From NCBI GenBank assembly GCA_025936825.1, contig JAICSO010000006.1:62001-126000 (forward strand): a stretch of DNA of 64,000 nt, given 5' to 3'. The notes under the pieces are model-generated. The model saw only the letters and a program-made list of their open reading frames with translations, did no database searches and was not told where the DNA came from. Shown here piece after piece: positions 1 to 64,000 of the stretch (within the stretch, counting starts at the first letter, position 1; each line of letters begins with the position of its first letter). The translations under genes were made by a program, and so were the position numbers. The DNA is from Terriglobales bacterium. Its GTDB lineage: Bacteria > Acidobacteriota > Terriglobia > Terriglobales > Acidobacteriaceae.

Positions 1-130
1 CTTATCGATGATCAGAACTCCGTTAGTCGATTGGGTCATCGAATCGTTGAGTGATCAATCATTGTAGAATCTGCATAAGTTGGCGGTTCGTCATTGATTC
101 AATGACTCAATCCTCCGATGATTCAATCCC

Positions 131-850
131 ATGTTCTTTCCCATCCGCGACGACCAGCCAAGATTCAGTAAGCCATTCATAAACTATTTCATCATTGCGC
201 TGAACCTGGTGGTCTTCATGTTCGTCGAACTGCCGATTCAGGCTCAGGGTCCACGCGCGATGAACCTGCTCATAGAGCAATTTGGGCTCATTCCGCACGA
301 TCTCACTCGCGCAATTGCTGGTGTACCGCAGTATCCGCTGGGAGCGAATATTCTGACAATTTTGACTTCGATGTTCCTGCACGGCGGTTGGTTCCACATC
401 CTCGGCAATCTCTGGTTTCTTTACATTTTCGGTGACAATATCGAAGACCATATGGGGCATCTTCCTTACCTGGTCTTTTATCTCGTATGCGGGATTGCGG
501 CGGCCTTGACGGATATCGCGCTCGCACCTACGTCGAATGTGCCTACGGTCGGGGCCAGCGGCGCAATTGCTGGCATCATGGGTGCGTACATTGTTCTGTA
601 TCCGCGAGCGCGAGTTCAGACGCTGGTTGTACTTATTGTGTTCTTCACATTCTGGTGGCTTCCGGCCTGGGTCTTCCTCGGCTACTGGTTCCTGCTTCAG
701 TTCGTCGCAACCACCGTGACAGCCAGCGGGGCTCACCATCAAACCGGCGGGATCGCGTTTGCTGCGCATGTCGGCGGATTTGTTGCCGGGCTGCTCCTTA
801 TTAAAGTGTTCCCGCGACGCAGGGTGGCCCAAAGGTATGCGAGTTGGTGA
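131..850 (+). CDS. Rhomboid family intramembrane serine protease
   Basis: A 239-residue polytopic membrane protein of the rhomboid family, which cuts transmembrane segments of substrates within the inner membrane. The sequence shows the loop-1 and TM2 signature HGGWFHILGNLWFL (residues 84-97), the nucleophile motif GASGAIAG with Ser143, and the catalytic His213 in AAHVGGFVAG. About six hydrophobic segments are visible, starting near residue 19, and the tail is short and basic (FPRRR). The length suits the compact six-TM bacterial type. The ATG at 131 is preceded by AT-rich sequence without a clear Shine-Dalgarno. It faces the repeat-filled gap before the GTP cyclohydrolase gene and has no obvious operon partner. 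The family is certain; the substrate is unknown. The long minus-strand reading frame opposite is a shadow. Confidence 0.93.
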   Translation: MFFPIRDDQPRFSKPFINYFIIALNLVVFMFVELPIQAQGPRAMNLLIEQFGLIPHDLTRAIAGVPQYPLGANILTILTSMFLHGGWFHILGNLWFLYIFGDNIEDHMGHLPYLVFYLVCGIAAALTDIALAPTSNVPTVGASGAIAGIMGAYIVLYPRARVQTLVVLIVFFTFWWLPAWVFLGYWFLLQFVATTVTASGAHHQTGGIAFAAHVGGFVAGLLLIKVFPRRRVAQRYASW

Positions 851-1087
851 GAGTTAGTGGCTAGTGGTCGGTGGCCGGTGGCGAGTTGCGAGGAGATCGA
901 AGTGCATCTCTGGGATTGGAGATTTCGGATTGAAGATTTCAGATTGCAGATTGAACTACAGACGGTCTGAAATCTGCAATCCGAAATGTAAAATCTCCAA
1001 TCTGCAATCGAGCTTCATCCTATGGGCCGCCCCGACCCGAGGTACACACATGGTTCTTACTGGCCACTAGCCACTGGCCACTGCTTC
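851..1087. repeat. Nested intergenic inverted repeats
   Basis: The gap between the rhomboid and GTP cyclohydrolase genes is almost entirely repeat. Outer arms carry the word GTGGCTAGTGG near 856-868 and its complement CCACTAGCCAC near 1063-1076. Inner arms of about 35-40 bases (roughly 912-950 and 968-1012) are an imperfect palindrome built from words like GATTGGAGATTT, GATTTCAGATTGCAGATT and their complements. It could fold as a long hairpin. The same GTGGCTAGT word recurs at 19447-19556, so this is an interspersed family and not a gene-specific terminator. I see no open frame with coding character here. Confidence 0.7.
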
Positions 1088-1093
1088 TATAAT
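1088..1093 (+). promoter_or_regulatory. Candidate -10 box for GTP cyclohydrolase II
   Basis: A perfect TATAAT lies at 1088-1093, only 6 bases before the preferred GTG start at 1100. If used, transcription would begin at or next to the start codon, giving a leaderless mRNA. No Shine-Dalgarno is visible upstream of 1100 and no good -35 box is present, because the upstream sequence is the repeat arm. The motif is seen; its function is inferred. Confidence 0.3.
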
Positions 1094-1099
1094 GTTTTT

Positions 1100-1705
1100 G
1101 TGAGCTCATTCGCAAAGCAGTTGGCGTCGGCGGACTTTCCGACGCGCTGGGGGCAATTCCGCATTTACGGATTCCGCCTGGAACCGGTGCAGAACGGCAA
1201 ACCGGAAGAGGCGGTCGCGCTGGTGATGGGCGATGTGCATTCCGCGCCGCCACTCGTGCGGGTGCATTCTCAGTGCTTGACGGGAGATGTTTTTGGATCC
1301 TTGCGCTGCGATTGCCGCCAGCAGCTCGAGATGGCGCTGTCCCTCATCGCAGGAGAAGGCTCGGGCATTCTGATTTATGAGCAGCAGGAAGGCCGCGGCA
1401 TCGGCCTGATGCCAAAGTTGCAGGCGTATGAATTGCAAGATGCGGGCTTCGACACGGTCGAAGCCAATGAGAAACTTGGATTTAAAGCCGATCACCGCGA
1501 GTTCGTGTTACCTGCTGAGATTCTGAAAGCACTGAACGTGAAAGCAGTTCGCCTGCTCTCTAACAATCCGGATAAGGTTGCGGCATTAGAACATGCAGGA
1601 GTGCGGGTTGCGGAACGCGTGCCCTGTGAGGTTGCACCCAGCACGCATGCGGAAGAGTATTTGAAAACCAAGCGGGAGAAGCTCGGGCACCTGTTCACCC
1701 GCTGA
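1100..1705 (+). CDS. ribA: GTP cyclohydrolase II
   Basis: Converts GTP to 2,5-diamino-6-ribosylamino-4(3H)-pyrimidinone 5'-phosphate, the first step of riboflavin synthesis. The three zinc cysteines have the family spacing C-x10-C-x-C (Cys59, Cys70 and Cys72 counted from GTG 1100, in HSQCLTGDVFGSLRCDC). They are followed by the GTP-binding stretch YEQQEGRGIGL and the conserved LSNNPDK motif. I chose GTG 1100 because the protein then begins about 14 residues before FPTRWGQF, as in the E. coli enzyme. The upstream frame back to 1022 only translates repeat sequence. This is the stand-alone 201-residue form without a fused RibB domain. No other riboflavin gene is in the window and I recognise no FMN riboswitch upstream. 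Confidence 0.93.
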   Translation: MSSFAKQLASADFPTRWGQFRIYGFRLEPVQNGKPEEAVALVMGDVHSAPPLVRVHSQCLTGDVFGSLRCDCRQQLEMALSLIAGEGSGILIYEQQEGRGIGLMPKLQAYELQDAGFDTVEANEKLGFKADHREFVLPAEILKALNVKAVRLLSNNPDKVAALEHAGVRVAERVPCEVAPSTHAEEYLKTKREKLGHLFTR

Positions 1706-1715
1706 TTTCACTGAA

Positions 1716-2108
1716 TCAGGACGCATGAGCATCGCTGTTGGGACGATTGAGCAAAGCGATCACGCTGAGCAGAACTGCCAGACACCACAAAATCAGCGAT
1801 AGCTCCCGCGCTTCTCTCACAAGGTCAAATCGCGCTGAGGTCCATGCCGAAAAAACGCAACCGAGAAGGAACTGGGCAAACAAGATGGCGAAAAGTAGTC
1901 GCTCGCGCCAACAGCGCACTTCCGACGCCAGCCCAGCCGCAAGCACCGCCCAGACAGCCCACGTCAGGATGTCCCACCAGTCATGGAGCCATTCATAATC
2001 ACTGATGCTGATGGCAGCGTAACTCTTGTAAGCAAAGTACGCACAGACGACTATGAGGCCCAATGCCCAGCCGCTCCGACAGACCAGGTGGGCCGGTTTA
2101 ATTCGCAC
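1716..2108 (-). CDS. Small four-TM membrane protein of unknown function
   Basis: A 130-residue protein with four hydrophobic segments (GWALGLIVVCAYFAYKSY, ILTWAVWAVLAAGLA, LLFAILFAQFLLGCVFSAW, LSLILWCLAVLLSVIALL) joined by short charged loops. I recognise no family. The GTG start at 2108 lies two bases after the TAG stop of the crotonase gene, so the pair is probably translationally coupled. A longer frame from 2180 would overlap the crotonase gene by about 70 bases and is less likely. It converges on the GTP cyclohydrolase gene with a 10-base gap. A role alongside the acyl-CoA enzyme is only suggested by the coupling. Confidence 0.7.
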   Translation of the reverse strand: MRIKPAHLVCRSGWALGLIVVCAYFAYKSYAAISISDYEWLHDWWDILTWAVWAVLAAGLASEVRCWRERLLFAILFAQFLLGCVFSAWTSARFDLVREARELSLILWCLAVLLSVIALLNRPNSDAHAS

Positions 2109-2110
2109 AG

Positions 2111-2893
2111 CTAGTGTCCGGTCCACTTCGGCGGGCGTTTCTCCAGGAATGCTCGTATGCCCTCCCGTGCGTCCTCGCACTGCATCAACTCGGACCGATA
2201 GATATTTTCGGCCCGCGCCAGCCCTTTTTCAACGTGGGCTGCATCCCAGGAGTAAATCGCCTTCTTCGCGATGGCCAGGGCTGATGGGCTCAGGGATGAA
2301 AGCATCATGAGCTTTTCCTGCACGGCGGCACTGAGCTGATCATCGGGCACCGGGATGGTGGCGAGCCCAATTTCTGCAGCTTCTAGTCCCGTGATCGAGC
2401 GCCCGGTGAGTATGAGGTCAGCGGCACGCTTTTGCCCGACCAAAGCACCCAACGCGGCAGCTGCGACCGGCGGGAAGCAGCCCAGCTTGATTTCTGGGAA
2501 GCCCCAAGTCGCAGAGTGCGTGGTGATCACTACATCGCAAACCATGGCGAGTTCGGCAGCGCCACCCAGGCAATTCCCGTGAACGACCGCCAAAGTAATC
2601 TTCTTGGAATTCAACACCGCGCGGATTACCGCGTGAAACTTCTGCAACATGCAATCAATGTTGTCAGGGGTGTGGGCGGCCACATCTACGCCAGTCGAAA
2701 AGCACTTCCCTCCACCACTGATTACAACCATCGAGACCGTCGAAAGTGTTTCGACTTCCGCGAGTGCAGACGTCAACTCGTCCATCATTCGCAGGTCAAT
2801 AACATTGACGGGAGGAGACGCGAGCGAAACGTGGGCCAGCGGTGGCGCGAGCTGGAGGGCGATGCGCTCGTACTGTGAGATCGTCGGTGTCAC
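2111..2893 (-). CDS. Enoyl-CoA hydratase/isomerase (crotonase) family protein
   Basis: A 260-residue crotonase-fold enzyme acting on acyl-CoA thioesters. The two oxyanion-hole segments are visible: SGGGKCFSTGVDV (about residues 59-71) and GNCLGGAAELAMVCD (about 106-120). The stretch WGFPEIKLGCFPP and the AAHTPDNIDCMLQKFHAVIRA helix look more like cyclohexa-1,5-dienecarbonyl-CoA hydratase-type crotonases than fatty-acid enoyl-CoA hydratases, but I cannot fix the substrate. The start is GTG at 2893, with no clear Shine-Dalgarno. The gene is followed after two bases by a small membrane protein, and the lyase gene lies upstream on the same strand 130 bases away. No other acyl-CoA gene is nearby. 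Confidence 0.85.
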   Translation of the reverse strand: MTPTISQYERIALQLAPPLAHVSLASPPVNVIDLRMMDELTSALAEVETLSTVSMVVISGGGKCFSTGVDVAAHTPDNIDCMLQKFHAVIRAVLNSKKITLAVVHGNCLGGAAELAMVCDVVITTHSATWGFPEIKLGCFPPVAAAALGALVGQKRAADLILTGRSITGLEAAEIGLATIPVPDDQLSAAVQEKLMMLSSLSPSALAIAKKAIYSWDAAHVEKGLARAENIYRSELMQCEDAREGIRAFLEKRPPKWTGH

Positions 2894-3023
2894 GCTTGAA
2901 CGGGCGAGGCGCCCCTTCCTCCATGTTCTTTCTGATTAATGAAACCGCGCGTTGACAGGCTCCTGCGCGGTGTAGATTGTAGTCGATTCTTGAGCGGTTA
3001 CGTTCGACGTCTCGATCGTCGAG

Positions 3024-4160
3024 TTAGTTACGGATATCAGCCATCAATTGCTCGACTTCGTGCTTCAGATCAGCAGTCAGTGGAAGCAGCGGCAGACGAG
3101 GCGGACCACCGTAGTAGCCGTTGAGATCAAGCGCGTACTTCGTGCCGGGGATGCCGATCTGGCTGGCCACGCGAGTCGCGGCTTTTACGATGCGCTCTTG
3201 TTTCAGATGGGCAAGTTCGGCGTCGCCCTCTTTCCACGCGGCGTAGATCTCGTAACACGCGGTTGGTGCGGCAGTGGAAAACGCAAGGACTCCTCCTACT
3301 GCACCGGCATCAAGACAGGGCTTCAGGCGCTGGGCGGTGCCCGCAAGGATCTGGAATCCAACTTCTTTCTGGCGAGTCTTGAGCCCGCCCAAGACGCTAA
3401 TTGCAGACGAAGATGGCTCTGCAGAGCGAGTGGCGGTGGGAGGGCCTCCCTCGCCCATCCGACGGGGCGAATCTCCACTGTCGTCGTTTGTTCCTGCTAA
3501 GGCCCCCACGGGAATAAGCTCACCGGTAGCGGACGCTCGCTCAGGAGCCGCCGCTTTCAGCATGCGCGGAGTGACTGGGGCGAAGGTCTCGGTGACCGTC
3601 ACTGACCGTTTCACGTGCTTTGTCGTGACCGCCAGACGGCGAACCTTTTCGACATCGCCGCTGGATTCTTTGATCCCGATGATATTGGGGTGCGAGGCCA
3701 GCTCAACAATCAACTCCTCCGGCATGTCGTAGTTGGTGAACACCGGAACGCTGTAAATCAGGACTGGAATCGGCGATCGGTCGGCGACCGTGCGATAGAA
3801 CGTCAGCAAATTCGCGGGCTGCATTTGCGGGCGATAAAAATGTGGCGTGCGAACCAGAGCCACGTCATAGCCGAGTTCCGCGGCGTACTCGGTCGACCGC
3901 AATGTTTCAAAGGCAGATTCCGCGCCAGTTCCAGCGATCAGAACTTTGTGCGGCGCGCAAGCTTCACGCGCGACCGCCAAGACTTCGCGACGCTCTTCGT
4001 CGGAGAGCATGATCGCCTCTCCCGTTGAGCCGAGCACGACAATCCCTGCAGCCGGAGTCTTGGAATAACGATCCACGTTGTGTTCCAGCTTTTTCAGATA
4101 AACGCGTCCATCGGGATAGAAGGGCGTCGTAACCGGGGGGATGATGCCGTGTAGGAGCAT
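3024..4160 (-). CDS. Dihydrodipicolinate synthase family lyase with an internal low-complexity insert
   Basis: A class I (Schiff-base) aldolase/lyase of the DapA/NAL superfamily, about 378 residues. Visible are the substrate loop GSTGEAIML (residues 44-52), Tyr136 in LIYSVPVF and Lys164 in GIKESSGD, the Schiff-base lysine. The start ATG at 4160 has AAGG seven bases upstream, so the first eight codons of the longer frame are dropped. Relative to the usual ~290-300 residues there is an extra stretch of about 57 residues (206-262), rich in Pro, Ser, Gly and Arg, between the fifth barrel strand and the conserved FQILAGTAQRL. It has the composition of a repeat insertion. Substrate could be dihydrodipicolinate-like, a keto-sugar acid or 4-hydroxyproline-derived; the context does not decide. 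Confidence 0.85.
   Translation of the reverse strand: MLLHGIIPPVTTPFYPDGRVYLKKLEHNVDRYSKTPAAGIVVLGSTGEAIMLSDEERREVLAVAREACAPHKVLIAGTGAESAFETLRSTEYAAELGYDVALVRTPHFYRPQMQPANLLTFYRTVADRSPIPVLIYSVPVFTNYDMPEELIVELASHPNIIGIKESSGDVEKVRRLAVTTKHVKRSVTVTETFAPVTPRMLKAAAPERASATGELIPVGALAGTNDDSGDSPRRMGEGGPPTATRSAEPSSSAISVLGGLKTRQKEVGFQILAGTAQRLKPCLDAGAVGGVLAFSTAAPTACYEIYAAWKEGDAELAHLKQERIVKAATRVASQIGIPGTKYALDLNGYYGGPPRLPLLPLTADLKHEVEQLMADIRN
3375..3545 (-). repeat. Repeat-like in-frame insert in the DHDPS-family gene
   Basis: DNA for residues 206-262 of the lyase. It contains the short palindrome GGGAGGGCCTCCC next to CTCGCCCATCC and translates to a Pro/Ser/Arg/Gly-rich segment that matches no part of the aldolase fold. 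The reading frame is kept on both sides. Composition resembles the palindromic elements in smc (9506-9568) and in the CRTAC1-like gene. Exact borders cannot be fixed without an alignment. Confidence 0.5.
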
Positions 4161-4207
4161 GAGTACCTTCTTGTAGATTAGCAAAATTCACTTTAAACAA
4201 ATGCGAA

Positions 4208-4500
4208 TCAGAGCCTCGGATCGACCGGTTCGCTTTCGAGAGCCAGGACACCAAATACGCACTCGTGAACGCGACGTAGAGGTTCTTTGTGTACGAAGCG
4301 TTCCAGCGCTTCAATGCCCAATGCGAATTCGCGCAGCGCCAGCGAACGCTTCGCCCAGGCCACGACGTTTCAGCCTGGCCAGGTTCTGCGGAAGGCGTGT
4401 ATTCGGGTCCGTAAATGATCCGCAGGTATTCGCGTCCGCGGACTTTGCTGTGTGTTTCGATAATATCGCGAGTCAGTTCAGTCCGACGGCGGCGTGGTGA
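4208..4500 (-). pseudogene. Remnant of polynucleotide kinase-phosphatase (RNA repair), C-terminal end
   Basis: Read on the minus strand from about 4492, one frame gives RRTELTRDIIETHSKVRGRE followed by YLRIIYGPEYT. After at least two frame changes, another frame gives KRSLALREFALGIEALERFV, then a segment that includes HECVFGVLALESEPVDPRL and a TGA at 4208-4210. This order matches what I remember of the C-terminal end of bacterial polynucleotide kinase-phosphatase (Pnkp), the kinase/phosphatase/ligase of the Hen1-Pnkp RNA repair system. Only about 95 codons remain, without kinase, phosphatase or nucleotidyltransferase motifs, so it cannot be functional. The rest has been replaced by the L,D-transpeptidase region upstream. 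The family assignment is from memory. Confidence 0.65.
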
Positions 4501-4595
4501 CTCTCTTTTGGCGTTGCGCGGTTTGCACTGGAACTGGAACAAAAGTCGACCTCGCGGTTCTAACTACTCTCAAAGTGCTCTGCTCGCGAAAAATT

Positions 4596-5042
4596 GTGTT
4601 GCGGCGCGTGGTCTGGCTCACGATTGGCTGCTTAGTGAGTTCGCCAGCCTTCGCTCTCCCGCATGCTGATCGCATTGTCGTACACAAGAAAGCGCACACG
4701 ATGGAACTTATGCACGCTGGAAGGGTAATCAAGACCTACAAGATTGCCTTGGGACGCAATCCGATCGGGCCAAAGCAACGCGAAAGAGACTTTCGAACGC
4801 CGGAGGGCGTGTATGTCATTAATAGCCGGAACGCAAAGAGCCAATGTCATCGATCACTACACATCTCATATCCGAACGCAGCGGACCGCGAGCGAGCCCG
4901 CAGGCTAGGCGTCTCGCCAGGTGGGGACGTCTCGATCCATGGAATCCTTAACGGATATGGCTACCTCGGCGCGGCGCACCGTCGGTGGGATTGGACCTAC
5001 GGCTGCATCGCGGTTACGGATGAAGAAATCGACGAAATCTGA
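4596..5042 (+). CDS. L,D-transpeptidase (YkuD) family protein, truncated by an internal TGA
   Basis: An exported peptidoglycan cross-linking enzyme. It has a signal peptide (LRRVVWLTIGCLVSSPAFA), then the YkuD domain with GPKQRERDFRTPEGVYVI and the active-site region SIHG...TYGCIAV, whose Cys is the nucleophile. A TGA at 5040-5042 interrupts the frame after CIAVTDEEIDEI. Reading on in frame gives KLVPNGAPIEILP and a second TGA at 5082-5084. YkuD proteins usually continue EIW-LV-GTPIEI, so the TGA probably replaces a TGG Trp codon and removes the last 14 residues. The start is uncertain: GTG 4596 fits the signal peptide, and an in-frame GTG at 4494 is possible. It adjoins the Pnkp remnant, so the region appears to be decaying. 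Confidence 0.75.
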   Translation: MLRRVVWLTIGCLVSSPAFALPHADRIVVHKKAHTMELMHAGRVIKTYKIALGRNPIGPKQRERDFRTPEGVYVINSRNAKSQCHRSLHISYPNAADRERARRLGVSPGGDVSIHGILNGYGYLGAAHRRWDWTYGCIAVTDEEIDEI

Positions 5043-5084
5043 AAGTTGGTGCCAAACGGCGCGCCGATTGAGATTCTTCCCTGA

Positions 5085-5330
5085 CATTCCCAGTTCTCGA
5101 AAACCGCGAGAACTGGGGCACGCGACATTGGTCGATTTGCGTCATCCCGAACGGCGGCGTTCTTCAGCCGACAGACGGATCCTGCGGGGATCACATCACA
5201 CGGCGACGCAGGAAGTCCACTCCCAACTCCACCCCGATGTCATCCCGCGCCAGCTCCCTCGTCCCGCTGGTGAAAGCGCGGGACTTCGGGATGACGCAGT
5301 TTATCAAGATCCGGTTGAATGCTGAGGACT
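5085..5330. repeat. Cluster of intergenic palindromic repeats
   Basis: No gene is seen between the L,D-transpeptidase gene and the cspA terminator. Two palindromes stand out: CCAGTTCTCG and CGAGAACTGG around a 7-base loop at about 5090-5116, followed by GGGCAC, and GTCATCCCG (near 5239) with CGGGATGAC (near 5288-5296) enclosing a CG-rich spacer. The word GGGGCAC next to a palindrome recurs at the ends of the element inside the CRTAC1-like gene (15851-15966). The remainder to 5453 is nondescript. Confidence 0.55.
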
Positions 5331-5453
5331 GTGCCAGAAGCTGCGAAGTTGGGCTTCGGTACGACGGGCGTAGGCCGCCAGAGAAAAAGTCCCTCGACTG
5401 TCAGGCTCTCTGCTAAGCGCATGATTCCCGCCCTTGACATGACAAGCCCAAAT

Positions 5454-5477
5454 GAAAAAGGCGGCCGGATGGCCGCC
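5454..5477 (-). terminator. Rho-independent terminator of the cold-shock gene
   Basis: On the minus strand GGCGGCC-ATCC-GGCCGCC is a perfect seven-pair GC stem (5460-5477) followed by five T residues (5455-5459). It lies 21 bases downstream of the cspA-like stop codon. Confidence 0.85.
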
Positions 5478-5498
5478 TTCCTTCGACAGGTTCTAAAC

Positions 5499-5699
5499 TT
5501 ACGCAGGGCGAACGTTCTCTGCCTGCCAGCCCTTGGGTCCCTTGGTCACGTCGAACTGCACGGTCTGACCCTCCTGCAGGCTGCGGAATCCGCCCGCCTG
5601 GATGGCTGAGAAATGCACAAAAACGTCTTCGCCAGACTGCCGGCTGATAAAGCCATAGCCCTTAGCGTCGTTGAACCACTTTACTGTTCCTGTTTCCAT
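5499..5699 (-). CDS. Cold shock protein (CspA family)
   Basis: A 66-residue single cold-shock domain that binds single-stranded RNA and DNA and melts mRNA structure. Both nucleic-acid motifs are intact: KGYGFI (RNP1 region, residues 13-18) and DVFVHFSAI (RNP2 region, 25-33), and the C-terminus has the usual [13 protein letters not shown]. The ATG at 5699 follows an unusually distant AAAGGA. The gene stands alone with its own terminator and is divergent from a run of four tiny genes. The leader upstream of 5700 is AT-poor and I cannot identify a cold-box structure. Confidence 0.95.
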
Positions 5700-5968
5700 A
5701 TGTGTTGTACTTGGTGTTCCTTTGTGAAGTTACGCTGGAGAGAGTCGGAAAAACTTGCGCAGAGACTTGCTGGTTGGCGAGAGCTGCTGAGCGACCGAAT
5801 CGGTCTAACGCACACCTGAATACTACGTGGGAGCGCAGGAATTAGCAAATGTTTACACACCCCGCCCCCGTAACCCTCGTGTTTGCAACACATACATTCG
5901 AACCCCCAGCAAAATTAGGGCCTTCGGCGCAATGAGGAGTAATATGGAAGTAGACGAAACGGAGAGTT

Positions 5969-6112
5969 ATGCGCCAGCCCAAGCAAGATCGACCCAGCAA
6001 CGTGATTCCTGTGCGCAGTGAAAAACCAGATTCACCCACGATTCAGCACCTGATCGAACAACTGGACCGCGACCTAGAAGAGACCTTGCGCAAGACATCG
6101 AAAGCAAGCTAG
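5969..6112 (+). CDS. Tiny hypothetical protein (47 aa)
   Basis: ATG at 5969 is preceded by GGAGAG at proper distance, and the frame runs to TAG at 6110-6112. The product starts MRQPKQDRPSN and ends with a charged, probably helical segment (IQHLIEQLDRDLEETLRKTSK). I do not recognise a family. It is the first of four small genes on this strand between the cspA-like gene and the DUF1579-like gene. A 25-residue frame from ATG 5944 overlaps it and is less likely. The call rests on the ribosome site and position only. Confidence 0.45.
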   Translation: MRQPKQDRPSNVIPVRSEKPDSPTIQHLIEQLDRDLEETLRKTSKAS

Positions 6113-6268
6113 CAAAGTCTCTTCAGCGTAGCCTCAACTCTTGACCTCGAAGACATCGGCTCTCGACTTTGCGGTTGAGAAGATCGGCCGAAAGGCAGCA
6201 ACTCGTCGCGGTTCGGCAGGCCGCTGACCGGCCTTCGATTCGAGCATAGCAGCAAGGAGAAACCCATT

Positions 6269-6409
6269 ATGTCTGCAATCAACGGTGATAAGGCACGATT
6301 TCACAGGAAGCGCAAAGCTGGGATCGCACGTCGCGCGCTTAATCGGCAACGCCTTCAGAATGCGAAACGGGGCGAAATAGGAACCCACGCCTCGCGGAAG
6401 AAGGCCTAG
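6269..6409 (+). CDS. Tiny basic protein (46 aa)
   Basis: ATG at 6269 with AAGGAG ten bases upstream; stop TAG at 6407-6409. The protein begins MSAINGDKARFHRKRKAGIA and stays rich in Arg, Lys and Asn (about one third basic), with no hydrophobic segment. The INGDK-RFHR-RK start is a pattern I recall from short uncharacterised acidobacterial proteins. The strong basic charge would suit RNA or ribosome binding, but this is inference. It is followed 79 bases later by another basic small gene on the same strand. Confidence 0.65.
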   Translation: MSAINGDKARFHRKRKAGIARRALNRQRLQNAKRGEIGTHASRKKA

Positions 6410-6488
6410 GGCGCGGCGCGCGAGTCTTGTTTTCCGTAGCGCTGGGCGCGCTGACACCTGAATCTCACAGTAATAAGGGGGAACCAAT

Positions 6489-6695
6489 ATGCCGCGAGGC
6501 CGATCGACTTTCAATAAACGGCAGAAAGAACAACAGCGCCAGCAACGGCAGCGCGACAAGGCCGAACGTAAGAACCTACGCAAGGAATCACGCGGGCAAG
6601 ACGGTCCGGTAGATGAAATGGAAGAACTCCGCAGGAATGCCGAGGAGCAAGCGGCGTTGTTCCGTGTTGGTTCTGAAGATCAAGAGCGCTTTTAA
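6489..6695 (+). CDS. Small Arg/Lys/Gln-rich protein (68 aa)
   Basis: Starts MPRGRSTFNKRQKEQQRQQR, continues as a basic helix-like stretch (KAERKNLRKESRG), and ends in an acidic half (VDEMEELRRNAEEQAALF...DQERF). A G-rich ribosome site (AAGGGGGAAC) precedes the ATG at 6489. The RGRSTF-KRQKE start is one I associate with short conserved acidobacterial proteins of unknown function. The basic-then-acidic layout without hydrophobic residues suggests a disordered or coiled-coil nucleic-acid-binding protein. The next gene begins 28 bases downstream, so the two are probably co-transcribed. Confidence 0.75.
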   Translation: MPRGRSTFNKRQKEQQRQQRQRDKAERKNLRKESRGQDGPVDEMEELRRNAEEQAALFRVGSEDQERF

Positions 6696-6723
6696 AACTT
6701 CTTTTCTGGGGAAAGCACAAAAG

Positions 6724-6954
6724 ATGACAAACACCAAGTTCGTGGTCAAAGTGAACCGTGGCGGCAGCCCACAATACGTGAAGCGTCTCGATCGCACGCC
6801 GATCGTGATGACCAGCGATCGCAAACTAGCGCTCCTCATGGGAAAACTTACGGCAGAAGACGCCGTCCTTGCCATCCAGAACTCGCGTTGCACGGCGGAG
6901 TTGGTCTCAGTCGAGTTGAAGCAAAAGAGTCGCTCGCTTGGCGTCACCGCCTAA
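6724..6954 (+). CDS. Small hypothetical protein (76 aa)
   Basis: The longer frame from 6613 starts inside the preceding gene. ATG 6724, with GGGGAAAG upstream, is the sensible start and gives MTNTKFVVKVNRGGSPQYVK and about 56 further residues (TPIVMTSDRKLALLMGKLTAEDAV...). It looks like a compact alpha/beta domain with no signal or membrane segment. I do not recognise a family. It closes the run of small genes (5969-6954) and may share their transcript. Confidence 0.7.
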   Translation: MTNTKFVVKVNRGGSPQYVKRLDRTPIVMTSDRKLALLMGKLTAEDAVLAIQNSRCTAELVSVELKQKSRSLGVTA

Positions 6955-7062
6955 GGATTTCGAGTCCAGGAATCCCCAATTTGGAGCCATCCATAACGCT
7001 CTTGCCCCGCCCCGTCCCTTTTTCTCACTTGCTTTGACGCAAGTCAGCTAAGATCGGGCGCT

Positions 7063-7620
7063 ATGGCGATCATCAAGTTTCTTTCCCTCGGTTTACTAGC
7101 CGCTGGTGTGACGTTTCTCATCCCCTGTCGGGCCGAACAACCAAACAGCTCTTCTCCAGCGAACACTGTGCCGTGCACTCAGCCGGAACAGAAGCAGCTT
7201 GAGTTCTGGGTTGGCGAGTGGGATCTCACGTGGCCTGGACAGAACGGGACTGCCCCGGGGCACGGCACCAACAGCATCAAGCGCGTACTCGACGGGTGTG
7301 TAGTCGAGGAGAATTTCAACGGCGGGACTGCGATGCACTTGCGCGGCATGAGCCTTTCGCTCTTTGACGCGCGTTCAGGCAAATGGAAACAGACCTGGGT
7401 GGACAATGAGGACGGCTATCTTGATTTCGTTGGCGAGTTTAAGGATGGGCAAATGGTCCTGCAACGCGAAGCCATGAAACCCGATGGGACCAAGGTGCTC
7501 CAACGCATGGTTTACAAGAACATCATGACGAACGAGTTTGATTGGTCGTGGGAGCGCTCGCTGGACGGCGGGAGAACATGGCAGGTGCTTTGGCCCATCC
7601 ATTACAAGCGAAAATCCTAA
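7063..7620 (+). CDS. Secreted DUF1579-like protein
   Basis: 185 residues with an N-terminal signal peptide (FLSLGLLAAGVTFLIPCRA, cleavage near residue 24). The mature part begins with LEFWVGEWDLTWPG, the hallmark opening of DUF1579 and related lipocalin-like domains, and continues with alternating beta strands (HGTNSIKRVLDGCVVEENF, SGKWKQTWVDNEDGYLDFVG). A Cys near the end of the signal could make it a lipoprotein, but the -3 to -1 residues do not form a good lipobox. Function of the family is unknown. It converges with the glycine-zipper gene and their stop codons overlap by four bases. Confidence 0.75.
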   Translation: MAIIKFLSLGLLAAGVTFLIPCRAEQPNSSSPANTVPCTQPEQKQLEFWVGEWDLTWPGQNGTAPGHGTNSIKRVLDGCVVEENFNGGTAMHLRGMSLSLFDARSGKWKQTWVDNEDGYLDFVGEFKDGQMVLQREAMKPDGTKVLQRMVYKNIMTNEFDWSWERSLDGGRTWQVLWPIHYKRKS

Positions 7621-8164
7621 CGAGCAACTTCGAAACCCGGCGATACCAGGCGCGGCACCTTCGCGGGCGGGCGCTCGGCAACGTAAATCACCTTGCTGTG
7701 ATGGAGCAAATCGAACGTTCCGAACCCTGCACCAACGATCGCGGCCCCGAGAAACCCAAACATAGCGCCTCCCGCGCCTCCGGCGGCAATTCGGAACCCT
7801 TTGCATCCCTGACAATCGTTCCGATCGGTAATGGCTACGGCAGTCGCGCCGGCTATGCCCCCGATCACGGCGCCCGTAGTAAGCAGTTTGTGAGGATCTC
7901 CCAAATGCGAACGACGCAAATGGATCACGCGCCTGACATCATTACGTGAGATCTCTTCCATGGGCGTGCCGTCCCACAGCTTCACGCGAATGCCTGAACT
8001 GCTTGCCGATTCGAATTTGCCTACCACCGCAGGGCCGCTCCATAGCTCAATTTCCAAGGAGGTCCCGTGCTTCAGCTTTGGACCTTCGTCCAATCATGAT
8101 TTCGTGCGAAGGCTTGCACAGAAAACGCTAGGAGCAGTAGGCCGATAATCGAGATTGCTCTCAT
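7617..8164 (-). pseudogene. Secreted glycine-zipper protein, broken by a one-base frameshift
   Basis: Two frames make one gene. The first starts at ATG 8164 behind an AGGAGG site and encodes a signal peptide and mature start (MRAISIIGLLLLAFSVQAFA, then RNHDWTKVQS), ending at TGA 8072-8074. The second overlaps it and continues LKHGTSLEIELWSGP through a beta domain, a glycine-zipper stretch (GAVIGGIAGATAVAI, GGAGGAMFGFLGAAIVGAGFG) and KVIYVAERP, ending at 7617. Adding one base at the CAAAGCTGAAG overlap would join HDWTKVQS to LKHGTSLEIE, as expected for this protein type. A sequencing error or a real frameshift would look the same. The product would be a periplasmic or outer-membrane-associated protein of unknown function. 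Confidence 0.65.
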
Positions 8165-8422
8165 GAAATGCCTCCTCATTTGGGCAACAAAGAGTCTAGA
8201 GAGCGATGAAATTGAGATCGAGGTCGCATGTGACACTTCCGCCAGTGCCACAGGGCGTTGAGCAGCCCTCATGGCACAATCGGGCCATGTAACGACCTAT
8301 GGTCTCGGCGCACAATGCGGATAGGTAGGATTGCTCCCCGGCCGCGTCCACTGTTTGCTTCCCCCTGGGTCTGATCACGGCCAGGAACCAGTCAGCCGTC
8401 CCGCCTTGAAGAGGAAGCCGTC

Positions 8423-8533
8423 ATGCGCAAGGTATTTGCGGTCGTCCTGGTTGCGTTGTGCACCTGGTACGCAAAACACGTGCTCGTTTTAGTGGACAGC
8501 GTCATCCAGCAGTTCAACCATTTCATCCACTGA
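8423..8533 (+). CDS. Possible tiny single-TM protein (36 aa)
   Basis: ATG 8423 preceded by GAGGAAG, stop TGA at 8531-8533. The product starts MRKVFAVVLVALCTWYAKHV and has one hydrophobic segment. There is no family match I know. The call rests on the ribosome site and the hydrophobic content. It could be chance, in an otherwise empty 820-base gap. Confidence 0.3.
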   Translation: MRKVFAVVLVALCTWYAKHVLVLVDSVIQQFNHFIH

Positions 8534-8990
8534 CGCACAAAGCCGTTGCGCTGCGGATGGCCCTGCGCTAGGCTGGTTGTGCTCTCGCGATTCATCCCCC
8601 TCCTTTCTGAACCAAGTCCCTGATCTGCACTGGAGCTGCATAGCCGCTGCCGGATGATGGGTTTGGGGCGAGTTACCCACAAGATATGGTGTTTTACTAC
8701 TTGACCCGGTGCAATTTCATCGGTACAGTAGCTTCAATCTGTGCCCCGCCCTACCCAGCCAAGGACGGGTTCGCTTTGGAGCGAACTGGCGGAGGAATCA
8801 GCTTGGTTAACCCGTCCATCGTGTGCTGCCGTCCAACAGAATTGCACGACTTGTCACGGTGGTTTCTGGAATCGTCCCGCGTCAGACTTCGAGCGTCGCA
8901 CGGCCAGTTGCACGCTTGCACCCGGGTTCCCGCACGACGTGGGACGGACGACGCACGACGTTTTGTCGGTTGGGAAGAAGGAGTTGTAAG
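8534..8990. other. Intergenic region upstream of smc with palindromes
   Basis: No convincing gene. Palindromes include TTCGCT-TTGG-AGCGAA near 8769-8784, nested within GGACGGGTT (about 8764-8772) and AACCCGTCC (about 8809-8817), next to GTGCCCCG at about 8740. This resembles the other GGGGCAC-bordered elements in the window. The last bases carry the smc ribosome site AAGGAG. Confidence 0.45.
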
Positions 8991-11900
8991 TTGCTGAAAC
9001 TAAAGAAGCTCCAAATCCTCGGATTCAAGTCGTTCTGCGATCGCACCGAGCTCAAGTTCCATGGGGACGGTGTGGCCGCCATCGTCGGGCCCAACGGGTG
9101 CGGCAAGTCGAATATCTCCGACGCCATTTCGTGGGTGCTCGGCGAGCAGTCGGCCAAGAGCCTACGTGGCGCGCGGATGGAAGACGTCATCTTCGCCGGC
9201 ACACGCGATCGAAAACCAACCGGCATGGCCGAGGTGTCGCTCACGCTGATCGATCCCGATGTTTACGACGGCCCCGACAAGGCCGCTCCCATCGAGCTCG
9301 ACCTTCAGGACGACATGCCTGAAGAGGATTGGGATGAGGCCGAGGTCCGCGCAAAAGCCGCCAAAGAAGTAGAAGAACGAACCGAAGATGCGCAGCCGGG
9401 GAGAACGGAAGAGCTTGCCGCCCCGCGTCGCAGAAACAATGTGGTTTCGATTTCGTCCGCGTTTCCGGAAGATGAGCCGATTTTTGCGAGCGCGGAAAGT
9501 GGAGAGACGGGCGCCTCGCCCGTCCAGGGATCTCCGAGCGAGGAGACTACGGCCGACGGCGGCCGTAGCTCCACGTCCGTTTCTGTGGGCGCTCCCGAGG
9601 TTGTGCTCAAAATTCGGCGCCGCAAATTTCAGCAACAGTTTCGCGCAGGGGAAATCAATGTTACCCGCCGGTTGTTTCGCTCGGGAGACAGCGAGTATTT
9701 GCTGAACGGAAAGCTCTGCCGGCTGCGTGATATTCAAGAACTCTTCATGGGCACCGGACTCGGACCCGAGTCCTATGCACTGATTGAGCAGGGACGCATC
9801 GGCCAGATTCTCAGCAGCCGCCCAACCGATCGGCGCGCAATTATCGAAGAAGCCGCGGGAATCACCAAGTTCAAAACCAAGAAGCGGCTTGCGGAAGCGC
9901 GGCTGGAAGATGCCAAGCAGAACCTGAATCGCGTGAACGATATCTTCGACGAAGTCACACGGCAGATGAATTCGTTGAAGCGCCAAGCGTCAAAGGCAGA
10001 ACGCTATGCCAAGCTGCGCGACGAGATGCGCGCCAAGCTGCGCGTCGTGGTCGCAAGCAAGTTTTCTTGGTTTGATCAGCAGACGGCCGAACTGGATACG
10101 CAGATCAATGCCATCGCCGAGGAAATGCGTCAGCAAGGACTGGCGGTCCAGGAGATGGAAGCGGAACTGGGCGAGCGCACCCAGCGCGGATACGCGACTG
10201 AAACAGAAATCCGCGAGAACGCTGACCGCTTGAGCGAGATCAAGCTGGAAGTGGATCGCAACCAGGCGCAGCGCCGTCACAATGAAGAACGCTGCAATGA
10301 GTTGACGGCGCGTACGGCTGCGTCGGAAGGGGAGTTGGCGCAAGCGCGAGTGCGGCTTGCGTCTGTCGAAGAAGAACTGAATTCCAATCGCCAGGTGCTG
10401 GAATCGGCTGCGGCAGAACTTGCAGCAGCGCAGGCTGAGCTCGAAGCCAGCCATCGTCAGGCCGAGATGGCGGCTATGTCGTTGGCGGATCTAGAGAAGC
10501 AGCAGGAGCAGTCGCGTACCGCAATGTTCGAATCCGTCTCGGCGATCTCCAATCTGCGCAATCAGCTTACGCAGGCGGAGGAACGCATGGCTGCCGCCGA
10601 CCGTGAAGCGCAGCGACTCCAGACCGAAATGGAAGTAGCTCGAACGCAGGCTGAAGCTTTCGGTGGGCAGCGTGGACAGCTGGCGATTGAGTTCGAGTCT
10701 GTTTCGCAGCGAGTGGAAGCACTCACGGAGGAAATCGCCCGCACTCGCGAACTGCTGGAACTCAAGCGCAAGCAGGAAGCGGAAACCAAGAGCCACCTGG
10801 ACACCCTGCGCGCCGAATTCGCAACGGCTCTGGGTAAAAAGGGATCGCTCGAAGCCGTCATCGCCGAGCACGGATACTCGACGGAATCGGTCCGCCGCTT
10901 GTTCCAGTCGGGCGCACTGCAAGGCGGACGCGCACCCGTCGGCGTGCTGGCAGACTTCCTCGAGGTCGAGCCGCGCTACGAAGCCGTAGTGGAAGACTTC
11001 CTGCGCGACGAACTCAACTACATCGTGGTCAAGTCCTGGGACACGGTGGACGAAGGGCTCCGGGTTCTGCGCTCCGACGTGGACGGCCGCGCAACGTTTC
11101 TTGTGCATCCGGAAGACTCGCAGGCTCGATTCTCATTTGAAGTTCCAGACGGCCCGCCCAGCCCGCAACCGGATTCCATTCTCCCGTTGAAGAACACAAT
11201 TCGCGTGCTGGATGGTTTCGGCAAATCGCTTGAGGTGATTCTCCCCAAGCTGCGCGACGGTTACATCGTCCCTGACCCGGCGTTCGCCCGCGACCTGGCG
11301 CTCGAAAATCCCGATGCGTTTTTCCTTTCACAAAGCGGGGAGTGCTTTCACAACGTGACCGTCACCGGCGGCAAGCAACGCGCCGAAGGGCCGCTGTCGA
11401 TGAAGCGCGAATTGCGCGATGTGCTGCGGCTCGTGGGAGAACTCGAGCAGGCGCTGCGCAATGAAGAAACTCGGGTGCTGACTCTCGGCCGCGAAATCAA
11501 GGAACTGACTTCCCTGCTGGAGCGGCTCGAAGCTGATAAGCGCGAAGCCGAAAAGCAAGTGATGACTTCCGGTCACGCGCTCCGTCAACTCGACAACGAG
11601 ATGTCGCGTGTGCGCGAGCGCTGCAGCATCTGCGAGCGTGAACTGGCGCGATTGGCGTCAGAACGTGCGGCGCAGGAAGACATCGTCCGCCAGAAGCAGG
11701 AAGGAATTGCCGCTGCGGAAGCCAAGCGCGCTGAACTGGAGCAACTGGCTGCTGCGGCTCAGGAGCAACTGACGCTCCTGCGAGAAAACCGCAACCAGAC
11801 CGCGCTGACCGAATCCGAGCGCAAGGCCAATGTCGCTGCCCTCCAGGAGCGGCATCGCTCGGCAGCTTCTGGTCTGCAACGCATCGAGCATCTCGTGAAC

Positions 11901-12938
11901 GAGATGAACGAGCGCGTCACTTCCCTGCTCGCGCAGATCGAAGCGGCCGCTAACGAGAAATCGCAGCGCGAGATGGACAATCTTGCCATCGCTTCCAAAC
12001 TCATCGATCTCGACGCCGAGCGCAACGCTTGCGAAGCCCGTGCCGGATTGCTGCAGGTCGAGTCCGAGGAAGTCCGCAGCCGGCTTGCTGAAATCGATGG
12101 CATGTTGAAGCAGGCACGCCAGCTGCTCGATGCCTCGCGCGATCGCAAGGCTGAGCTTTCGACGGCAGCCGTCAAGCTGCAGTCTGACGCCGAGCACCTT
12201 GGGCAAACCTGCATCAACGATCTCGGAGTACCACGCGCGGACCTAAGGGCCGACACTACTTTGCCTCGTGTTTCCGGCGACGAACTCGCGGCAGAGGAGC
12301 AGACGACGCAGGAAATGCGTGCTCGCCTCGATGCCATGGGTCCGGTCAACATGATGGCTCTCGAGGAGTACAACGAAACGGCTCAGCGTCACAAATTCCT
12401 CGAAGAACAACGCAAGGACCTGGTCCAGTCGATTGAGAACACCACGGCGACGATCAAGGAAATTGACGTCTTCTCGCGACAGAAGTTCGAGGAAGCGTTC
12501 AACAAGATCAACGAAAACTTCCAGGTCACGTTCAAGAAGTTGTTCGGCGGCGGCCAGGGCATGATGCGCCTGACCGACCTGGAGAACAGCGACGAGAGCG
12601 GAATCGACGTGATCGCGTCGCCTCCGGGCAAGCGCCTGCAGAACGTGCTGCTGCTCTCTGGCGGCGAAAAGGCCATGACCGCGCTGGCGCTGCTGGTCGG
12701 TATCTTCCAATACCAGCCCAGTCCGTTCTGCATTCTCGACGAAGTGGACGCGCCGCTCGACGAAGCCAACATCGGACGCTTTACGGAACTGGTGAAAGAG
12801 ATGAGCGTGCAGACTCAGTTCGTCCTCATCACCCACAGCAAGAAAACAATGAGCATCGCCCCGGTGCTTTACGGTGTCACGATGCAGGAGCCGGGCGTCT
12901 CGAAGCTCGTTTCCGTGAGGTTCGGGGCCACGGCGTAG
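8991..12938 (+). CDS. smc: Chromosome segregation protein SMC
   Basis: The condensin ATPase, 1315 residues from TTG 8991, which has AAGGAG at ideal spacing; the longer frame from 8823 only translates repeat DNA. The order is: N-terminal head with Walker A GPNGCGKS (33-40), first coiled coil, hinge (about 630-720, GGRAPVGVLADFLEVEPRYE), second coiled coil, then signature LLLSGGEKAMTALALL (about 1220) and Walker B FCILDEVDAPLDEAN (about 1246-1260). The usual length is near 1170-1190. The excess is an acidic, low-complexity insert (about 108-205) in the head, between SLTLIDPD and GEINVTRRLFRSGDSEY, which contains two perfect palindromes. scpA and scpB are not nearby. The long minus-strand frames here are shadows. 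Confidence 0.97.
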   Translation: MLKLKKLQILGFKSFCDRTELKFHGDGVAAIVGPNGCGKSNISDAISWVLGEQSAKSLRGARMEDVIFAGTRDRKPTGMAEVSLTLIDPDVYDGPDKAAPIELDLQDDMPEEDWDEAEVRAKAAKEVEERTEDAQPGRTEELAAPRRRNNVVSISSAFPEDEPIFASAESGETGASPVQGSPSEETTADGGRSSTSVSVGAPEVVLKIRRRKFQQQFRAGEINVTRRLFRSGDSEYLLNGKLCRLRDIQELFMGTGLGPESYALIEQGRIGQILSSRPTDRRAIIEEAAGITKFKTKKRLAEARLEDAKQNLNRVNDIFDEVTRQMNSLKRQASKAERYAKLRDEMRAKLRVVVASKFSWFDQQTAELDTQINAIAEEMRQQGLAVQEMEAELGERTQRGYATETEIRENADRLSEIKLEVDRNQAQRRHNEERCNELTARTAASEGELAQARVRLASVEEELNSNRQVLESAAAELAAAQAELEASHRQAEMAAMSLADLEKQQEQSRTAMFESVSAISNLRNQLTQAEERMAAADREAQRLQTEMEVARTQAEAFGGQRGQLAIEFESVSQRVEALTEEIARTRELLELKRKQEAETKSHLDTLRAEFATALGKKGSLEAVIAEHGYSTESVRRLFQSGALQGGRAPVGVLADFLEVEPRYEAVVEDFLRDELNYIVVKSWDTVDEGLRVLRSDVDGRATFLVHPEDSQARFSFEVPDGPPSPQPDSILPLKNTIRVLDGFGKSLEVILPKLRDGYIVPDPAFARDLALENPDAFFLSQSGECFHNVTVTGGKQRAEGPLSMKRELRDVLRLVGELEQALRNEETRVLTLGREIKELTSLLERLEADKREAEKQVMTSGHALRQLDNEMSRVRERCSICERELARLASERAAQEDIVRQKQEGIAAAEAKRAELEQLAAAAQEQLTLLRENRNQTALTESERKANVAALQERHRSAASGLQRIEHLVNEMNERVTSLLAQIEAAANEKSQREMDNLAIASKLIDLDAERNACEARAGLLQVESEEVRSRLAEIDGMLKQARQLLDASRDRKAELSTAAVKLQSDAEHLGQTCINDLGVPRADLRADTTLPRVSGDELAAEEQTTQEMRARLDAMGPVNMMALEEYNETAQRHKFLEEQRKDLVQSIENTTATIKEIDVFSRQKFEEAFNKINENFQVTFKKLFGGGQGMMRLTDLENSDESGIDVIASPPGKRLQNVLLLSGGEKAMTALALLVGIFQYQPSPFCILDEVDAPLDEANIGRFTELVKEMSVQTQFVLITHSKKTMSIAPVLYGVTMQEPGVSKLVSVRFGATA
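9506..9568. repeat. In-frame double-palindrome element inside smc
   Basis: Two perfect inverted repeats lie side by side: GACGGGCG-CCT-CGCCCGTC (9506-9524) and CTACGGCCG-ACGG-CGGCCGTAG (9547-9568), followed by CTCCAC. The smc frame stays open through both. The layout (GGAG, hairpin with CCT loop, second GC hairpin, GCTCCAC) matches the element at 16408-16457 in another gene. Two unrelated proteins carrying the same design argues for a mobile or repeatedly inserted palindrome rather than protein-level selection. Confidence 0.75.
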
Positions 12939-13002
12939 AGTTCACCCAGGCCATGCGCTGGCTGTTGAGAATTGTTCTACGTGGTTTCGGGGGTGTTCCC
13001 GT

Positions 13003-13401
13003 ATGCGTGACGCGAGCCATCGGCGGGTCTCCACAGGCTCACCTTTCGAACCGAAAGTAGGGATCTCACGAGCAGTGCGGCGTGGAAATGTCATCGCGGT
13101 TTCCGGGACGGCTCCGCTTGGGCCTGACGGCAAGACCGTCGCGAAGGGTGACGCCGCGGCCCAGGCTCGCCGGTGCTTGCAGATTATCGACACCGCGATT
13201 CGAGGTTTGGGCGGAAAACGGTCGGACGTGACTCGCACGCGAATTCTACTCACTCGCATTGAAGACTGGGAAAGCGTCGCAACGGTGCATGGCGAGTTCT
13301 TCGCAGGGATTCGTCCCGCTAACACAATCATGCAGGTGGTGCGGTTTATCGATCCGGATTGGCTGGTGGAAATTGAAGCGGACGCGGTGGTAAAAGACTG
13401 A
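13003..13401 (+). CDS. Rid (RidA/YjgF) family protein
   Basis: 132 residues of the trimeric Rid fold, whose best known members hydrolyse reactive enamines and imines from PLP enzymes. Seen are RRGNVIAVSGTAPLGPDGK (strand and turn of the active-site cleft), the central helix QARRCLQIIDTAIRGLGGKR and the C-terminal DPDWLVEIEADAVV, which corresponds to the family EIEA motif. ATG 13003 begins 64 bases after smc. Whether the catalytic arginine of true RidA is present is unclear from eye alignment (RPANTIMQVVRF), so it may belong to another Rid subgroup with a different substrate. Confidence 0.85.
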   Translation: MRDASHRRVSTGSPFEPKVGISRAVRRGNVIAVSGTAPLGPDGKTVAKGDAAAQARRCLQIIDTAIRGLGGKRSDVTRTRILLTRIEDWESVATVHGEFFAGIRPANTIMQVVRFIDPDWLVEIEADAVVKD

Positions 13402-13468
13402 GCTATTTTGAAATAGGTGCTTTCAGCCGAACCCTAAGCGGGATCGTTTCTGGACGGGAGGCCGTTTA

Positions 13469-13500
13469 CCTTGGCATGTCCCCGTTGTTTTATGCCAAGG
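13469..13500. repeat. Stem-loop in the Rid/CRTAC1 gap
   Basis: CCTTGGCAT (13469-13477) and ATGCCAAGG (13492-13500) are a perfect nine-pair stem around a 14-base loop. There is no T-run, so it is not a classical terminator. It may be a repeat or an mRNA 3' end structure of the Rid gene. Confidence 0.45.
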
Positions 13501-13545
13501 CTGACGCCGTGAAACTTTGGGTCCTCTGTGGTTAAATCTTCTTCA

Positions 13546-16500
13546 ATGAAATCCAAACTCCTGCTGTGCGTTAGTGGGCTGTCCCTGGCTGCGCTGGTGC
13601 TGATTGCGGCCGCTCCTGAAAAGAAAACCAATACAGCCGAAGCGGCACGCCTGAACAATCTTGGCTGCGCATACATGAATCAGCAGCTGTTTGAGAAGGG
13701 ACAGAAAGCTTTCGCGCAGGCGTTAGCGTTCGATCCGACCCTCGCGATTGCGAAATTGAATGAGGGCATAGCGCTCGCCGGCATCGGCAAGGCAGACGAA
13801 GCCAAGCAGGCGCTGACCGAAGCCGCCAAGCTGCTCCCTAAAGATCCGCACGTCTGGTATTCGCTCGGCCTGCTCGATAAGAACAGTGCCGACCCGCAGG
13901 ATGCGGTCAACGATTTCAAGCGCGTCATCGAACTCGATGACAGCGACGCCGACACCTGGTATTTCCTCGGGACGGTTTATTCTCAGCTGCGCCAATTTCC
14001 GCAGGCGATTGAGTCCTTCCAGCACGCGCTCAAGCTGAATCCGAATCACGCCTCGGCACAGTTTGGACTCTCGCGCGCGTATCAGCAGTCTGGAGATCCC
14101 ACCAGCGCCCACGAACACCTGACAAAGTTCCAATACATCACGCAGCACAAGCTCGGCTCGGCGATGAGCCTGGCGTATGGCGAGCAGGGGAAATATTCGC
14201 TGGCGGAAGACTCGCCAGCATACGCGCACAAGGTCCCGCCGCAAATTCCGGTGAAGTTCGTGGATGCGACGAAGGAGGCGGGGATTGTTACGGACTTCAC
14301 TGAATCAGGGGTCACGCACGGCCCAACAAACTACGGCTCTGGAGCTTGCTTTTTGGATTATGACAACGATGGCCACCTTGATTTGTTTTTGCCCAACGCC
14401 GGTGCTCAGGGAGGCATGTCGCTGTTTCACAATTCCGGAAAGGGAGAATTTGAGGATGTAACAAAAAGGGCGGGTTTCGATCCTGGCGTTCACGCATTTG
14501 CATGCTCGGCAGGCGATTATGACAACGATGGGTTTGTGGATATTGTGGTTACGTCCGGCATCAGAGTATTCCTGTGGCACAACGAAAGGAACGGAACCTT
14601 CAAAGAAAAAGCGGAGGCAGCGGGTCTGAAGCCTGCGGCGTTGCTTCACGGCGCAACGTGGGTCGATTACGACCACGACGGCGACATCGATCTGTTCCTC
14701 AACGGTTTCATGGCTTCAAACCCACACAGCGACGAACTATGGCGCAACGACGGCAACGGAACCTTTACTGACGTAAGCGCGGAGACTGGGTTCCAGGGCC
14801 AGGGGCCCCACTACACAGCCGTGGGATCAGATGTCAACAACGATCGGGCTATTGACGTGCTCACAGGCGGCTTTGAACCGGTTCTTTTTCAGAATCCGCG
14901 CGAGGGGAAGTTCGTAGCGCAGGAAGTGTGGGATCTCTCGAAATCGTCCATCGCTTCCATTCCGTTCATAGATGGCGCAGCAGTTTTGGATTTCGACCAC
15001 GACGCTTGGATGGATGTGGCGTTCACTCATCGGCCTAAAGACCCCGATGCTCCTGCTGTCACGTTGTGGCACAACAGCCATGGCAAGTCCTTCGAGCAGG
15101 TCAAACTTCCCGAGACGAATTGGGCTCGCGCCTACGGCATCGCGGCCTTCGACTACGACAACGACGGATGGGTGGACCTCGTCGCCGTGGGCGAGACCAA
15201 AGAGGGCAAGGGCGAAATCAAGCTGTTCCGCAATCTGGGGCCGGACGGATGGAAGGACGTCACCGCCGAGGTGGGGCTGGACAAGATTGCTCTTAAAGAT
15301 CCACGGGCAATCATCACCGGCGATTACGACAACGACGGCGCTACCGACCTGCTCATCACCCAGAACCACGGCCCCGCCGTCCTGCTGAAGAACGAAGGTG
15401 GCAACAAAAATAACTGGCTGCGTCTCGCGCTCAAAGGTTTAAACGACAACAAGAGCGCGATTGGGACTAAGGTTGAAGTTTTCTCCGACGGCATTCGCCA
15501 GAAGTATGAAATCTACGGGTCGAACGGGTATCTCGGGCAGAACTCGCCGTATTTGACGGTGGGCCTCGGCCAAGCGAAGCAGGCGGATGTTGTACGCATG
15601 CTCTGGCCCGGAGGCGTGCTGCAGGACGAGATCGAAGTCGCGGCCAACAAGCAGCAGGACTATCTCGAACTCGATCGGCGCGGGAGTTCCTGTCCGACGC
15701 TGTTTGTGTGGAATGGAAAGCATTACGAACTAGTTGCCGATGTGCTCGGAGCGGGAGTTATCGGGCACTGGGTCGCGCCCGGTGAGCGGAACATCCCGCG
15801 TCCGGTGGAGTGGGTGAAGGTGGATCAGAAGCTCATTCAGGAGAAAGAGGGTGCCCCATCCTTGTCGCGTCTTGTGCGACAGGACAGGGATTTTGACGTT
15901 TGGTCCCGTGAAAATCAAAATCCCCGCCCTGTCTCGACAAAAGACGTCGAGACAAGGACGGGGCACTCGGGCTTAAGCTTCCGGTTGATGGAGCCCATGG
16001 AGGAGGTCGTTTACCTTGATGCGGTGAAACTGGTCGCGGTCGATCATCCGGCGAATGAGGACGTGTACCCCAACGAATATTTCGCCAGCAATCCGCCGTA
16101 TCCGGAGTTCAAGGTCATCACCAGCCGCGGCGCGAAGCCGCCGGCGGGTGCGTGGGACGACAAGGGCAACAACTTGCTTCCCGATCTGCTGGCACATAAA
16201 TATGTCGGGAAGTTTGATCTGCTTCCGTTCAAGGGCTTTGCCAAGCCGCACAGTGTGATTCTGGATTTGGGCGAACCGTATCGCGGAGGCCCATTGCGGC
16301 TGCTCATGCATGGCGAGATCGAATACTTCACTGCTACGGGCATGTATGCCGCATCGCAAGCGGGTGTCGAGGCGATGGCACCGTATGTAGAGGCACTGCA
16401 AGAGGGAGGTGCGGACGCCTCGTCCGTGCGGCCGGGCGAGGGCGCCCGGCGCTCCACAGTCCACGGCAAGTGGGTCCGCGTGCTCGACGACATGGGTTTC

Positions 16501-17142
16501 CCTGCTGGGCTGCCGCGCACCATCACAACTGACCTCAGCGGGAAACTGCCGATCGGCACGAAACGCATTCGCATCACCACCAACCTGCAAATCTACTGGG
16601 ACAACATTCTGGTTGATCGCAGTCCTCTGCGAGAAGATTTCAAACTTCGCCAAGTCCCGCTTGCGAAGGCGGACCTCGGCTTCCACGGATATCCCAAGCA
16701 GATCGAAGACCTGCCTCCCGGCAACGTAAAGTATGTGTATGAGCAGGTGAGCCGCACCGGTCCGTATGCTCGACAGGCGGGCGAGTACACGCGCTATGGC
16801 GACGTACAGCCTCTGTTGAGCAGTTCCGACGACAAGCTCGTGGTATTCGGTTCAGGCGAGGAAGTACAGCTGGATTTCGATCCGTCGAAACTGCCGCCGG
16901 TTCCCGCTGGATGGACGCGCGATTACTTCTTCATGGCCAATGGGCATGAAAAAGACATGGACTTCTATGCCGCTGACGGGAGCACGGTCGAGCCGCTGCC
17001 TTTCCGGAGCATGGGAACGTATCCGTACCCTGGTAAGGCATTCCCACAGGATGCTGTGCATCGGGATTACATGTTGAAGTACAACACGCGCTTTGTATCG
17101 GGGAACGAGCCGCGGGGATACTCGTACGAGTATCGTAAATAG
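13546..17142 (+). CDS. Secreted TPR / FG-GAP (VCBS) / ASPIC-UnbV protein, CRTAC1-like
   Basis: About 1198 residues from ATG 13546 (the in-frame GTG 13528 adds six codons). Order: signal peptide (LLLCVSGLSLAALVLIAAA), four to five TPRs (about 30-195), a beta-propeller of FG-GAP/VCBS repeats with calcium-loop motifs such as FLDYDNDGHLDLF and FDYDNDGWVDLV (about 225-620), the ASPIC/UnbV domain (about 625-700, including GTKVEVFSDG and VGLGQAKQADVVRMLWPGG), and a C-terminal region of about 480 residues with no domain I can name. Such proteins are extracellular or periplasmic and probably bind ligands or partners through the propeller. Two palindromic elements interrupt the C-terminal region in frame. 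No exporter or partner gene is adjacent. Confidence 0.9.
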   Translation: MKSKLLLCVSGLSLAALVLIAAAPEKKTNTAEAARLNNLGCAYMNQQLFEKGQKAFAQALAFDPTLAIAKLNEGIALAGIGKADEAKQALTEAAKLLPKDPHVWYSLGLLDKNSADPQDAVNDFKRVIELDDSDADTWYFLGTVYSQLRQFPQAIESFQHALKLNPNHASAQFGLSRAYQQSGDPTSAHEHLTKFQYITQHKLGSAMSLAYGEQGKYSLAEDSPAYAHKVPPQIPVKFVDATKEAGIVTDFTESGVTHGPTNYGSGACFLDYDNDGHLDLFLPNAGAQGGMSLFHNSGKGEFEDVTKRAGFDPGVHAFACSAGDYDNDGFVDIVVTSGIRVFLWHNERNGTFKEKAEAAGLKPAALLHGATWVDYDHDGDIDLFLNGFMASNPHSDELWRNDGNGTFTDVSAETGFQGQGPHYTAVGSDVNNDRAIDVLTGGFEPVLFQNPREGKFVAQEVWDLSKSSIASIPFIDGAAVLDFDHDAWMDVAFTHRPKDPDAPAVTLWHNSHGKSFEQVKLPETNWARAYGIAAFDYDNDGWVDLVAVGETKEGKGEIKLFRNLGPDGWKDVTAEVGLDKIALKDPRAIITGDYDNDGATDLLITQNHGPAVLLKNEGGNKNNWLRLALKGLNDNKSAIGTKVEVFSDGIRQKYEIYGSNGYLGQNSPYLTVGLGQAKQADVVRMLWPGGVLQDEIEVAANKQQDYLELDRRGSSCPTLFVWNGKHYELVADVLGAGVIGHWVAPGERNIPRPVEWVKVDQKLIQEKEGAPSLSRLVRQDRDFDVWSRENQNPRPVSTKDVETRTGHSGLSFRLMEPMEEVVYLDAVKLVAVDHPANEDVYPNEYFASNPPYPEFKVITSRGAKPPAGAWDDKGNNLLPDLLAHKYVGKFDLLPFKGFAKPHSVILDLGEPYRGGPLRLLMHGEIEYFTATGMYAASQAGVEAMAPYVEALQEGGADASSVRPGEGARRSTVHGKWVRVLDDMGFPAGLPRTITTDLSGKLPIGTKRIRITTNLQIYWDNILVDRSPLREDFKLRQVPLAKADLGFHGYPKQIEDLPPGNVKYVYEQVSRTGPYARQAGEYTRYGDVQPLLSSSDDKLVVFGSGEEVQLDFDPSKLPPVPAGWTRDYFFMANGHEKDMDFYAADGSTVEPLPFRSMGTYPYPGKAFPQDAVHRDYMLKYNTRFVSGNEPRGYSYEYRK
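15851..15966. repeat. 116-bp palindromic element inside the CRTAC1-like gene
   Basis: Starts GTGCCCC (15851-15857) and ends GGGGCAC (15960-15966). Inside, CCTTGTCGCGTC...GACAGGACAGGG faces CCCTGTCTCGAC...GTCGAGACAAGG, so almost the whole element can fold on itself. It translates in frame as a Ser/Arg-rich stretch (about residues 769-807) between LIQEKE and GLSFRLMEPMEEV. The GGGGCAC border word also occurs at intergenic palindromes (5085-5330, near 8740). Confidence 0.75.
16408..16457. repeat. In-frame double-palindrome element in the CRTAC1-like gene
   Basis: GGACG-CCT-CGTCC (16413-16425 region) is followed by the perfect stem GCCGGGCG-AGGG-CGCCCGGC (16431-16450) and GCTCCAC. It translates as GADASSVRPGEGARRST in frame. 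The CCT-loop hairpin plus a second GC hairpin plus GCTCCAC is the same design as in smc at 9506-9568. Confidence 0.7.
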
Positions 17143-17465
17143 CCGACTTCGGTGTGCCGTCCCTCCGGGACTCGGGTTCTCTTTGCGATCGCTACCCAGG
17201 GCTTACGCCCTGGGCTAAGCTATGCCGCTCCTCCGGAGCTGCTGAAGTTGCGGGGACGTGAAGTAGTGGTGTCTTTACACATCAGTGAGAACGAGCACCA
17301 AACGCCAGCAGCCGGTCGTAGGTGACGCAGGAATGCGGCAACCACTTTGAGGGTCGCGTTTGAAAGGTAAGTTCTTCGCCCACCCGCATAAATCGTACAA
17401 AAGTAGGGCACCCCGATATTCATTTATAATCAGATTTTCCGCTGACATCTGGAGTTTCCAACACC
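17143..17465. repeat. Intergenic palindromic repeat before the foldase gene
   Basis: The first half (17155-17245) is a repeat: CTCCGGGACTCGGG, then a perfect stem CCCAGGGC-TTAC-GCCCTGGG (17195-17214), then CTCCTCCGGAGC. It may also end transcription of the CRTAC1-like gene. The rest (17246-17465) holds no gene. It should contain the foldase promoter, which I cannot pick out with confidence, and a GGAG ribosome site near 17452. Confidence 0.6.
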
Positions 17466-19445
17466 ATGATTCGTTTCATGCAAACCTCGGCGACGTTCAA
17501 GAAGTATGCGTTGACCGCCATCCTTCTGGTGATCTGCGTCGCTATGACCTGGTATCTCGTGCCCGCGTTTACCGGGCAAGGGATGGGGATCACCACTAAC
17601 AACAGCGTGGTTGCCACGGTGGCCGGCCAGGAAGTGACGCCTGAGGCCGTCCGCAAAGAGGCCCAGCGCCAACTGGAACAACAGTTTGGAGGCAAAGCTA
17701 ACGCCCAGGCCCGTGCCTTGTTGCCGTTTTTTGCAAATCGCGCGGCGCAGAGCTTAATTGAGCAGAAAGTGCTGCTCGTGGAGGCCAACCGGCTGGGACT
17801 CCGTGCGACCGACGAGGACGTCAGGGATTTCCTCCAGCACCAACTCGGCTCCGAGCTATTCCCGGGCGGGAAATTCGTGGGCGAAGCCGCGTATGAGGAC
17901 TTCGCGTCTGCTCGTGGATTCACGGTTGTCCAGCTCGAACAGGTCATCAAAGACCAGATCCGCCTCCAAAAGCTGGAGGCTCTGATCACTGGTCCTGCGA
18001 GCGTCACCGACTCCGAGGTGCGGCAAGCTTTCGAGAAGCAAAACACCAAGGTCAAGTTCGACTATGCCGTCATTAAGAAAGACGACATTCTGAAGTCGTT
18101 GCATCCGACCGACGCTGAGCTCCAGGCCTACTACGATCGCAACAAGCAGACTTACGTCAATTCCATTCCTGAGAAGCGTCAGCTCAAATACGTAGTTCTC
18201 GACAACGCCAGAATGCTAGCCCAGACCCAGGTCACCCAGCAGGACCTCGAGGCATACTACGATCAGCATCGGGATGAGTATCGCGTTCCCGAGCAAGTGA
18301 ATGTGCGTCACATCCTGATTAAGACGCCGCTGCCTGGCGCCGATGGCAAAGTGGATCAGAAGGCTATGGATGCGGCTCAGGCTAAAGCTGAAGACGTGCT
18401 GAAGCAGGTGAAGGCGGGGGGAAACTTTGCCGAGCTGGCAAAGAAGTATTCCGACGATCCCGGAAGCGCAAAAGAAGGCGGATCGCTGGGATGGATCGGT
18501 CGCGGCCGCACAGTTCCCGAATTTGAAAAAGCAGCTTTTTCGCTGCCCAAGGGCGGAACCAGTGATCTGGTGAAGAGCAGTTACGGCTTCCACATCATCC
18601 ATGTGGACGATAAGCAAGACGCTCACATGAAGTCGCAGGCCGAGGTGAAGGATCAGATCGAACCGATCATCAAGCAGCAGAAAGCGGCACAGGCCGCACA
18701 AAAGGCAGCCGATGATCTGGTTTCGCAAGCTCGCGGTGAAGGGTTGGAGAAGGCAGCGGCAGCGAAGGGGCTGCAAGTGATCACCACCGATTTCGTGACC
18801 AGCCGTGACACGCTGCCGGGTATTGGCAATGACCAGCAATTTATGGCCGCCGCCTTCGCTCAGGAAAAAGGTGCGCCGCCAGATCTTGCCGGGCTACATT
18901 CTGGCTTCGCGGTTTACCAGGTATTGGCGGTCAAGCCACCGGCGACACCAACCTTTGCCGAGATCCGCGATCGCGTGGAAACCGAGTTTAAGAATGAGCG
19001 CGCGGGCCAGTTGCTGACGCAAAAGACTCAGGAACTCTCCGATCGAGCCAAGGCCGATCACGATTTGAAGAAGGCGGCCAAGGAAGCCGGTGCTCAGGTA
19101 AAGAGCAGCGATTTTGTTGCTCCGGATGGTCAGGTCCCAGATATCGGCTCGATGACCGGGCCGGCTTCGGTCGCGTTCACACTCAAGCCTGGCGAAATCA
19201 GTGGGCCTATAGACAACGGGAACACTGGAGCTGTCCTCTCAGTGGTGGACCGGCAGGCGCCTACTGATCAGGACTTTGCGGCCAAGAAAGATGGCATCCG
19301 CGAAAACCTGATTCAGCAAAAACAGCAGGTTCTTTTTGGAATCTTTTTGTCGAGCTTGCACGACAAGATGCAGAAATCCGGGGAAATCAAAATCAACCAG
19401 AAAGAATTGGACCTGCTGACCAAGGCAAGGAGCGAGGAAGAGTAA
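17466..19445 (+). CDS. PpiD/SurA-like peptidyl-prolyl isomerase foldase
   Basis: 659 residues, anchored in the inner membrane by one N-terminal segment (YALTAILLVICVAMTWYLVPAF) with the bulk in the periplasm, where it should help fold outer-membrane and secreted proteins. An N-terminal SurA_N/PpiD-type chaperone region (about 45-260, VATVAGQEVTPEAVRKEAQR) precedes a parvulin rotamase domain (about 275-385). Parvulin motifs are visible: VRHILIKTP, GNFAELAKKYSDDPGSAKEGGSLGW, F-KAAFSLPKGG and YGFHIIHVDD. A second, more divergent parvulin-like segment may follow (about 440-620). ATG 17466 follows GGAG at good spacing. It is separated from malQ by a 110-base inverted repeat, so the two are probably not one operon. 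Confidence 0.9.
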   Translation: MIRFMQTSATFKKYALTAILLVICVAMTWYLVPAFTGQGMGITTNNSVVATVAGQEVTPEAVRKEAQRQLEQQFGGKANAQARALLPFFANRAAQSLIEQKVLLVEANRLGLRATDEDVRDFLQHQLGSELFPGGKFVGEAAYEDFASARGFTVVQLEQVIKDQIRLQKLEALITGPASVTDSEVRQAFEKQNTKVKFDYAVIKKDDILKSLHPTDAELQAYYDRNKQTYVNSIPEKRQLKYVVLDNARMLAQTQVTQQDLEAYYDQHRDEYRVPEQVNVRHILIKTPLPGADGKVDQKAMDAAQAKAEDVLKQVKAGGNFAELAKKYSDDPGSAKEGGSLGWIGRGRTVPEFEKAAFSLPKGGTSDLVKSSYGFHIIHVDDKQDAHMKSQAEVKDQIEPIIKQQKAAQAAQKAADDLVSQARGEGLEKAAAAKGLQVITTDFVTSRDTLPGIGNDQQFMAAAFAQEKGAPPDLAGLHSGFAVYQVLAVKPPATPTFAEIRDRVETEFKNERAGQLLTQKTQELSDRAKADHDLKKAAKEAGAQVKSSDFVAPDGQVPDIGSMTGPASVAFTLKPGEISGPIDNGNTGAVLSVVDRQAPTDQDFAAKKDGIRENLIQQKQQVLFGIFLSSLHDKMQKSGEIKINQKELDLLTKARSEEE

Positions 19446-19446
19446 A

Positions 19447-19556
19447 AACGAGTGGCTAGTAGCTAGTTGCTGGTGACTAGTTGCTGCGTACGAGGAGTTT
19501 TGATCGCATTTAAAATACCCGACAGCAAACTAGCCACTCATCACTAGCCACTTCGT
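19447..19556. repeat. Intergenic inverted repeat with GTGGCTAGT words
   Basis: The whole gap between the foldase gene and malQ is an inverted repeat. The left arm has GAGTGGCTAGTAGCTAGTTGCTG; the right arm has CAGCAAACTAGCCACTCATC and ACTAGCCACTTCG. The same core word occurs at 851-1087. The right arm ends one base before the malQ start codon, so the hairpin could affect malQ translation. Confidence 0.7.
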
Positions 19557-21086
19557 ATGACTTTCCCCCGCCTGACTGGAATTCTTCTTCATCCGATTTC
19601 CCTGCCGTCGGTTGGCGGCATCGGCGATCTCGGCCCCGCGGCTTACGAGTTCATCGACTTTCTTGCGCATGGCAAGCAGGGGCTGTGGCAGGTGCTGCCG
19701 CTCAATCCACCCGCGAACGGTAATTCTCCGTATTCTTCCACGTCGGCCTTCGCCGGGAACCCTCAACTCATCAGCGTGGAGCGGCTGGCAAAGGCGGGCT
19801 GGTTGGATTCAACTGCATTGTCCGGACTGACTCGTGATGTCGGCCCCATTGATTACGAGCGCGTCAACCAGGAAAAGCTTCCACTGCTTCACCTGGCCGC
19901 TGTGAACTTTCTGAACCGGCATAGCTCAGATGCTCGCCAGCACTTCGATGCTTTCTGCATCGAGAACGAATGGTGGCTGGAAGACTTCGTCGTATTCGAT
20001 CTTTTGCGCGAGCGGCACGGAGGGGATTGGAGTAAGTGGCCTGCGCAGTTCGCGCGCCGGGATCCGGCGGCATTGCATGAATTGCGACAGGATGCGAGTC
20101 CTGAGCTGTCGATGCGACGGGTTTTGCAGTTTTTTTTCTGGGAGCAGTGGCACGCGATTCGAAATTACTGCGCGCAAAAATCGATCAAGGTGGTCGGCGA
20201 TATCGCGATCTTTGTTGATTACGACAGCGCCGACGTGTGGGCGCATCGCGATCTGTTCCGCCTGCGCGAGGACGATTTGCAGCCGGAGGTGGTTTCAGGC
20301 GTTCCGCCAGACTACTTCAGCGCTACCGGCCAGCGATGGGGCAATCCTTTGTACAACTGGGAGAAGCTTCGTTCGACTGGCTATCGCTGGTGGGTGCAGC
20401 GGCTGCGCTGGGCGACGCAGACGTGCGATTTTATCCGGCTCGATCATTTCCGCGGCTTCGCGCAGTTCTGGGAGATCCCCGCGAGCGAACCGAACGCGAT
20501 CCACGGACGTTGGGTGGACGGCCCCGGCGACGAATTGTTCAACAAGATCAAAGAGGAGTTGGGCGGACTTCCCTTCTTCGCCGAGGACCTCGGCTTCATC
20601 ACGCCGGATGTTGTTGCCCTGCGCGATCGGCATGACATTCCCGGCATGGCGGTCCTGCAATTTGCCTTTGGCGATGTGGGAGCTCATGCGTACCTTCCGC
20701 ATCGTGTGCCGCAGAATCGCGTGATCTACAGCGGCACCCATGACAACGACACGAGCCTCGGCTGGTGGCGCGCGCTCGGCGAAACGGAACGACGCGCGGT
20801 GCAGGCGTTAATTGGTGAATGCGGAGATGGGCCAAACTGGGGACTCATTCGGCTGGCACAGAGTTCGCCGGCTGCGTTTTCGATTGTTCCTCTGCAGGAC
20901 GTTCTGGGCTTGGGATCGGAAGCCCGATTGAACACGCCCAGCACGCATGTTGGCAATTATTACTGGCGCTGCCAACCCGAAGCACTAAAGCCGGCTCTCG
21001 CGCAAAAACTAGCTGCTCTGGCAGAAGTGACGGACAGATTGCCGCAAGCAGCCGGCACGATTTCAGCTGAGCATTTTCATGCTTGA
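19557..21086 (+). CDS. malQ: 4-alpha-glucanotransferase (amylomaltase, GH77)
   Basis: Transfers alpha-1,4-glucan segments between maltodextrins or glycogen chains in the cytoplasm. 509 residues, the usual length of the compact GH77 type. The opening RLTGILLHPISLPS-GGIGDLG and LWQVLPLNPP-GNSPYSS are family signatures. The three catalytic acids are in place: Asp296 in FIRLDHFRGF (nucleophile), Glu343 in FFAEDLGFITPDV (acid/base) and Asp396 in GTHDNDTSLGW. There is no Shine-Dalgarno between the repeat arm and the ATG at 19557. No other glycogen gene is adjacent. Its 3' end overlaps the convergent amidase gene by 10 bases. Confidence 0.96.
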   Translation: MTFPRLTGILLHPISLPSVGGIGDLGPAAYEFIDFLAHGKQGLWQVLPLNPPANGNSPYSSTSAFAGNPQLISVERLAKAGWLDSTALSGLTRDVGPIDYERVNQEKLPLLHLAAVNFLNRHSSDARQHFDAFCIENEWWLEDFVVFDLLRERHGGDWSKWPAQFARRDPAALHELRQDASPELSMRRVLQFFFWEQWHAIRNYCAQKSIKVVGDIAIFVDYDSADVWAHRDLFRLREDDLQPEVVSGVPPDYFSATGQRWGNPLYNWEKLRSTGYRWWVQRLRWATQTCDFIRLDHFRGFAQFWEIPASEPNAIHGRWVDGPGDELFNKIKEELGGLPFFAEDLGFITPDVVALRDRHDIPGMAVLQFAFGDVGAHAYLPHRVPQNRVIYSGTHDNDTSLGWWRALGETERRAVQALIGECGDGPNWGLIRLAQSSPAAFSIVPLQDVLGLGSEARLNTPSTHVGNYYWRCQPEALKPALAQKLAALAEVTDRLPQAAGTISAEHFHA

Positions 21087-22513
21087 ACCGGTGGCCCTGC
21101 CCAAGGCCCGCGCTCTCGCTCTAAAAGTTCTGCAACACAGAGTGCCACTTCCTCCTGCCACGGCTGTGTCACGATTTGCACTCCGATGGGCAAGCCCTCA
21201 TTCGACTTCGACATGGGCAGCACTGCGCTGGGCATGCCGAGGAGATTGAACCATTCGCAGTAACTCCAAGCATCCAGATAGTGGACTGCTCGTCCGTCGA
21301 TTTCCCAATTGCGCTCGCCGTGCTTGAACGCGGGAACGGAAGCAACCGGGCAGAGCAACACCGGAAACCGCTGCATCTGTTCAAAAACAAGCATGCGCAC
21401 CATGTCGCGCTGGATCCAACTGTTAAGCAGAGACTGGGCGGTGTGAGGTGGTTCCTGCGCGACCCAGTCGTTAAATTCTTTGAGAATGCGGCTGAGTTCG
21501 CCCTCGCGGCCCTTCAAGACGGGTCCGAGCAACATTGCGCCGGCGATACCAAAAAAGTTCCACCAGAGTTCGCGGGCTTTGTCGAGGCCATCGGGACAAA
21601 ATCGCTCGACTTCGAATCCAGCTTTTTGCAGCAGGTCGGCGGCTTTGCGAACCGCAGAGCGAGTCTCTGGCGTCACAGGCGTGCGGCCATCATCTTCGAA
21701 GTAACCGATGCGCGGCTTGGCGGATGTGCTCTTAAGTGGCCATTCCGGCCAGCGAATGGGAACCGGCGTTGCTGAGGGATCGCCGATGTCGGGGCCTTGC
21801 AGCACTTCAAAAAACAATTTCAGATCGCTGATGGTGCGCGTCATTGGCCCGACGACTCCGAGCAACGCGAATGGCCCCACCGATTGTGGATAGTGGCCAG
21901 TCGCCGGAATTCGTCCCGGCGTGGGCTTCAGTCCGCAAGTTCCGCAGAAGTGCGCCGGCACGCGTACCGATCCGCCGCCATCGCTACCTACGCCACCGAC
22001 CGAGCATCCTGAGGCAATAGCTGCAGCCTCACCGCCGCTGGATCCGCCGCTGGTACGCGACAGATCCCACGGATTGTTGGTCCGACCATAGAGCAAATTG
22101 TCCGTTTCCCACGCCATCAGAAATTCCGGCGTGTTGGTTGTGCCAAGCACAATTGCGCCCGCCGCACGCAACCGCTGCACCAGGGGCGCATCGACTTGCG
22201 CAACATGTCCGACGCGAAGCTTGGTTCCGGCTTCACAGCGCATTCCCGCAACTTCGATGGAACTCTTAATGCTTACAGGAACGCCGTGCAAAGGACCGAT
22301 TTCTTCGCCAGAGCGAATGGTTTCCTCGGCTACACGCGCGGACTGCAAAGCGCGTTCGGCATCGACCTGCACAAACGCATTCAGCTTGGGATTGAGGCGC
22401 TCAATTTGCCCGAGATGCGCCTTGACAAGTTCAACCGGAGAGATGCTCCGCTGGCGAGCGAGTTCCGCGATCTGAATCGCGGAGAGAGACGTTAGTTCAG
22501 AGACAGTCAACAA
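21077..22513 (-). CDS. Amidase signature family hydrolase
   Basis: 478 residues with the Ser-cisSer-Lys triad: Lys in GVPVSIKSSIEVAG (about residue 83), the cis-Ser in RTSGGSSGGEAAAIASG and the nucleophile Ser in VGSDGGGSVRVPAHFCG. The canonical GSDTGGS is GSDGGGS here. Enzymes of this family hydrolyse varied amides. It could be mistaken for GatA, but gatB and gatC are not nearby and the C-terminal half differs, so a general or aryl-type amidase is likelier. The start is TTG 22513 (a second TTG follows at once), with no clear ribosome site. It is convergent with malQ. Upstream is a palindrome and then the PilZ gene on the same strand. Confidence 0.88.
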   Translation of the reverse strand: MLTVSELTSLSAIQIAELARQRSISPVELVKAHLGQIERLNPKLNAFVQVDAERALQSARVAEETIRSGEEIGPLHGVPVSIKSSIEVAGMRCEAGTKLRVGHVAQVDAPLVQRLRAAGAIVLGTTNTPEFLMAWETDNLLYGRTNNPWDLSRTSGGSSGGEAAAIASGCSVGGVGSDGGGSVRVPAHFCGTCGLKPTPGRIPATGHYPQSVGPFALLGVVGPMTRTISDLKLFFEVLQGPDIGDPSATPVPIRWPEWPLKSTSAKPRIGYFEDDGRTPVTPETRSAVRKAADLLQKAGFEVERFCPDGLDKARELWWNFFGIAGAMLLGPVLKGREGELSRILKEFNDWVAQEPPHTAQSLLNSWIQRDMVRMLVFEQMQRFPVLLCPVASVPAFKHGERNWEIDGRAVHYLDAWSYCEWFNLLGMPSAVLPMSKSNEGLPIGVQIVTQPWQEEVALCVAELLERERGPWAGPPVQA

Positions 22514-22528
22514 GCGAGTCTAGCAGAA

Positions 22529-22583
22529 CCAGGCGTCAGGCTTTAGGTTTCAGGTTTTAGGAAGGCAAAGCCCTGATGCCTGG
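22529..22583. repeat. Inverted repeat between the PilZ and amidase genes
   Basis: CCAGGCGTCAGGCTTT (22529-22544) pairs, with two mismatches, with AAAGCCCTGATGCCTGG (22567-22583). The loop contains TTTCAGG and TTTTAGG words. It ends two bases before the PilZ stop codon and may serve as an intercistronic hairpin. Confidence 0.55.
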
Positions 22584-22584
22584 C

Positions 22585-23322
22585 TTAGTGCGCCCCGGCA
22601 GTCGCTCGCCGGCTCTTTGCCGGTTCCATCAAAACGCGCACCGCGTCCGATTTCTTTGCATGATGCTTGCGCAACCAGGCTTGCAGATCGCGACGGCACG
22701 CTACCGGAATGTCGGTAAAGAACAAGCCCGCACGCCCGGCTTTGTCGGACCAGATAAAATCGCCGGTGGCTTTTACGACGTTCGTGGTGCCGGGCAGCAA
22801 GAATCGCAATGGTACTCCGCGGACCGGCATGAGCGGCTCTGCTGCTTGAATGGAAATTCCCTGCTCGGTGAGGTCCTGCACCAACGCAGGAATGGTGCCT
22901 CCGGGCAATTGCAAATACGCGAGTGTCTCACTGCGTTGCCGAGATGAGCGTCGGCGGTCTTTCTGCATAAATGATTCAGCCGCCCGAAACGAGTGCAGTA
23001 CTTGGAGAAGATCCAACGGCTTGTACAAGACAAAATTCCCACCAGCCTGGAACACTGACGCTATGGAAGTTCCGTTGCCGATCATCCCGAACAGAACGGG
23101 CTTCAACTTCGCCGGCATGACCCGTGCCGCCCTCGCGACCTCAATCGCATGGGGCAGATCGAAGTCGACCACCAGCGCTGAATAATGCCCGGCTGCGATG
23201 CGCTCGAGAGTTTCGGAAGGAGATAAGGACACTTGGTACTCCACTCCCAATTCGGCGAATGCCGTAACTAGCGCCTTAATTGCACTCGTATTTCGGGACA
23301 TTACCAGCGCGTTCATTTTCAT
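22585..23322 (-). CDS. PilZ domain protein with receiver-like N-terminus
   Basis: 245 residues. The N-terminal half (1-115) has the alpha/beta pattern of a response-regulator receiver (NALVMSRNTSAIKALVTAF, YSALVVDFDLP with Asp54-56, PVLFGMIGNG, VLYKPLDLLQVLHSF) but may not be a working phospho-acceptor. A linker DRRRSSRQRSETLAYLQLPGG opens the PilZ domain (about 122-215), where RRRSSRQR corresponds to the RxxxR c-di-GMP arginine motif. A D/NxSxxG-like second motif is only partly recognisable as DLTEQGISI. The role is probably c-di-GMP dependent control of motility or surface structures. ATG 23322 lacks a clear ribosome site. Confidence 0.8.
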   Translation of the reverse strand: MKMNALVMSRNTSAIKALVTAFAELGVEYQVSLSPSETLERIAAGHYSALVVDFDLPHAIEVARAARVMPAKLKPVLFGMIGNGTSIASVFQAGGNFVLYKPLDLLQVLHSFRAAESFMQKDRRRSSRQRSETLAYLQLPGGTIPALVQDLTEQGISIQAAEPLMPVRGVPLRFLLPGTTNVVKATGDFIWSDKAGRAGLFFTDIPVACRRDLQAWLRKHHAKKSDAVRVLMEPAKSRRATAGAH

Positions 23323-23423
23323 GAGGGCAGATTAGATGCCGCCGCCGTACGGGTAAAGGTAACAGCTGTAATCCTGTCGAGGTTACTGGAATGGGGGGCC
23401 AACATGCTGAAAACGCTTGACAG

Positions 23424-23447
23424 AAAAGGCCGCCAGTAGCGGCCTTT
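23424..23447 (-). terminator. Rho-independent terminator of the PfpI gene
   Basis: On the minus strand AAAGGCCGC-TACTG-GCGGCCTTTT is a nine-pair stem (23425-23447) with a short T-run, 24 bases downstream of the PfpI-family stop codon. Confidence 0.8.
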
Positions 23448-23470
23448 GAGGCGTAAAGGGAACCCTCGGG

Positions 23471-24028
23471 CTATGCAGCTCGGCGCGTGCGTTCTTCGTT
23501 GGATTGTCGTTTTTCCGCGAACAGCTCAATCATCTCCCGATTAAAAGCCGGGATGTCTGAGGGCTGGCGGCTGCTGACCCAATTGCGATCCCGCACGACC
23601 TCTTCATCTCTCCAATTGGCTCCCGCGTTCCGCAGATCGTCCTGGATGGTGTGATAACTGGTCATGGTTCGCCCACGCACGCAGCCGGCAGAGACCAGGA
23701 GCCACGGCGCGTGACAGATAAAGGCAATGGGCTTACCCTGCCGATCCATTTCGCGTACGAACTCCTGCGCGTGGGGCTGGACGCGCAAGGTGTCAGCATT
23801 CAGAGCGCCTCCGGGAAGCAGCACCGCGTCAAACTGGGTAGGATCCGCTTGCGTTAAGCTCTTATCTACTTTGAAGGTGTCGGCCTTATCATGATGTTTA
23901 AACGATTGAATCGAACCCTCCTTTGGAGAGAACAGGGTGGTTTTGGCTCCTGCCTCTTCAAGAGCCTTTCGTGGTTCCCGCAGTTCTGCGTCTTCAACTC
24001 CGTCGGTCGACAGAACAGCTACACGCAT
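23471..24028 (-). CDS. DJ-1/PfpI family protein (type 1 glutamine amidotransferase-like)
   Basis: 185 residues from ATG 24028 (MRVAVLSTDGVEDAEL); a GTG at 24052 would add eight residues. The fold motifs are clear: TDGVEDAEL with the conserved Glu, FDAVLLPGGALNADTLR, and the nucleophile elbow AFICHAPWLL with Cys. It is closest to the YhbO/PfpI1 subgroup, whose members act as stress-protective glyoxalase/deglycase or were called proteases. YHTIQDDLRNAGANW and VSSRQPSDIPAFNREMIELF are typical of that subgroup. A terminator follows at once, so it is monocistronic. AAAGG lies about nine bases before ATG 24028. Confidence 0.88.
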   Translation of the reverse strand: MRVAVLSTDGVEDAELREPRKALEEAGAKTTLFSPKEGSIQSFKHHDKADTFKVDKSLTQADPTQFDAVLLPGGALNADTLRVQPHAQEFVREMDRQGKPIAFICHAPWLLVSAGCVRGRTMTSYHTIQDDLRNAGANWRDEEVVRDRNWVSSRQPSDIPAFNREMIELFAEKRQSNEERTRRAA

Positions 24029-24147
24029 TCCTTCTAACCTTTTATTGTTCACAGTATGCCTCCGTGTGTGTCTCCCATTCTCACGAATATCCCATGCTGG
24101 TTGGATCGGGGAAACACTGTATCTGAAAGGCGCGGCTGCCCGGGTTT

Positions 24148-25248
24148 TTAACGTGCTGGCGGGGCCGATTCTGCCGATGCTCGTTCGAATTCCCCGAGCC
24201 TCTGCTGGGCGTCTTTCGATTCATGAGAATCCGGCGACAAGCGCAAGTAACTCTGCATGTGCTGGACCGCCTCCGAATAGTTCTTCTTTGAGCCAAGTAT
24301 CAGCGCATACAGATACTCCAGTTGGGGGATGCGATGCGCGGTATCCAATCTAAGTCCCCGTTCCGCACTGCTTTCAGCTCGCGCCAAATTATTCGAATTG
24401 TAGTTCGCGACAGAGTCGAGAAACCAAAATGCCGCCGACGACTCTGGCGCAAGGTCGACAATGTTGCCGGTTGTTCGCGTCAGCGCTTGCCATTCCTGGT
24501 TGGCTGCCTGGAGATGTGCCAGTTCAACGTACGCCGGCAGTAATCTCGAGTCCTGCGTGGTTGCGCTGACAAACGATTGTTGGGCATCGTTAATGTTGTT
24601 CTGGTGAAGTTGCGCGCGTCCGAGCTCAAGCCACGCCAAGGCATACCGCGGATATACCTGAATGGCTCTGCGGAAGGAATCGCAGGCAGCCGCCCACTTT
24701 CCTTTTTTGGCCTGATCTTGCCCTTTGGCAAAGTCCTTTTTTGCTTTACTTGGAGCCGCCAGCGAGGAAACACTCACAATTGCGTTAGCGCCCGGCACAG
24801 TCACGATTGGCGTCATGGTGATCGTGCCGACTGCAACTATGCCGCTTTGATTGCCCTGCAAATTCAGCGCAGTGGATTGATATCCGGGAGCCTCTGCACG
24901 CAGGGTACAAGCAGCCCACTCTGTACTAGCGCGGTCTCCCCCCCAGACCGCATTATCAGGGGAATTGCCGCTGTTTAGCATGAGCATGAAACGTCCCTTG
25001 GAATCAACGTTCGTGCGCGCCCGGTCACCGAAGCCGCAATCAAGCACCACGACGGTATCCTTCATAACGTTGGCCCCACCCTCGACTGACACTGTCCCAG
25101 AGAACGCGACCGGCTGTGCATCCAGCGGATTCATTTCGGAGGATTGCGCGCGGACCGGGCGATTGTCCGTAGGAAAGTTTTGAGCGTGGGTGTTGGCGGA
25201 GAGAACGTACAAGCTGGAGAATAGCGCAACGAGCAACCGCACCTTCAT
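24148..25248 (-). CDS. Secreted TPR protein with carboxypeptidase-regulatory-like domain
   Basis: 366 residues: signal peptide (VRLLVALFSSLYVLSANTHA), a beta-rich N-terminal domain (about 45-150, FSGTVSVEGGANVMKDTVVVLDC...KGRFMLML) resembling the carboxypeptidase-regulatory fold with two Cys, and four TPR-like repeats (about 175-350, AKKGKWAAACDSFRRAIQVYPRYALAWLELGRAQL...). It probably acts as a periplasmic scaffold. AAGG lies eight bases before ATG 25248. The gene is monocistronic between the PfpI gene and a 227-base divergent gap to the ABC transporter. No specific pathway can be assigned. Confidence 0.75.
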   Translation of the reverse strand: MKVRLLVALFSSLYVLSANTHAQNFPTDNRPVRAQSSEMNPLDAQPVAFSGTVSVEGGANVMKDTVVVLDCGFGDRARTNVDSKGRFMLMLNSGNSPDNAVWGGDRASTEWAACTLRAEAPGYQSTALNLQGNQSGIVAVGTITMTPIVTVPGANAIVSVSSLAAPSKAKKDFAKGQDQAKKGKWAAACDSFRRAIQVYPRYALAWLELGRAQLHQNNINDAQQSFVSATTQDSRLLPAYVELAHLQAANQEWQALTRTTGNIVDLAPESSAAFWFLDSVANYNSNNLARAESSAERGLRLDTAHRIPQLEYLYALILGSKKNYSEAVQHMQSYLRLSPDSHESKDAQQRLGEFERASAESAPPAR

Positions 25249-25475
25249 GACTTCTTACCTTGCGAACAAGCTGGTTTTCAGATGGGAAAGCGCGCGTGCT
25301 TATAACAAGAAAAAAACAGCAAAGATGCGAAAAGAAATTCGTAGGTTCCGCCCTTGAAACGCTGTATTAGACAGTGCACGCGTGACGCTAAGGTCAATCA
25401 CTTAGGCGAGTAATGTTCCAAATAAAGCAGCTGCAATCCGGAACAGTTCGAATAAAATGAGTTTCACATTCGGCG

Positions 25476-27275
25476 TTGCGGGGTGTTGGGCCTGCAACGT
25501 TTTTGTGGTGCCGGTTGTCCCGTTCATTTGCGAAGAAACCCGTTCTGATTCGTGTGCTCTCCGAATCGAGGAGTTGCTGGCCACACCTTCTTGGGATTGC
25601 CGGGCTCAGCATTATTTCCCTCCCGCTCACGCTCCTTTATCCCTTGCCTTTGAAGGTGGTTGTCGACAGTGTGCTGGGGACTCAACCACTGCCACCCTGG
25701 CTCATACACGCGGTACCGTGGCTGCGTGGAAGAAGTGCTTCCCTCGAAGCTGCAATTGGGATCCTTCTCGGAATCGCGCTATTCGTAAGCTTGCAGAGCC
25801 TGGCGGCGTGGTGGCTGCAAACCTATACCGGAGAGAAGCTGGTGTGGGATTTTCGCGCCCGGCTGCTGAATCATGTGCAGCGACTTCCGCTGATGTTTCA
25901 CGACCGCTATGGGGCCACAGATTCGGTTTATCGCATTCAGCACGATGCGCCTTCGATTCAGTACGTCACGATCCAAGGCCTCGTACCGCTGATGACCGCT
26001 GTTTTCACGCTCGTCGCCATGATCGTGGTCACCGCGCGCATGGATGTGATACTCGCTCTTATCGCCCTAACCATCACGCCGGCATTGTTTCTTCTTTCGC
26101 TTGGTTGCAGCCGGATTGTTCGTAAACGCTCTGAGACCATCAAGAACCTGGACAGCTCTGCTCTCGCAGTCATCCAGGAGGTAATTGGTTCAATCCGGGT
26201 AATCAAGGCCTTTGGACAAGAAAATCGCGAGCACGATCGTTTTGTCAGGCGGTCGGCAAAGCGAATGTCGCAGCAGGTACGGCTTTCGATTCAGCAGGCC
26301 GTATTCAATGTGCTGATCGGACTGACGATCGCCTTCGGAACTGCCGCGGCCTTGTATTTTGGCGTGCGACATGTTCGCGCAGGAACACTGACGATCGGTT
26401 CCCTGTTGATGATCATGGCGTACATTGCCCAGATTTATCAGCCGCTGCAAACGCTGACGGGGAAAGTGACTGACCTGCAGGTCTGGCTGGCAAGTCTCGA
26501 TCGAACCTTCGCACTTCTCGATCAACAGCCGGAGATTGCGGAACGGCCCGGGGCGCACAGAATTGCTGCAGCAAGAGGAGCATTCGAATTCCGCAATGTC
26601 AGCTTTGCCTATGACGAAAGTGGACGCGGACTGCAGGATCTCTCGTTCCATATTCCTGCCGGCACGCGCGTCGGGATCGTGGGCGCAACCGGCGCTGGGA
26701 AAACAACGCTGCTCAATTTGCTGATGCGCTTCTACGATCCCAGCGCTGGGGAAGTCCTTCTCGACGGCCAAGATATTCGCGAGTATCGAATCGCAGATCT
26801 GCGAAAGCAATACGCGGTCGTGCTGCAGGAACCGGTGCTCTTTGCCTCCAGCATCGCAGAGAACATCGCCTACGGAAAACCCGATGCCAGCGACGAAGAA
26901 ATTACTGCTGCTGCGACTGCGGCTGCTTCCCACGATTTCATTCTGAATTTGCCTGAAGGTTATGACACGCAAGTCGGTGAGCGTGGATCACGGTTGTCCG
27001 GAGGCGAACGTCAACGCATTTCACTGGCGCGAGCATTTCTCCGCAACAGCCCGATTCTGATTCTCGATGAACCAACGAGTTCCGTCGACGTTCACACCGA
27101 AGCAGCCATCATGGAAGCCACGGAACGGGTGATTTCCGGCCGTACGACTTTCATGATTGCCCACCGTCTGAGCACGTTGAAAACCTGCGACCTTATCCTG
27201 GTCCTTGACCAGGGCCGCCTTGTCGAAATCAAGGAATGTGCCCCGGAAGCATGGATGAAAGCGGCAGCGACCTAG
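25476..27275 (+). CDS. ABC transporter, fused permease and ATPase (exporter type)
   Basis: 599 residues. A six-helix type I exporter domain (about 35-320, with YPLPLKVVVDSVLG near the first helix and an IQEVIGSIRVIKAFGQENRE coupling segment) is followed by an ATPase domain with Walker A GATGAGKTT (about 402-410), Q-loop VLQEPVLF, signature LSGGERQRISLARA (about 507) and Walker B PILILDEPTSSVD (about 527), plus the H-loop His in AHRLS. It should work as a homodimer, like MsbA and LmrA. Substrate is unknown. The start is uncertain: the frame opens with TTG 25476, the first 25 residues look unlike a leader, and GTG 25554 is an alternative. Confidence 0.9.
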   Translation: MRGVGPATFLWCRLSRSFAKKPVLIRVLSESRSCWPHLLGIAGLSIISLPLTLLYPLPLKVVVDSVLGTQPLPPWLIHAVPWLRGRSASLEAAIGILLGIALFVSLQSLAAWWLQTYTGEKLVWDFRARLLNHVQRLPLMFHDRYGATDSVYRIQHDAPSIQYVTIQGLVPLMTAVFTLVAMIVVTARMDVILALIALTITPALFLLSLGCSRIVRKRSETIKNLDSSALAVIQEVIGSIRVIKAFGQENREHDRFVRRSAKRMSQQVRLSIQQAVFNVLIGLTIAFGTAAALYFGVRHVRAGTLTIGSLLMIMAYIAQIYQPLQTLTGKVTDLQVWLASLDRTFALLDQQPEIAERPGAHRIAAARGAFEFRNVSFAYDESGRGLQDLSFHIPAGTRVGIVGATGAGKTTLLNLLMRFYDPSAGEVLLDGQDIREYRIADLRKQYAVVLQEPVLFASSIAENIAYGKPDASDEEITAAATAAASHDFILNLPEGYDTQVGERGSRLSGGERQRISLARAFLRNSPILILDEPTSSVDVHTEAAIMEATERVISGRTTFMIAHRLSTLKTCDLILVLDQGRLVEIKECAPEAWMKAAAT

Positions 27276-27350
27276 GCACCGCATCTGGCGCGCGAAGAAC
27301 ACCCGTAAAACAAGAGCGCATCGGTCCTGCCTGCGCGGCCTCGTACCCAA

Positions 27351-28478
27351 CTATTCCTGTACGGATTTGACTAGATTTCTCGGACGATCTACGTCCAGCC
27401 CTTTTCTGGTAGCGACATGGTAGGCGAACAACTGCAGCGGGATAATCTCGAGGATTGGCGCAAGCAGTTCCGGCGCGCGCGGGATGAAGATGGTGTGGTC
27501 CGCGATCTCAGAGATTTCAGTGTCGCCTTCCGTGGCGAGCGCGATGACCCTTGCTGATTGCTTTTTGAATCCGAGCACGTCAGAAACGCTTTTCTTATAC
27601 CGAGTAACCGAGCCTGGATCGTTCTGATCGCAAGTGGCGATTATGACCACGGGAAGATTCTCGTCGATCAACGCGTTGGGCCCATGCTTGGTCTCGCCGG
27701 CCGGATATCCCTCGGCGTGGACATACGAAACCTCCTTCAACTTCAAGGCGCCGTCCATCGCGATGGGAAAGTGCACGGCGCGGCCGAGGAACAAGAAATC
27801 TTCGAAGCCACGGAACTGATCGGCGAGACGGCGGCATTGGTCGGCGCAGCGAAGAACGGTGTCCGCTTTCTCCGGCAACGCCAGCAATTCTTCGATCCAA
27901 CCACGCAGGGCTTCGCGCGACAGGTTGCCACGGACCTGTCCCAGGTAAGTAGATAGCAGGAACAACACCGCCATCTGCGCGGTAAAGGCCTTGGTAGAAG
28001 CGATGCTGATCTCCGGACCGGCGTGAGTGTAGAGAACTCCGTCGGCCTCTTTAGCGACCGTCGACTTCATAACGTTGGTGACTGCGATGGTGCGGGAACC
28101 TTTTCGCCGCGCGAGTCGCTGCGCCGCTAGTGTGTCGGAGGTTTCGCCGGATTGAGTAATGACAATTGTGATTTCTTCCGGTCCGATCGGAGGATTTCGG
28201 TACTCGTACTCGCTGGCGTAGTCAACGTCGGCGAAGAGGTGCAGCAGGTCCTGGAACATGTACTGGCCGGCCATTCCCGCATGGCGACTTGTTCCGGAAG
28301 CAACGATGTTGATACGTCGCAAGGCGCGGAGTTCCTCGGACGAAATGCGAATCTCGTTTGCGATCCGGATTTCCGCTTCGGCCAAGGAAACTCGAGAGAC
28401 GACAGCATCCTTCAGCGCCTGAGGCTGCTCGAAAATCTCTTTGAGCATGAAGTGGGGGAAACCGTCTTTTTCAGACAC
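27351..28478 (-). CDS. Stand-alone GlmS-type sugar isomerase (two SIS domains, no glutaminase domain)
   Basis: About 375 residues, corresponding to the isomerase half of glucosamine-6-phosphate synthase. The first SIS domain has NIVASGTSRHAGMAG and IVITQSGETSDTLAAQRLA. The second has FLFLGRAVHFPIAMDGALKLKEVSY, HAEGYPAGETKHGPNALI and the C-terminal DVDRPRNLVKSVQE typical of GlmS. The N-terminal Ntn glutaminase domain is absent: upstream there is only promoter sequence. GTG 28478 has AGGAG six bases upstream and is preferred over ATG 28502. Such proteins can act as ammonia-dependent synthases or deaminases of amino sugar phosphates, as reported for GlmD- and AgaS-type enzymes. The gene has twin palindromic boxes upstream. 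Confidence 0.88.
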   Translation of the reverse strand: MSEKDGFPHFMLKEIFEQPQALKDAVVSRVSLAEAEIRIANEIRISSEELRALRRINIVASGTSRHAGMAGQYMFQDLLHLFADVDYASEYEYRNPPIGPEEITIVITQSGETSDTLAAQRLARRKGSRTIAVTNVMKSTVAKEADGVLYTHAGPEISIASTKAFTAQMAVLFLLSTYLGQVRGNLSREALRGWIEELLALPEKADTVLRCADQCRRLADQFRGFEDFLFLGRAVHFPIAMDGALKLKEVSYVHAEGYPAGETKHGPNALIDENLPVVIIATCDQNDPGSVTRYKKSVSDVLGFKKQSARVIALATEGDTEISEIADHTIFIPRAPELLAPILEIIPLQLFAYHVATRKGLDVDRPRNLVKSVQE

Positions 28479-28489
28479 ATCTGCTCCTG

Positions 28490-28556
28490 TGCTATATAGC
28501 ATAAACGAATAACTACCTACTTGTAAATGGCTATGCCAGGTGATGCTATATAGCTG
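28490..28556 (-). promoter_or_regulatory. Promoter with twin palindromic operator boxes
   Basis: The perfect palindrome TGCTATATAGCA (28490-28501) and a second GCTATATAGC (28545-28554) lie 54 bases apart centre to centre, about five helical turns. Between them on the minus strand sit TTTACA and, 18 bases on, TATGCT, a plausible -35/-10 pair whose -10 overlaps the proximal box. Box symmetry and placement fit a dimeric repressor, possibly of GntR type, binding both boxes. No regulator gene is adjacent. Confidence 0.6.
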
Positions 28557-28611
28557 CAGGGGAAGTCGAAATTCGTACGGGTGCAGTGCGAACGCTGTTC
28601 GAGAAGAGCTA

Positions 28612-29898
28612 CTAAACCCCGGGTTCGGAGCCGGAAATGAAGTATGCTTGTGCCGCCTGCATCAGTGCGGCGCGATCAAGTTTGGGTTTTTGCTGCGCGT
28701 AGCGAGCGGTCCACATGATCTGGTTTATCAGATCGCGCGGATAGCAGGGGCGCAGGGGCTCCTTGTACTGATTCTGCAAAACCGACATCAGTTCGTCCAC
28801 AACCGCTGCGTCGTAGCTGAGGCCTGATGCGACACAAACACGACGAAAGATTTCGGCAAACTGCTGTTCTGTCGCCATGCCGACGTGGACCTTGGTCTGA
28901 ATTCTGCGTAGAAACGCAGCATCGGCCAGATGAGACGGATCCATGTTGGTGGCGAAGACGACGAAGAGTTCGAATGGAACTTCGATCTTCTTGCCGCCGA
29001 CCAGGGTCAGGAAATCGAACCGCCGATCGAGGGGAACGACCCAGCGGTTGAGCAGTTCCTCAGGGCGCACACGCTGGCGTCCGAAATCGTCGATGATCAG
29101 GACTCCATTATTAGCCTTCATTTGTCCGGGCGCTGCGTAGAATTTCGTCACCGGGTTGAACTGCAGGTCGAGCATCTCGATGGTGAGCTCACCACCGACA
29201 ACTACTTTCGGTCGCTCGCAGTAGATCCAGCGCGGATCAGCGTTCGAGGGATGGGCGCGGTCAATTTTCTTATGCACGAGAGGATCGAACACCGTGATCA
29301 CGTGGCCATCGCTCTCGACGGCGTGCGGGACCCAGACAGCGTCGTCAGCGAGCACGCGCGGAAGCGCCTCGGCGATCGTGGTCTTGCCTGAGCCAGTCGG
29401 GCCATATAGAAAGATCGAGCCGCCGGAATTGAGTGCCGTTCCCAGGCGCGTGAGTGTCTGATCGTCGATGACAAGGTGCTCGAATGCGCGCCGCATTGCA
29501 GCAGGGTGTACTTCCAGGCTGCGGACGGTCTGCAAGCGGACTTGCCGGACGTAATCTTCGAGCGAAACCGGCGCCGGCCCCGCGTATTGACTTAGTGCCA
29601 TCCATTCCGCGGCCCGTGCCCTGCCCTGCGTGGTAATGGCCACACGTCGAACATCGCCGATCATCCCTACAACTTCACACAGCTGCTCCGTGCGGAGGCG
29701 GCGGAAGAGCTCGTCGACGATCATCGGACTCAGGCATGAAATATTGCCCCACTCAATCATCGAGAGTGGACCGGACATGTAGAGGATCTTGAGAAGAAGC
29801 TGTTCGAAGAAGGTCCTTCGATTGGAGACGTCTTCGATACTCTCGGGAGCAACAGGCGCGCTTGCTGAAAGTCTAGCTTCTAAAGTGGCGGATTCCAT
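28612..29898 (-). CDS. AAA-family ATPase with N-terminal winged-helix-like region
   Basis: 428 residues from ATG 29898. The N-terminal part (about 25-105, FFEQLLLKILYMSGPLSMIEW...DELFRRLRTEQLCEV) resembles a winged helix. The ATPase core follows, with Walker A LYGPTGSGKTTIAEA (about 165-179), Walker B NNGVLIIDDFGRQ (about 267) and sensor-1 FVVFATNMD. A pre-Walker-B block DPLVHKKIDRAHPSNADPRW is distinctive. The C-terminal helical lid is CYPRDLINQIMWTARY. It looks like a MoxR/Tad-like regulatory ATPase, but I cannot name a substrate. It lies 133 bases upstream of the SIS gene on the same strand and may have its own promoter. Confidence 0.75.
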   Translation of the reverse strand: MESATLEARLSASAPVAPESIEDVSNRRTFFEQLLLKILYMSGPLSMIEWGNISCLSPMIVDELFRRLRTEQLCEVVGMIGDVRRVAITTQGRARAAEWMALSQYAGPAPVSLEDYVRQVRLQTVRSLEVHPAAMRRAFEHLVIDDQTLTRLGTALNSGGSIFLYGPTGSGKTTIAEALPRVLADDAVWVPHAVESDGHVITVFDPLVHKKIDRAHPSNADPRWIYCERPKVVVGGELTIEMLDLQFNPVTKFYAAPGQMKANNGVLIIDDFGRQRVRPEELLNRWVVPLDRRFDFLTLVGGKKIEVPFELFVVFATNMDPSHLADAAFLRRIQTKVHVGMATEQQFAEIFRRVCVASGLSYDAAVVDELMSVLQNQYKEPLRPCYPRDLINQIMWTARYAQQKPKLDRAALMQAAQAYFISGSEPGV

Positions 29899-29979
29899 AG
29901 GGCACCCCAAACGGTACCCTCGATTGTGAGCCTTGGGACGCGGGGGCGCAAGTAACGGTTGCGTCCTTCCCTGGCCACC

Positions 29980-32196
29980 CTATTGCGTGCCGACGGTCAT
30001 CGCGGCGCGGTGACCGGTGGCAATTGACCAATACTTGACCCATTGCTGCCGTATCCCGTTGACGTGATCGATCAACTCCTGGCTTGGTTGCTTGCCGTGT
30101 TCCACGATCAGGACCATACCAGTATTGAAGGCCCGCTGCGAGTGGTCGACGTCGGGCAGGCGAGGACCTTCGGCGGCAATCACGTCGCCGACTGCAATTT
30201 TGGTTCGATCGGATTTGAAAATGGGATGGCCGTTGCCATCCTTCCCTGCCGGCACCAGATTCCGCAGGATGAAGAAGTCGGGAACTTCCGAAGGCGAGAT
30301 CAGGCCCATCAAGTATAGGTCGAGGTAGGAATAGCCCGTCGCAGGCACGTAATAGTCGTCGTCCAGCTGGGTGAAGGTTCCGTCATGATTGTCCTGCCAC
30401 ACGCTGCCGCCCATGGCCGAGGCCTCGGTCGGCCGCTGATAAGGAAAGGCGACCGGCGCGTGCAAACCGCGTGTCCAGTGCACTGGCCCCAGTACGATAT
30501 CTTCGCCCTTCACCTTGGCAGAAACGGACACGCCCCATCGGTGTCCCATTTCGTGGCCGAGTTGCGACATTGCGTAGTTGTACGGAAGCATTTTGCGGTC
30601 CGGAGTGCTTTCCGAGAGCTGATGTTTGTAGAAAGTGATGACGTGCCCATCGCCAACCGGAGCGTCGTCGGGCGGCTGCTCTTGCATTTGGTTTGAGCCT
30701 GCATAGACCGGCTGCACATATCCCCACTGAAATCGGCCTTGCGTGCAATAGCCGGCAAGGTCTCCCTGCCTGTCGCCAATGCCGGTCACGTTGCCGCCGC
30801 GCGGGCCGTCACTGGGCGTGCCTGCTTCCTGGTTGTCTATGCGGAAGTCGGAATAATATGCAAGGAAGTCGAAATGATCACCGAGAGCTTTGATCACCGT
30901 GCAGGAGAGATCTTGCGGACTGGGCAGGGCGAGATAATGGAAAGATTCGTATAGCAATGAGAACGGGCCATCCTTCGGTTGCAACGCTGAGAAATGCACT
31001 TCCGGATTCTTGAGAACGGAAAGCTGAATGGCCTGGTGCGGCATTTGTTCAACAATCTTCTCGGGATTGCGCCTGGTAATTACCTGGGCGCTGACGGAGA
31101 TGTGGTCTGCGCTGCGAAGAGACGTAGGCAGAATGCCGCGAATCGTAATCGTATTGCCGTGCACCTCTATCTTCTTCGAGACGCCGGGGCCGAAAACGAA
31201 GTAATTCGAATCTTTGCCCTGTCGCTTGAAACCGACTACGGTCCAAGTGACGTCCTCATCCGCCGGTCCCGGACCTTTGGCAGATTGCGGCGCAAATGAA
31301 ACCTGGTAGGCGATATGTTGAAGGCCGGAATCGCCTGGTTTCAGCACCGGACCGCGGGTCTCGAATGTGGTTTGCACAACGGTTTCGTCGATTGTTGAAA
31401 TCTTGAGATTGCGGACGTCGAGGTGATCAGGGAGTTCAGGGTGCGATTCTGCGGATACGGTCGCAAGTGATCTTTCTTTGCCGGAGATGGTTGGGTACAA
31501 ACCGACAATCGCGTCCTTCGCAGCGATCTGCTGGTAGGAGAGGTCAATCTCACCGTCACGCTTGAGGACGGCTTGGAAACGGTTGGTAGTTTTGGACCAC
31601 GTGAAATCCTGAATGCTGCCGAAGGGTTCTGTTAAGTCCCACGTAACTACAACGCGATCTGCCAGCTCTTTCGCGTAACGGTTGCCGGACATGCGGGGCT
31701 TGAAGAAGGCGCAAATGGCGGGAGCGCTATCGAAAAGCTCACCTGCAGCTTGGGACAAGGCATCGAATCGTCCGACGGAGACGCCGCGGTTGTTGTTGCC
31801 TTCGTCATCTTGACTTTGGCTTTCGCCGAAGCTGATCCAACCGGTAGTGCCGATACGAAAGGAGTTCCAGGTTTTTCCGGAGAATGGGAAGCCTAGGTTG
31901 TGAAGAGTGACATCGGAGCCGGAGAGTTCTGGGCCGAAGTTGGAATCCCACTCCAACGGAGAAAGTTGAACTGAGTAGCGCGAGTGCTGCGGAACGAAGC
32001 GGAGCGTGCGGCCGGCGAGGTCGAAGAGATTGGCTTGGCCCAATGCGCCATCGTCGAGTTCCATGAGGATTAAGTTCCCCAAGGTTGAGACCTTGCCAAT
32101 GCTGCGGCCAGGGCGGTCTTCTTGGGCCGAGAGCGGAGATATTAAAAGGCAAAAAGCGCATATCAAGGAGCCAATAATGACCTGGGCAGGACGCAT
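29980..32196 (-). CDS. Large secreted protein with HExxH motif, putative metallopeptidase
   Basis: 738 residues with a signal peptide (VIIGSLICAFCLLISPLSAQ). The N-terminal half is beta-rich (NLGFPFSGKTWNSFRIGTTGWISFG recalls secreted lectin-like or NIDO-like domains). The C-terminal half carries QLGHEMGHRWGVSV (His548, Glu549, His552), a zinc-protease type motif, and further conserved-looking blocks such as YSYLDLYLMGL and PDFFILRN. No third zinc ligand is obvious. Both neighbours are also secreted proteins. The gene is divergent from the sialidase-like gene, and the two probably share the 98-base promoter gap. Protease activity is inference. Confidence 0.65.
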   Translation of the reverse strand: MRPAQVIIGSLICAFCLLISPLSAQEDRPGRSIGKVSTLGNLILMELDDGALGQANLFDLAGRTLRFVPQHSRYSVQLSPLEWDSNFGPELSGSDVTLHNLGFPFSGKTWNSFRIGTTGWISFGESQSQDDEGNNNRGVSVGRFDALSQAAGELFDSAPAICAFFKPRMSGNRYAKELADRVVVTWDLTEPFGSIQDFTWSKTTNRFQAVLKRDGEIDLSYQQIAAKDAIVGLYPTISGKERSLATVSAESHPELPDHLDVRNLKISTIDETVVQTTFETRGPVLKPGDSGLQHIAYQVSFAPQSAKGPGPADEDVTWTVVGFKRQGKDSNYFVFGPGVSKKIEVHGNTITIRGILPTSLRSADHISVSAQVITRRNPEKIVEQMPHQAIQLSVLKNPEVHFSALQPKDGPFSLLYESFHYLALPSPQDLSCTVIKALGDHFDFLAYYSDFRIDNQEAGTPSDGPRGGNVTGIGDRQGDLAGYCTQGRFQWGYVQPVYAGSNQMQEQPPDDAPVGDGHVITFYKHQLSESTPDRKMLPYNYAMSQLGHEMGHRWGVSVSAKVKGEDIVLGPVHWTRGLHAPVAFPYQRPTEASAMGGSVWQDNHDGTFTQLDDDYYVPATGYSYLDLYLMGLISPSEVPDFFILRNLVPAGKDGNGHPIFKSDRTKIAVGDVIAAEGPRLPDVDHSQRAFNTGMVLIVEHGKQPSQELIDHVNGIRQQWVKYWSIATGHRAAMTVGTQ

Positions 32197-32294
32197 GACG
32201 AAGATATGTGTCTCCTTTCTGGGGAGGGAAAATGGTGGAAACGGCCGATTGGATAAAGTATCCTGAGTGGCGCCTTGACTGCAAGGACGCTGAC

Positions 32295-33743
32295 ATGAAA
32301 TCTGAGAAGCTCATTGTTATGTGCGGGTTTAGAACCTTTTCCCTCAGTTTTACGTGCCTGTGGCTGATCTCTGGGGCCCTGGCGCAGACCCCACTTCTTC
32401 CGGCTCCTGACCGAAATGTGCTCACGATTTCTAAGCCCGAAGTTCGCGGCAATGAGCCGTCGGTCGCAGTGAACCCGAATAATCCCGAGCAGATCGTGGT
32501 CACCTTTCAGCCGGCAACAATTGCCTATTCGCAGGACGGTGGGAAAACCTTCTTGACCGCTGACCTGCCGCCCGTTGAAGGGTGGCGCGGTGGGGGAGAT
32601 GTCTCGGTCGCATTCGACGACAAGGGACGCGCGTATCTGAGCACTTTGCATTTTGAGAAGCTTGGCAGCATGTCGTATTGGGCCCATGGCGCCGGCAAGA
32701 ATGGAATTTTTGTCCGACGCTCTCCGGATGGCGGCAAGACTTGGGAGAAGTCAGCGGTACCGGTGAAGGTCTTTACCGGCGGCGAGCGCGAAGGCAATTA
32801 CGAGCGTGAAAATGACGGCGATGGCGAGAGCCACATGGAAGACATGCCGCGCATTTTTGCCGACACCAATCCGCGGAGTCGGTTCGCCGGGAACATTTAT
32901 GTAGGTTGGATCGAGTGGCAGATGGATAAATCCGTAATGCTCTTCGCGAGGTCCACCGATGGCGGTAAGAGTTTTTCAAAGCCGGTGCGAATTAGCACGC
33001 ATGCGGGACTGCCGCGCGACGACAATGGCGGGCTCGTCGGATTTGTAGGTGTGGTTGCCACCGACGGAACCATCTACGCCATCTGGAATGACGGAAGCAC
33101 GATTACGTTTACGCAATCGCACGATGGAGGCAAAACGTTCGCGCCGTCCCGAGTGGCGGTCAACGTAGCGCCTCCCTACTTCGGAGGAGCAGGCGGAGTG
33201 CCGGGAGTGTCGCGGGTCATGGGATTTCCGCAGATCGGCGTGGATTCCAGGAGAGCGAACGATCGTATCCTCTACGTGTCCTGGAGCGACTATCGAAATG
33301 GAGATGTGGATGTTTTCTGCGCCTCGTCGCAAGATCGGGGGCGGACCTGGTCACAGCCGGTGCGGGTGAACAGCGATCCGATTCACGACGGCGCTGATCA
33401 GTTTTTTCAATGGATGGCCGTGGATCCGGCGACTGGAGACGTCTATGTTCAGTTCTATGATCGGCGCGATGATCCCGCGAACAAGCGCACGGGATTCACT
33501 CTCGCGCGATCGACGGATGGCGCCAAGACGTTCACGAACTATGCTTGGGCCGAGAAAACCTTTGAGAGCAGCCAGCCGACATTTCTTGGCGATTACACGT
33601 GGTTGACGGTGCTGAACGGGAAAGCTTACGGCGCCTGGACCGAAGCCGTACCTGGTGAAGCGGAACCGCAGCCCGGACATCGCTCCAGACCGTTTACGGT
33701 GGTGCGAGTGGGATCAGCAGATTTTGGTAAACAGCCCAAGTAA
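32295..33743 (+). CDS. Secreted sialidase/BNR-repeat propeller protein
   Basis: 482 residues from ATG 32295, which has AAGGA eight bases upstream; the longer frame from 32208 crosses the promoter. Signal peptide LSFTCLWLISGALAQ. At least four Asp-box (BNR) motifs are visible: AYSQDGGKTF, RSPDGGKTW, RSTDGGKSF and QSHDGGKTF, with a later RSTDGAKTF, giving a six- or seven-bladed propeller. Catalytic residues of true sialidases (Arg triad, Tyr/Glu) cannot be assigned by eye, so enzymatic activity is open. It may bind or hydrolyse glycans alongside the neighbouring beta-glucosidase. It converges on the GH3 gene. Confidence 0.82.
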   Translation: MKSEKLIVMCGFRTFSLSFTCLWLISGALAQTPLLPAPDRNVLTISKPEVRGNEPSVAVNPNNPEQIVVTFQPATIAYSQDGGKTFLTADLPPVEGWRGGGDVSVAFDDKGRAYLSTLHFEKLGSMSYWAHGAGKNGIFVRRSPDGGKTWEKSAVPVKVFTGGEREGNYERENDGDGESHMEDMPRIFADTNPRSRFAGNIYVGWIEWQMDKSVMLFARSTDGGKSFSKPVRISTHAGLPRDDNGGLVGFVGVVATDGTIYAIWNDGSTITFTQSHDGGKTFAPSRVAVNVAPPYFGGAGGVPGVSRVMGFPQIGVDSRRANDRILYVSWSDYRNGDVDVFCASSQDRGRTWSQPVRVNSDPIHDGADQFFQWMAVDPATGDVYVQFYDRRDDPANKRTGFTLARSTDGAKTFTNYAWAEKTFESSQPTFLGDYTWLTVLNGKAYGAWTEAVPGEAEPQPGHRSRPFTVVRVGSADFGKQPK

Positions 33744-33774
33744 AGCGCGTCGCCATTCACCCAAACTACTTAAT

Positions 33775-36441
33775 TCAGTCAATCTCCTGTTTCAAGGGCA
33801 GAGATCGAGACGATCCTCCGACGCTGACGATCCTTTTTCCAGATGGCGTGATCCAGTTCTGGTCTTTGGTTGACCAGTACTGCAGCTGCCGATCTGGAAC
33901 GTGAAGCATGACGGTCTTGGTTTGTCCCGCGCCGATATGCACGCGATCAAAAGCGACCAGCTTGCGCACCGGAAATTGCACCCCCGCGGGCGCATTGCCT
34001 GGTGCACCTAAGTACACTTGCGGCACCTCGTCCGATGCCATCGTTCCAGTGTTCCTGATGTGCACCGTCAAGTCTAGGCCGCCGTCAGAAGCCTTCGCCG
34101 CTTTCAATCCTGAGTACTCGAAGGTCGTGTAACTGAGCCCATAACCGAATGGGAACAAAGGTTCGATATTTTCTTTATCGAACCAACGATAGCCGACGTT
34201 TACGCCTTCGCTAAATGTGGTCTTGTGGTGCACGCCTTTCCTGCTGCGCTCGGGATATTTGGGATCGGTGGCGGGATAATCCTCAAGACGATTGCCCCAT
34301 GTCACGGGCAGCCTGCCCGCGGGACTGACCTTGCCCAGCAGCAGGTTTGCCGTCGCCCATCCGCCCTCATCGCCTGGCCACCACATTTCGAGCACCGCTT
34401 TGACCTTGCTGCGCCACGGCATCGCCACGGGCTGGCTGGTGTTGAGAACCACAACCGTGTTTGGATTCACCGCGGCGACTTCTTGAACCAGCTTGTCCTG
34501 ATCTCCCGGCAAGCCGAAAACCGGGTCTAGCCGGGTCCACACAAATACCACCGCAGTTTTCGCGTCCTTGGCGGCGCGAATGGCGGCATCGTGATCGGCC
34601 TGACGCTGCTCGGGCGTATACCAGTTCAGCCGCACTTGCGCAGGGGATCCCGAACTGTCGGGCGTAGTTGTTACTTCAATTTGGTGCGGGCCTGCGCTGA
34701 GTTGAACTGCACGCCGTACATTGTCGAGCCCGTCGAGCGTGGGCACTGCGTTGTCCTGGTCCGCCTCCAAGATGTCGCCATGGATTGCGCCCTGATAAGC
34801 TCCCGTTCGGGTGCGCCACTTACCGTCAATTGAAAGCGCCGCATTGGTCCCCAAAGCCTGCAAGTAAATCCAATAGTTCCCCGGATGAGGAGCCGTCAGA
34901 GTGCCTTTCCATCTCACTGTGGAGTTCGGCGGCAAGGCGTTGCCGCCTTTAATCGTGAAGTTGATCTCGGCATCGATCTGTTGAGGAGTTGCGCCGAGGC
35001 GCATGAGCCCCGGTTTGCCGTTATAGCGAAGCACAGAACTTGGAATTGTGACGCCGTTCATGTCATCGGCAGCGGCGAATTGAATGTTGCCATTGCCGGA
35101 AATCTTCTTCATCGCGGCAAGCGGACCGACCTGGCGCTGGGGCAAACCGACCGAACGCTCACCGCTAATGCCGATGGAATCCACTTCTGCCGCGGTCGGA
35201 CCGATCAGGACTACTGAACTCAATTCACTGGCCTTTAGCGGTAGTGCGCGATCATCGTTCTTCAGCAGCACGGCCGCATCTTCGGCGGTCTTCTCGATAA
35301 TCTTCGCGTTGGCCTCGGTTGCCTCGGGTGTGATCTCATGTTTTTGCAGACCGTCCATATATCCGAAGTGAACAATCTCGTAAAGGACTCTCCCGGAGGC
35401 TCGTGTAACGCTTGCTTCGCTGACGCTGCCATTGTTTAATGCCGCCCTCATTTTTTCCGGGCACAGCTTCAACGGGGTGTCGTCGCGGAATGTTTCCTCC
35501 TTCGGCTCTTCCGGAATGTGGCCTCCCAAGGTTTCCGCGTCCGCATTCAAAGCGCGCGAGTGAGGCGGCAACGAGAACGGCTTGAGATCGAAGAATGAAG
35601 GGGTTTCGAAAATGCCGCTGGGCGTCAATTCGCCGGGCATTTCCATGTCCAGGCCCGCATTGATGAAGTTCACGGCGTGGGTCGCGCCCCAATCCGAGGT
35701 GACGAAACCCTTGAAGCCGATTTCGTCACGAAGAATCCTAGTCAGCGTCGTTTTGTTTCCGCAGGCGAAATCTCCATTGACGCGGTTGTACGAACACATG
35801 ATCGACGAAACTCCCGCCTTGACTGCCGCGTCGAATGGCGCCACGTAAACTTCATGTAACGTTTGGTCATCGACAAAGATGTTGCTGGCGTCGGAGTCGT
35901 AGGCGACATAGTGTTTCACTTGCGCCATCACATGCTGCGATTGAATGCCCTTGATCTCGGCCGCACCCATCATCGAGGTGAGATAGGGATCTTCGCCAAA
36001 AGTATTGAAGCCACGTCCGTACTGCAGATCACGATCGATGTTGACAAAAGGTTGCAGCGACACGTCGATGCCGAGCGCGCGAGACTCGCGGCCAATGACC
36101 ACGCCATTTTCCTCTGCGTCTTTGACGCTGAAGGTGGCAGCCAATCCCATGGTCGCCGTTTCACCCTGCGAAGGATGGCGCGTCAGCACACCTGGTGGCC
36201 CGTCTGCGAAACGAAGACTGGGGATTCCGAGCCGCGGCACACCCGCAAGATATCCGGCCTGACCTTGATAGGCATTCGGATCTTCCTGCGTACCGTGAAT
36301 GAGTGTGACCTTCTCCTCGAGGGTCATCTCACTGAGCAGCTTGTCTACACGCGGGTCACCAGTAACTACGGGGATCGGCTTATCAGAAGCTTTCGTGATC
36401 ACCGCGAGCGTGATCACCATGAATAAGAATGGCGATTTCAT
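33775..36441 (-). CDS. GH3 beta-glucosidase with PA14 insertion
   Basis: 888 residues, exported (LFMVITLAVITKASD leader). The GH3 N-terminal barrel has KHYVAYDSD and the nucleophile Asp250 in GFVTSDWGA. It continues with the second alpha/beta domain (AVLLKNDDRALPL, VVVLNTSQPV, WWPGDEGGWATANLLLG), a PA14 domain inserted around 460-610 (GLMRLGATPQQ...NYWIYLQALG) and a C-terminal fibronectin-III-like domain (FPFGYGLSYTTFEYSGL). It should remove terminal glucose or related residues from beta-glycosides in the periplasm. The next gene on this strand is the YncE/phosphoesterase fusion. The five-gene sugar operon that follows could use its products. Confidence 0.94.
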   Translation of the reverse strand: MKSPFLFMVITLAVITKASDKPIPVVTGDPRVDKLLSEMTLEEKVTLIHGTQEDPNAYQGQAGYLAGVPRLGIPSLRFADGPPGVLTRHPSQGETATMGLAATFSVKDAEENGVVIGRESRALGIDVSLQPFVNIDRDLQYGRGFNTFGEDPYLTSMMGAAEIKGIQSQHVMAQVKHYVAYDSDASNIFVDDQTLHEVYVAPFDAAVKAGVSSIMCSYNRVNGDFACGNKTTLTRILRDEIGFKGFVTSDWGATHAVNFINAGLDMEMPGELTPSGIFETPSFFDLKPFSLPPHSRALNADAETLGGHIPEEPKEETFRDDTPLKLCPEKMRAALNNGSVSEASVTRASGRVLYEIVHFGYMDGLQKHEITPEATEANAKIIEKTAEDAAVLLKNDDRALPLKASELSSVVLIGPTAAEVDSIGISGERSVGLPQRQVGPLAAMKKISGNGNIQFAAADDMNGVTIPSSVLRYNGKPGLMRLGATPQQIDAEINFTIKGGNALPPNSTVRWKGTLTAPHPGNYWIYLQALGTNAALSIDGKWRTRTGAYQGAIHGDILEADQDNAVPTLDGLDNVRRAVQLSAGPHQIEVTTTPDSSGSPAQVRLNWYTPEQRQADHDAAIRAAKDAKTAVVFVWTRLDPVFGLPGDQDKLVQEVAAVNPNTVVVLNTSQPVAMPWRSKVKAVLEMWWPGDEGGWATANLLLGKVSPAGRLPVTWGNRLEDYPATDPKYPERSRKGVHHKTTFSEGVNVGYRWFDKENIEPLFPFGYGLSYTTFEYSGLKAAKASDGGLDLTVHIRNTGTMASDEVPQVYLGAPGNAPAGVQFPVRKLVAFDRVHIGAGQTKTVMLHVPDRQLQYWSTKDQNWITPSGKRIVSVGGSSRSLPLKQEID

Positions 36442-36567
36442 CAGTCTTCAGGTTGGAAATCTTCGAACGTGGAGGAGTGAAAGCATTCTTGCGCGAGTTG
36501 GCGGTCGGGTCAAGAGTAGAGTTGCCAAGCTACTTACTAACGGCAGGACCTGCGCGGGATAAGCCCA

Positions 36568-39438
36568 TCAATCAATGTCCGGTTGCTTGGATTGAGGAAA
36601 GACCGTGTGTTTTGGGCTGGGCATGGGCATATCGCCGCGCCGGTCTCGCCAGAGAATTTTGTTCAGCGCCGCAGTGTCTACGGCGTCGGGCTGGGTAAAG
36701 TTCATTTTGGCCGACTTTTTTCCGCCGGGCCGCTTGGCCGAGTTCGTCTCGTAGATCAAGCCGTTATCGCGATTGCGCCAATCGGCGGTGTACGCCGGGT
36801 GATTCCCTTCCCCGGAAAAAAGCGGCGCCATGACCGGAGCATAGGCGTCATTGTGATTCATGGGGGGCAAGCCGAGCAAACTCTCCATCGTGTGCACCAT
36901 ATTCACGGTGGTGTAGAAGCGGCTGTCGACAAATGGCCGCTCAGGCGTTGAGGGAGAGTACTTACTGATCGCAAATGCGATGGAGCGGTGGGCATCGACA
37001 TGATCGGCACCGTTCTGCGCGTCATCTTCAACAATGAAGATGGCGGTGTCATCCCAGTAAAGGCTGTGGGAGACCGCGTCAATAACCCGGCCTAACGCGA
37101 GATCATTGTCGGCGACGGATGCGGCTGGTCGAGGCTTGCCTTTGGTCGTGCCGAGAGTGTGATCGTTGGGAAGATACAACAGCACGAACGCGGGCAACTC
37201 AGTTCCATGCCCCTCGCGCCGGGCGCGAACAAAAGAGTCAAACTCATTGAGAAATTCGTCGGCGCGCAGCTGGTCGGGATATTCCACATTGAAGTCAGGA
37301 AATGCAGGGTCAATATGGTCACGCAGAGAAGCCAGAGTTGGGCGCGCGCTGGAGAAGAGCGGCATTCGCCAGGGCCATGGGCTGTTCGATCCGTGGGGTT
37401 CACCCACGTTCGCGGGCAACGCCGAACCGTAGATGACGGAATCGCTTTTGCACGGGTGGCTGAACGCTAGGGGCATGCCTTCCGCCGGCGAAGCTCCGGC
37501 CTGTTTTTCCGGAGTACACCACGAGGCCACAACATATTCGCCGTAGTCGCGATAGGTGAGGTGGTGACTGGCAAGGTTATCCCAGATAAAACCTGTGCCA
37601 GGAGTGTTGACGTTGGACTCGCCGAGTTCGAGGGGAATTTCGTCGGCGACAGTGCCTCCGTAATCGTAAGTGTGTTCTTTACCCCGATAGGTGATTTGCC
37701 AGGTTTTCTCGTTATAGTCGCTGGTGATGGCGGCGTTCGACCAGTCATGGCCGTCGCCGGAAACTTCGCCGCTATCGTAGAAGTTGTCGAGCACGCCGAA
37801 CTCGAGCGCGAGTTTGTGTTCGTTAGGAGTGACGTCGGCGCCATACATGGTGAGCGAGGGATCGCCGTTGCCGACTTTGGCGCCGTTCAGCGTAAGATCA
37901 CCAAGGATCTGATCGTACGTGCGGTTCTCTTTCAGAATATAGATGACATGCCTGATCGGATTTGTGCCCGCATGGAATTCAATTTCTCCGGGATTGGAAA
38001 GCAGCAGATTGTTTTCAGCAACTCGACGGGTGAGGGCCGGAAGATCTTTACCCAATGAGGAAATGCTCAACTCTGCGAGCGAGCCGTACAACAAGGATGC
38101 GATGTACGGATGCTCGCGGCGCGTTTGCTTGCGGAGCTCGTCCATTCCATTGTTCGCAGTGACTCCTCTTCCCTTCGCAGCTGCAATTAGAAGATGATCT
38201 CCAGAAACAGCCAAGGCGCTGGGATACCAGTCAGTAGGGACGAATCCGCGGGCATCGTGGGATGGCGCCGGAGAAGATGGAATTTCCAGTTTCTCGCGAT
38301 CAAAGATCCCGACCGCGTTTAGAGACGCGTCCGCGACGAAGATCTGTTTGCCGTCTGACGATTGAGCTAATGCATCGGGATAGCTTCCGGCATATTTCTG
38401 GTCTGCGATTCTGGTCGACGCTAAATGAATGACGCTACCCGAAGCCGTGTCGATCACTGCCAGTACGTCGGAGTTCGACAGGGTGACGTACAAGAGGCGT
38501 TCGTCGGGACTAAGGAGCAACGCTGTCGGATGAGATCCCGGCAAAGTCGCATCCGCGGGCGCCATCAGCGATACCTTACGCATGACGCGCCCGGAGCTCA
38601 GGTCGAGTTCGGCAACTTGAGAGTCATTCCACAAACTGCACCAGGCACGCCGGCCATCCCGCGCCGCAACCACGGTATAAGGAAAAGAGGACGGCACCGA
38701 TTCGTGAGGGCTGACATCGAATTGCTGAACCGTCCTGCCGGTTTGAGCATCGATGAGAATCACGTTGTCGGAGAGATCATTCGCCACCAGCAGTTCATCA
38801 TGACTCTGGCGTGAAATAACGGCGAGGCCTGCGGGATACGGTATGGCTGTTCCTGACGGAACGGCTTTCAGCGCGGACGCCACTTTCTTGCCTGGCGCGA
38901 GTTTCTGCGGAGCAATCGGCAGAAAGCGCTTCGCTTTGAGCTTGCCTTTATCAAACCGATACACAGCAATTCCGTTTCCGGTATCACCGTGTTTCGAGCC
39001 GGTCGGATCAGTGAGCGAAACAACTGACGCGTAGAGATACTGTCCATCCGAACTGAATGCGAGGCCAAGGAAGTAGCTTTGATGGGAGGTGGGCGACAGG
39101 CGGGAATCTGGAAAATCCTTCAGCTCCGATGTACTGAGGTTGAGAATGGCGATCGATTGGCGGCCTTTCGACTTCGGAGTTCCGTAACCGTCGTTCAACA
39201 ACGCCGCGTATCGGCCATCGGGGCTGATGGCAATGGTCGCTGGAAAACTATTCACAAAGCTGAGGCGTCCAGGAGAGGGATCGACAAGCATCTTGGTTGT
39301 CGACAATGAAACGCGAGCCTGCGAATCCTGAGAAGAAGCCGGGGTGCTAAAAAACAGAACGTACAAAGCCAAAAACAGGATGGTCGCACGAGAATAGGAC
39401 GAACCAAACTCAGACGCAACTTGGGGTTCCATGATCAC
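36568..39438 (-). CDS. YncE-type propeller fused to an alkaline phosphatase-superfamily phosphoesterase
   Basis: 956 residues, exported (ATILFLALYVLFFSTPASS). The N-terminal half (about 60-480) is a seven-bladed YncE/YVTN-type propeller (ATIAISPDGRYAALLNDG, LLVANDLSDNVILIDAQTG, LLYVTLSNSDVLAVIDTASG). The C-terminal half (about 500-940) is a phosphoesterase domain with HVIYILKENRTYDQILGDL, FYDSGEVSGDGHDWSNAA and AIFIVEDDAQNGADHVDAHR, recalling the phosphoesterase/acid phosphatase branch of the alkaline phosphatase fold. The substrate is unknown. GTG 39438 or ATG 39432 starts the gene. It is divergent from the sugar operon across a 207-base control region. Confidence 0.85.
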   Translation of the reverse strand: MIMEPQVASEFGSSYSRATILFLALYVLFFSTPASSQDSQARVSLSTTKMLVDPSPGRLSFVNSFPATIAISPDGRYAALLNDGYGTPKSKGRQSIAILNLSTSELKDFPDSRLSPTSHQSYFLGLAFSSDGQYLYASVVSLTDPTGSKHGDTGNGIAVYRFDKGKLKAKRFLPIAPQKLAPGKKVASALKAVPSGTAIPYPAGLAVISRQSHDELLVANDLSDNVILIDAQTGRTVQQFDVSPHESVPSSFPYTVVAARDGRRAWCSLWNDSQVAELDLSSGRVMRKVSLMAPADATLPGSHPTALLLSPDERLLYVTLSNSDVLAVIDTASGSVIHLASTRIADQKYAGSYPDALAQSSDGKQIFVADASLNAVGIFDREKLEIPSSPAPSHDARGFVPTDWYPSALAVSGDHLLIAAAKGRGVTANNGMDELRKQTRREHPYIASLLYGSLAELSISSLGKDLPALTRRVAENNLLLSNPGEIEFHAGTNPIRHVIYILKENRTYDQILGDLTLNGAKVGNGDPSLTMYGADVTPNEHKLALEFGVLDNFYDSGEVSGDGHDWSNAAITSDYNEKTWQITYRGKEHTYDYGGTVADEIPLELGESNVNTPGTGFIWDNLASHHLTYRDYGEYVVASWCTPEKQAGASPAEGMPLAFSHPCKSDSVIYGSALPANVGEPHGSNSPWPWRMPLFSSARPTLASLRDHIDPAFPDFNVEYPDQLRADEFLNEFDSFVRARREGHGTELPAFVLLYLPNDHTLGTTKGKPRPAASVADNDLALGRVIDAVSHSLYWDDTAIFIVEDDAQNGADHVDAHRSIAFAISKYSPSTPERPFVDSRFYTTVNMVHTMESLLGLPPMNHNDAYAPVMAPLFSGEGNHPAYTADWRNRDNGLIYETNSAKRPGGKKSAKMNFTQPDAVDTAALNKILWRDRRGDMPMPSPKHTVFPQSKQPDID

Positions 39439-39645
39439 TCACCGTTCCCCAGCAGTTTATAGTCACTCACGAGAGATCATGAAAACATTTCCGGTGATTT
39501 TCATAAAAACGTTCACGTCCGTTGGAGGCAATTTCACCCCACTGCCCCAGACCTCTTATACTTCTCGATACAAAATCTGACGTGCCCTGCCTTTTGGGTT
39601 GAGGCGGGCGCGTGGATGCATCGATTTGTAACTGGAGGTTAGATC
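39439..39645 (+). promoter_or_regulatory. Divergent control region before the sugar operon
   Basis: An inverted repeat ATGAAAA-N12-TTTTCAT (39479-39504) is a candidate operator. Further down TTCACC and TATACT (39557-39562), 18 bases apart, could be -35 and -10 boxes for the operon. TGGAGG lies before the GTG start at 39646. All are seen as motifs; function is inferred. Confidence 0.4.
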
Positions 39646-40725
39646 GTGAGAACCGTTAAGGGTCCTGCGATTTTTCTCGCGCAATTTGCGGGGGACGAAT
39701 CGCCCTTCAACAATTTGAACGAGATTTCGCGCTGGGCGGCCTCCCTCGGGTACAAGGGTGTGCAGATTCCCACCTGGGAAGGCCGGCTATTCGATCTCAA
39801 GAAAGCCGCCGAGAGCCGTGGCTATTGCGACGAGATCAAAGGAATGATGAAGGCAAACGGCGTGGAGGTGACGGAACTCTCGACGCACTTACAGGGACAG
39901 CTGGTGGCCGTCCATCCTGCGTATGACGAAGCCTTCGATGGCTTCGCGCCAGCTCCGATGCGAGGCAATCCCTCGGCCCGGCAGAAGTGGGGAGTCGAAC
40001 AACTTCAGTTCGCGGCAAAGGCGTCGGCCAATTTTGGGCTCCAGGCCCACGTCACGTTCTCGGGTGCATTCGCGTGGCCGTACATTTATCCATGGCCGCA
40101 ACGACCGCCAGGCCTGATTGAGACCGCATTCGATGAACTCGCCAAACGGTGGAAGCCGATTCTGGACACGTTCGACAACGCCGGCGTCGATCTCTGCTTT
40201 GAGTTGCATCCCGGCGAAGACCTGCATGATGGCATCAGTTTTGAAATGTTCCTAGATCGGCTTGGCGGACACAAACGGTGCAACATCCTCTTTGATCCAA
40301 GCCACTTCGTTCTTCAGCAACTGGATTATCTGGAATTCATCGACATCTATCATGAGCGAATCAAGATGTTCCATGTAAAGGACGCTGAGTTCCGTCCGAA
40401 CGGGCGACAGGGAGTGTATGGCGGATATCAGCCGTGGATTTCGCGTGCAGGGCGGTTCCGGTCCCTTGGCGATGGCCAGGTTGATTTCCGCGGAATCTTT
40501 TCCAAGCTCGCGCAATACGACTTCGAAGGATGGGCCGTCCTCGAATGGGAGGACTGCCTGAAAAACAGCGAGCAGGGTGCAAAAGAGGGCGCGCCGTTCA
40601 TTGCTCGTCACATCATACAGACGGCGGAACGCGCTTTCGATGACTTTGCCAAGTCTGGCGCCGACCTCGAAGCAAACCGTAAAATGCTGGGCCTGGGTCG
40701 AAAGGAAGGCAGCCATGGCGATTGA
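39646..40725 (+). CDS. Sugar phosphate isomerase/epimerase (xylose isomerase-like TIM barrel)
   Basis: 359 residues of the AP endonuclease 2/xylose isomerase-like barrel. The metal-binding set is suggested by Glu in FELHPGED, Asp and His in ILFDPSHFVLQQLD, HVKDAEF and the final Glu in AVLEWEDC. Members isomerise, epimerise or dehydrate sugars and inositols; several act on 3-keto sugars. GTG 39646 has GGAGG upstream. The next gene starts within its last 11 bases, showing tight coupling. It is the first gene of a five-gene operon with a dehydrogenase pair and ThuA, so a keto-sugar substrate is likely by context. Confidence 0.88.
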   Translation: MRTVKGPAIFLAQFAGDESPFNNLNEISRWAASLGYKGVQIPTWEGRLFDLKKAAESRGYCDEIKGMMKANGVEVTELSTHLQGQLVAVHPAYDEAFDGFAPAPMRGNPSARQKWGVEQLQFAAKASANFGLQAHVTFSGAFAWPYIYPWPQRPPGLIETAFDELAKRWKPILDTFDNAGVDLCFELHPGEDLHDGISFEMFLDRLGGHKRCNILFDPSHFVLQQLDYLEFIDIYHERIKMFHVKDAEFRPNGRQGVYGGYQPWISRAGRFRSLGDGQVDFRGIFSKLAQYDFEGWAVLEWEDCLKNSEQGAKEGAPFIARHIIQTAERAFDDFAKSGADLEANRKMLGLGRKEGSHGD

Positions 40726-41887
40726 GAGCACGAGTCAAGGACATCGCCGCCGCTTGCGGTTAGGGATGGTGGGCGGCGGGCCCGGAGCTTTCATTGGCGC
40801 CGTGCACCGGATCGCCGCGCGACTGGATGATCGCTACGAGTTAGTTGCGGCAGCACTGAGTTCTGATCCCGAGAAGAGCCTGGCAGGAGCGAAGGAACTC
40901 AACATCCCTCGCGCGTACGGCAGCTTTCAGGAAATGGCAGTAGCTGAAGCGAAGTTGCCCCACGGTATTGAGGTGGTTTCGATCGTTACGCCAAACCACA
41001 TGCATCATGCGCCTGCAAAGGTCTTTCTTGAAGCGGGGATCGATGTGATCTGCGATAAGCCCCTGACGACGACACTGGAAGACGCTCTCGACCTTGCCAA
41101 TACCGTCAAGCGCACGGGCCTCGTATTCGGTGTGACGCACAACTACACCGGCCATCCGCTGGTTCGCCAGGCACGCGAGATGGTGGCGGCTGGCGAACTC
41201 GGTCCCATTCGGCTGGTGCAGGTGGAATATGTGCAGGATTGGCTTTCTACACTGCTTGAGAAGACGGGCCAAAAGCAGGCCGAATGGCGCACTGATCCGG
41301 CTCGCAGTGGGCCGGCCGGGTCGCTAGGCGATATCGGAACCCACGCTTATAACCTTGCGTGTTTCGTGACTGGATTGACCTGCGAAACAATTGCGGCGGA
41401 TGTGAGTACGTTTGTTCCCGGACGGCGACTCGACGACAACGTCCACATGCTGCTTCGGTTCGCCGGTGGCGCGAAAGGAAGTCTTTGGGCGACTCAGGTA
41501 GCGCCAGGGAACGAGAACAATCTGCGCCTACGTGTTTACGGGGAGAAAGCCGGGCTTGAGTGGCACCAGGAGAATCCGAACGAGCTAAGTTTTACTCCGC
41601 TGGGGCAACCGAAGCAGATCATTCGACGCGGCAGCGCGGGTACGGGAAGTGCGGCTGCTCATGCGACTCGAATTCCAAGCGGACATCCAGAAGGATATCT
41701 CGAGGCCTTTGCGCAGCTATACAATGACCTCGCGGACCAGATTATTTCGCGGCGCGAAAAACGCGCTCCCAATCCACTGTCGCTCTTAGTGCCGACTGTT
41801 GAGGATGGAGTGGAAGGAGTCAGGTTCATCAAGACCGCGCTTGAATCCTCGAAAAACGGATCAACGTGGACCACGATTTCACGATAA
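40715..41887 (+). CDS. Gfo/Idh/MocA family NAD(P)-dependent oxidoreductase
   Basis: 390 residues from ATG 40715. The Rossmann start [19 protein letters not shown] binds NAD(P). [34 protein letters not shown] carries the conserved EKP-type Lys (CDKPLTT here), and the active-site region is [16 protein letters not shown] with the catalytic His. The family reduces or oxidises sugar hydroxyls, including the ThuB-type enzymes of 3-keto-disaccharide metabolism. ThuA is encoded three genes downstream, which parallels thuAB. It overlaps the previous gene by 11 bases; AAGGAAGG serves as ribosome site. Confidence 0.92.
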
Positions 41888-41951
41888 TTTTTTCGCTGAA
41901 GCTGCACTTCTGAATTGTGAAATTGCGGTGCTGCCTTTATCATTTCGCGAG

Positions 41952-42641
41952 ATGGAAGGTTTTGACCGCGTAGTTCCCCACCAGGAAGGGCAGTCACGTT
42001 CGTCCACTTCCCTACTCAATCGGCGTGAATTGATTCGCGCCGCTCTGTTTGCCAGCGTCGCCACGGTCTTAGGACCAACTTTTTCCGTCGCGCAGGCGGT
42101 CTCATCAGGACTCACAGCGGCTGCGCGTGGGGAAGACGGGTCCGCAGTTCTCAGCGATCCAAATTGGAAGCCGGCATTTCTAAACGAGCACCAGAACGCG
42201 ACATTGATCATGGTGAGCGATGTGATCATCCCGGCGACCGAGACTCCCGGGGCCAAGGCAGCTCTCGTCAACCGGTACCTCGATCTGCTTCTTTCGGTGC
42301 AACCCGCCGGGTTTCAGCAACGTTTTAGCGGAGCATTAGCTTTCATCGATGACGAGAGCCAAAAGGAATTCAAAAGTGATTTCGTGCAGCTCACTCCGGA
42401 AAACCAAGTGTGGCTGCTGAACCAGTGGGCTTTCGCTCGCGAAAACAGCCGCTGGACCGAACGCGATGACCGCCACGGAGAACCTGGCGACCCCGGCCAG
42501 CGCAACTTTCAGCTGCTCAAAACCCTGATCGCCACCGGATACTATGAGTCGGAAATGGGGCAAAAGGAACTGGGTTGGGATGGCGAGATGACTCATGGGC
42601 CCTACCTTGGATGTGAGCACGCCACCGGTACGCATACTTAA
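41952..42641 (+). CDS. Gluconate 2-dehydrogenase subunit 3-like protein
   Basis: 229 residues from ATG 41952. A twin-arginine-like leader (LLNRRELIRAALFASVATVLGPT) precedes the domain with FLNEHQNATLIMVSDVIIPATETPGAKAA, the hallmark opening of the GDH subunit 3 family. The end EMGQKELGWDGEMTHGPYLGCEH is also typical. This small subunit chaperones and exports the GMC flavoprotein encoded three bases downstream, forming a periplasmic sugar dehydrogenase. The cytochrome c subunit usual for such complexes is not in this operon, so another electron acceptor gene must be elsewhere. The ribosome site is weak. Confidence 0.88.
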   Translation: MEGFDRVVPHQEGQSRSSTSLLNRRELIRAALFASVATVLGPTFSVAQAVSSGLTAAARGEDGSAVLSDPNWKPAFLNEHQNATLIMVSDVIIPATETPGAKAALVNRYLDLLLSVQPAGFQQRFSGALAFIDDESQKEFKSDFVQLTPENQVWLLNQWAFARENSRWTERDDRHGEPGDPGQRNFQLLKTLIATGYYESEMGQKELGWDGEMTHGPYLGCEHATGTHT

Positions 42642-42644
42642 CTC

Positions 42645-44327
42645 ATGGCAAACGACCCGTTGCAGCAAATCTACGATGTGATTGTTGTCGGCTCCGGCGC
42701 GACTGGCGGCTGGGCGGCCAAGCGGCTCTCGGAAGCAGGCCTGAAAGTTGCATTGCTTGAGGCCGGCCGCACGGTGACCCCGCGGGAGTTCACTGAGCAC
42801 ATGCCCGTTTTCCAGTTGAAGTACCGTGGCCGCGATCCAGAAATCGCGAAAACGCGTCCCATTCAGCAGCAGTGCTATGCCTGCATGGAGTACAACTACG
42901 AATGGTTCGTCAACGACCTGGAGAATCCGTACAGCACTCCTACGGACCGTCCCTTCACATGGCAGCGGCTGCGCGTGCTGGGCGGCCGTTCGCTTGTGTG
43001 GGGACGACATAGCTATCGCCTAAGTGATGTGGATTTCAAAGCTGCAAGCCGAGATGGATTTGACGTCGACTGGCCGATTTCCTACGCTGATCTCGCGCCT
43101 TATTACGACATTGTTGAGAGATACGTTGGCATCAGCGGGGCGGCGGAGAAGAACCCAATGCTGCCCGATGGACAGTTTCTGCCGCCGATGAAGATGAGTT
43201 GCGGAGAGGTCCGCCTGCGCGACAGCATGCAGAAGAAGTTTGGACGCACCCTGACAATGGGTCGTGTCGCGATCCTTACCCAGCCGCACAACGGTCGTGC
43301 CCCCTGTCATTACTGCGGGCCTTGCGAGCGCGGGTGCTTCACGTTTTCCTACTTCAGCAGTCCATTTACGACGGTGAAGGACGCGGTGAAGACGGGCAAT
43401 TGCACTCTGATCACCGACGCGATCGTCAGCCATGTTGACATGGACACGGCCAGCAATAAGGCAAGCGGCGTCACCTTCGTCACCCGAGCGACGAAAGAGA
43501 CGAAGCAGGTTCGTGGCAAAGCAGTTGTGCTGTGCGCACAGGCGCTGGAGTCCACGCGCATATTGCTAAATTCCTCGACGCGCGAGTATCCCAAAGGCTT
43601 AGGAAATTCCAGCGGCATGCTCGGGCACCACTTGATGGACCACGTGGTCGGCGGTGGCGCCAGTGGTACGTTCGAAGATTTGCAAGGCAAGCCCAGCGCG
43701 AGTCCGCCGCACCGGCCAACGGGAATTTACGCGGTGCGCTTTCGCAATACCCCGGCGACAGGCAAATATCCGCACTTCATTCGCGGCTACGGATACCAAG
43801 GCTCTTCCATGCCGTCGTTCGACTTTGGCGCCCCGGGCATTGGAGCTACGTACAAAAGAGCTGTAAAGCAAGGCACGTATGACGTATCCCTCGGCGCATT
43901 TGGCGAGTCACTGGCGCGCTTCGACAATTTCTGCGAGATCGATCCCTATCTAAAAGATGCGTGGGGCATTCCTGCGCTGCGCATCAGCATGGCGCATGGC
44001 GCGAATGAAAAAGCGATGATGCAGGACGCGGCTGTAAGTGCAGCCGAAATGCTCGAAGCCGCGGGCGCCAAAAACATTCGCATCACTACTGGAACTGAGA
44101 TGCCAGGTATGGCGATTCACGAGGTCGGGACCGCTCGCATGGGAACTGACCCGAAGAAATCGGTGCTCAACCCATTCAGCCAGTCGCACGATGTTTCGAA
44201 TGTCGTAGTGGCCGACGGTTCGTGCTTCGTGTCGTCGGCGTGCCAGAATCCTACGCTCACCATGATGGCCCTGGCAGTCCGCGCGTGCGACCATCTGGCC
44301 GAGCGCTTTCGCCGTAACGAAGTTTAG
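42645..44327 (+). CDS. GMC-family flavoprotein sugar dehydrogenase, large subunit
   Basis: 560 residues. FAD-binding VVGSGATGGWAAKRLSEAG (15-33) opens the protein. RVLGGRSLVWG is a GMC signature region, and HEVGTARMGTDPKKSVLN with VVADGSCFVSSACQNPTLTMMALA closes the FAD site. A four-Cys group CHYCGPCERGC (Cys221, 224, 227, 231) suggests an iron-sulfur centre like that found in membrane-bound sugar dehydrogenases. The catalytic His is probably HEVG. With subunit 3 it should oxidise free sugars or glycosides in the periplasm, plausibly at C3 as in LacABC-type complexes. It has no signal of its own, consistent with piggyback Tat export on its partner. Confidence 0.92.
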   Translation: MANDPLQQIYDVIVVGSGATGGWAAKRLSEAGLKVALLEAGRTVTPREFTEHMPVFQLKYRGRDPEIAKTRPIQQQCYACMEYNYEWFVNDLENPYSTPTDRPFTWQRLRVLGGRSLVWGRHSYRLSDVDFKAASRDGFDVDWPISYADLAPYYDIVERYVGISGAAEKNPMLPDGQFLPPMKMSCGEVRLRDSMQKKFGRTLTMGRVAILTQPHNGRAPCHYCGPCERGCFTFSYFSSPFTTVKDAVKTGNCTLITDAIVSHVDMDTASNKASGVTFVTRATKETKQVRGKAVVLCAQALESTRILLNSSTREYPKGLGNSSGMLGHHLMDHVVGGGASGTFEDLQGKPSASPPHRPTGIYAVRFRNTPATGKYPHFIRGYGYQGSSMPSFDFGAPGIGATYKRAVKQGTYDVSLGAFGESLARFDNFCEIDPYLKDAWGIPALRISMAHGANEKAMMQDAAVSAAEMLEAAGAKNIRITTGTEMPGMAIHEVGTARMGTDPKKSVLNPFSQSHDVSNVVVADGSCFVSSACQNPTLTMMALAVRACDHLAERFRRNEV

Positions 44328-44348
44328 AACCAGAACAGGCGGGAAACT

Positions 44349-45269
44349 ATGAGCCGTGAATTTACGCGTCGTCAGTTTATCGAAATGGGAGCGGTTGCCG
44401 GGTTGAGTCTCGCTCTTCCCTCTGGCGCATGGGCGGCCGGGAAGAAGTCGGTGCTGGTATTCACCAAGTCTTCGGGCTTTGAGCACGACGTCGTGAAACT
44501 CAAAGACGGCCAGCCCAGCATCGTGGACAACGCCATTACTTCATTGGGACAGCAGCACGGCTTCAACGTCACCGCGAGCAAAGACGGCACGATTTTCGAT
44601 TCCCCTGACTTCCACAAATATGCTGCCGTCGTGTTCTTCACCACCGGCGATCTGACGACCGCCGGTACTGACAAGAATCCGCCGATGTCGCCGGCAGGAA
44701 AACAGAAGTTCCTGGACGCAATTCATGGCGGAATGGGTTTCGTCGGCATCCATGCGGCCACCGACACCTTCCATACCCAGCCTGATCCGCAGGACAATTC
44801 AAATCGCTACGCAGCCCACGGCGAGCAATCGGACCCATATCTGCGAGTGTTAGGCGGCGAGTTCATTACGCACGGCAGTTCACCGCGGCTGCAGGACACG
44901 AACCTCGTTGTTGATGATCCGAAATTTCCGGGCCTTGAAGGCGTCTCCTCTCCGGTAAAGTTCAACGACGAGTGGTATTCGCTAAAAGATTTCCGCACCG
45001 ACATGCACGTGATCCTCACGCTCGACACAAAAGGCATGACGGGCAAGCCGTACGAACGCCCTCCCTATCCGATGACATGGGCAAGGATGGAAGGCAAAGG
45101 GCGTGTTTTCTACACCGCTATTGGCGATCGGCCTGAGAATTGGTCCAGTCCATTCTTCTTAAATCTTCTAGGGGGCGGGATTCGTTGGACGATCGGCGAT
45201 GCCAAAGCTTCTCTCACCCAAAACATCAAGCAAGCCGCTCCCGGCTACGCGGAAATCCCGCCAAAATAA
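44349..45269 (+). CDS. ThuA domain protein
   Basis: 306 residues with a Tat-type leader (TRRQFIEMGAVAGLSLALPSGAWA). The ThuA fold, a glutamine amidotransferase-like alpha/beta domain, shows VLVFTKSSGFEHD, YAAVVFFTTGDLTTAGT, GGMGFVGIHAATDTFH and RMEGKGRVFYTAIGDRPENW. ThuA works with a Gfo/Idh/MocA enzyme in trehalose catabolism through 3-ketotrehalose. It begins 22 bases after the GMC gene, and the operon ends here. The last 12 codons (AAPGYAEIPPK and stop) are nearly repeated at 47737-47776. Confidence 0.9.
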   Translation: MSREFTRRQFIEMGAVAGLSLALPSGAWAAGKKSVLVFTKSSGFEHDVVKLKDGQPSIVDNAITSLGQQHGFNVTASKDGTIFDSPDFHKYAAVVFFTTGDLTTAGTDKNPPMSPAGKQKFLDAIHGGMGFVGIHAATDTFHTQPDPQDNSNRYAAHGEQSDPYLRVLGGEFITHGSSPRLQDTNLVVDDPKFPGLEGVSSPVKFNDEWYSLKDFRTDMHVILTLDTKGMTGKPYERPPYPMTWARMEGKGRVFYTAIGDRPENWSSPFFLNLLGGGIRWTIGDAKASLTQNIKQAAPGYAEIPPK

Positions 45270-45362
45270 TTGGCGCCGGAACACTCCCAATCCTTGAACC
45301 GTTAGCCCAGCACGGACTTGCAAAAAACTGGCCAACGGCAACGCGCGGCGCAAGCAGCGTAC

Positions 45363-46040
45363 TTACGACGGATTTTTCACAGAGCGCCTCGAGAATGTCT
45401 TTTCCCTCCTGCTTCGACTATGGATCCGAGGTGACTCACTCCTCGGTTCACCGCGTCCTGACGCGTCGTCGTACAAACTGGAACCACGACGGCCCGACAG
45501 CTGAAGGGGCTTGGTAGTACCCGCCCATTCCTGTTTTCGAACCAGAATGTTCGTGCTCACTTGTCGATGAAGGCTGTCTAAGAACTGGATGACCACATCA
45601 AAGCTCTGAGTTTCACTCGGGATCGGCCCCTCACCTACAGCGAGCAAGGCACCACGCCGCACCGTACCCTTCGACATCGACAAGGGATTCTCGAACAGAT
45701 CGTTGAGGATCTGTCCGACGGGATAAGAACATGGGCCAAATTTGCAACTATCGGTCTCTGCAACAAAGTGCAAAGCAAGTTCGTGAAAAGGAGACCCCAA
45801 GGTGAACTCCACCAGGGTGATGTTGGCTTGCGCTGTGAGCTGTATGTTCAGGGCGTAGCCCGATTGCCAAGGAGAAAAGCTGAATACCACTGACGGTTCC
45901 TGGGCGGCTAAGATTTCCAGGGGGCACAGGGCCGGCTCTGGCAGCTCGACATCGATTCCCTCTTCATGCAATTTTCGTAAATGGGGTAGATCTCGCGCTA
46001 TCTGTTCGGCGGTGAGGCGATTGAGTTTGCGAATCAGCAT
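45363..46040 (-). CDS. Unknown protein, second gene of a two-gene module
   Basis: 225 residues with GGAG six bases before ATG 46040. The N-terminus is helical (LIRKLNRLTAEQIARDLPHLRKL). The middle is beta-rich (VVFSFSPWQSGYALNIQLTAQANITLVEFTLG) with two Cys in DSCKFGPCSYPVGQILNDLF. The C-terminal 45 residues are basic and disordered-looking. I recognise no family, signal or membrane segment. It lies 43 bases downstream of the larger unknown gene and is probably co-transcribed. Its 3' end faces the end of the ThuA gene. The pair differs in style from the sugar operon and the kinase around it. Confidence 0.65.
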   Translation of the reverse strand: MLIRKLNRLTAEQIARDLPHLRKLHEEGIDVELPEPALCPLEILAAQEPSVVFSFSPWQSGYALNIQLTAQANITLVEFTLGSPFHELALHFVAETDSCKFGPCSYPVGQILNDLFENPLSMSKGTVRRGALLAVGEGPIPSETQSFDVVIQFLDSLHRQVSTNILVRKQEWAGTTKPLQLSGRRGSSLYDDASGRGEPRSESPRIHSRSRREKTFSRRSVKNPS

Positions 46041-46083
46041 TTAAACTCCATGAAAGCTACAAACCCTACATACCTTACATATG

Positions 46084-47358
46084 TCATTCTGCTGCAGCAT
46101 CTTGACGTGGGCAGTCCAGACACTTGTCATCGACGGGCAGCTCCAGTTGGAAACCGCTCGAAAGCCTGTGCAATCGTTGGCTTACTTCTCGAGTGAACTC
46201 TATCCGCTTCTCGCGTTGTGAACGTCGTCGGGGAATTCCTAGGTCACTGAGCAAGAACCCAACCTGCTCGCTTCGCAGATCGATCAGTTCCCCACGGTTA
46301 TGTAGCAATGCGTTGAGCCGGCTAGCAACCTCGGAGACGCCGATTGGCTTGCCCGCGTGCATCGGGCCCCAAAGCACTTCCAGAATGGCAGACTTCGGGT
46401 CGCGAGAGCGACTTGCAAACTGCTGATCCTCTTGGGCAGTGAAGTAGCTTTTCGCATTCGTAGCTAGCTCTCGCATTCCGCAAAAATCGCCGAGTAGTTT
46501 TTCGGCGATCTCCTGTTGGGTGAGCCCCAAAACCGGCTCATTGTTTCGTATAACCTCAACCCAATATCGCAGGCGGAACAGCAGCCCAAGGCTCTGGAAA
46601 TCCGAGATCATGTGGGTGAGGTTGTTTTCATAGCAAGACTGGCGGTTACACCTTGGGGGCAGGTTTATCCGAATGGCCAAATCAGTCCAATCGTCCTGGA
46701 CCTCTTGGTCTCCAAGGAACAGTGCACGTGGGATCGCGAGGTTTAACAATGTGTTTCTCGAACCTGGAACTCGGAACCCTGAGTAGCTGGAAAACCTCAG
46801 CGTTGACAACAATTGCTGTGGCAGATCGTAGCGGTTGATCAACAGCACCGGTTGCATATTCAAGGGAAGCGACCGCAGGCTTGCCTGACTCAGGTCAGCC
46901 AGGCAAAGACCTCGCCGAACTCCGGCACTCATGAAACCGAGGAGCGCCATCGCAGGTTCCATGGATCCAGCCAACAACAGTGTTAGGGGAGTCCGATAGA
47001 AGTCCCACAACCATGTGTACACAATCCACATCGTCACTGCCGCGAGTTGGTACTCGGTGAGCTCAAAGCGCTTCGAGAGTGCTTCAGAGATCGCTGGTAC
47101 GAATTCGAGATAATTTCTTGATTCATCCAGCCGAGCTGGAAGCGTAACGGCATTGCAGGCGAGGCTGTTCAGAGGGATGGGCTTCAGCAGCTTGCCTCCG
47201 ACCACGATTTGGTCGCCAACAATCGAATCGCAACTGCCAAAAGCAAGTATTTGCGGAATAGACCCAGTCGGTGCCAACAGCTCCACCAACATGTCATCCA
47301 CGACTTCTCCCCCTGAGCACTCAACTGCACTGCGTTCGGGATCAGTGGCACGTTCCAT
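46084..47358 (-). CDS. Unknown protein resembling a degenerate P-loop/DUF3631-like ATPase
   Basis: 424 residues from ATG 47358, which follows a strong GGAGGAGAG. The core FELTEYQLAAVTMWIVYTWLWDFYRTPLTLLLAGSMEPAMALLGF has the secondary-structure pattern of a plasmid/phage helicase-like P-loop domain, but the Walker A position (LLLAGSMEPAMALL) lacks GKS/T. Later parts, VLLINRYDLPQQL and AIPRALFLGDQEVQDD, resemble target-processing strands. The C-terminal block (EVASRLNALLHNRGELIDLR, SEQVGFLLSDLGIPRRR) looks like the winged-helix end of DUF3631-type proteins, followed by CLDCPRQD. The family link is inference from pattern. The partner gene follows after 43 bases. Confidence 0.65.
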   Translation of the reverse strand: MERATDPERSAVECSGGEVVDDMLVELLAPTGSIPQILAFGSCDSIVGDQIVVGGKLLKPIPLNSLACNAVTLPARLDESRNYLEFVPAISEALSKRFELTEYQLAAVTMWIVYTWLWDFYRTPLTLLLAGSMEPAMALLGFMSAGVRRGLCLADLSQASLRSLPLNMQPVLLINRYDLPQQLLSTLRFSSYSGFRVPGSRNTLLNLAIPRALFLGDQEVQDDWTDLAIRINLPPRCNRQSCYENNLTHMISDFQSLGLLFRLRYWVEVIRNNEPVLGLTQQEIAEKLLGDFCGMRELATNAKSYFTAQEDQQFASRSRDPKSAILEVLWGPMHAGKPIGVSEVASRLNALLHNRGELIDLRSEQVGFLLSDLGIPRRRSQREKRIEFTREVSQRLHRLSSGFQLELPVDDKCLDCPRQDAAAE

Positions 47359-47863
47359 GTAAACTCTCCTCCGGATGCGCGATGGCCAAGCTCGGCGGAG
47401 TTCAAACGTGGAGACACGCCGGAACAACGTTAGGCCATTCTTTTGGAATTACTTTGGATACCGGTTGGAACGATCTTTACTGAAGACACCGAATCAGCGG
47501 TGAACACGCACTACCATCTATTCTGCCACATCGGCTGGGGAATGCAACAGTCGATTTCGCCTCTCAAGATCCGCTTGCGCTGGCCTAACCTCCAGCGCAG
47601 GACCGGCAGCTGCGACGCGCTATTGTGTATGCGAGGCCCGCTCTCAGGAAAACGCCCTCGGGAAAAGCGACATCGTAGTCGCGCGAGGGAAGCTGATCTC
47701 GGTGGCAAAGCCTTGACCAAGCCGGAGTACCCACGCGCAAGCCGCTCCCGGCTACGCGGAAATTCCGCCGAAATAGCCACGATCATCGGGCATGTTCGTG
47801 GACCCCTGCAGAGCCTTGAGAGCGCATTGACTCGCCCCTTTGCCGGAAGTAAGATTCGCGCCA
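47359..47863. other. Intergenic region between the unknown module and the kinase
   Basis: No complete gene is seen. It contains the promoter side of the unknown module, an imperfect hairpin (CCCTCG...GCGAC...GTCGC...CGAGGG, near 47657-47691), a 40-base copy of the ThuA gene end (47737-47776), and the kinase leader with GGAAG near 47845. Confidence 0.5.
47737..47776 (+). pseudogene. Remnant of the 3' end of a second ThuA-like gene
   Basis: Forty bases match the ThuA gene end at 45230-45269 with three differences. The first 27 bases are identical. The three differences (ATC/ATT, CCA/CCG, TAA/TAG) are all synonymous in the ThuA frame, which reads QAAPGYAEIPPK and stop in both. So this is the end of a homologous gene that diverged under coding constraint, not a recent copy. 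Upstream, only fragments like GGCAAAGCCTTGACC still resemble the ThuA gene. Confidence 0.7.
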
Positions 47864-50236
47864 ATGGTTGGCCAAACCATCTCGCATTATCGTGTGGTTG
47901 AAGAGCTCGGCGCCGGCGCCATGGGAGTCGTATTCAAGGCTGAGGATGTGAGGCTCGGCCGCTTTGTCGCGCTCAAGTTCCTGCCTGACAGCCCGTCGAA
48001 AGGCCCGCAAGCTCTCAGCCGTTTTCAGCGGGAAGCCAAGGCTGCGTCTGCGCTGAATCATCCGAATATTTGCACTATTTACGAGATCGACGAGGCCGAT
48101 GGGAAAACCTTCATCGCGATGGAGTTGCTGGAGGGCGAGACACTGCGGCATCGAATCAGCGGCAAGCCCTTAGACATCGACAGCCTGCTGGATCTCGGCA
48201 TTCAGATCGCCGACGCGCTCGACGCTTTCCATTCTAGAGGCATCGTTCATCGCGACATCAAGCCCACGAATATCTTTGTGACCACGCGCGGCCACGCCAA
48301 GATTCTGGATTTTGGTGTGGCGAAGTTCTTTCTCAAGCCTGAAGGTGCTCCCACCAGCTCCAGTGAACCCGACGACCAACTCACGAACGTGGGGATCGCC
48401 GTCGGGACTGCAGCCTATATGTCCCCAGAGCAGGTTCGAGCGCAGGAACTGGACGGCCGCACGGATTTGTTTTCCTTCGGCGTGGTTCTGTACCAGATGG
48501 CTACGGGAAAGTTGCCGTTCCAGGGGCCCAGCTCGGGTCTCATTACGGATGCAATCCTTCACAGCGATCCCGTGGCGCCCCTTCAAGTGAATCCCGATAT
48601 TCCTGAGGCGCTCCAGGATGTGATCCGGCGCGCCCTGGAGAAAGACAGAAACCTGCGTTATCAGCACGCAGGCGACATGCGGGCGGAGTTGCAACGGCTG
48701 AAGCGAGATACGGACTCTGGCAGAAGAGTTCCGCAAGAGCAAGAACGGGGATCAACCGGGAGTGCGGCCGCGACCAGAAAGAGAGAGCAGGGCTTCTCGA
48801 CACAAACGGCGCTGCGTCCTCAGCGAATCTCGAAGATCATCGACTCGATTGCGGTGCTGCCTTTCAAGAACTCAAGTGGAGATCCCGAACATGAGTACCT
48901 CAGTGACGGCATCACCGGTAGCCTGATCAATAATCTCGCCACGCTGCCGAAATTGCGGGTGATGGCGCAAAGCACGGTTTCCCGCTTCAAGGCCAGGGAC
49001 ATCGATGCCCAGGCGGTTGGGCGCGAACTCAATGTGCGCAGCGTTCTCGCCGGAAGGATCATGCAGAGCGGCGGCTCGTTGCGCATTGGCACCGAACTGG
49101 TCGATGTTGCCACGGGCTCTCAGCTTTGGGGAGCGCAATACGACCGCAAACCCGGTGACATTTTTGTCATCCAGGACGAGATCTCGAACGAGATTTCGGA
49201 GAAGTTGCGGCTGAAGCTGACCCGGGCAGAAAAGAAACAATTGACCAAGCGCCACACCGACAGTACTGAAGCCTACCAGCTTTACCTCAAAGGACGTCAC
49301 CACTGGAATCAGTGGACCGAACCGGGCTTCTATAAGGCCATTGAACATTTTCAGCAGGCGATCAGGCAAGATCCCAGCTATGCCCTGGCACACGCAGGGC
49401 TCGCCGATTGCTATGTTTTGCTGGGCTGGAACAGCTATCTCGCACCTAAGGATGCATTCCCCAAGGGCAAAGCCGCAGCCCAGGCGGCACTGCAACTTGA
49501 TCCGGACCTGGCCGAAGCCCATACGTCCTTGGCCGCGGTGTTGTGGCTTTATGAATGGCAATGGGAAGCCGCTCAAAGTGAATTCAAGCGCAGCCTGGAG
49601 TTGGGTCCGGCGTATCCCACTGCCAATCACTGGTACGGCGAATTCGTGATGACTATGGGGCGCCCCGACGAAGCAATGGTCAGGCTGAAGATGAGCCACG
49701 ACCTCGATCCGTTGTCGCTGATCATCAACGACGCCATCGGATGGCACCTGTATTTCAACCGCCGTTATGAAGAAGCGATCGCGCAACTGCGCCGAACCGT
49801 CGATCTGGATCCGAATTATCCGGTCACGTACTGGATTCTCGGCGTGTTGCTCAGGACAACCGGACACTACGACTCGGCCATTGCTGAAGGGGAGAAAGGT
49901 GTAACTTTTTCCGGCGGCAGCCCACTGATTCGCGCGGCCCTGGCGCACACTCTTGGGGTTGCGGGGAAAACCAGCGAAGCGCGTCAGATACTCGCAGACA
50001 TGACCGAACTGGCGAAACAGAAATATGTCTCGCCTTACTTTTTCGCAGGCATCCACGTTGGCTTGGGAGAAAACGAACGCGCAATCGAATACCTGTTGAA
50101 ATGCTACGAAGAGCATTCCCACTGGCTTATCTACATTGATAAAGACCCGAGTCTCGATGGATTGCGGGATAATCCGCGTTTTCAGAAATTAGTGCGGGAA
50201 ATTGGCGTTCCTTCGGCGATCAATTCCAAGATCTAA
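47864..50236 (+). CDS. Ser/Thr protein kinase fused to TolB-like domain and TPRs
   Basis: 790 residues from ATG 47864; the frame from TTG 47840 adds eight codons without support. Residues 1-270 are a PknB-type kinase: glycine loop [12 protein letters not shown], Lys38 in VALKFL, catalytic HRDIKPTNI (Asp131), DFGVAK (Asp149) and [11 protein letters not shown] TolB-N-like segment follows (about 326-460, [24 protein letters not shown]...[22 protein letters not shown]). At least six TPRs fill 470-785 ([26 protein letters not shown] and so on). There is no transmembrane helix, so the whole protein is probably cytoplasmic. The design is common in acidobacteria and its targets are unknown. Long minus-strand frames opposite are shadows. 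Confidence 0.95.
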
Positions 50237-50261
50237 ATACCTGCTCTCATACGCTGCAACA

Positions 50262-50480
50262 TCACTGCGTGCGATCGAGAAACTCCTCGTTCCACGCGGT
50301 TCGAATCGCTTCCAGTTTTCGTTTGTCGAAGGTATTGGAATCGTCAGCAAAGCCCGCGAGATTGGTGACGTGGCGGTGCAGGACGTCGAGATCAGTTGAG
50401 AGCGGATAAAGTTCAGGATGCTTTCGCGAGAGAAGCACTCCAATCTTGGCGGCATCGTCCCACGTCAACTTGTCAGCCAT
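50262..50480 (-). CDS. iscX: IscX-like Fe-S assembly adaptor
   Basis: 72 residues from ATG 50480, which has AGGAG seven bases upstream; longer frames lack support. The protein begins MADKLTWDDAAKIGVLLSRK and continues HPELYPLSTDLDVLHRHVTNLAGF, ending KLEAIRTAWNEEFLDRTQ. The order LTW-DAA-IG, HPELYP, L-LH, F-DD and LEAI-AW matches IscX, the small acidic regulator that binds IscS and frataxin-like iron in Fe-S cluster assembly. It stands alone: iscS, iscU, hscA and fdx are not in the window. It converges on the kinase gene (25-base gap). Confidence 0.8.
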   Translation of the reverse strand: MADKLTWDDAAKIGVLLSRKHPELYPLSTDLDVLHRHVTNLAGFADDSNTFDKRKLEAIRTAWNEEFLDRTQ

Positions 50481-50697
50481 AAGGTGCTCCTGAGAATTTG
50501 ATGGAATTATCCTACAGGGCAGCAACCTTATCCAAATCAGACATTCCTTACGATCCTGGATGTTAGAATTCAAATCCTCCCCGAGTCCCGGCACGAAACA
50601 AAAAGCCTCCTAACCTTTTTGGGGAAGCGTGCCCCTCGGGGATTTGCGTCATATCGTGCTTCTGAACGCGAGGATCAAAGCAGATTATTGTAGGCGT

Positions 50698-51162
50698 TCA
50701 GTCCGCGTTGCAGCCGTATTCCCTTGCCCACTTCTGGTAGTAAGGCGCATCTACATCTTCGAGCTTGGTCGAATTCGGCAGCGGCGCGCACGACTTCGTC
50801 ACCAAACTGAAGTGCGACTCATCGCGTACGGAATGGGATTTTGCAATCCTCGATGATCCGGATGCGAATCCATGGTTCGTGATCGAATCACCTTCGATGG
50901 TCAGGCCGTCTCCGCCATTGGAAGCAGCAGTTGACTCCGCGGACAGTTCCGCCTGAGACGGTTCCGCTCGTTTGGCCTTTCTTGAGGAGTGCTTTTTTCG
51001 GGCAGGTGTATCGGCGGGATGAGCCGCAACAGGTACATCTACGCTCGCTGAATGAGTAGCATAGTTGGATTTTTGAACATAGTCCTTTATGCCGATGATC
51101 AGGGCCAGAACCGCGACAATTCCGGTGACCACTACCAGAAAGCGCGGCACAAATTCAGGCAT
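50698..51162 (-). CDS. Membrane-anchored protein of unknown function
   Basis: 154 residues with GGAGGG before ATG 51162. One N-terminal membrane segment (FLVVVTGIVAVLALIIGI) is followed by a Lys/Arg-rich linker (ARKKHSSRKAKRAEPSQ), a low-complexity Ser/Ala segment, and a C-terminal piece with two Cys (SCAPLPNSTKLEDVDAPYYQ, KWAREYGCNAD). There is no recognised domain. The arrangement resembles the next protein on this strand (51504-51950). It probably faces the periplasm. Confidence 0.6.
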   Translation of the reverse strand: MPEFVPRFLVVVTGIVAVLALIIGIKDYVQKSNYATHSASVDVPVAAHPADTPARKKHSSRKAKRAEPSQAELSAESTAASNGGDGLTIEGDSITNHGFASGSSRIAKSHSVRDESHFSLVTKSCAPLPNSTKLEDVDAPYYQKWAREYGCNAD

Positions 51163-51503
51163 AACATTACCCTCCGCAGAACGCGGTACACACCCCTACA
51201 TGGAAGGACGCCGTCGGGGGAGAGGGGTCGACTTCCTTACAAGGTAACCATTGTCCACCCGACAGGCCCAAGGTTGCAATAGCCCGAAAGATGCACTTGA
51301 AGGTGGGGCTCGGTAGCAACAAGGAATGCTGCTGTGCCCTCGCTGACTGCTCAAGCACTTCGCAATTGCCTTTATGCGCCACTGGAAGGCCACTCGATTC
51401 AGCGAAGCCAAGAAGCAATTTTCGTCGGGAATTGAGAATTCGAGCCGCGGTCAGATTGGACAATGGGCGAAAAGAGTATGCAGGAGTATGTGTGAAACAG
51501 CTA
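51163..51503. other. Intergenic region, no feature recognised
   Basis: About 340 bases between two minus-strand genes for anchored proteins. It should contain the promoter of the 50698-51162 gene. I find no convincing coding frame, hairpin or known motif. Confidence 0.4.
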
Positions 51504-51950
51504 CTAGTTCTCGCACTGGAATAATTTTGCAGTCTGCTTTCGGTATTCTTCACACCCTGCGCGAAAGGATCCATCGCTCACGCAGGAAGTCGCGTGTGTC
51601 CGTTCTGCCCATTCGAACCCGTCGTGTTCTCCTGAGCCTTCATAGTAAGGATTCTCTGGTGCGGAGCAGTCGAGTGTCACCCTGTCGTTATCGTTCGGGT
51701 TCTGCTCGCTGAGAGAAGTAGTCGTTTCCCAGTTCACGAGCACTACACAGGCGAGCGCAATAGCAAACATGCTTAAGAATTTGACAAGACCAACGCGAGG
51801 CCGAGTAATCGCGGACCCGCCATGTTCCACCTCTTCTGTCTTTTGAGATGTTCTCAAGAATGCATGGGGCATTCGTCCTGCCACAGTTTCATCCACTGAG
51901 TCGGGAGATGACCCGACAATGACATCGCAAGATTTGGAAGGCATATTCAT
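51504..51950 (-). CDS. Membrane-anchored Cys-containing protein of unknown function
   Basis: About 148 residues from ATG 51950 (or ATG 51944; the frame extends to 52118 without a good start). A soluble N-terminus (MNMPSKSCDVIVGSSPDSVD) precedes one membrane segment (FLSMFAIALACVVLVNW). The exported C-terminus is acidic then Cys-rich (DCSAPENPYYEG, SCVSDGSFRAGCEEYRK, FQCEN), with four Cys that could form disulfides. No family is recognised. It lies divergently from the PEP-CTERM gene. Confidence 0.5.
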   Translation of the reverse strand: MNMPSKSCDVIVGSSPDSVDETVAGRMPHAFLRTSQKTEEVEHGGSAITRPRVGLVKFLSMFAIALACVVLVNWETTTSLSEQNPNDNDRVTLDCSAPENPYYEGSGEHDGFEWAERTHATSCVSDGSFRAGCEEYRKQTAKLFQCEN

Positions 51951-52298
51951 TTGTGAATGCAGGTAAACTGGCGCCCCGAGTACAAGCTTGAAACGCAGAG
52001 TTAGGCGGCCCGCCCCAACGGACCACCGAAGATCAAAGTGAAATGTATCGGTGAGGAGGACGTCTGTAAATAGGACATCGGTGCCATCATGCCGGTTACT
52101 TCTTGGCTGTCGCCTCAATGGCTAACGCAAAATGTGAAGTGGATTGCGACGTCGAGGCAGACTCTTACAATGTATTTCCTATATGTACTGAGTAATATAT
52201 ATTTTTCAATACGTTGCACACACTGAGTCTATGGGGAGTGTTGGCGACCATCGTGCTAAGGGTAACCCTGGGGATGTTACTAATTTAGGGAGGTAGTC
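51951..52298. other. Divergent region before the PEP-CTERM gene
   Basis: AT-rich around 52180-52215 and unlike the GC-rich surroundings. It carries a candidate sigma-54 promoter (52242-52257) and a clear ribosome site AGGGAGGT (52287-52294) before the GTG start of the PEP-CTERM gene. No gene is seen. Confidence 0.5.
52242..52257 (+). promoter_or_regulatory. Candidate sigma-54 (-24/-12) promoter
   Basis: TGGCGACCATCGTGCT at 52242-52257 has the invariant GG and GC with the exact ten-base gap of sigma-54 promoters (consensus TGGCAC-N5-TTGCW) and keeps TGGC and TGCT. A start near 52268 would leave a 30-base leader ending in a good ribosome site. PEP-CTERM/exosortase loci are known to be linked with sigma-54 regulators of the PrsR type, which fits. 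Not proven. Confidence 0.45.
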
Positions 52299-52919
52299 GT
52301 GCGGATCAATGGTTCGAAGGTTTTGCTCTTAGCGGTGGCGCTGGTGGCCATCGCTCTCGTGCCCTCGGCATCGGCAACAACGTGCCCTGCGGGCGATGCG
52401 TGCTTCAGTTTGACACAAAGCAATTTGGGAAGCGGAAGTTTCGGAAATGTGGTGGTTGCACCGGGTTCTGGAAGTACGTTCACTGTCACCGTAACGATGA
52501 ATCCCGGTTATACGCTCGTAACACAGGGCGGTTTCATCGGCGTTGACACCTCGACTCCGTTGAGCGTTTCGCTGAGCGGTTTCAGCATCAGCGGGATGAG
52601 CGCGGGTCTGCAACCGAACAATGGCGTCGGCGGTTTCACGTTCAGCGATCTGTTCAAGACCTCGTTGAACCACGGCCAGCAGTTCCCGACCACACTGACG
52701 TTCACGCTGTCGGGCGTCAGCAATATCAACCAGATTACCGGCTTTGGCTTCCATTTCTGCATTAACGGTGCAAATGGTAGCTGCTCCGGCAATACCGGGT
52801 TTGCAGCTACGGGGGGCGGAACTCCTCCGCCGACAGTTCCCGAACCCGGAACAATTGGCCTCTTGGGAACGGGCCTAGTTGGTCTCGCAGGAATGGTTCG
52901 AAGGCGGTTATCACGATAG
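52299..52919 (+). CDS. PEP-CTERM sorting-signal protein
   Basis: 206 residues from GTG 52299. Signal peptide KVLLLAVALVAIALVPSASA, a Gly/Ser/Thr-rich beta domain, then the C-terminal sorting signal VPEPGTIGLLGTGLVGLAG-MVRRRLSR: the PEP motif, a membrane helix and a basic tail. Exosortase should recognise and cleave it, releasing the protein to the envelope or biofilm matrix. The exosortase gene is not in the window. The body (SGSFGNVVVAPGSGSTFTVTV) looks like a short secreted domain with no name I can give. A terminator follows at 52945-52983. Confidence 0.92.
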   Translation: MRINGSKVLLLAVALVAIALVPSASATTCPAGDACFSLTQSNLGSGSFGNVVVAPGSGSTFTVTVTMNPGYTLVTQGGFIGVDTSTPLSVSLSGFSISGMSAGLQPNNGVGGFTFSDLFKTSLNHGQQFPTTLTFTLSGVSNINQITGFGFHFCINGANGSCSGNTGFAATGGGTPPPTVPEPGTIGLLGTGLVGLAGMVRRRLSR

Positions 52920-53527
52920 GGGTACTCTGGCCCCTTTCGGTGACACCCCAGGTGCGTGCTCGTCTCGCGTCTGGGGTTTTCTATTGATCGGCAAACGCTT
53001 ATTCGCACTCTCCGCCGGGCTTCTAAACCCATGCGGCGCGTATTCATATCCGCCTGCGCCAGGTATCCGAATCAGCACCCCGCCAAACCAAAGCTCCACA
53101 GTGCGTTAGGCCATCTCAGCATGCAAGCCCCAATCTTCTCCCCGATCAGGGTCGCTGGCGAGCCGGAGCGCTTGCCAGACGTGTTGATCTAGATTGCTTG
53201 GAGTGCGTCTTTCGAAACCGCCCGAATAAAGAATCGACTCGAAGTCGCTCCGAGCAAAATCTCCAACAGCTAGACGAAACGTTGATGCCCACATAAGTTG
53301 TACTGCAAGTTGCAACTTTTTGGGAATTGACCGCAAGCGTTTGCAGTCTTAGTTTCAGAAGCGCACCCGGAGAAAGTGCAGGTTCAGCGGTCCACAGCGA
53401 CCCCGCAATGCCGTGTGCGCAACATCGCAGCGAAGGACTCTCGCCTGAAGGCGCTTCCCCCAAAGCCCTTTCCGCTGCGTAACCGCTCACCTGTCTCTGA
53501 TTCGCGAAAAGGAGAAATAGCGCCACT
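52920..53527. other. Intergenic region with terminator and palindrome
   Basis: Holds the PEP-CTERM terminator and, at about 53303-53316, a perfect palindrome AAGTTGCAACTT that could be a regulator site for the downstream gene. AAGGAG near 53508 is the ribosome site for the gene at 53528, at longer spacing than usual. Frames on both strands here look non-coding. Confidence 0.45.
52945..52983 (+). terminator. Terminator of the PEP-CTERM gene
   Basis: ACCCCAG (52945-52951) pairs with CTGGGGT (52971-52977), followed by TTT and CTATT. The loop is long (19 bases) and contains CGTGCTCGTCTCGCG, which may fold further. Confidence 0.55.
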
Positions 53528-55003
53528 ATGACCTTCTCAAAGTTTTCCTCTCCCAGCCCCAGACTGTTTTGCTTTCTGGTAGTCACGTTAATCGCATTCA
53601 GCGTCGCTGCAAGCGCCGCCATCAACGGAGCTCTACAAACCACCGACCCCACGGGAACAGTGGTGAACTACAACACTGGACTGCCTTGCGATCAGGTCTA
53701 CATCACAGGCGGTCCGCAGAATACCAATGATGCGGGTCTCGTTCCTGTTGGCCCAACCGTTACCTATTACTTTCAAGTGACGGATCCCGCGGGGAAAGTT
53801 ATCTTATCCACGGACGCGGTGAGTAATCGGACCTTAACCTCAGGGACGAACTCCAGCGGAAAAGGTGTAATCACCGGCACTACAGGGACCCACCTTACCG
53901 GTGGCAACGGCCCTAGTGGCGAAACCACGGTACAACTTTTTCCTTTCACGCAAACACCGAACAACGGGGGAGTGTACAAGGCGTGGATTTCGACAGATCC
54001 GCTCTTCCAGAACAGCACAACCAAGACCGACAACTTCAAGTGCACTTTTGTGCCACCACCGGACTGCAGCGATCCTGTCTTTGCCGAAGAACACCCGGAT
54101 GAGTGCGGAACACCTCCGCCACCGACCGCGGACATCCTTGGAGAAAAGTTCTACGACAGCAACGCCAATGGTCAGCTGGATTCAGGCGAACTGGGAATTC
54201 AGGGATGGCAGATCAGATCCCAAGAGGCTACTCTCAGCGGACAATGCACTCTGACGGATCAGTCGGGCCTCTACGCATTCTCGGTCACTCCGGACAGTGG
54301 TGATTACCACATTTCTGAAGATGACGCGCTGCAAGCGGCATGGTTACATACAACCGCAACCTCGGGCACAGCCACGGCGGGCGAAGGAACAATCCAAGGC
54401 CCGAACTTCGGCAACTTGTGCGTGGGCAAAGGCAACGGCCTCACGCTCGGTTACTGGAGCAATAAGAACGGCCAGGCTGCTATGGGATGCAGTGGAGCCG
54501 GTTCGCAAAAGTGCACCACGGAATTGACTTTCCTCTGCACGCTCAACCTTGTAGATGGTAACGGCAACAAGCCCAAGTTCTGCAGCAGCCTCAAGTACTC
54601 CGATTTCGCTAGCTGGCTGCTAAGCGCCAACGCGACAAACATGGCTTACATGCTATCCGCACAGTTGGCCGCGATGGAGCTCAACACTCGAGATGCGAAT
54701 CCGTTGGTAAGCGGGGGCGCGCTCGTGTACCTTGGACCGCCGCCGTCATTAAGCAGCGGTACGTGCTTCGATCTCGCGGGAGAGACCTCTCCCAACAGCG
54801 GGAACTTCATCTCGATTTCGGATTTGATGAACGACGCGAAGATTGAGCTCGGAACCTATCCGCTTACGATCGGGTCGGGCGACACCCGTAGCTGCGAGCA
54901 GTACAAGAAAAATGGGCTCGACAGCGCCAACAACAACCTCAACTTTGTGCAGTCAGATCAGAGCAAGTGTCCGGCATTCACGTTTGCCAATACGTGTCAA
55001 TAA
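53528..55003 (+). CDS. Secreted SdrD B-like domain protein
   Basis: 491 residues with a signal peptide (LFCFLVVTLIAFSVAASAA). The N-terminal part (about 40-165) is beta-rich. A proline hinge (FVPPPDCSDPVFAEEHPDEC, TPPPPT) leads to an SdrD B-like repeat (about 205-290, ILGEKFYDSNANGQLDSGELGIQGW), a collagen-binding-type Ig fold with a calcium DxNxDG-like loop. Then comes the motif GNGLTLGYWSNKNGQ, seen in many bacterial secreted proteins as LTxGYWKNH-like, and a Cys-containing end (FTFANTC). There is no PEP-CTERM or LPXTG. It probably acts as an extracellular structural or adhesion protein. A strong terminator follows directly. Confidence 0.85.
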   Translation: MTFSKFSSPSPRLFCFLVVTLIAFSVAASAAINGALQTTDPTGTVVNYNTGLPCDQVYITGGPQNTNDAGLVPVGPTVTYYFQVTDPAGKVILSTDAVSNRTLTSGTNSSGKGVITGTTGTHLTGGNGPSGETTVQLFPFTQTPNNGGVYKAWISTDPLFQNSTTKTDNFKCTFVPPPDCSDPVFAEEHPDECGTPPPPTADILGEKFYDSNANGQLDSGELGIQGWQIRSQEATLSGQCTLTDQSGLYAFSVTPDSGDYHISEDDALQAAWLHTTATSGTATAGEGTIQGPNFGNLCVGKGNGLTLGYWSNKNGQAAMGCSGAGSQKCTTELTFLCTLNLVDGNGNKPKFCSSLKYSDFASWLLSANATNMAYMLSAQLAAMELNTRDANPLVSGGALVYLGPPPSLSSGTCFDLAGETSPNSGNFISISDLMNDAKIELGTYPLTIGSGDTRSCEQYKKNGLDSANNNLNFVQSDQSKCPAFTFANTCQ

Positions 55004-55014
55004 TGCCAACTTGG

Positions 55015-55048
55015 AAAGGGGTGGCAAAGGCAGCCGCCCCTTTTTTTT
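55015..55048 (+). terminator. Rho-independent terminator
   Basis: AAAGGGGTGGC (55015-55025) pairs with GCCGCCCCTTT (55033-55043), followed by a run of eight T residues. It lies 11 bases after the stop of the SdrD B-like gene and before the convergent metalloprotease gene. Confidence 0.9.
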
Positions 55049-55093
55049 CCGTTCACCCGTTCGCGGTTATGGCGATGCTGCCGGCCTTCGTAG

Positions 55094-57295
55094 TTACTGG
55101 ACTACGAACGTCGTCCTTGCGCCCGTCGTCGCGCTACCGCCGGCGGTGCCGAGGATTGCCATATTCGCGTTCGCGCCATAGGTCCCCACGACTGCACGCT
55201 TCGACAGCTTATAGCTAACCGACGCGACGCCGTTGCTGCCTGTCGTCCCACTCAAGGTCGTCGTTTTGCCATTCGGTGACACGACTTGCACAGTCACGCT
55301 CGTACCAGCATCGGGAGATGTTCCCGAGAGCACCGTCACGCTCGCCACAACTGTTTGTCCTGGCAAATAGCTTGATTGATTGGTTGCAATATTGATGCTG
55401 AGCGGCGTGGGCGTCGAAATCACATACGTTGCCGCGGTTGATGCTGTAGAAGTGGCGGCGGAAGCATTCGTCGCGCTCACCCCGACGTTGTAGAACCCGT
55501 CCGGTGTTCCGGCGAGGGAAGTCACCGTCAGTGTTGCCGAAACGCTAGCTCCGGGAGAGAGCGACAGAGCGGATGTGCTCCATACAGCTGTCCAGCCAGC
55601 CGGAATGCTGGCATTCAAGTTGAACGTCGCCGGCGCACATGAGGTACTGTCGTTGTCTTTCACAGTAAGCGTGAAGTTCACCGGTGTGCCGGAAGTTACG
55701 TACGCGCTTTGCAATGGCGAAACAGCAATCGTTGGATTAGCGCTCGTGCACACTGCCGGGCCGAATGAAACCTGCACTGTCGCTCCCGTGGTTGAAACCG
55801 CCGTAGGCGTGATCGTCACACCAAGCGCTGAATCCGTGTAACTCTGGCCCAGCACTAACGCAGGATGACTAAACGAAGATGGGCTGCTAGGAGTCAGGTC
55901 GAGTAGATCGCTGCTATTGGCGTTGGATGGGCTACCGAGGTGGAGCAGAACACCATTCATCACGTCGCTGGAAGTGGAAAGAAAACCGTCGAACCCAAGC
56001 GCCTGCCGCAGTTCAAGGTAGTAATACGAATTCGTTCTGCCAGACTGCAGGATCTTGAGCGCCTTGGGATTCGCATCCTGCCCTTCATACGGGCCGAGCT
56101 GATAGCTGCCGCTCGATGTCACCGTGGTGATCGGCGGCTGAACGCTGCTGTTCAGCCAGCCTAGCCGTTCCTTTTGAAATGCGTTGAAGTGGGGTGCTTT
56201 GTAGGTGGAAGCGCCCATGCTGTCGAATCCGTCGCCATACTCGCTCGACGTGCCGCTGCTGCAGAGCACCTGCGTGGCACAATCCACAGTGTGAGAGTGA
56301 TATAGGCCGAAGTTGTGCCCCATCTCATGCGCGAATACGTGGACAGCGATGTTGTATTGCCCATTCACCCACACGTCGCTACCGCCGATGGTGGCCAGCC
56401 CCCACCATGCGGTGCAGCCTGTATTGCTCGACATCAGGTAAATGAAATGCGAGTAGCTGGCTAAGTTGTAGCCAGCCGCTTGGGCTGCCGACAAAGCATC
56501 GGACTTAATCGTGCTGGTCGCGCAATTCGTACTTGCTACAGGAATCGTGAACCACCCCGCAACGTCACCCGTTAGCCATGTGCTCTGAAAAGAATTCTCC
56601 AGGTCCCAGCTGCTGGTTTGCGTAAAAACCATGTTCTGAACCGCGGAAGGCGTCCAGGGTTGCGAGGTTGGTGTGTCTTGGAAATTGATCAGAATCACCA
56701 GCGTGTTTACAGCGCCGGAAACACCCGGGGTCGAGGTCGATGAGACTGTCATGGAGCTTGTGCCGCCACTCGTGCTGCTGGGGCTGGATGTGAGCGCAAG
56801 ATCATTATTCACCTTTACGCCACTGACCTGGACAATCGATCCCGTCAGCAGAATCGTTGGCGCCTGATCGGAGAAGTGGAGCGAGAGCTTCCCCGCTGCG
56901 GTGGTCAGGCCATAGTGCATCTTCGATCCACTGGTGGAATCTTCGACCAGAACTTCCAGCACGCCCTGCGCTTGCACCGTCTGCTCGACATAGCTCTGTA
57001 CGGATGCGGGCATGGTGCTGCGAATGTTGTTCGGCACTGCTATACGGAGCACGTCTGCGGGATTCGTTTGCATCAGCGAACTGAGCAACTGCTGGCGCTG
57101 GACGGCCATGTTGAGGAATGGGGTCAAGAGCTGCGGCTTTTGTACGGCCGGAGTTTGCAGATAAGCCGCGTTCATCTGCAGAAGTGATGTGGTGGCAGTC
57201 TCAGCGGCTTTGCCTTTGGGCGATTGCTGTGCGAATGCGGACGAAACGAGCGCGAACAAAGCCAACAGGACGGAGGATCTCCGGCTGGTGCGCAT
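55094..57295 (-). CDS. Secreted metalloprotease (gametolysin/M11-like) with C-terminal Ig-like domains
   Basis: 733 residues, signal peptide VLLALFALVSSAFA. The catalytic domain (about 195-460) has the metzincin motif HEMGHNFGLYH (His323, Glu324, His327, His333) and a later Met-turn candidate YGDGFDSMGAS. The N-terminal 190 residues are probably a propeptide. The C-terminal part is built from beta domains: a NEW3-type domain (about 525-625, VSPLQSAYVTSGTPVNFTLTV) and an Ig-like domain at the end (LSINIATNQSSYLPGQTVVA...GSNGVASVSYKL). It should digest extracellular or cell-wall-associated proteins. CAGGAG lies before ATG 57295. It converges on the SdrD B-like gene. Confidence 0.9.
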   Translation of the reverse strand: MRTSRRSSVLLALFALVSSAFAQQSPKGKAAETATTSLLQMNAAYLQTPAVQKPQLLTPFLNMAVQRQQLLSSLMQTNPADVLRIAVPNNIRSTMPASVQSYVEQTVQAQGVLEVLVEDSTSGSKMHYGLTTAAGKLSLHFSDQAPTILLTGSIVQVSGVKVNNDLALTSSPSSTSGGTSSMTVSSTSTPGVSGAVNTLVILINFQDTPTSQPWTPSAVQNMVFTQTSSWDLENSFQSTWLTGDVAGWFTIPVASTNCATSTIKSDALSAAQAAGYNLASYSHFIYLMSSNTGCTAWWGLATIGGSDVWVNGQYNIAVHVFAHEMGHNFGLYHSHTVDCATQVLCSSGTSSEYGDGFDSMGASTYKAPHFNAFQKERLGWLNSSVQPPITTVTSSGSYQLGPYEGQDANPKALKILQSGRTNSYYYLELRQALGFDGFLSTSSDVMNGVLLHLGSPSNANSSDLLDLTPSSPSSFSHPALVLGQSYTDSALGVTITPTAVSTTGATVQVSFGPAVCTSANPTIAVSPLQSAYVTSGTPVNFTLTVKDNDSTSCAPATFNLNASIPAGWTAVWSTSALSLSPGASVSATLTVTSLAGTPDGFYNVGVSATNASAATSTASTAATYVISTPTPLSINIATNQSSYLPGQTVVASVTVLSGTSPDAGTSVTVQVVSPNGKTTTLSGTTGSNGVASVSYKLSKRAVVGTYGANANMAILGTAGGSATTGARTTFVVQ

Positions 57296-57669
57296 GGGGG
57301 CTTTCTCCTGCCGCAGCGGGCGGCTGTTTTCTTAGGCTAAAGAGAATTGGCGCTAATCCGAAGATTCCATTGGACTGACGTGCAATGGGAGATTGGACAG
57401 TTGTAGGAACGAGATTTGGTAACGGAACGGCTTGGTACTAAAGTTTCCGCAGTCGTCCAACGTGGCGATTTCGGTTTGCCTTGCCGTCTTAGGTTTCCGT
57501 TTTGTTCGACGACTGCTGCCATCGGGTGAGCAACCTGCAAACGTCGTAATCGAGGCGAGCGACTTGCAAACTGCGGCTGGCTACAACTTTCTGGCGATTT
57601 ACATCCACAACCAGATCATTCTTTACTGTGGTACGCTACCGAGCTAACACACGGAACGGGAGCCACGCG
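57296..57669. other. Intergenic region, divergent promoters
   Basis: About 370 bases between the metalloprotease gene (minus) and the small gene at 57670 (plus). A 71-residue frame at 57432-57647 lacks a ribosome site and looks non-coding. No known motif is recognised. Confidence 0.4.
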
Positions 57670-57930
57670 ATGAGGGATGCTTACGAAGTTCTCTATCAGA
57701 AGGAATCACACTTGGTTCGTGTCCGTCAGGAAGTGGAAAGCCTGAGGATCACGGCGTCGCTGCTCGGCGACGAAGACGACACATCGCAAGGTGCGGACCT
57801 TCAACCAAAGAGACCCCCCACACCGGCGTTCGAATCGCATTCTGAAAATGCTGCGACCGGAACCGATGGCCCGTTCCCGAATTCGCGTCAGCCGAGTTTT
57901 TGGGAATTCCTCAAACCTCTGCGGCGCTAG
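57670..57930 (+). CDS. Small hypothetical protein (86 aa)
   Basis: ATG 57670 is preceded by GGAACGGGAG; the longer frame from 57628 is unlikely. It starts MRDAYEVLYQKESHLVRVRQ with an amphipathic helix (about 1-33, continuing EVESLRITASLLG), then a disordered acidic/Pro region, and ends SFWEFLKPLRR. The opening resembles short conserved acidobacterial proteins of unknown function with a coiled-coil start. The next gene begins nine bases after its stop, so the two probably form an operon. Confidence 0.7.
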   Translation: MRDAYEVLYQKESHLVRVRQEVESLRITASLLGDEDDTSQGADLQPKRPPTPAFESHSENAATGTDGPFPNSRQPSFWEFLKPLRR

Positions 57931-57939
57931 AAATACAGT

Positions 57940-58398
57940 ATGCTGCGCGCTCATCGACTACTCGTACTTGCGCTAGGTCTATTATTCGCCCTGCCTGTAA
58001 CGTGTCAGCACAACGAACCCACCGGTGAAGCGAAGACGTGGCGAGGTATGTGGATTGCTACCGCGGGCCAGCGAACATTTCGAGGCCGCTGGTGGGCAAG
58101 TGCGAACGACAGTTCACACAACGCGGATGGCGGCTCATGGACGCTGCTGAGCGATAGCAATCAGATTGTTCTTGAAGGCACCTGGTCAGCAAAGAAGTCC
58201 GCGCGGGGCTGGCAGGGCACGTGGTCAGCGAGAGCGAATGGAGGCTCTCCTTTTTCAGGTACCTGGACTTCCAACCTCCCAGACCTCGGCGCCAAGACCT
58301 TCCAGGACATTCTCACCGCAACGGTTCAGAAACAAGTGGCTGGATCATGGCGAAAGGGGCGCATGCAAGGGAATTGGTGGCTGCAGGCTGCCTACTAG
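57940..58398 (+). CDS. Small secreted protein of unknown function
   Basis: 152 residues with a signal peptide (LLVLALGLLFALPVTCQ). The mature part is rich in Trp and Gly in a repeating pattern: WRGMWIATAGQRTFRGRWWA, GSWTLLSDSNQIVLEGTWSA, GWQGTWSARANGG, FSGTWTS, GSWRKGRMQGNWWL. This GxW pattern suggests a small antiparallel beta barrel or repeat sheet. No family name is known to me. It follows the 86-residue gene at nine bases and ends before a bidirectional terminator. Confidence 0.65.
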   Translation: MLRAHRLLVLALGLLFALPVTCQHNEPTGEAKTWRGMWIATAGQRTFRGRWWASANDSSHNADGGSWTLLSDSNQIVLEGTWSAKKSARGWQGTWSARANGGSPFSGTWTSNLPDLGAKTFQDILTATVQKQVAGSWRKGRMQGNWWLQAAY

Positions 58399-58526
58399 TC
58401 GTGTAGCAAATCAACACAGCGCCTGCTGCAATCTTTGCGGGCTTGCTGCGGTAGGAAGTACTAACAGTTCCCGTCATTGATCGCCACAAAAGGCGAAGAT
58501 TTGCAAACCCGCCACACAAAAGAAAT

Positions 58527-58546
58527 GCCCCGAATGATTTCGGGGC
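58527..58546. terminator. Bidirectional hairpin terminator between convergent genes
   Basis: GCCCCGAA-TGAT-TTCGGGGC is a perfect eight-pair stem with T-rich sequence on the plus side (TTTGTTT) and ATTTCTTTT on the minus side, placed between the secreted protein gene (plus) and a DUF2934 gene (minus). Confidence 0.75.
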
Positions 58547-58577
58547 TTTGTTTCAGATTGGTTTTCAGGATTCAGGA

Positions 58578-58769
58578 TCAGGCGGCGGCTCTTTCGGCTC
58601 TGCCGATGACCTCGGCCTCCGCGCGGAGCCAATCTTCAACTTCGTGGCCGTCTTCGCGACCTCTCTCCTCATAGAGCTCGTAGGCGCGGCAACGGATTCG
58701 TTCCGCGACTGCCTCTGCTGCGGTCTTACCTGATGATATTTTCGTGGGAGCTCGCATAGATTGCTCCAT
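58578..58769 (-). CDS. DUF2934 protein, short form (63 aa)
   Basis: The DUF2934 motif is RIRCRAYELYEERGREDGHEVEDWLRAEAEV, the conserved R-RAYELYE-RG---GH--EDWL-AE pattern. It starts four bases after the stop of the next DUF2934 gene, so the two are coupled. The function of the domain is unknown; it is short, helical and highly charged. Three copies occur within 1.1 kb. Confidence 0.88.
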   Translation of the reverse strand: MEQSMRAPTKISSGKTAAEAVAERIRCRAYELYEERGREDGHEVEDWLRAEAEVIGRAERAAA

Positions 58770-58773
58770 TCAC

Positions 58774-59022
58774 TCAGACCTGAACTCGTTCTCCCTGGTT
58801 CGAACGATTCGAAGCTCCTGGCGATAGATTCTCTAGATAGGTGTCACCTTTGGTGACACCCAGCACCTCAGCCTTCGCTTCCAGCCAGTCATCCAGCGCG
58901 TAGCCGTGTGCGTGCCCTCGTCTCTCGTACAGTTGATACGCCCGCTTGCGAACTCTGTCTTCCAGTTCAGCGAAGCCGACCTTCCCGAAGTCAGGGTGGG
59001 CCGGACTGAGTTGAAGCTGCAT
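58774..59022 (-). CDS. DUF2934 protein (82 aa)
   Basis: From ATG 59022 (the frame to 59109 lacks support) the protein is MQLQLSPAHPDFGKVGFAEL and then the DUF2934 core VRKRAYQLYERRGHAHGYALDDWLEAKAEVLG, followed by a disordered tail. It is the first of a coupled DUF2934 pair. The function is unknown. Confidence 0.88.
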   Translation of the reverse strand: MQLQLSPAHPDFGKVGFAELEDRVRKRAYQLYERRGHAHGYALDDWLEAKAEVLGVTKGDTYLENLSPGASNRSNQGERVQV

Positions 59023-59148
59023 AATATCCACCTCGTCTTTCGTATTTATTTGCGAAGGTCTTGCCCGACGCCGCTTTTGATGCGCGTCCCCGCTGTGGAA
59101 AACCAGCAACTACGAATGTGATCTTTCCTCAGTGGACACGTATTTCCT

Positions 59149-59463
59149 TTAACTCACAGCCTTCTGCACCTCTTGAAGCACCTTGTCAGGATCTCGTTTC
59201 GGGATGACAGCGACTACCCCGAGTTGCTGTAGCGGTTCCCTGCTCGCTACTCGCGCGGTCGTGCGCAGAATTAAGCACGGGGTCAATGCACCATGAGGCC
59301 GAAATTCACGCACCGTGCTCTCGGCACGAATTTCAGGAGGGTGATCGGCGATCAGTGTCACGTCAAACGGCGTACTCCTGATGAGATTCTGTGCCTCGCC
59401 GCGATCCCAGGTGATGGTGGTATCCACTCCGCCATCTTCGAGCTGAAGCGCTCCGTGTTGCAT
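59149..59463 (-). CDS. Receiver-like domain protein overlapping a DUF2934 gene
   Basis: From ATG 59463 the 104-residue product reads MQHGALQLEDGGVDTTITWD, RGEAQNLIRSTPFDVTLIAD, then PCLILRTT and LGVVAVIPKRDPDKVLQEVQ. The strand/helix order and the IAD, TT and IPK positions resemble a response-regulator receiver, with Asp in TLIAD at the phospho-acceptor site and a Lys near the end. It overlaps the DUF2934 gene upstream in another frame by about 106 bases. It could be an independent overlapping gene or the displaced half of a DUF2934-receiver fusion. The sequence does not decide. Confidence 0.55.
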   Translation of the reverse strand: MQHGALQLEDGGVDTTITWDRGEAQNLIRSTPFDVTLIADHPPEIRAESTVREFRPHGALTPCLILRTTARVASREPLQQLGVVAVIPKRDPDKVLQEVQKAVS

Positions 59464-59632
59464 TCCCAGTGATGTCGATTTCGGCCTGAAGCCAATCGTC
59501 CAAGTCGCTGCCGTTTTCGCGGCCACGCGCCTCGTAGAGTTGATAAGCGCGCCCACGAATTTGCTCTTCTAGCCTCGTTTCCGTTTGAGTATTGGAGAGT
59601 CTGGGGCTTTCTTTCATCTTTAGGACTGGCAT
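59358..59632 (-). CDS. DUF2934 protein with overlapping downstream frame (89 aa)
   Basis: AGGAGG sits six bases before ATG 59632. The DUF2934 core is LEEQIRGRAYQLYEARGRENGSDLDDWLQAEIDITG. After it the frame continues for about 30 residues of unlikely sequence (ATRSASARRWRSGYHHHLGS) to a stop at 59358, inside the receiver-like frame. If one base were gained or lost near 59465 the DUF2934 domain would read straight into the receiver. The last 30 residues are therefore suspect. Confidence 0.8.
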
Positions 59633-59924
59633 AGATTCCTCCTCGTGGGGATTCTCTTGCTGGACACCACAGACGAAAGCGGCGTTCTAAACTCCTCACG
59701 CCGTGATTTTTTCAAGCTAGCGCTAATCCTGTATGCGTTCAACGCCCGAGTTTAGTGCAGTGGGAAGAATCGGAATTGCGGGTGAGATCTGGATCTAGCC
59801 TTCTAAGCTGAACCCAGTTGCGGGCTTGTACGGGACGACACGGGCTCATGCAAAGTTAGGCTGGCCGCTCAGGTCACCCGCCTGCGAGCGCATGGCGTAT
59901 TCGGCTGCGTCTTTTCTCGATTCG

Positions 59925-61007
59925 TTACTGCATGCTGAAATTGAGCTTGTCCAAGTAGACGGCGTAAGGCGTCCCCGCAGAGTTTCCGTCGAGCTGGTAG
60001 TTGATTGTGATCCCATTCCAACTGGTTGTGCCCGGCATTTCGTAATGGTTGAGGGTGGCTGTGTTTCCATTAAGCGTAATCGACTTGAACAGCAGTTGAT
60101 TACTCGAGGTTCTTTGGACGCTGATGACCAGGTGGTTCCACGCTCCGCTTATCGGGTTGCAAGGAACTCCAGTGGGCACCCATTTTTTATGAACGTTGTC
60201 ATACACGTCCCACTCGTGTCCGCCAGCGATTCGGCACTCATGCCCCCAAATGAAAGAGAGTCCGCCCGTAAACTGATTGATATCGAATTCCATCGCCTGT
60301 GAGACGCTCGCGTCCTTCACCCAAAAGTAAACGTCGTAGGTAAAGTTGTGGATCGTCGGTAATAGCGTGTGACTGTAATCGGGCAGCCCTTGTGAAGAGA
60401 AGGAGCCGACGAGGTGGTTGTTCCACAGCACATCGCCCCACTTCACGCTTCCAGCCCCGTAATAACTCTTAACTGATAACCCATCCATGGAAGGCGAGCT
60501 GACGTTCTGTGTCCACGACCAGACCAACTCTGGGCCCGTGGAAGTACATGTTGAGCATATGCCCCAGCTCGGCGGAAGCAGAGCATAGCTCGACCATCCT
60601 GACTGGTTTTGCAGGTTATAGAACGTCTTTCCCGTATTAGCAGATTGGGTCACGCTGGACGATGTGACGGTCACCGTCAGCAGAGCCTTGGCTGTCCAGC
60701 CGCAGTTGTCCCACTCCTGAATCACGACGTTGTAGGTTCCAGCCTTCAAAGTGAGGTTCGTATTGAGAGTTGCCCCGCTAACGCTATACGCCAATGTGTA
60801 CGGAGCGGTGTAGATTCCGATTCCAGCTACACCCTTCGAACATGCTGGCGATGTCGCGGTTGCCACGAAATGAACCGGAGAAGTCGCAGACGCGCTTCCA
60901 GCAACTGACACCGTGGCGGCAGAAGGCGATGAAACGTATACACCCGCATAGACGCGGAATGCTGCCATTAATAGGTATAGGACTGCAAAGAGCCTCCCGA
61001 ATCTCAT
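59925..61007 (-). CDS. Secreted protein with Ig-like domain and lectin-like C-terminus
   Basis: 360 residues; signal peptide FAVLYLLMAAFRVYA; GGAG before ATG 61007. The N-terminal domain (about 22-115, VYVSSPSAATVSVAGSASATSPVHFVATATSPACSKG... to TLTVTVTSS) is an Ig-like fold common in acidobacterial exported proteins. The C-terminal 240 residues are beta-rich (FTYDVYFWVKDASVSQAMEFDINQF, NHLVISVQRTSSNQLLFKSI) and look like a concanavalin-type (LamG or glycanase-like) sandwich. A polysaccharide-binding or degrading role is possible but no catalytic residues are clear. Confidence 0.7.
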   Translation of the reverse strand: MRFGRLFAVLYLLMAAFRVYAGVYVSSPSAATVSVAGSASATSPVHFVATATSPACSKGVAGIGIYTAPYTLAYSVSGATLNTNLTLKAGTYNVVIQEWDNCGWTAKALLTVTVTSSSVTQSANTGKTFYNLQNQSGWSSYALLPPSWGICSTCTSTGPELVWSWTQNVSSPSMDGLSVKSYYGAGSVKWGDVLWNNHLVGSFSSQGLPDYSHTLLPTIHNFTYDVYFWVKDASVSQAMEFDINQFTGGLSFIWGHECRIAGGHEWDVYDNVHKKWVPTGVPCNPISGAWNHLVISVQRTSSNQLLFKSITLNGNTATLNHYEMPGTTSWNGITINYQLDGNSAGTPYAVYLDKLNFSMQ

Positions 61008-61516
61008 CCGTGATCTCCAGCGAAATAATTGAGCTACTTAGCTGGGACGGATTCTAGGTAAGCATCTACTTACCTCCAATGAAAAACGGCAAAGCACCGA
61101 GTCGGAGGTACATGCACTGTCGGTAGTGGAGATAATTGGGTTTACCACAGAGTACGCGAAATTGCTCCGTTCGGCGATATCTGGCGATAACCGGCGGCAA
61201 TACTAACATTACGCGGATGTGAGTGGTAAGGGAGTGATCAAGACCGAACTGGACCAGGACTCGGGGGCAGGCTGCTTTGGCCTTCGCTCGCGCCCAGCGG
61301 GCCTGGGCGCCTTCCGGGCCGATTCTGAGCGTTCAGCCTTAGTGGTTTTGCGCCACCGGGCTTTAATCGCTTTTTGAGCGGTTACTACGCATCGCAGAAT
61401 GGATTAATGTACCAGCTTTGATACTCCTGTAATATTTCCGGGGAGGAGCTCACTGTACCACTCCCGGGTACAGGTGCAACCTACAGCGCAAGTTGAAAGA
61501 TAGCTGGATGGGCAAT
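61008..61516. other. Intergenic region with a GC-rich hairpin
   Basis: About 500 bases before the VapC gene. A strong stem GCGCCCAG-CGGGC-CTGGGCGC lies at 61290-61310, and a T-rich stretch (CGCTTTTTGAGCGG) near 61370. No coding frame has a ribosome site. It may carry a repeat or terminator. I see nothing else. Confidence 0.45.
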
Positions 61517-61936
61517 TCACCGCCCGGAAGGCGCAATCACGTTAGGAATCAAGCGCTCGTATATCCCCGGAGTACAAGTAACAAGCGCCAATCTGTGCAC
61601 TTCGGCAGTCGCGGCGATCAATGCTTCGCGAAATTCCACAGGGCGACACAGAACTTCACTCCGACTCACGATGTCCGCATACATTTCGACAATTCGGCGT
61701 CCGATTGGCAGGACTCGGCGCCCAAACCGCGCAATGAAGTCTTCCCGTACCCACCTTCTAAGTTGCTGGGATTCCGGGTGGCTGGACAATCTGAGATGGT
61801 TCTCAAGATCAGCGATCGTGAGAACAGAGATAAAGACATCTTCCTCAGTAATCTCATGCAGCCACGCCACGAGAGATGGATCGGGGTCCTTTTCCATCGC
61901 GTCGAGGAAAATGTTGGTATCCAGCAGGAATTGCAT
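61517..61936 (-). CDS. PIN-domain toxin (VapC family)
   Basis: 139 residues. The PIN fold is clear: LLDTNIFLDAM with Asp6, then VFISVLTIADLENHLRL with Asp43 where VapC usually has Glu, and FREALIAATAEVHRLALVTC with Glu104 where Asp is usual. The fourth acidic site (usually N-RDF after the last strand) is replaced by CTPGIYERL. So two of four catalytic positions are conservative swaps and one may be missing, leaving activity uncertain. VapC toxins are Mg-dependent RNases cutting tRNA or rRNA. It sits 22 bases downstream of a Phd/YefM antitoxin gene. Confidence 0.88.
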   Translation of the reverse strand: MQFLLDTNIFLDAMEKDPDPSLVAWLHEITEEDVFISVLTIADLENHLRLSSHPESQQLRRWVREDFIARFGRRVLPIGRRIVEMYADIVSRSEVLCRPVEFREALIAATAEVHRLALVTCTPGIYERLIPNVIAPSGR

Positions 61937-61958
61937 ACGTTTGAAAGCAGTCGGTCGC

Positions 61959-62165
61959 CTAAAATCGGGCTAGGGGAGAGCCTAGGAGAAATTCCGCGAG
62001 AGTACCTGTCTGCAGCGAGGCTCGTTCCCAATCCTCGGGCGAAATGATGAGTGCCGTCGTGCGGCCGTACTTTGTTATTCTCTGAGGCCCTTCATTCTGA
62101 GCTTGCGAAATAATTTTGCATAATTTCATCTTTGCTTCAGCAATTCCCCACCTGTTCTCATGCAT
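61959..62165 (-). CDS. Phd/YefM family antitoxin
   Basis: 68 residues. WGIAEAKMKLCKIISQAQNEG and PQRITKYGRTTALIISPEDWERA are the Phd/YefM DNA-binding N-terminal half (the family reads: I--A--F---I--A---P--IT--G---AVLIS---Y). The short C-terminus (LAEFLLGSPLARF) should bind the toxin. GAGG lies about nine bases before ATG 62165. It should repress its own promoter with VapC as co-repressor. The pair is divergent from the pilin operon. Confidence 0.88.
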   Translation of the reverse strand: MHENRWGIAEAKMKLCKIISQAQNEGPQRITKYGRTTALIISPEDWERASLQTGTLAEFLLGSPLARF

Positions 62166-62497
62166 TGGGCTGATCCTCGTTTCTCACGTTTAGCCATGAT
62201 AGGTACTTTCACCATCAGATCACAAGTTACTATCGTGCGTCACAACCTAAACACTCCCAGGTAATAAGCTTCTGATAGCGCCGTGCATCACCGGCTGTAG
62301 ACGTTGCCCGCAAAGCTGAACGCACTTCGCGTCGATTACGTTCGGGAATGCACCTTGGGTACCTGAGCGAGCTTCCGGATTCTTCGTATGATCGTACCCT
62401 ATTAGCATCATCCAGCAGCCTTCAGGAGGCTGTCGTGCGCAAAAGAGAATGCATAGTCTCATGTTTATCAATGTCCGCCAAATATTCTGAGGGTGAG
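62166..62497. other. Divergent region between the antitoxin and pilin genes
   Basis: About 330 bases that must hold both promoters. The frame upstream of the first pilin ATG extends to 62348 but has no signal of being coding. I looked for a c-di-GMP (GEMM) riboswitch and found no convincing core. Confidence 0.4.
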
Positions 62498-63082
62498 ATG
62501 CCTTCCCATAGAACGAGGCGTGGCTTTAGCTTGATCGAACTGCTGGTTGTAATGGCGGTTATGTTGATCATCGCGGCGATTGCCACGCCCATAACCCTGA
62601 ACACCATGGATGCTTACAAGCTCCGAGGCAGCATGGCCGGAGTCTCTGGACTTGCGCAAAGATGTCGGTTGCTAGCTCTCCAGAAAAACACCACGTCGCA
62701 CCTGTATTTCCAGACCATTAATGGCGCGGTGACGATGTTCTGCAAAGCAAACAACGACCCAACCCAGTCATTGCTGCAATCGGATCCGCAGTTGTCGCTG
62801 GACACGAGATTCTCGATCGGTGGGACCCCGGCCAGCGCGCTGAGTGCTAGCACCATGTGGGGTTCGAGCGGGTCGACATTCAGCGCAAACTCGGATCCAT
62901 ATTTCAACTCGCGCGGTCTGCCGTGCAGCGCACCGAGCGCTGGTGCAGCGTGCTCAACCATTAATGGCTACGTCTACTACTTCAAATACAGCACCCACAC
63001 CACGCGCTGGGCAGCAATGAGCATTTCACCTGCGGCGCGCATGCAGAACTGGTTTTGGAACGCAAGCAGTTGGGGGAACTAA
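62498..63082 (+). CDS. Type IV minor pilin (GspH/FimT-like)
   Basis: 194 residues from ATG 62498 with GAGGGTGAG upstream; the frame from 62348 is not used. The prepilin signal is RRGFSLIELLVVM: a peptidase cuts after Gly9, Phe10 becomes the N-terminus, and Glu14 is at +5. A hydrophobic helix follows (VMAVMLIIAAIATPITL), then a globular part typical of GspH/FimT (RGSMAGVSGLAQRCRLLALQ). It probably primes the pilus tip. Three bases separate it from the next gene. Confidence 0.9.
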   Translation: MPSHRTRRGFSLIELLVVMAVMLIIAAIATPITLNTMDAYKLRGSMAGVSGLAQRCRLLALQKNTTSHLYFQTINGAVTMFCKANNDPTQSLLQSDPQLSLDTRFSIGGTPASALSASTMWGSSGSTFSANSDPYFNSRGLPCSAPSAGAACSTINGYVYYFKYSTHTTRWAAMSISPAARMQNWFWNASSWGN

Positions 63083-63085
63083 CTC

Positions 63086-63658
63086 ATGAGCCGGACGATG
63101 CTTCGGAGAAAACTTCATCGTGAATCGGGCATGACGCTGATTGAGTTGGCAATTGCCGCCGTCGTGCTGATCGTCGGCATGCTGTCGATCATGGGCGTGC
63201 TGCTGGTGGCGGTTGGCAACAACGGCCGCAGCAAGATCGACAGCTCGGCGACCATGCTGTCGCAGGCCGTCCTTGAGCAGCTGCGTGCAAAACTGGCAGG
63301 CGGAGGCCCAGGTTCACTCACCGACAATGCAAACTGCAATGGCACTGGCACGGCACACCAAATCGGATATGACATCGGGGCGGCCGCCAGCGGTGGCGCA
63401 AACATTTCCGGCAGCGGCATCAACTTTTCGCAGTCGCAAGCCACTATTGGAAACGACGCTTTTGGGAATCCGTACTACATGAACTTCGTTGATTGCAATA
63501 ACAACGTAACAATGACTTACGATGTGCGCTGGAATATTCAGGACCTGGGAAACTCCACCTATTTGGTGACGGTGGGGTCCCGCCCTGTGAGCGGTCTACC
63601 CACTCAGTATTCTTTCTCGCTTCCAGTTAATATGCGCACCTACGTCGGAGGCCTGTGA
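63086..63658 (+). CDS. Type IV minor pilin (PilV-like)
   Basis: 190 residues. The prepilin signal is ESGMTLIELAIAAVVLIVGM: cleavage after Gly15, Met16 at +1, Glu20 at +5. The helix VLIVGMLSIMGVLLVAVG and the following LSQAVLEQLRAKLAGG suit PilV/type II secretion GspI. The C-terminus is beta-rich and ends LPVNMRTYVGGL. It is the second gene of the minor pilin operon. Confidence 0.88.
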   Translation: MSRTMLRRKLHRESGMTLIELAIAAVVLIVGMLSIMGVLLVAVGNNGRSKIDSSATMLSQAVLEQLRAKLAGGGPGSLTDNANCNGTGTAHQIGYDIGAAASGGANISGSGINFSQSQATIGNDAFGNPYYMNFVDCNNNVTMTYDVRWNIQDLGNSTYLVTVGSRPVSGLPTQYSFSLPVNMRTYVGGL

Positions 63659-63663
63659 TTCCT

Positions 63664-64000
63664 ATGCCAAGCTTGCGCACATCTCGGAAGACGTATTTAC
63701 GCCCGGTGGCAGCGGGTTTCTCGTTGATCGAAATGATGATCGTGGTTTTCGTGCTCATGATCATCATGGGTGCGGTCTTCCAATCGATCAACATGACGCA
63801 AAAAACTTCCAATTCGCAGCAGATTAAGCTGGACTTGACCCAGCAAGCCCGTGAATTCGTAGACCAAATCACCACTGACTTGAGGAACTCTGGCTACCCG
63901 TACAAGCGAAACATGACGCTGGGAACAGTTGATGCGAGTACTGCGCAAGCCTCGCCGTACAACACCTTCACGAGTGCATATGACGCGAACAATGCGCCCG
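63664..64000 (+). CDS. Type IV minor pilin (PilW-like), cut by the window edge
   Basis: From ATG 63664 (five bases after the previous stop, GGAGG just before) the frame reads MPSLRTSRKTYLRPVAAGFS and continues LIEMMIVVFVLMIIMGAVFQS to the window end without a stop. Cleavage is after Gly18 (Phe19 +1, Glu23 +5). The conserved LTQQAREFVDQITTDLRNSGYP is the PilW pattern. The rest, and probably more pilin genes, lie outside the window. Confidence 0.9.
   Translation, partial: MPSLRTSRKTYLRPVAAGFSLIEMMIVVFVLMIIMGAVFQSINMTQKTSNSQQIKLDLTQQAREFVDQITTDLRNSGYPYKRNMTLGTVDASTAQASPYNTFTSAYDANNAP

Follow-up and report, generated by a model that had tools for sequence, protein, structure and literature searches.

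Palindromic inserts in two genes of the window

The window, by which we mean the whole 64,000-nt stretch of acidobacterial DNA that was analysed, carries on its plus strand a CRTAC1-like gene (13528-17142; TPR, FG-GAP, ASPIC/UnbV, C-terminal part) that holds two loop inserts. The gene is a single open frame of 1204 residues, and this frame runs uninterrupted through the insert at 16403-16457, an inverted pair of hairpins listed without a strand and translated approximately as EGGADASSVRPGEGARRST. The first-pass annotation had described a palindrome here at 16408-16457, read in frame; the sequence agrees with that description, and the unit proves slightly longer. Read on the minus strand, it opens with GTGGAG followed by the hairpin GCCGGGCG-CCCT-CGCCCGGC; on the plus strand, the tag is degraded to AGGGAG and the loop of the hairpin is CCT. 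Folded as single-stranded DNA, 16400-16459 gives two hairpins, with GGAG/CTCC as the closure, at -21.9 kcal/mol, a value equalled by none of 200 dinucleotide shuffles (z -3.1), and a separate calculation on the 72-nt insert at the same site, with 100 shuffles, gave a z of only -2.0. Both halves are matched by the covariance model R1 described below (plus half, 16396-16434, 31.9 bits; minus half, 16425-16464, 47 bits), and both belonged to the training set of that model.

Upstream lies smc (8823-12938, plus strand), one open frame of 1371 residues. It holds a second inverted pair of the R1 family at 9499-9574 (no strand assigned), in frame and in a linker of variable length. One half (9492-9530, plus strand, 40.8 bits) was in the training set and the other (9542-9581, minus strand, 32.7 bits) was outside it; the site folds at z -5.0. 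With the insert, the linker is 149 residues long here, as against 130-137 in four genomes of the genus, 109 in G005 and 102 in G006, and two genomes have apparent decayed remnants. Because this linker varies in length anyway, smc is the weaker evidence when taken by itself.

Two further elements complete the picture of the window. At 15851-15966, in frame in the same CRTAC1-like gene and again listed without a strand, is an inverted pair of a different family, the GTGCCCC...GTCTCG type. Outside the predicted genes, a single degraded R1 copy with the tag ATGGAG occupies 2893-2931 on the minus strand (28.3 bits, E 0.0016). The heptamer GCTCCAC is not a useful signature on its own, since it occurs 8 times in the window against 9.7 expected, and repeat finding confined to the 64 kb did not return the pair as a family among the best 20 of 28 direct families. 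What places the pair of window sites above chance is the number of copies across the genome. Elsewhere in the window we noted imperfect inverted repeats of about 41 nt at 903-1009, of the GATTGGAGATTTCGGATTGAAGATTTC type and perhaps a further repeat family, and a 39-nt direct repeat, 95% identical, at 45230-45268 and 47737-47775, 2.5 kb apart.

A dispersed family of tagged hairpins

A blastn search of the genome itself (6.54 Mb, 141 contigs) with the 91-nt CRTAC1-like site found at least 40 places at E <= 10, from 66 candidates, and at least 15 places besides the query at E < 0.01. From tagged units with a perfect inner stem, 52 were picked by script; one (L249) was removed by eye, and the remaining 51 were aligned to build the covariance model R1. 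A genome search with a profile had been put forward in the first-pass annotation as a check, and further copies are indeed numerous: at E <= 0.01 the model has at least 98 matches in this genome, a lower bound with 108 of 3069 candidates scored, and 38-105 in five of the seven other genomes of the genus (in order, this genome first: at least 98, 38, 81, 105, 100, 0, 0 and 38). Matches were present in 29 of the 61 genomes searched.

The stem of 9 bp is well maintained, with 97.2% of cells paired in the 51 aligned units. Double changes occur in six of the nine pairs and amount to 49 cells; shuffling gave 9.8 (sd 2.6), and sliding the alignment gave no more than 11. Only the outer three pairs provide an unbiased test, because a perfect inner stem of 6 pairs was a requirement of selection; these outer pairs have 5, 10 and 8 double changes and 10, 3 and 0 unpaired cells. 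The element can be described as a tag, GTGGAG or in part GTAG, followed by a covarying 9-bp stem with a CCT or CCCT loop. Among the 51 units the tag reads GGAG in 29, GTAG in 13 and GTGGGG in 7, and the GTGGAG- and GTAG-tagged units are one family. R1 has the makeup of REPs and of REPINs, which are inverted pairs of REP hairpins: a short paired hairpin (20-40 nt), dispersal at high copy number, and inverted pairs alongside single units.

RAYT genes beside the repeats

R1 also shares with REPs the company of RAYT genes. This genome has eight matches to PF01797 (Y1_Tnp), a total in which one place counts twice, as two overlapping pieces. At L038, a RAYT gene is flanked on either side by R1 units tagged GTGTAG or ATGTAG, and in the sister species G001 (L126) a RAYT gene is accompanied by an inverted GTGGAG pair whose second unit overlaps the end of the gene; the GTGGAG type brackets a RAYT gene only in this sister species, the bracketed RAYT gene in the present genome being of the GTGTAG type. 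Other RAYT genes are bracketed by other hairpins: the GTGCCCC type at L035 and CCCATGTCTCG at L036, both in this genome, and GTGGGTCGGACATTCC at L131 in a sister species, with related hairpins on one side only at L142. The RAYT gene C65:90264-90542 lies between the two genomic sequences most closely related to the dimer at 15851-15966 (116-125 nt), with identities of 78 and 76% over almost its full length. The cut-off of NF047646, the NCBIfam model for REP-associated tyrosine transposases, was exceeded by all eight proteins scanned (from 8 of the 17 loci examined, L038 and L126 included), and none of these eight reached the IS200 cut-off.

Across the 41 genomes searched with both models, at least 10 R1 copies were found in 13 of the 32 with a Y1_Tnp match and in none of the nine lacking one (Fisher p 0.04, Spearman 0.74, both uncorrected for kinship; Y1_Tnp includes both IS200 and RAYTs, and several genomes are incomplete). 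Eight of those nine have no R1 copy and the ninth has one. Within the genus, G005 and G006 have neither a Y1_Tnp match nor an R1 copy, as against 38-105 copies in the five sister genomes; the system has been lost there, was never gained, or was missed in the draft genomes.

Copies within genes

The name REP denotes an extragenic element. R1 departs from it: in a sample of 1.6 Mb (C140 1-800000, C34 1-640000, C97 1-160000), with genes called by our own codon-usage score, 37 of 58 copies at E <= 0.01 (24 + 34) lie in predicted genes and 21 between them. Contigs C34 and C97 were chosen after earlier searches had found copies there, C140 was the longest contig met, and many of the 58 copies were also in the training set of the model. 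A hand count for C140 gave 15 copies inside genes, 3 at their ends and 6 between them. At the same time, with 82% of the sequence coding, 37 in-gene copies out of 58 are fewer than expected by chance (p 0.0007), the density within genes being only 2.7-fold lower.

Thirty of the 37 in-gene copies lie 30 codons or more from the start of the gene and 40 or more from its end. By hand count from Pfam tables, 22 of these 30 fall within the span from the first to the last Pfam-matched residue of the protein; another four are found where the last domain ends or beyond it, and four precede the first domain (two in an epimerase, one in a Cys/Met enzyme and one in a TonB receptor), where the true start of the gene may be downstream of the copy. 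Pfam families were found in all 28 host genes scanned. Fourteen of these genes are in C140, including two whose only copies are weaker than E 0.01; the other 14 are in C34 and C97, where four genes with copies at their ends were left out of the scan. Read from these families, the hosts include HypF, YchF, a Mur ligase, UvrD, RecG, SelA, a class II ribonucleotide reductase, a SIS/CBS protein, carbamoyl-phosphate synthase, UvrC, MnmE, GatB, a valine-type tRNA synthetase and TsaD. DNA-repair genes recur among them (UvrD, UvrC and RecG), and MutY has a copy near its start. By eye, a unit GACGGGCGCCTCGCCCGTC at about L047:1501-1525 lies in a MutL-like linker.

All six reading frames are used by the 21 in-gene copies scored in C140 (sense 5, 3 and 1; antisense 7, 2 and 3), which were drawn from 27 at E < 0.05 and include three weaker than 0.01. 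The GTGGAG consensus has no stop in any of the six frames; the GTGTAG consensus has a stop in one.

Filled and empty loops among orthologues

The CRTAC1-like protein (P0001) was searched for in 61 genomes and its C-terminal alignment in the GTDB collection, from which 80 of 142 relatives were kept, their titles being Acidobacteria and, in several cases, Candidatus Sulfotelmatobacter. The resulting alignment has 111 rows, and the two collections overlap in genomes. Two loops vary in length, site 1, between VKxDR and LSFR, and site 2, which is that of 16403-16457. Site 1 has 10 residues in 63 of 97 rows (one cut off), 9 in two and 22-83 in 31, a count that includes the window twice; site 2 has five residues in 69 of 97. 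In the window, site 1 is filled by the GTGCCCC-family dimer. At site 2, six genomes of the genus have the region in hand and five of them carry a hairpin insert (G001 by eye only), the one with no hairpin insert being G006. The contents of site 2 differ from genome to genome: the window has a GTGGAG pair, G003 a GTGGGTCGGACATTC pair and G004 two kinds.

In a tree built without the two loops, a minimum of eight changes is required to explain which of 94 rows are filled at site 1 (30 filled, 64 empty; L211 and L219, which are truncated there, were left out along with the window's duplicate), and hairpin filling of site 2 needs one change over 96 rows (5 against 91; the duplicate of the window set aside). 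Because a single change suffices there, repeated insertion at site 2 rests on its differing contents and not on counts. Of 39 distinct inserts at the two sites, each at least 9 residues longer than the empty loop, 21 fold at z < -2 and 18 do not, and site 2 is long but free of a palindrome in L179, L187, L193, L194, L195 and L207. Plain low-complexity expansions at some loops, together with the decayed copies in smc, indicate that not every difference in length is an insertion. The first-pass annotation had named gradual divergence among orthologues as an outcome that would speak against its reading; what the alignment contains instead is a short empty loop in most orthologues and inserts in the genus.

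An AlphaFold2 model of the C-terminal part of the protein has a mean pLDDT of 70.8. Values under 50 occur at 61-95, 246-248 and 255-260, the last two stretches lying between strands 237-242 and 265-270. The model lends mild support to loop inserts, because other stretches also score under 50, including 26-38 and most of 427-488.

Further repeats were seen at site 1. Five rows (L173, L177, L189, L191 and L220) carry an inverted repeat translated as CHPERSEGS.../CHPERSDGS... and ...AQDDK/N, and more rows carry another repeat type, SHVSQNQRDMGHP; the peptide HPERSEGS was not found in the literature searched.

Other hosts offer similar comparisons. In nine genomes of the order's other family the RecG loop has 19-23 residues, and in three genomes of the family to which the present one belongs it has 20-21. 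Three further genera of this latter family have 41, 41 and 47 residues, with no hairpin evident by eye; G006 has 35; and four members of the genus, the present genome among them, have 46, 54, 73 and 74, all four with visible R1-like or related hairpins (two rows of this comparison are incomplete). Since long loops occur both with and without a hairpin, the RecG loop grows by more than one means. The MnmE copy amounts to 30 residues where PDB 1xzp has none, the GatB copy to 8 extra residues where PDB 3h0l reads PNGEKKK, and in YchF residues 203-243 stand opposite 212-228 of PDB 1jal (41 residues against 17).

Discussion

Overall, we are confident that the element at 16403-16457 is a REPIN belonging to a RAYT-associated family of non-autonomous palindromes, and that it has been inserted in frame into a protein loop. 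The first-pass annotation had proposed a repeat family with coding-tolerant insertions, a proposal strengthened by the copy number and by the empty and filled loops. To it can be added the assignment to the RAYT-associated REP/REPIN class, the union of GTGGAG and GTAG units in one family, and the second, unrelated REPIN at 15851-15966. More generally, and judging from sequence comparison, hairpin repeats appear to have landed repeatedly, in this acidobacterium and its relatives, in frame in loops of conserved genes. The genomes behind this comparison are drafts, related and thus non-independent, and contain no near-identical strains that differ in a copy.

A general pathway for such insertions can be suggested. 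A RAYT would copy or move the single-stranded hairpins, and landing would be largely indiscriminate. Selection would then remove frame-shifted or damaging copies, and the survivors would be intergenic ones and in-frame ones situated in loops. Within genes, copies of 3n length would survive in flexible loops, a GC-rich and stop-free sequence raising their chance, because the GTGGAG version is free of stops in six frames. Filled loops would tolerate the next insertion, and serial insertions would decay into ordinary linkers. Both the RAYT-driven insertion and the neutrality of the inserts are presumed in this scheme.

A RAYT is the presumed mover in this scheme; the repeats might instead spread by recombination or template switching between hairpins, with RAYT genes as merely another location for them. 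We regard this as improbable, given that unrelated palindrome families bracket different RAYT genes (L035, L036, L038, L126 and L131), that the in-gene dimer at 15851-15966 has its two best relatives on either side of one RAYT gene, and that the nine of 41 genomes with no Y1_Tnp match are practically free of R1. Nor does it seem likely that the in-gene hairpins are kept because they are useful, whether as RNA hairpins that tune the mRNA or as peptides that change the protein. Stem pairing is maintained, as such usefulness would have it, and repair genes recur among the hosts, as they do for REPs elsewhere (noted in the excerpted text of PMC3733652); against this, the same loop is filled by unrelated elements in different species, and copies are read in all six frames. 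Tolerance fits these unrelated fillings and the use of six frames better than a shared function does.

Ordinary length variation of GC-rich linkers, with a palindrome arising by chance, is hardly credible. The smc and RecG loops and some CRTAC1 loops do vary in length without palindromes, but one and the same core is present in 98 copies or more, inside genes as well as between them, and shows covariation, and the empty length of CRTAC1 site 1 is steady, at 10 residues in 63 of 97 rows. A chance origin is rejected for the family on copy number and covariation, and may hold for single decayed copies.

Insertion of RAYT-associated REPINs, as we read the site, invites comparison with the GTAG-superfamily REPs and REPINs. 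As described in the portions of PMC3733652 and PMC3116915 consulted, these share with R1 a short hairpin with an unpaired 5' tag, inverted dimers, high copy number, a RAYT gene beside the same repeat and some in-gene copies, repair genes included. Unlike them, R1 has mostly GTGGAG or GTGTGG as its tag, with GTAG in 13 of 51 units, lies in the sampled 1.6 Mb more often in predicted genes than between them, and has an acidobacterial host. We do not claim strict membership of the GTAG superfamily for the two halves of 16403-16457, whose tags are GTGGAG and AGGGAG. The same portions of PMC3733652 report in-gene REPs in several species, suggesting loops and linkers and noting repair genes, count intragenic copies as REPs while placing most REPs between genes, and mention different REPs at about the same recB site in two Xanthomonas species. 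Intragenic REPs are therefore not new as such, having already been described there. Within Acidobacteria, the class 3 TnpA-REP structures of Solibacter usitatus, at about 600 copies and termed atypical in the excerpts of PMC6006769, likewise combine high-copy hairpins with a Y1 transposase.

The likeness to Rickettsia palindromic elements (RPEs) that the first-pass annotation had drawn is fair as an analogy, inasmuch as palindromic inserts are read in frame in unrelated open reading frames; in the available text of PMC10969869, RPEs are palindromes translated in frame in unrelated housekeeping proteins. The likeness concerns this trait of a translated palindrome, and we claim no membership among RPEs, which differ in phylum, in the length of about 150 bp quoted for them in the same text (55-116 nt for the window elements) and in that several families here have RAYT partners. 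RPE-4 and RPE-6 are placed among the CGTC repeats in the consulted part of PMC3733652.

In a limited literature search, no report of the R1 family itself stood among the matches listed, and within the same scope we found none of the tag variant, of an intragenic majority, or of hot-spot loops that are empty in many relatives and that several RAYT families have filled. We offer as a speculation, and one more likely to fail than to hold, that several RAYT-REPIN families in soil Acidobacteria form a standing engine of in-frame protein lengthening, in which stop-free palindromes seed the loops of core enzymes and different families refill them across species; loss of TAG from the tag (GTGTAG to GTGGAG) might then be an adaptation to life in genes. 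Regardless of that wider idea, a parasitic repeat would, on the present reading, be translated as part of ordinary enzymes, and in the sampled part of the genome most copies lie in predicted genes, with transposases beside the same repeats and dozens of relatives with an empty loop. This makes a countable system for asking how mobile DNA yields new protein segments, a question raised by the Rickettsia elements and one accessible to tests on strains, on purified RAYTs and by simple complementation.

According to the excerpted text of PMC6006769, some transposases carry REP insertions. As a separate observation, the RAYT gene at L141:534-1229 in G004 matches NF047646 in two stretches, with a long in-frame segment between them.
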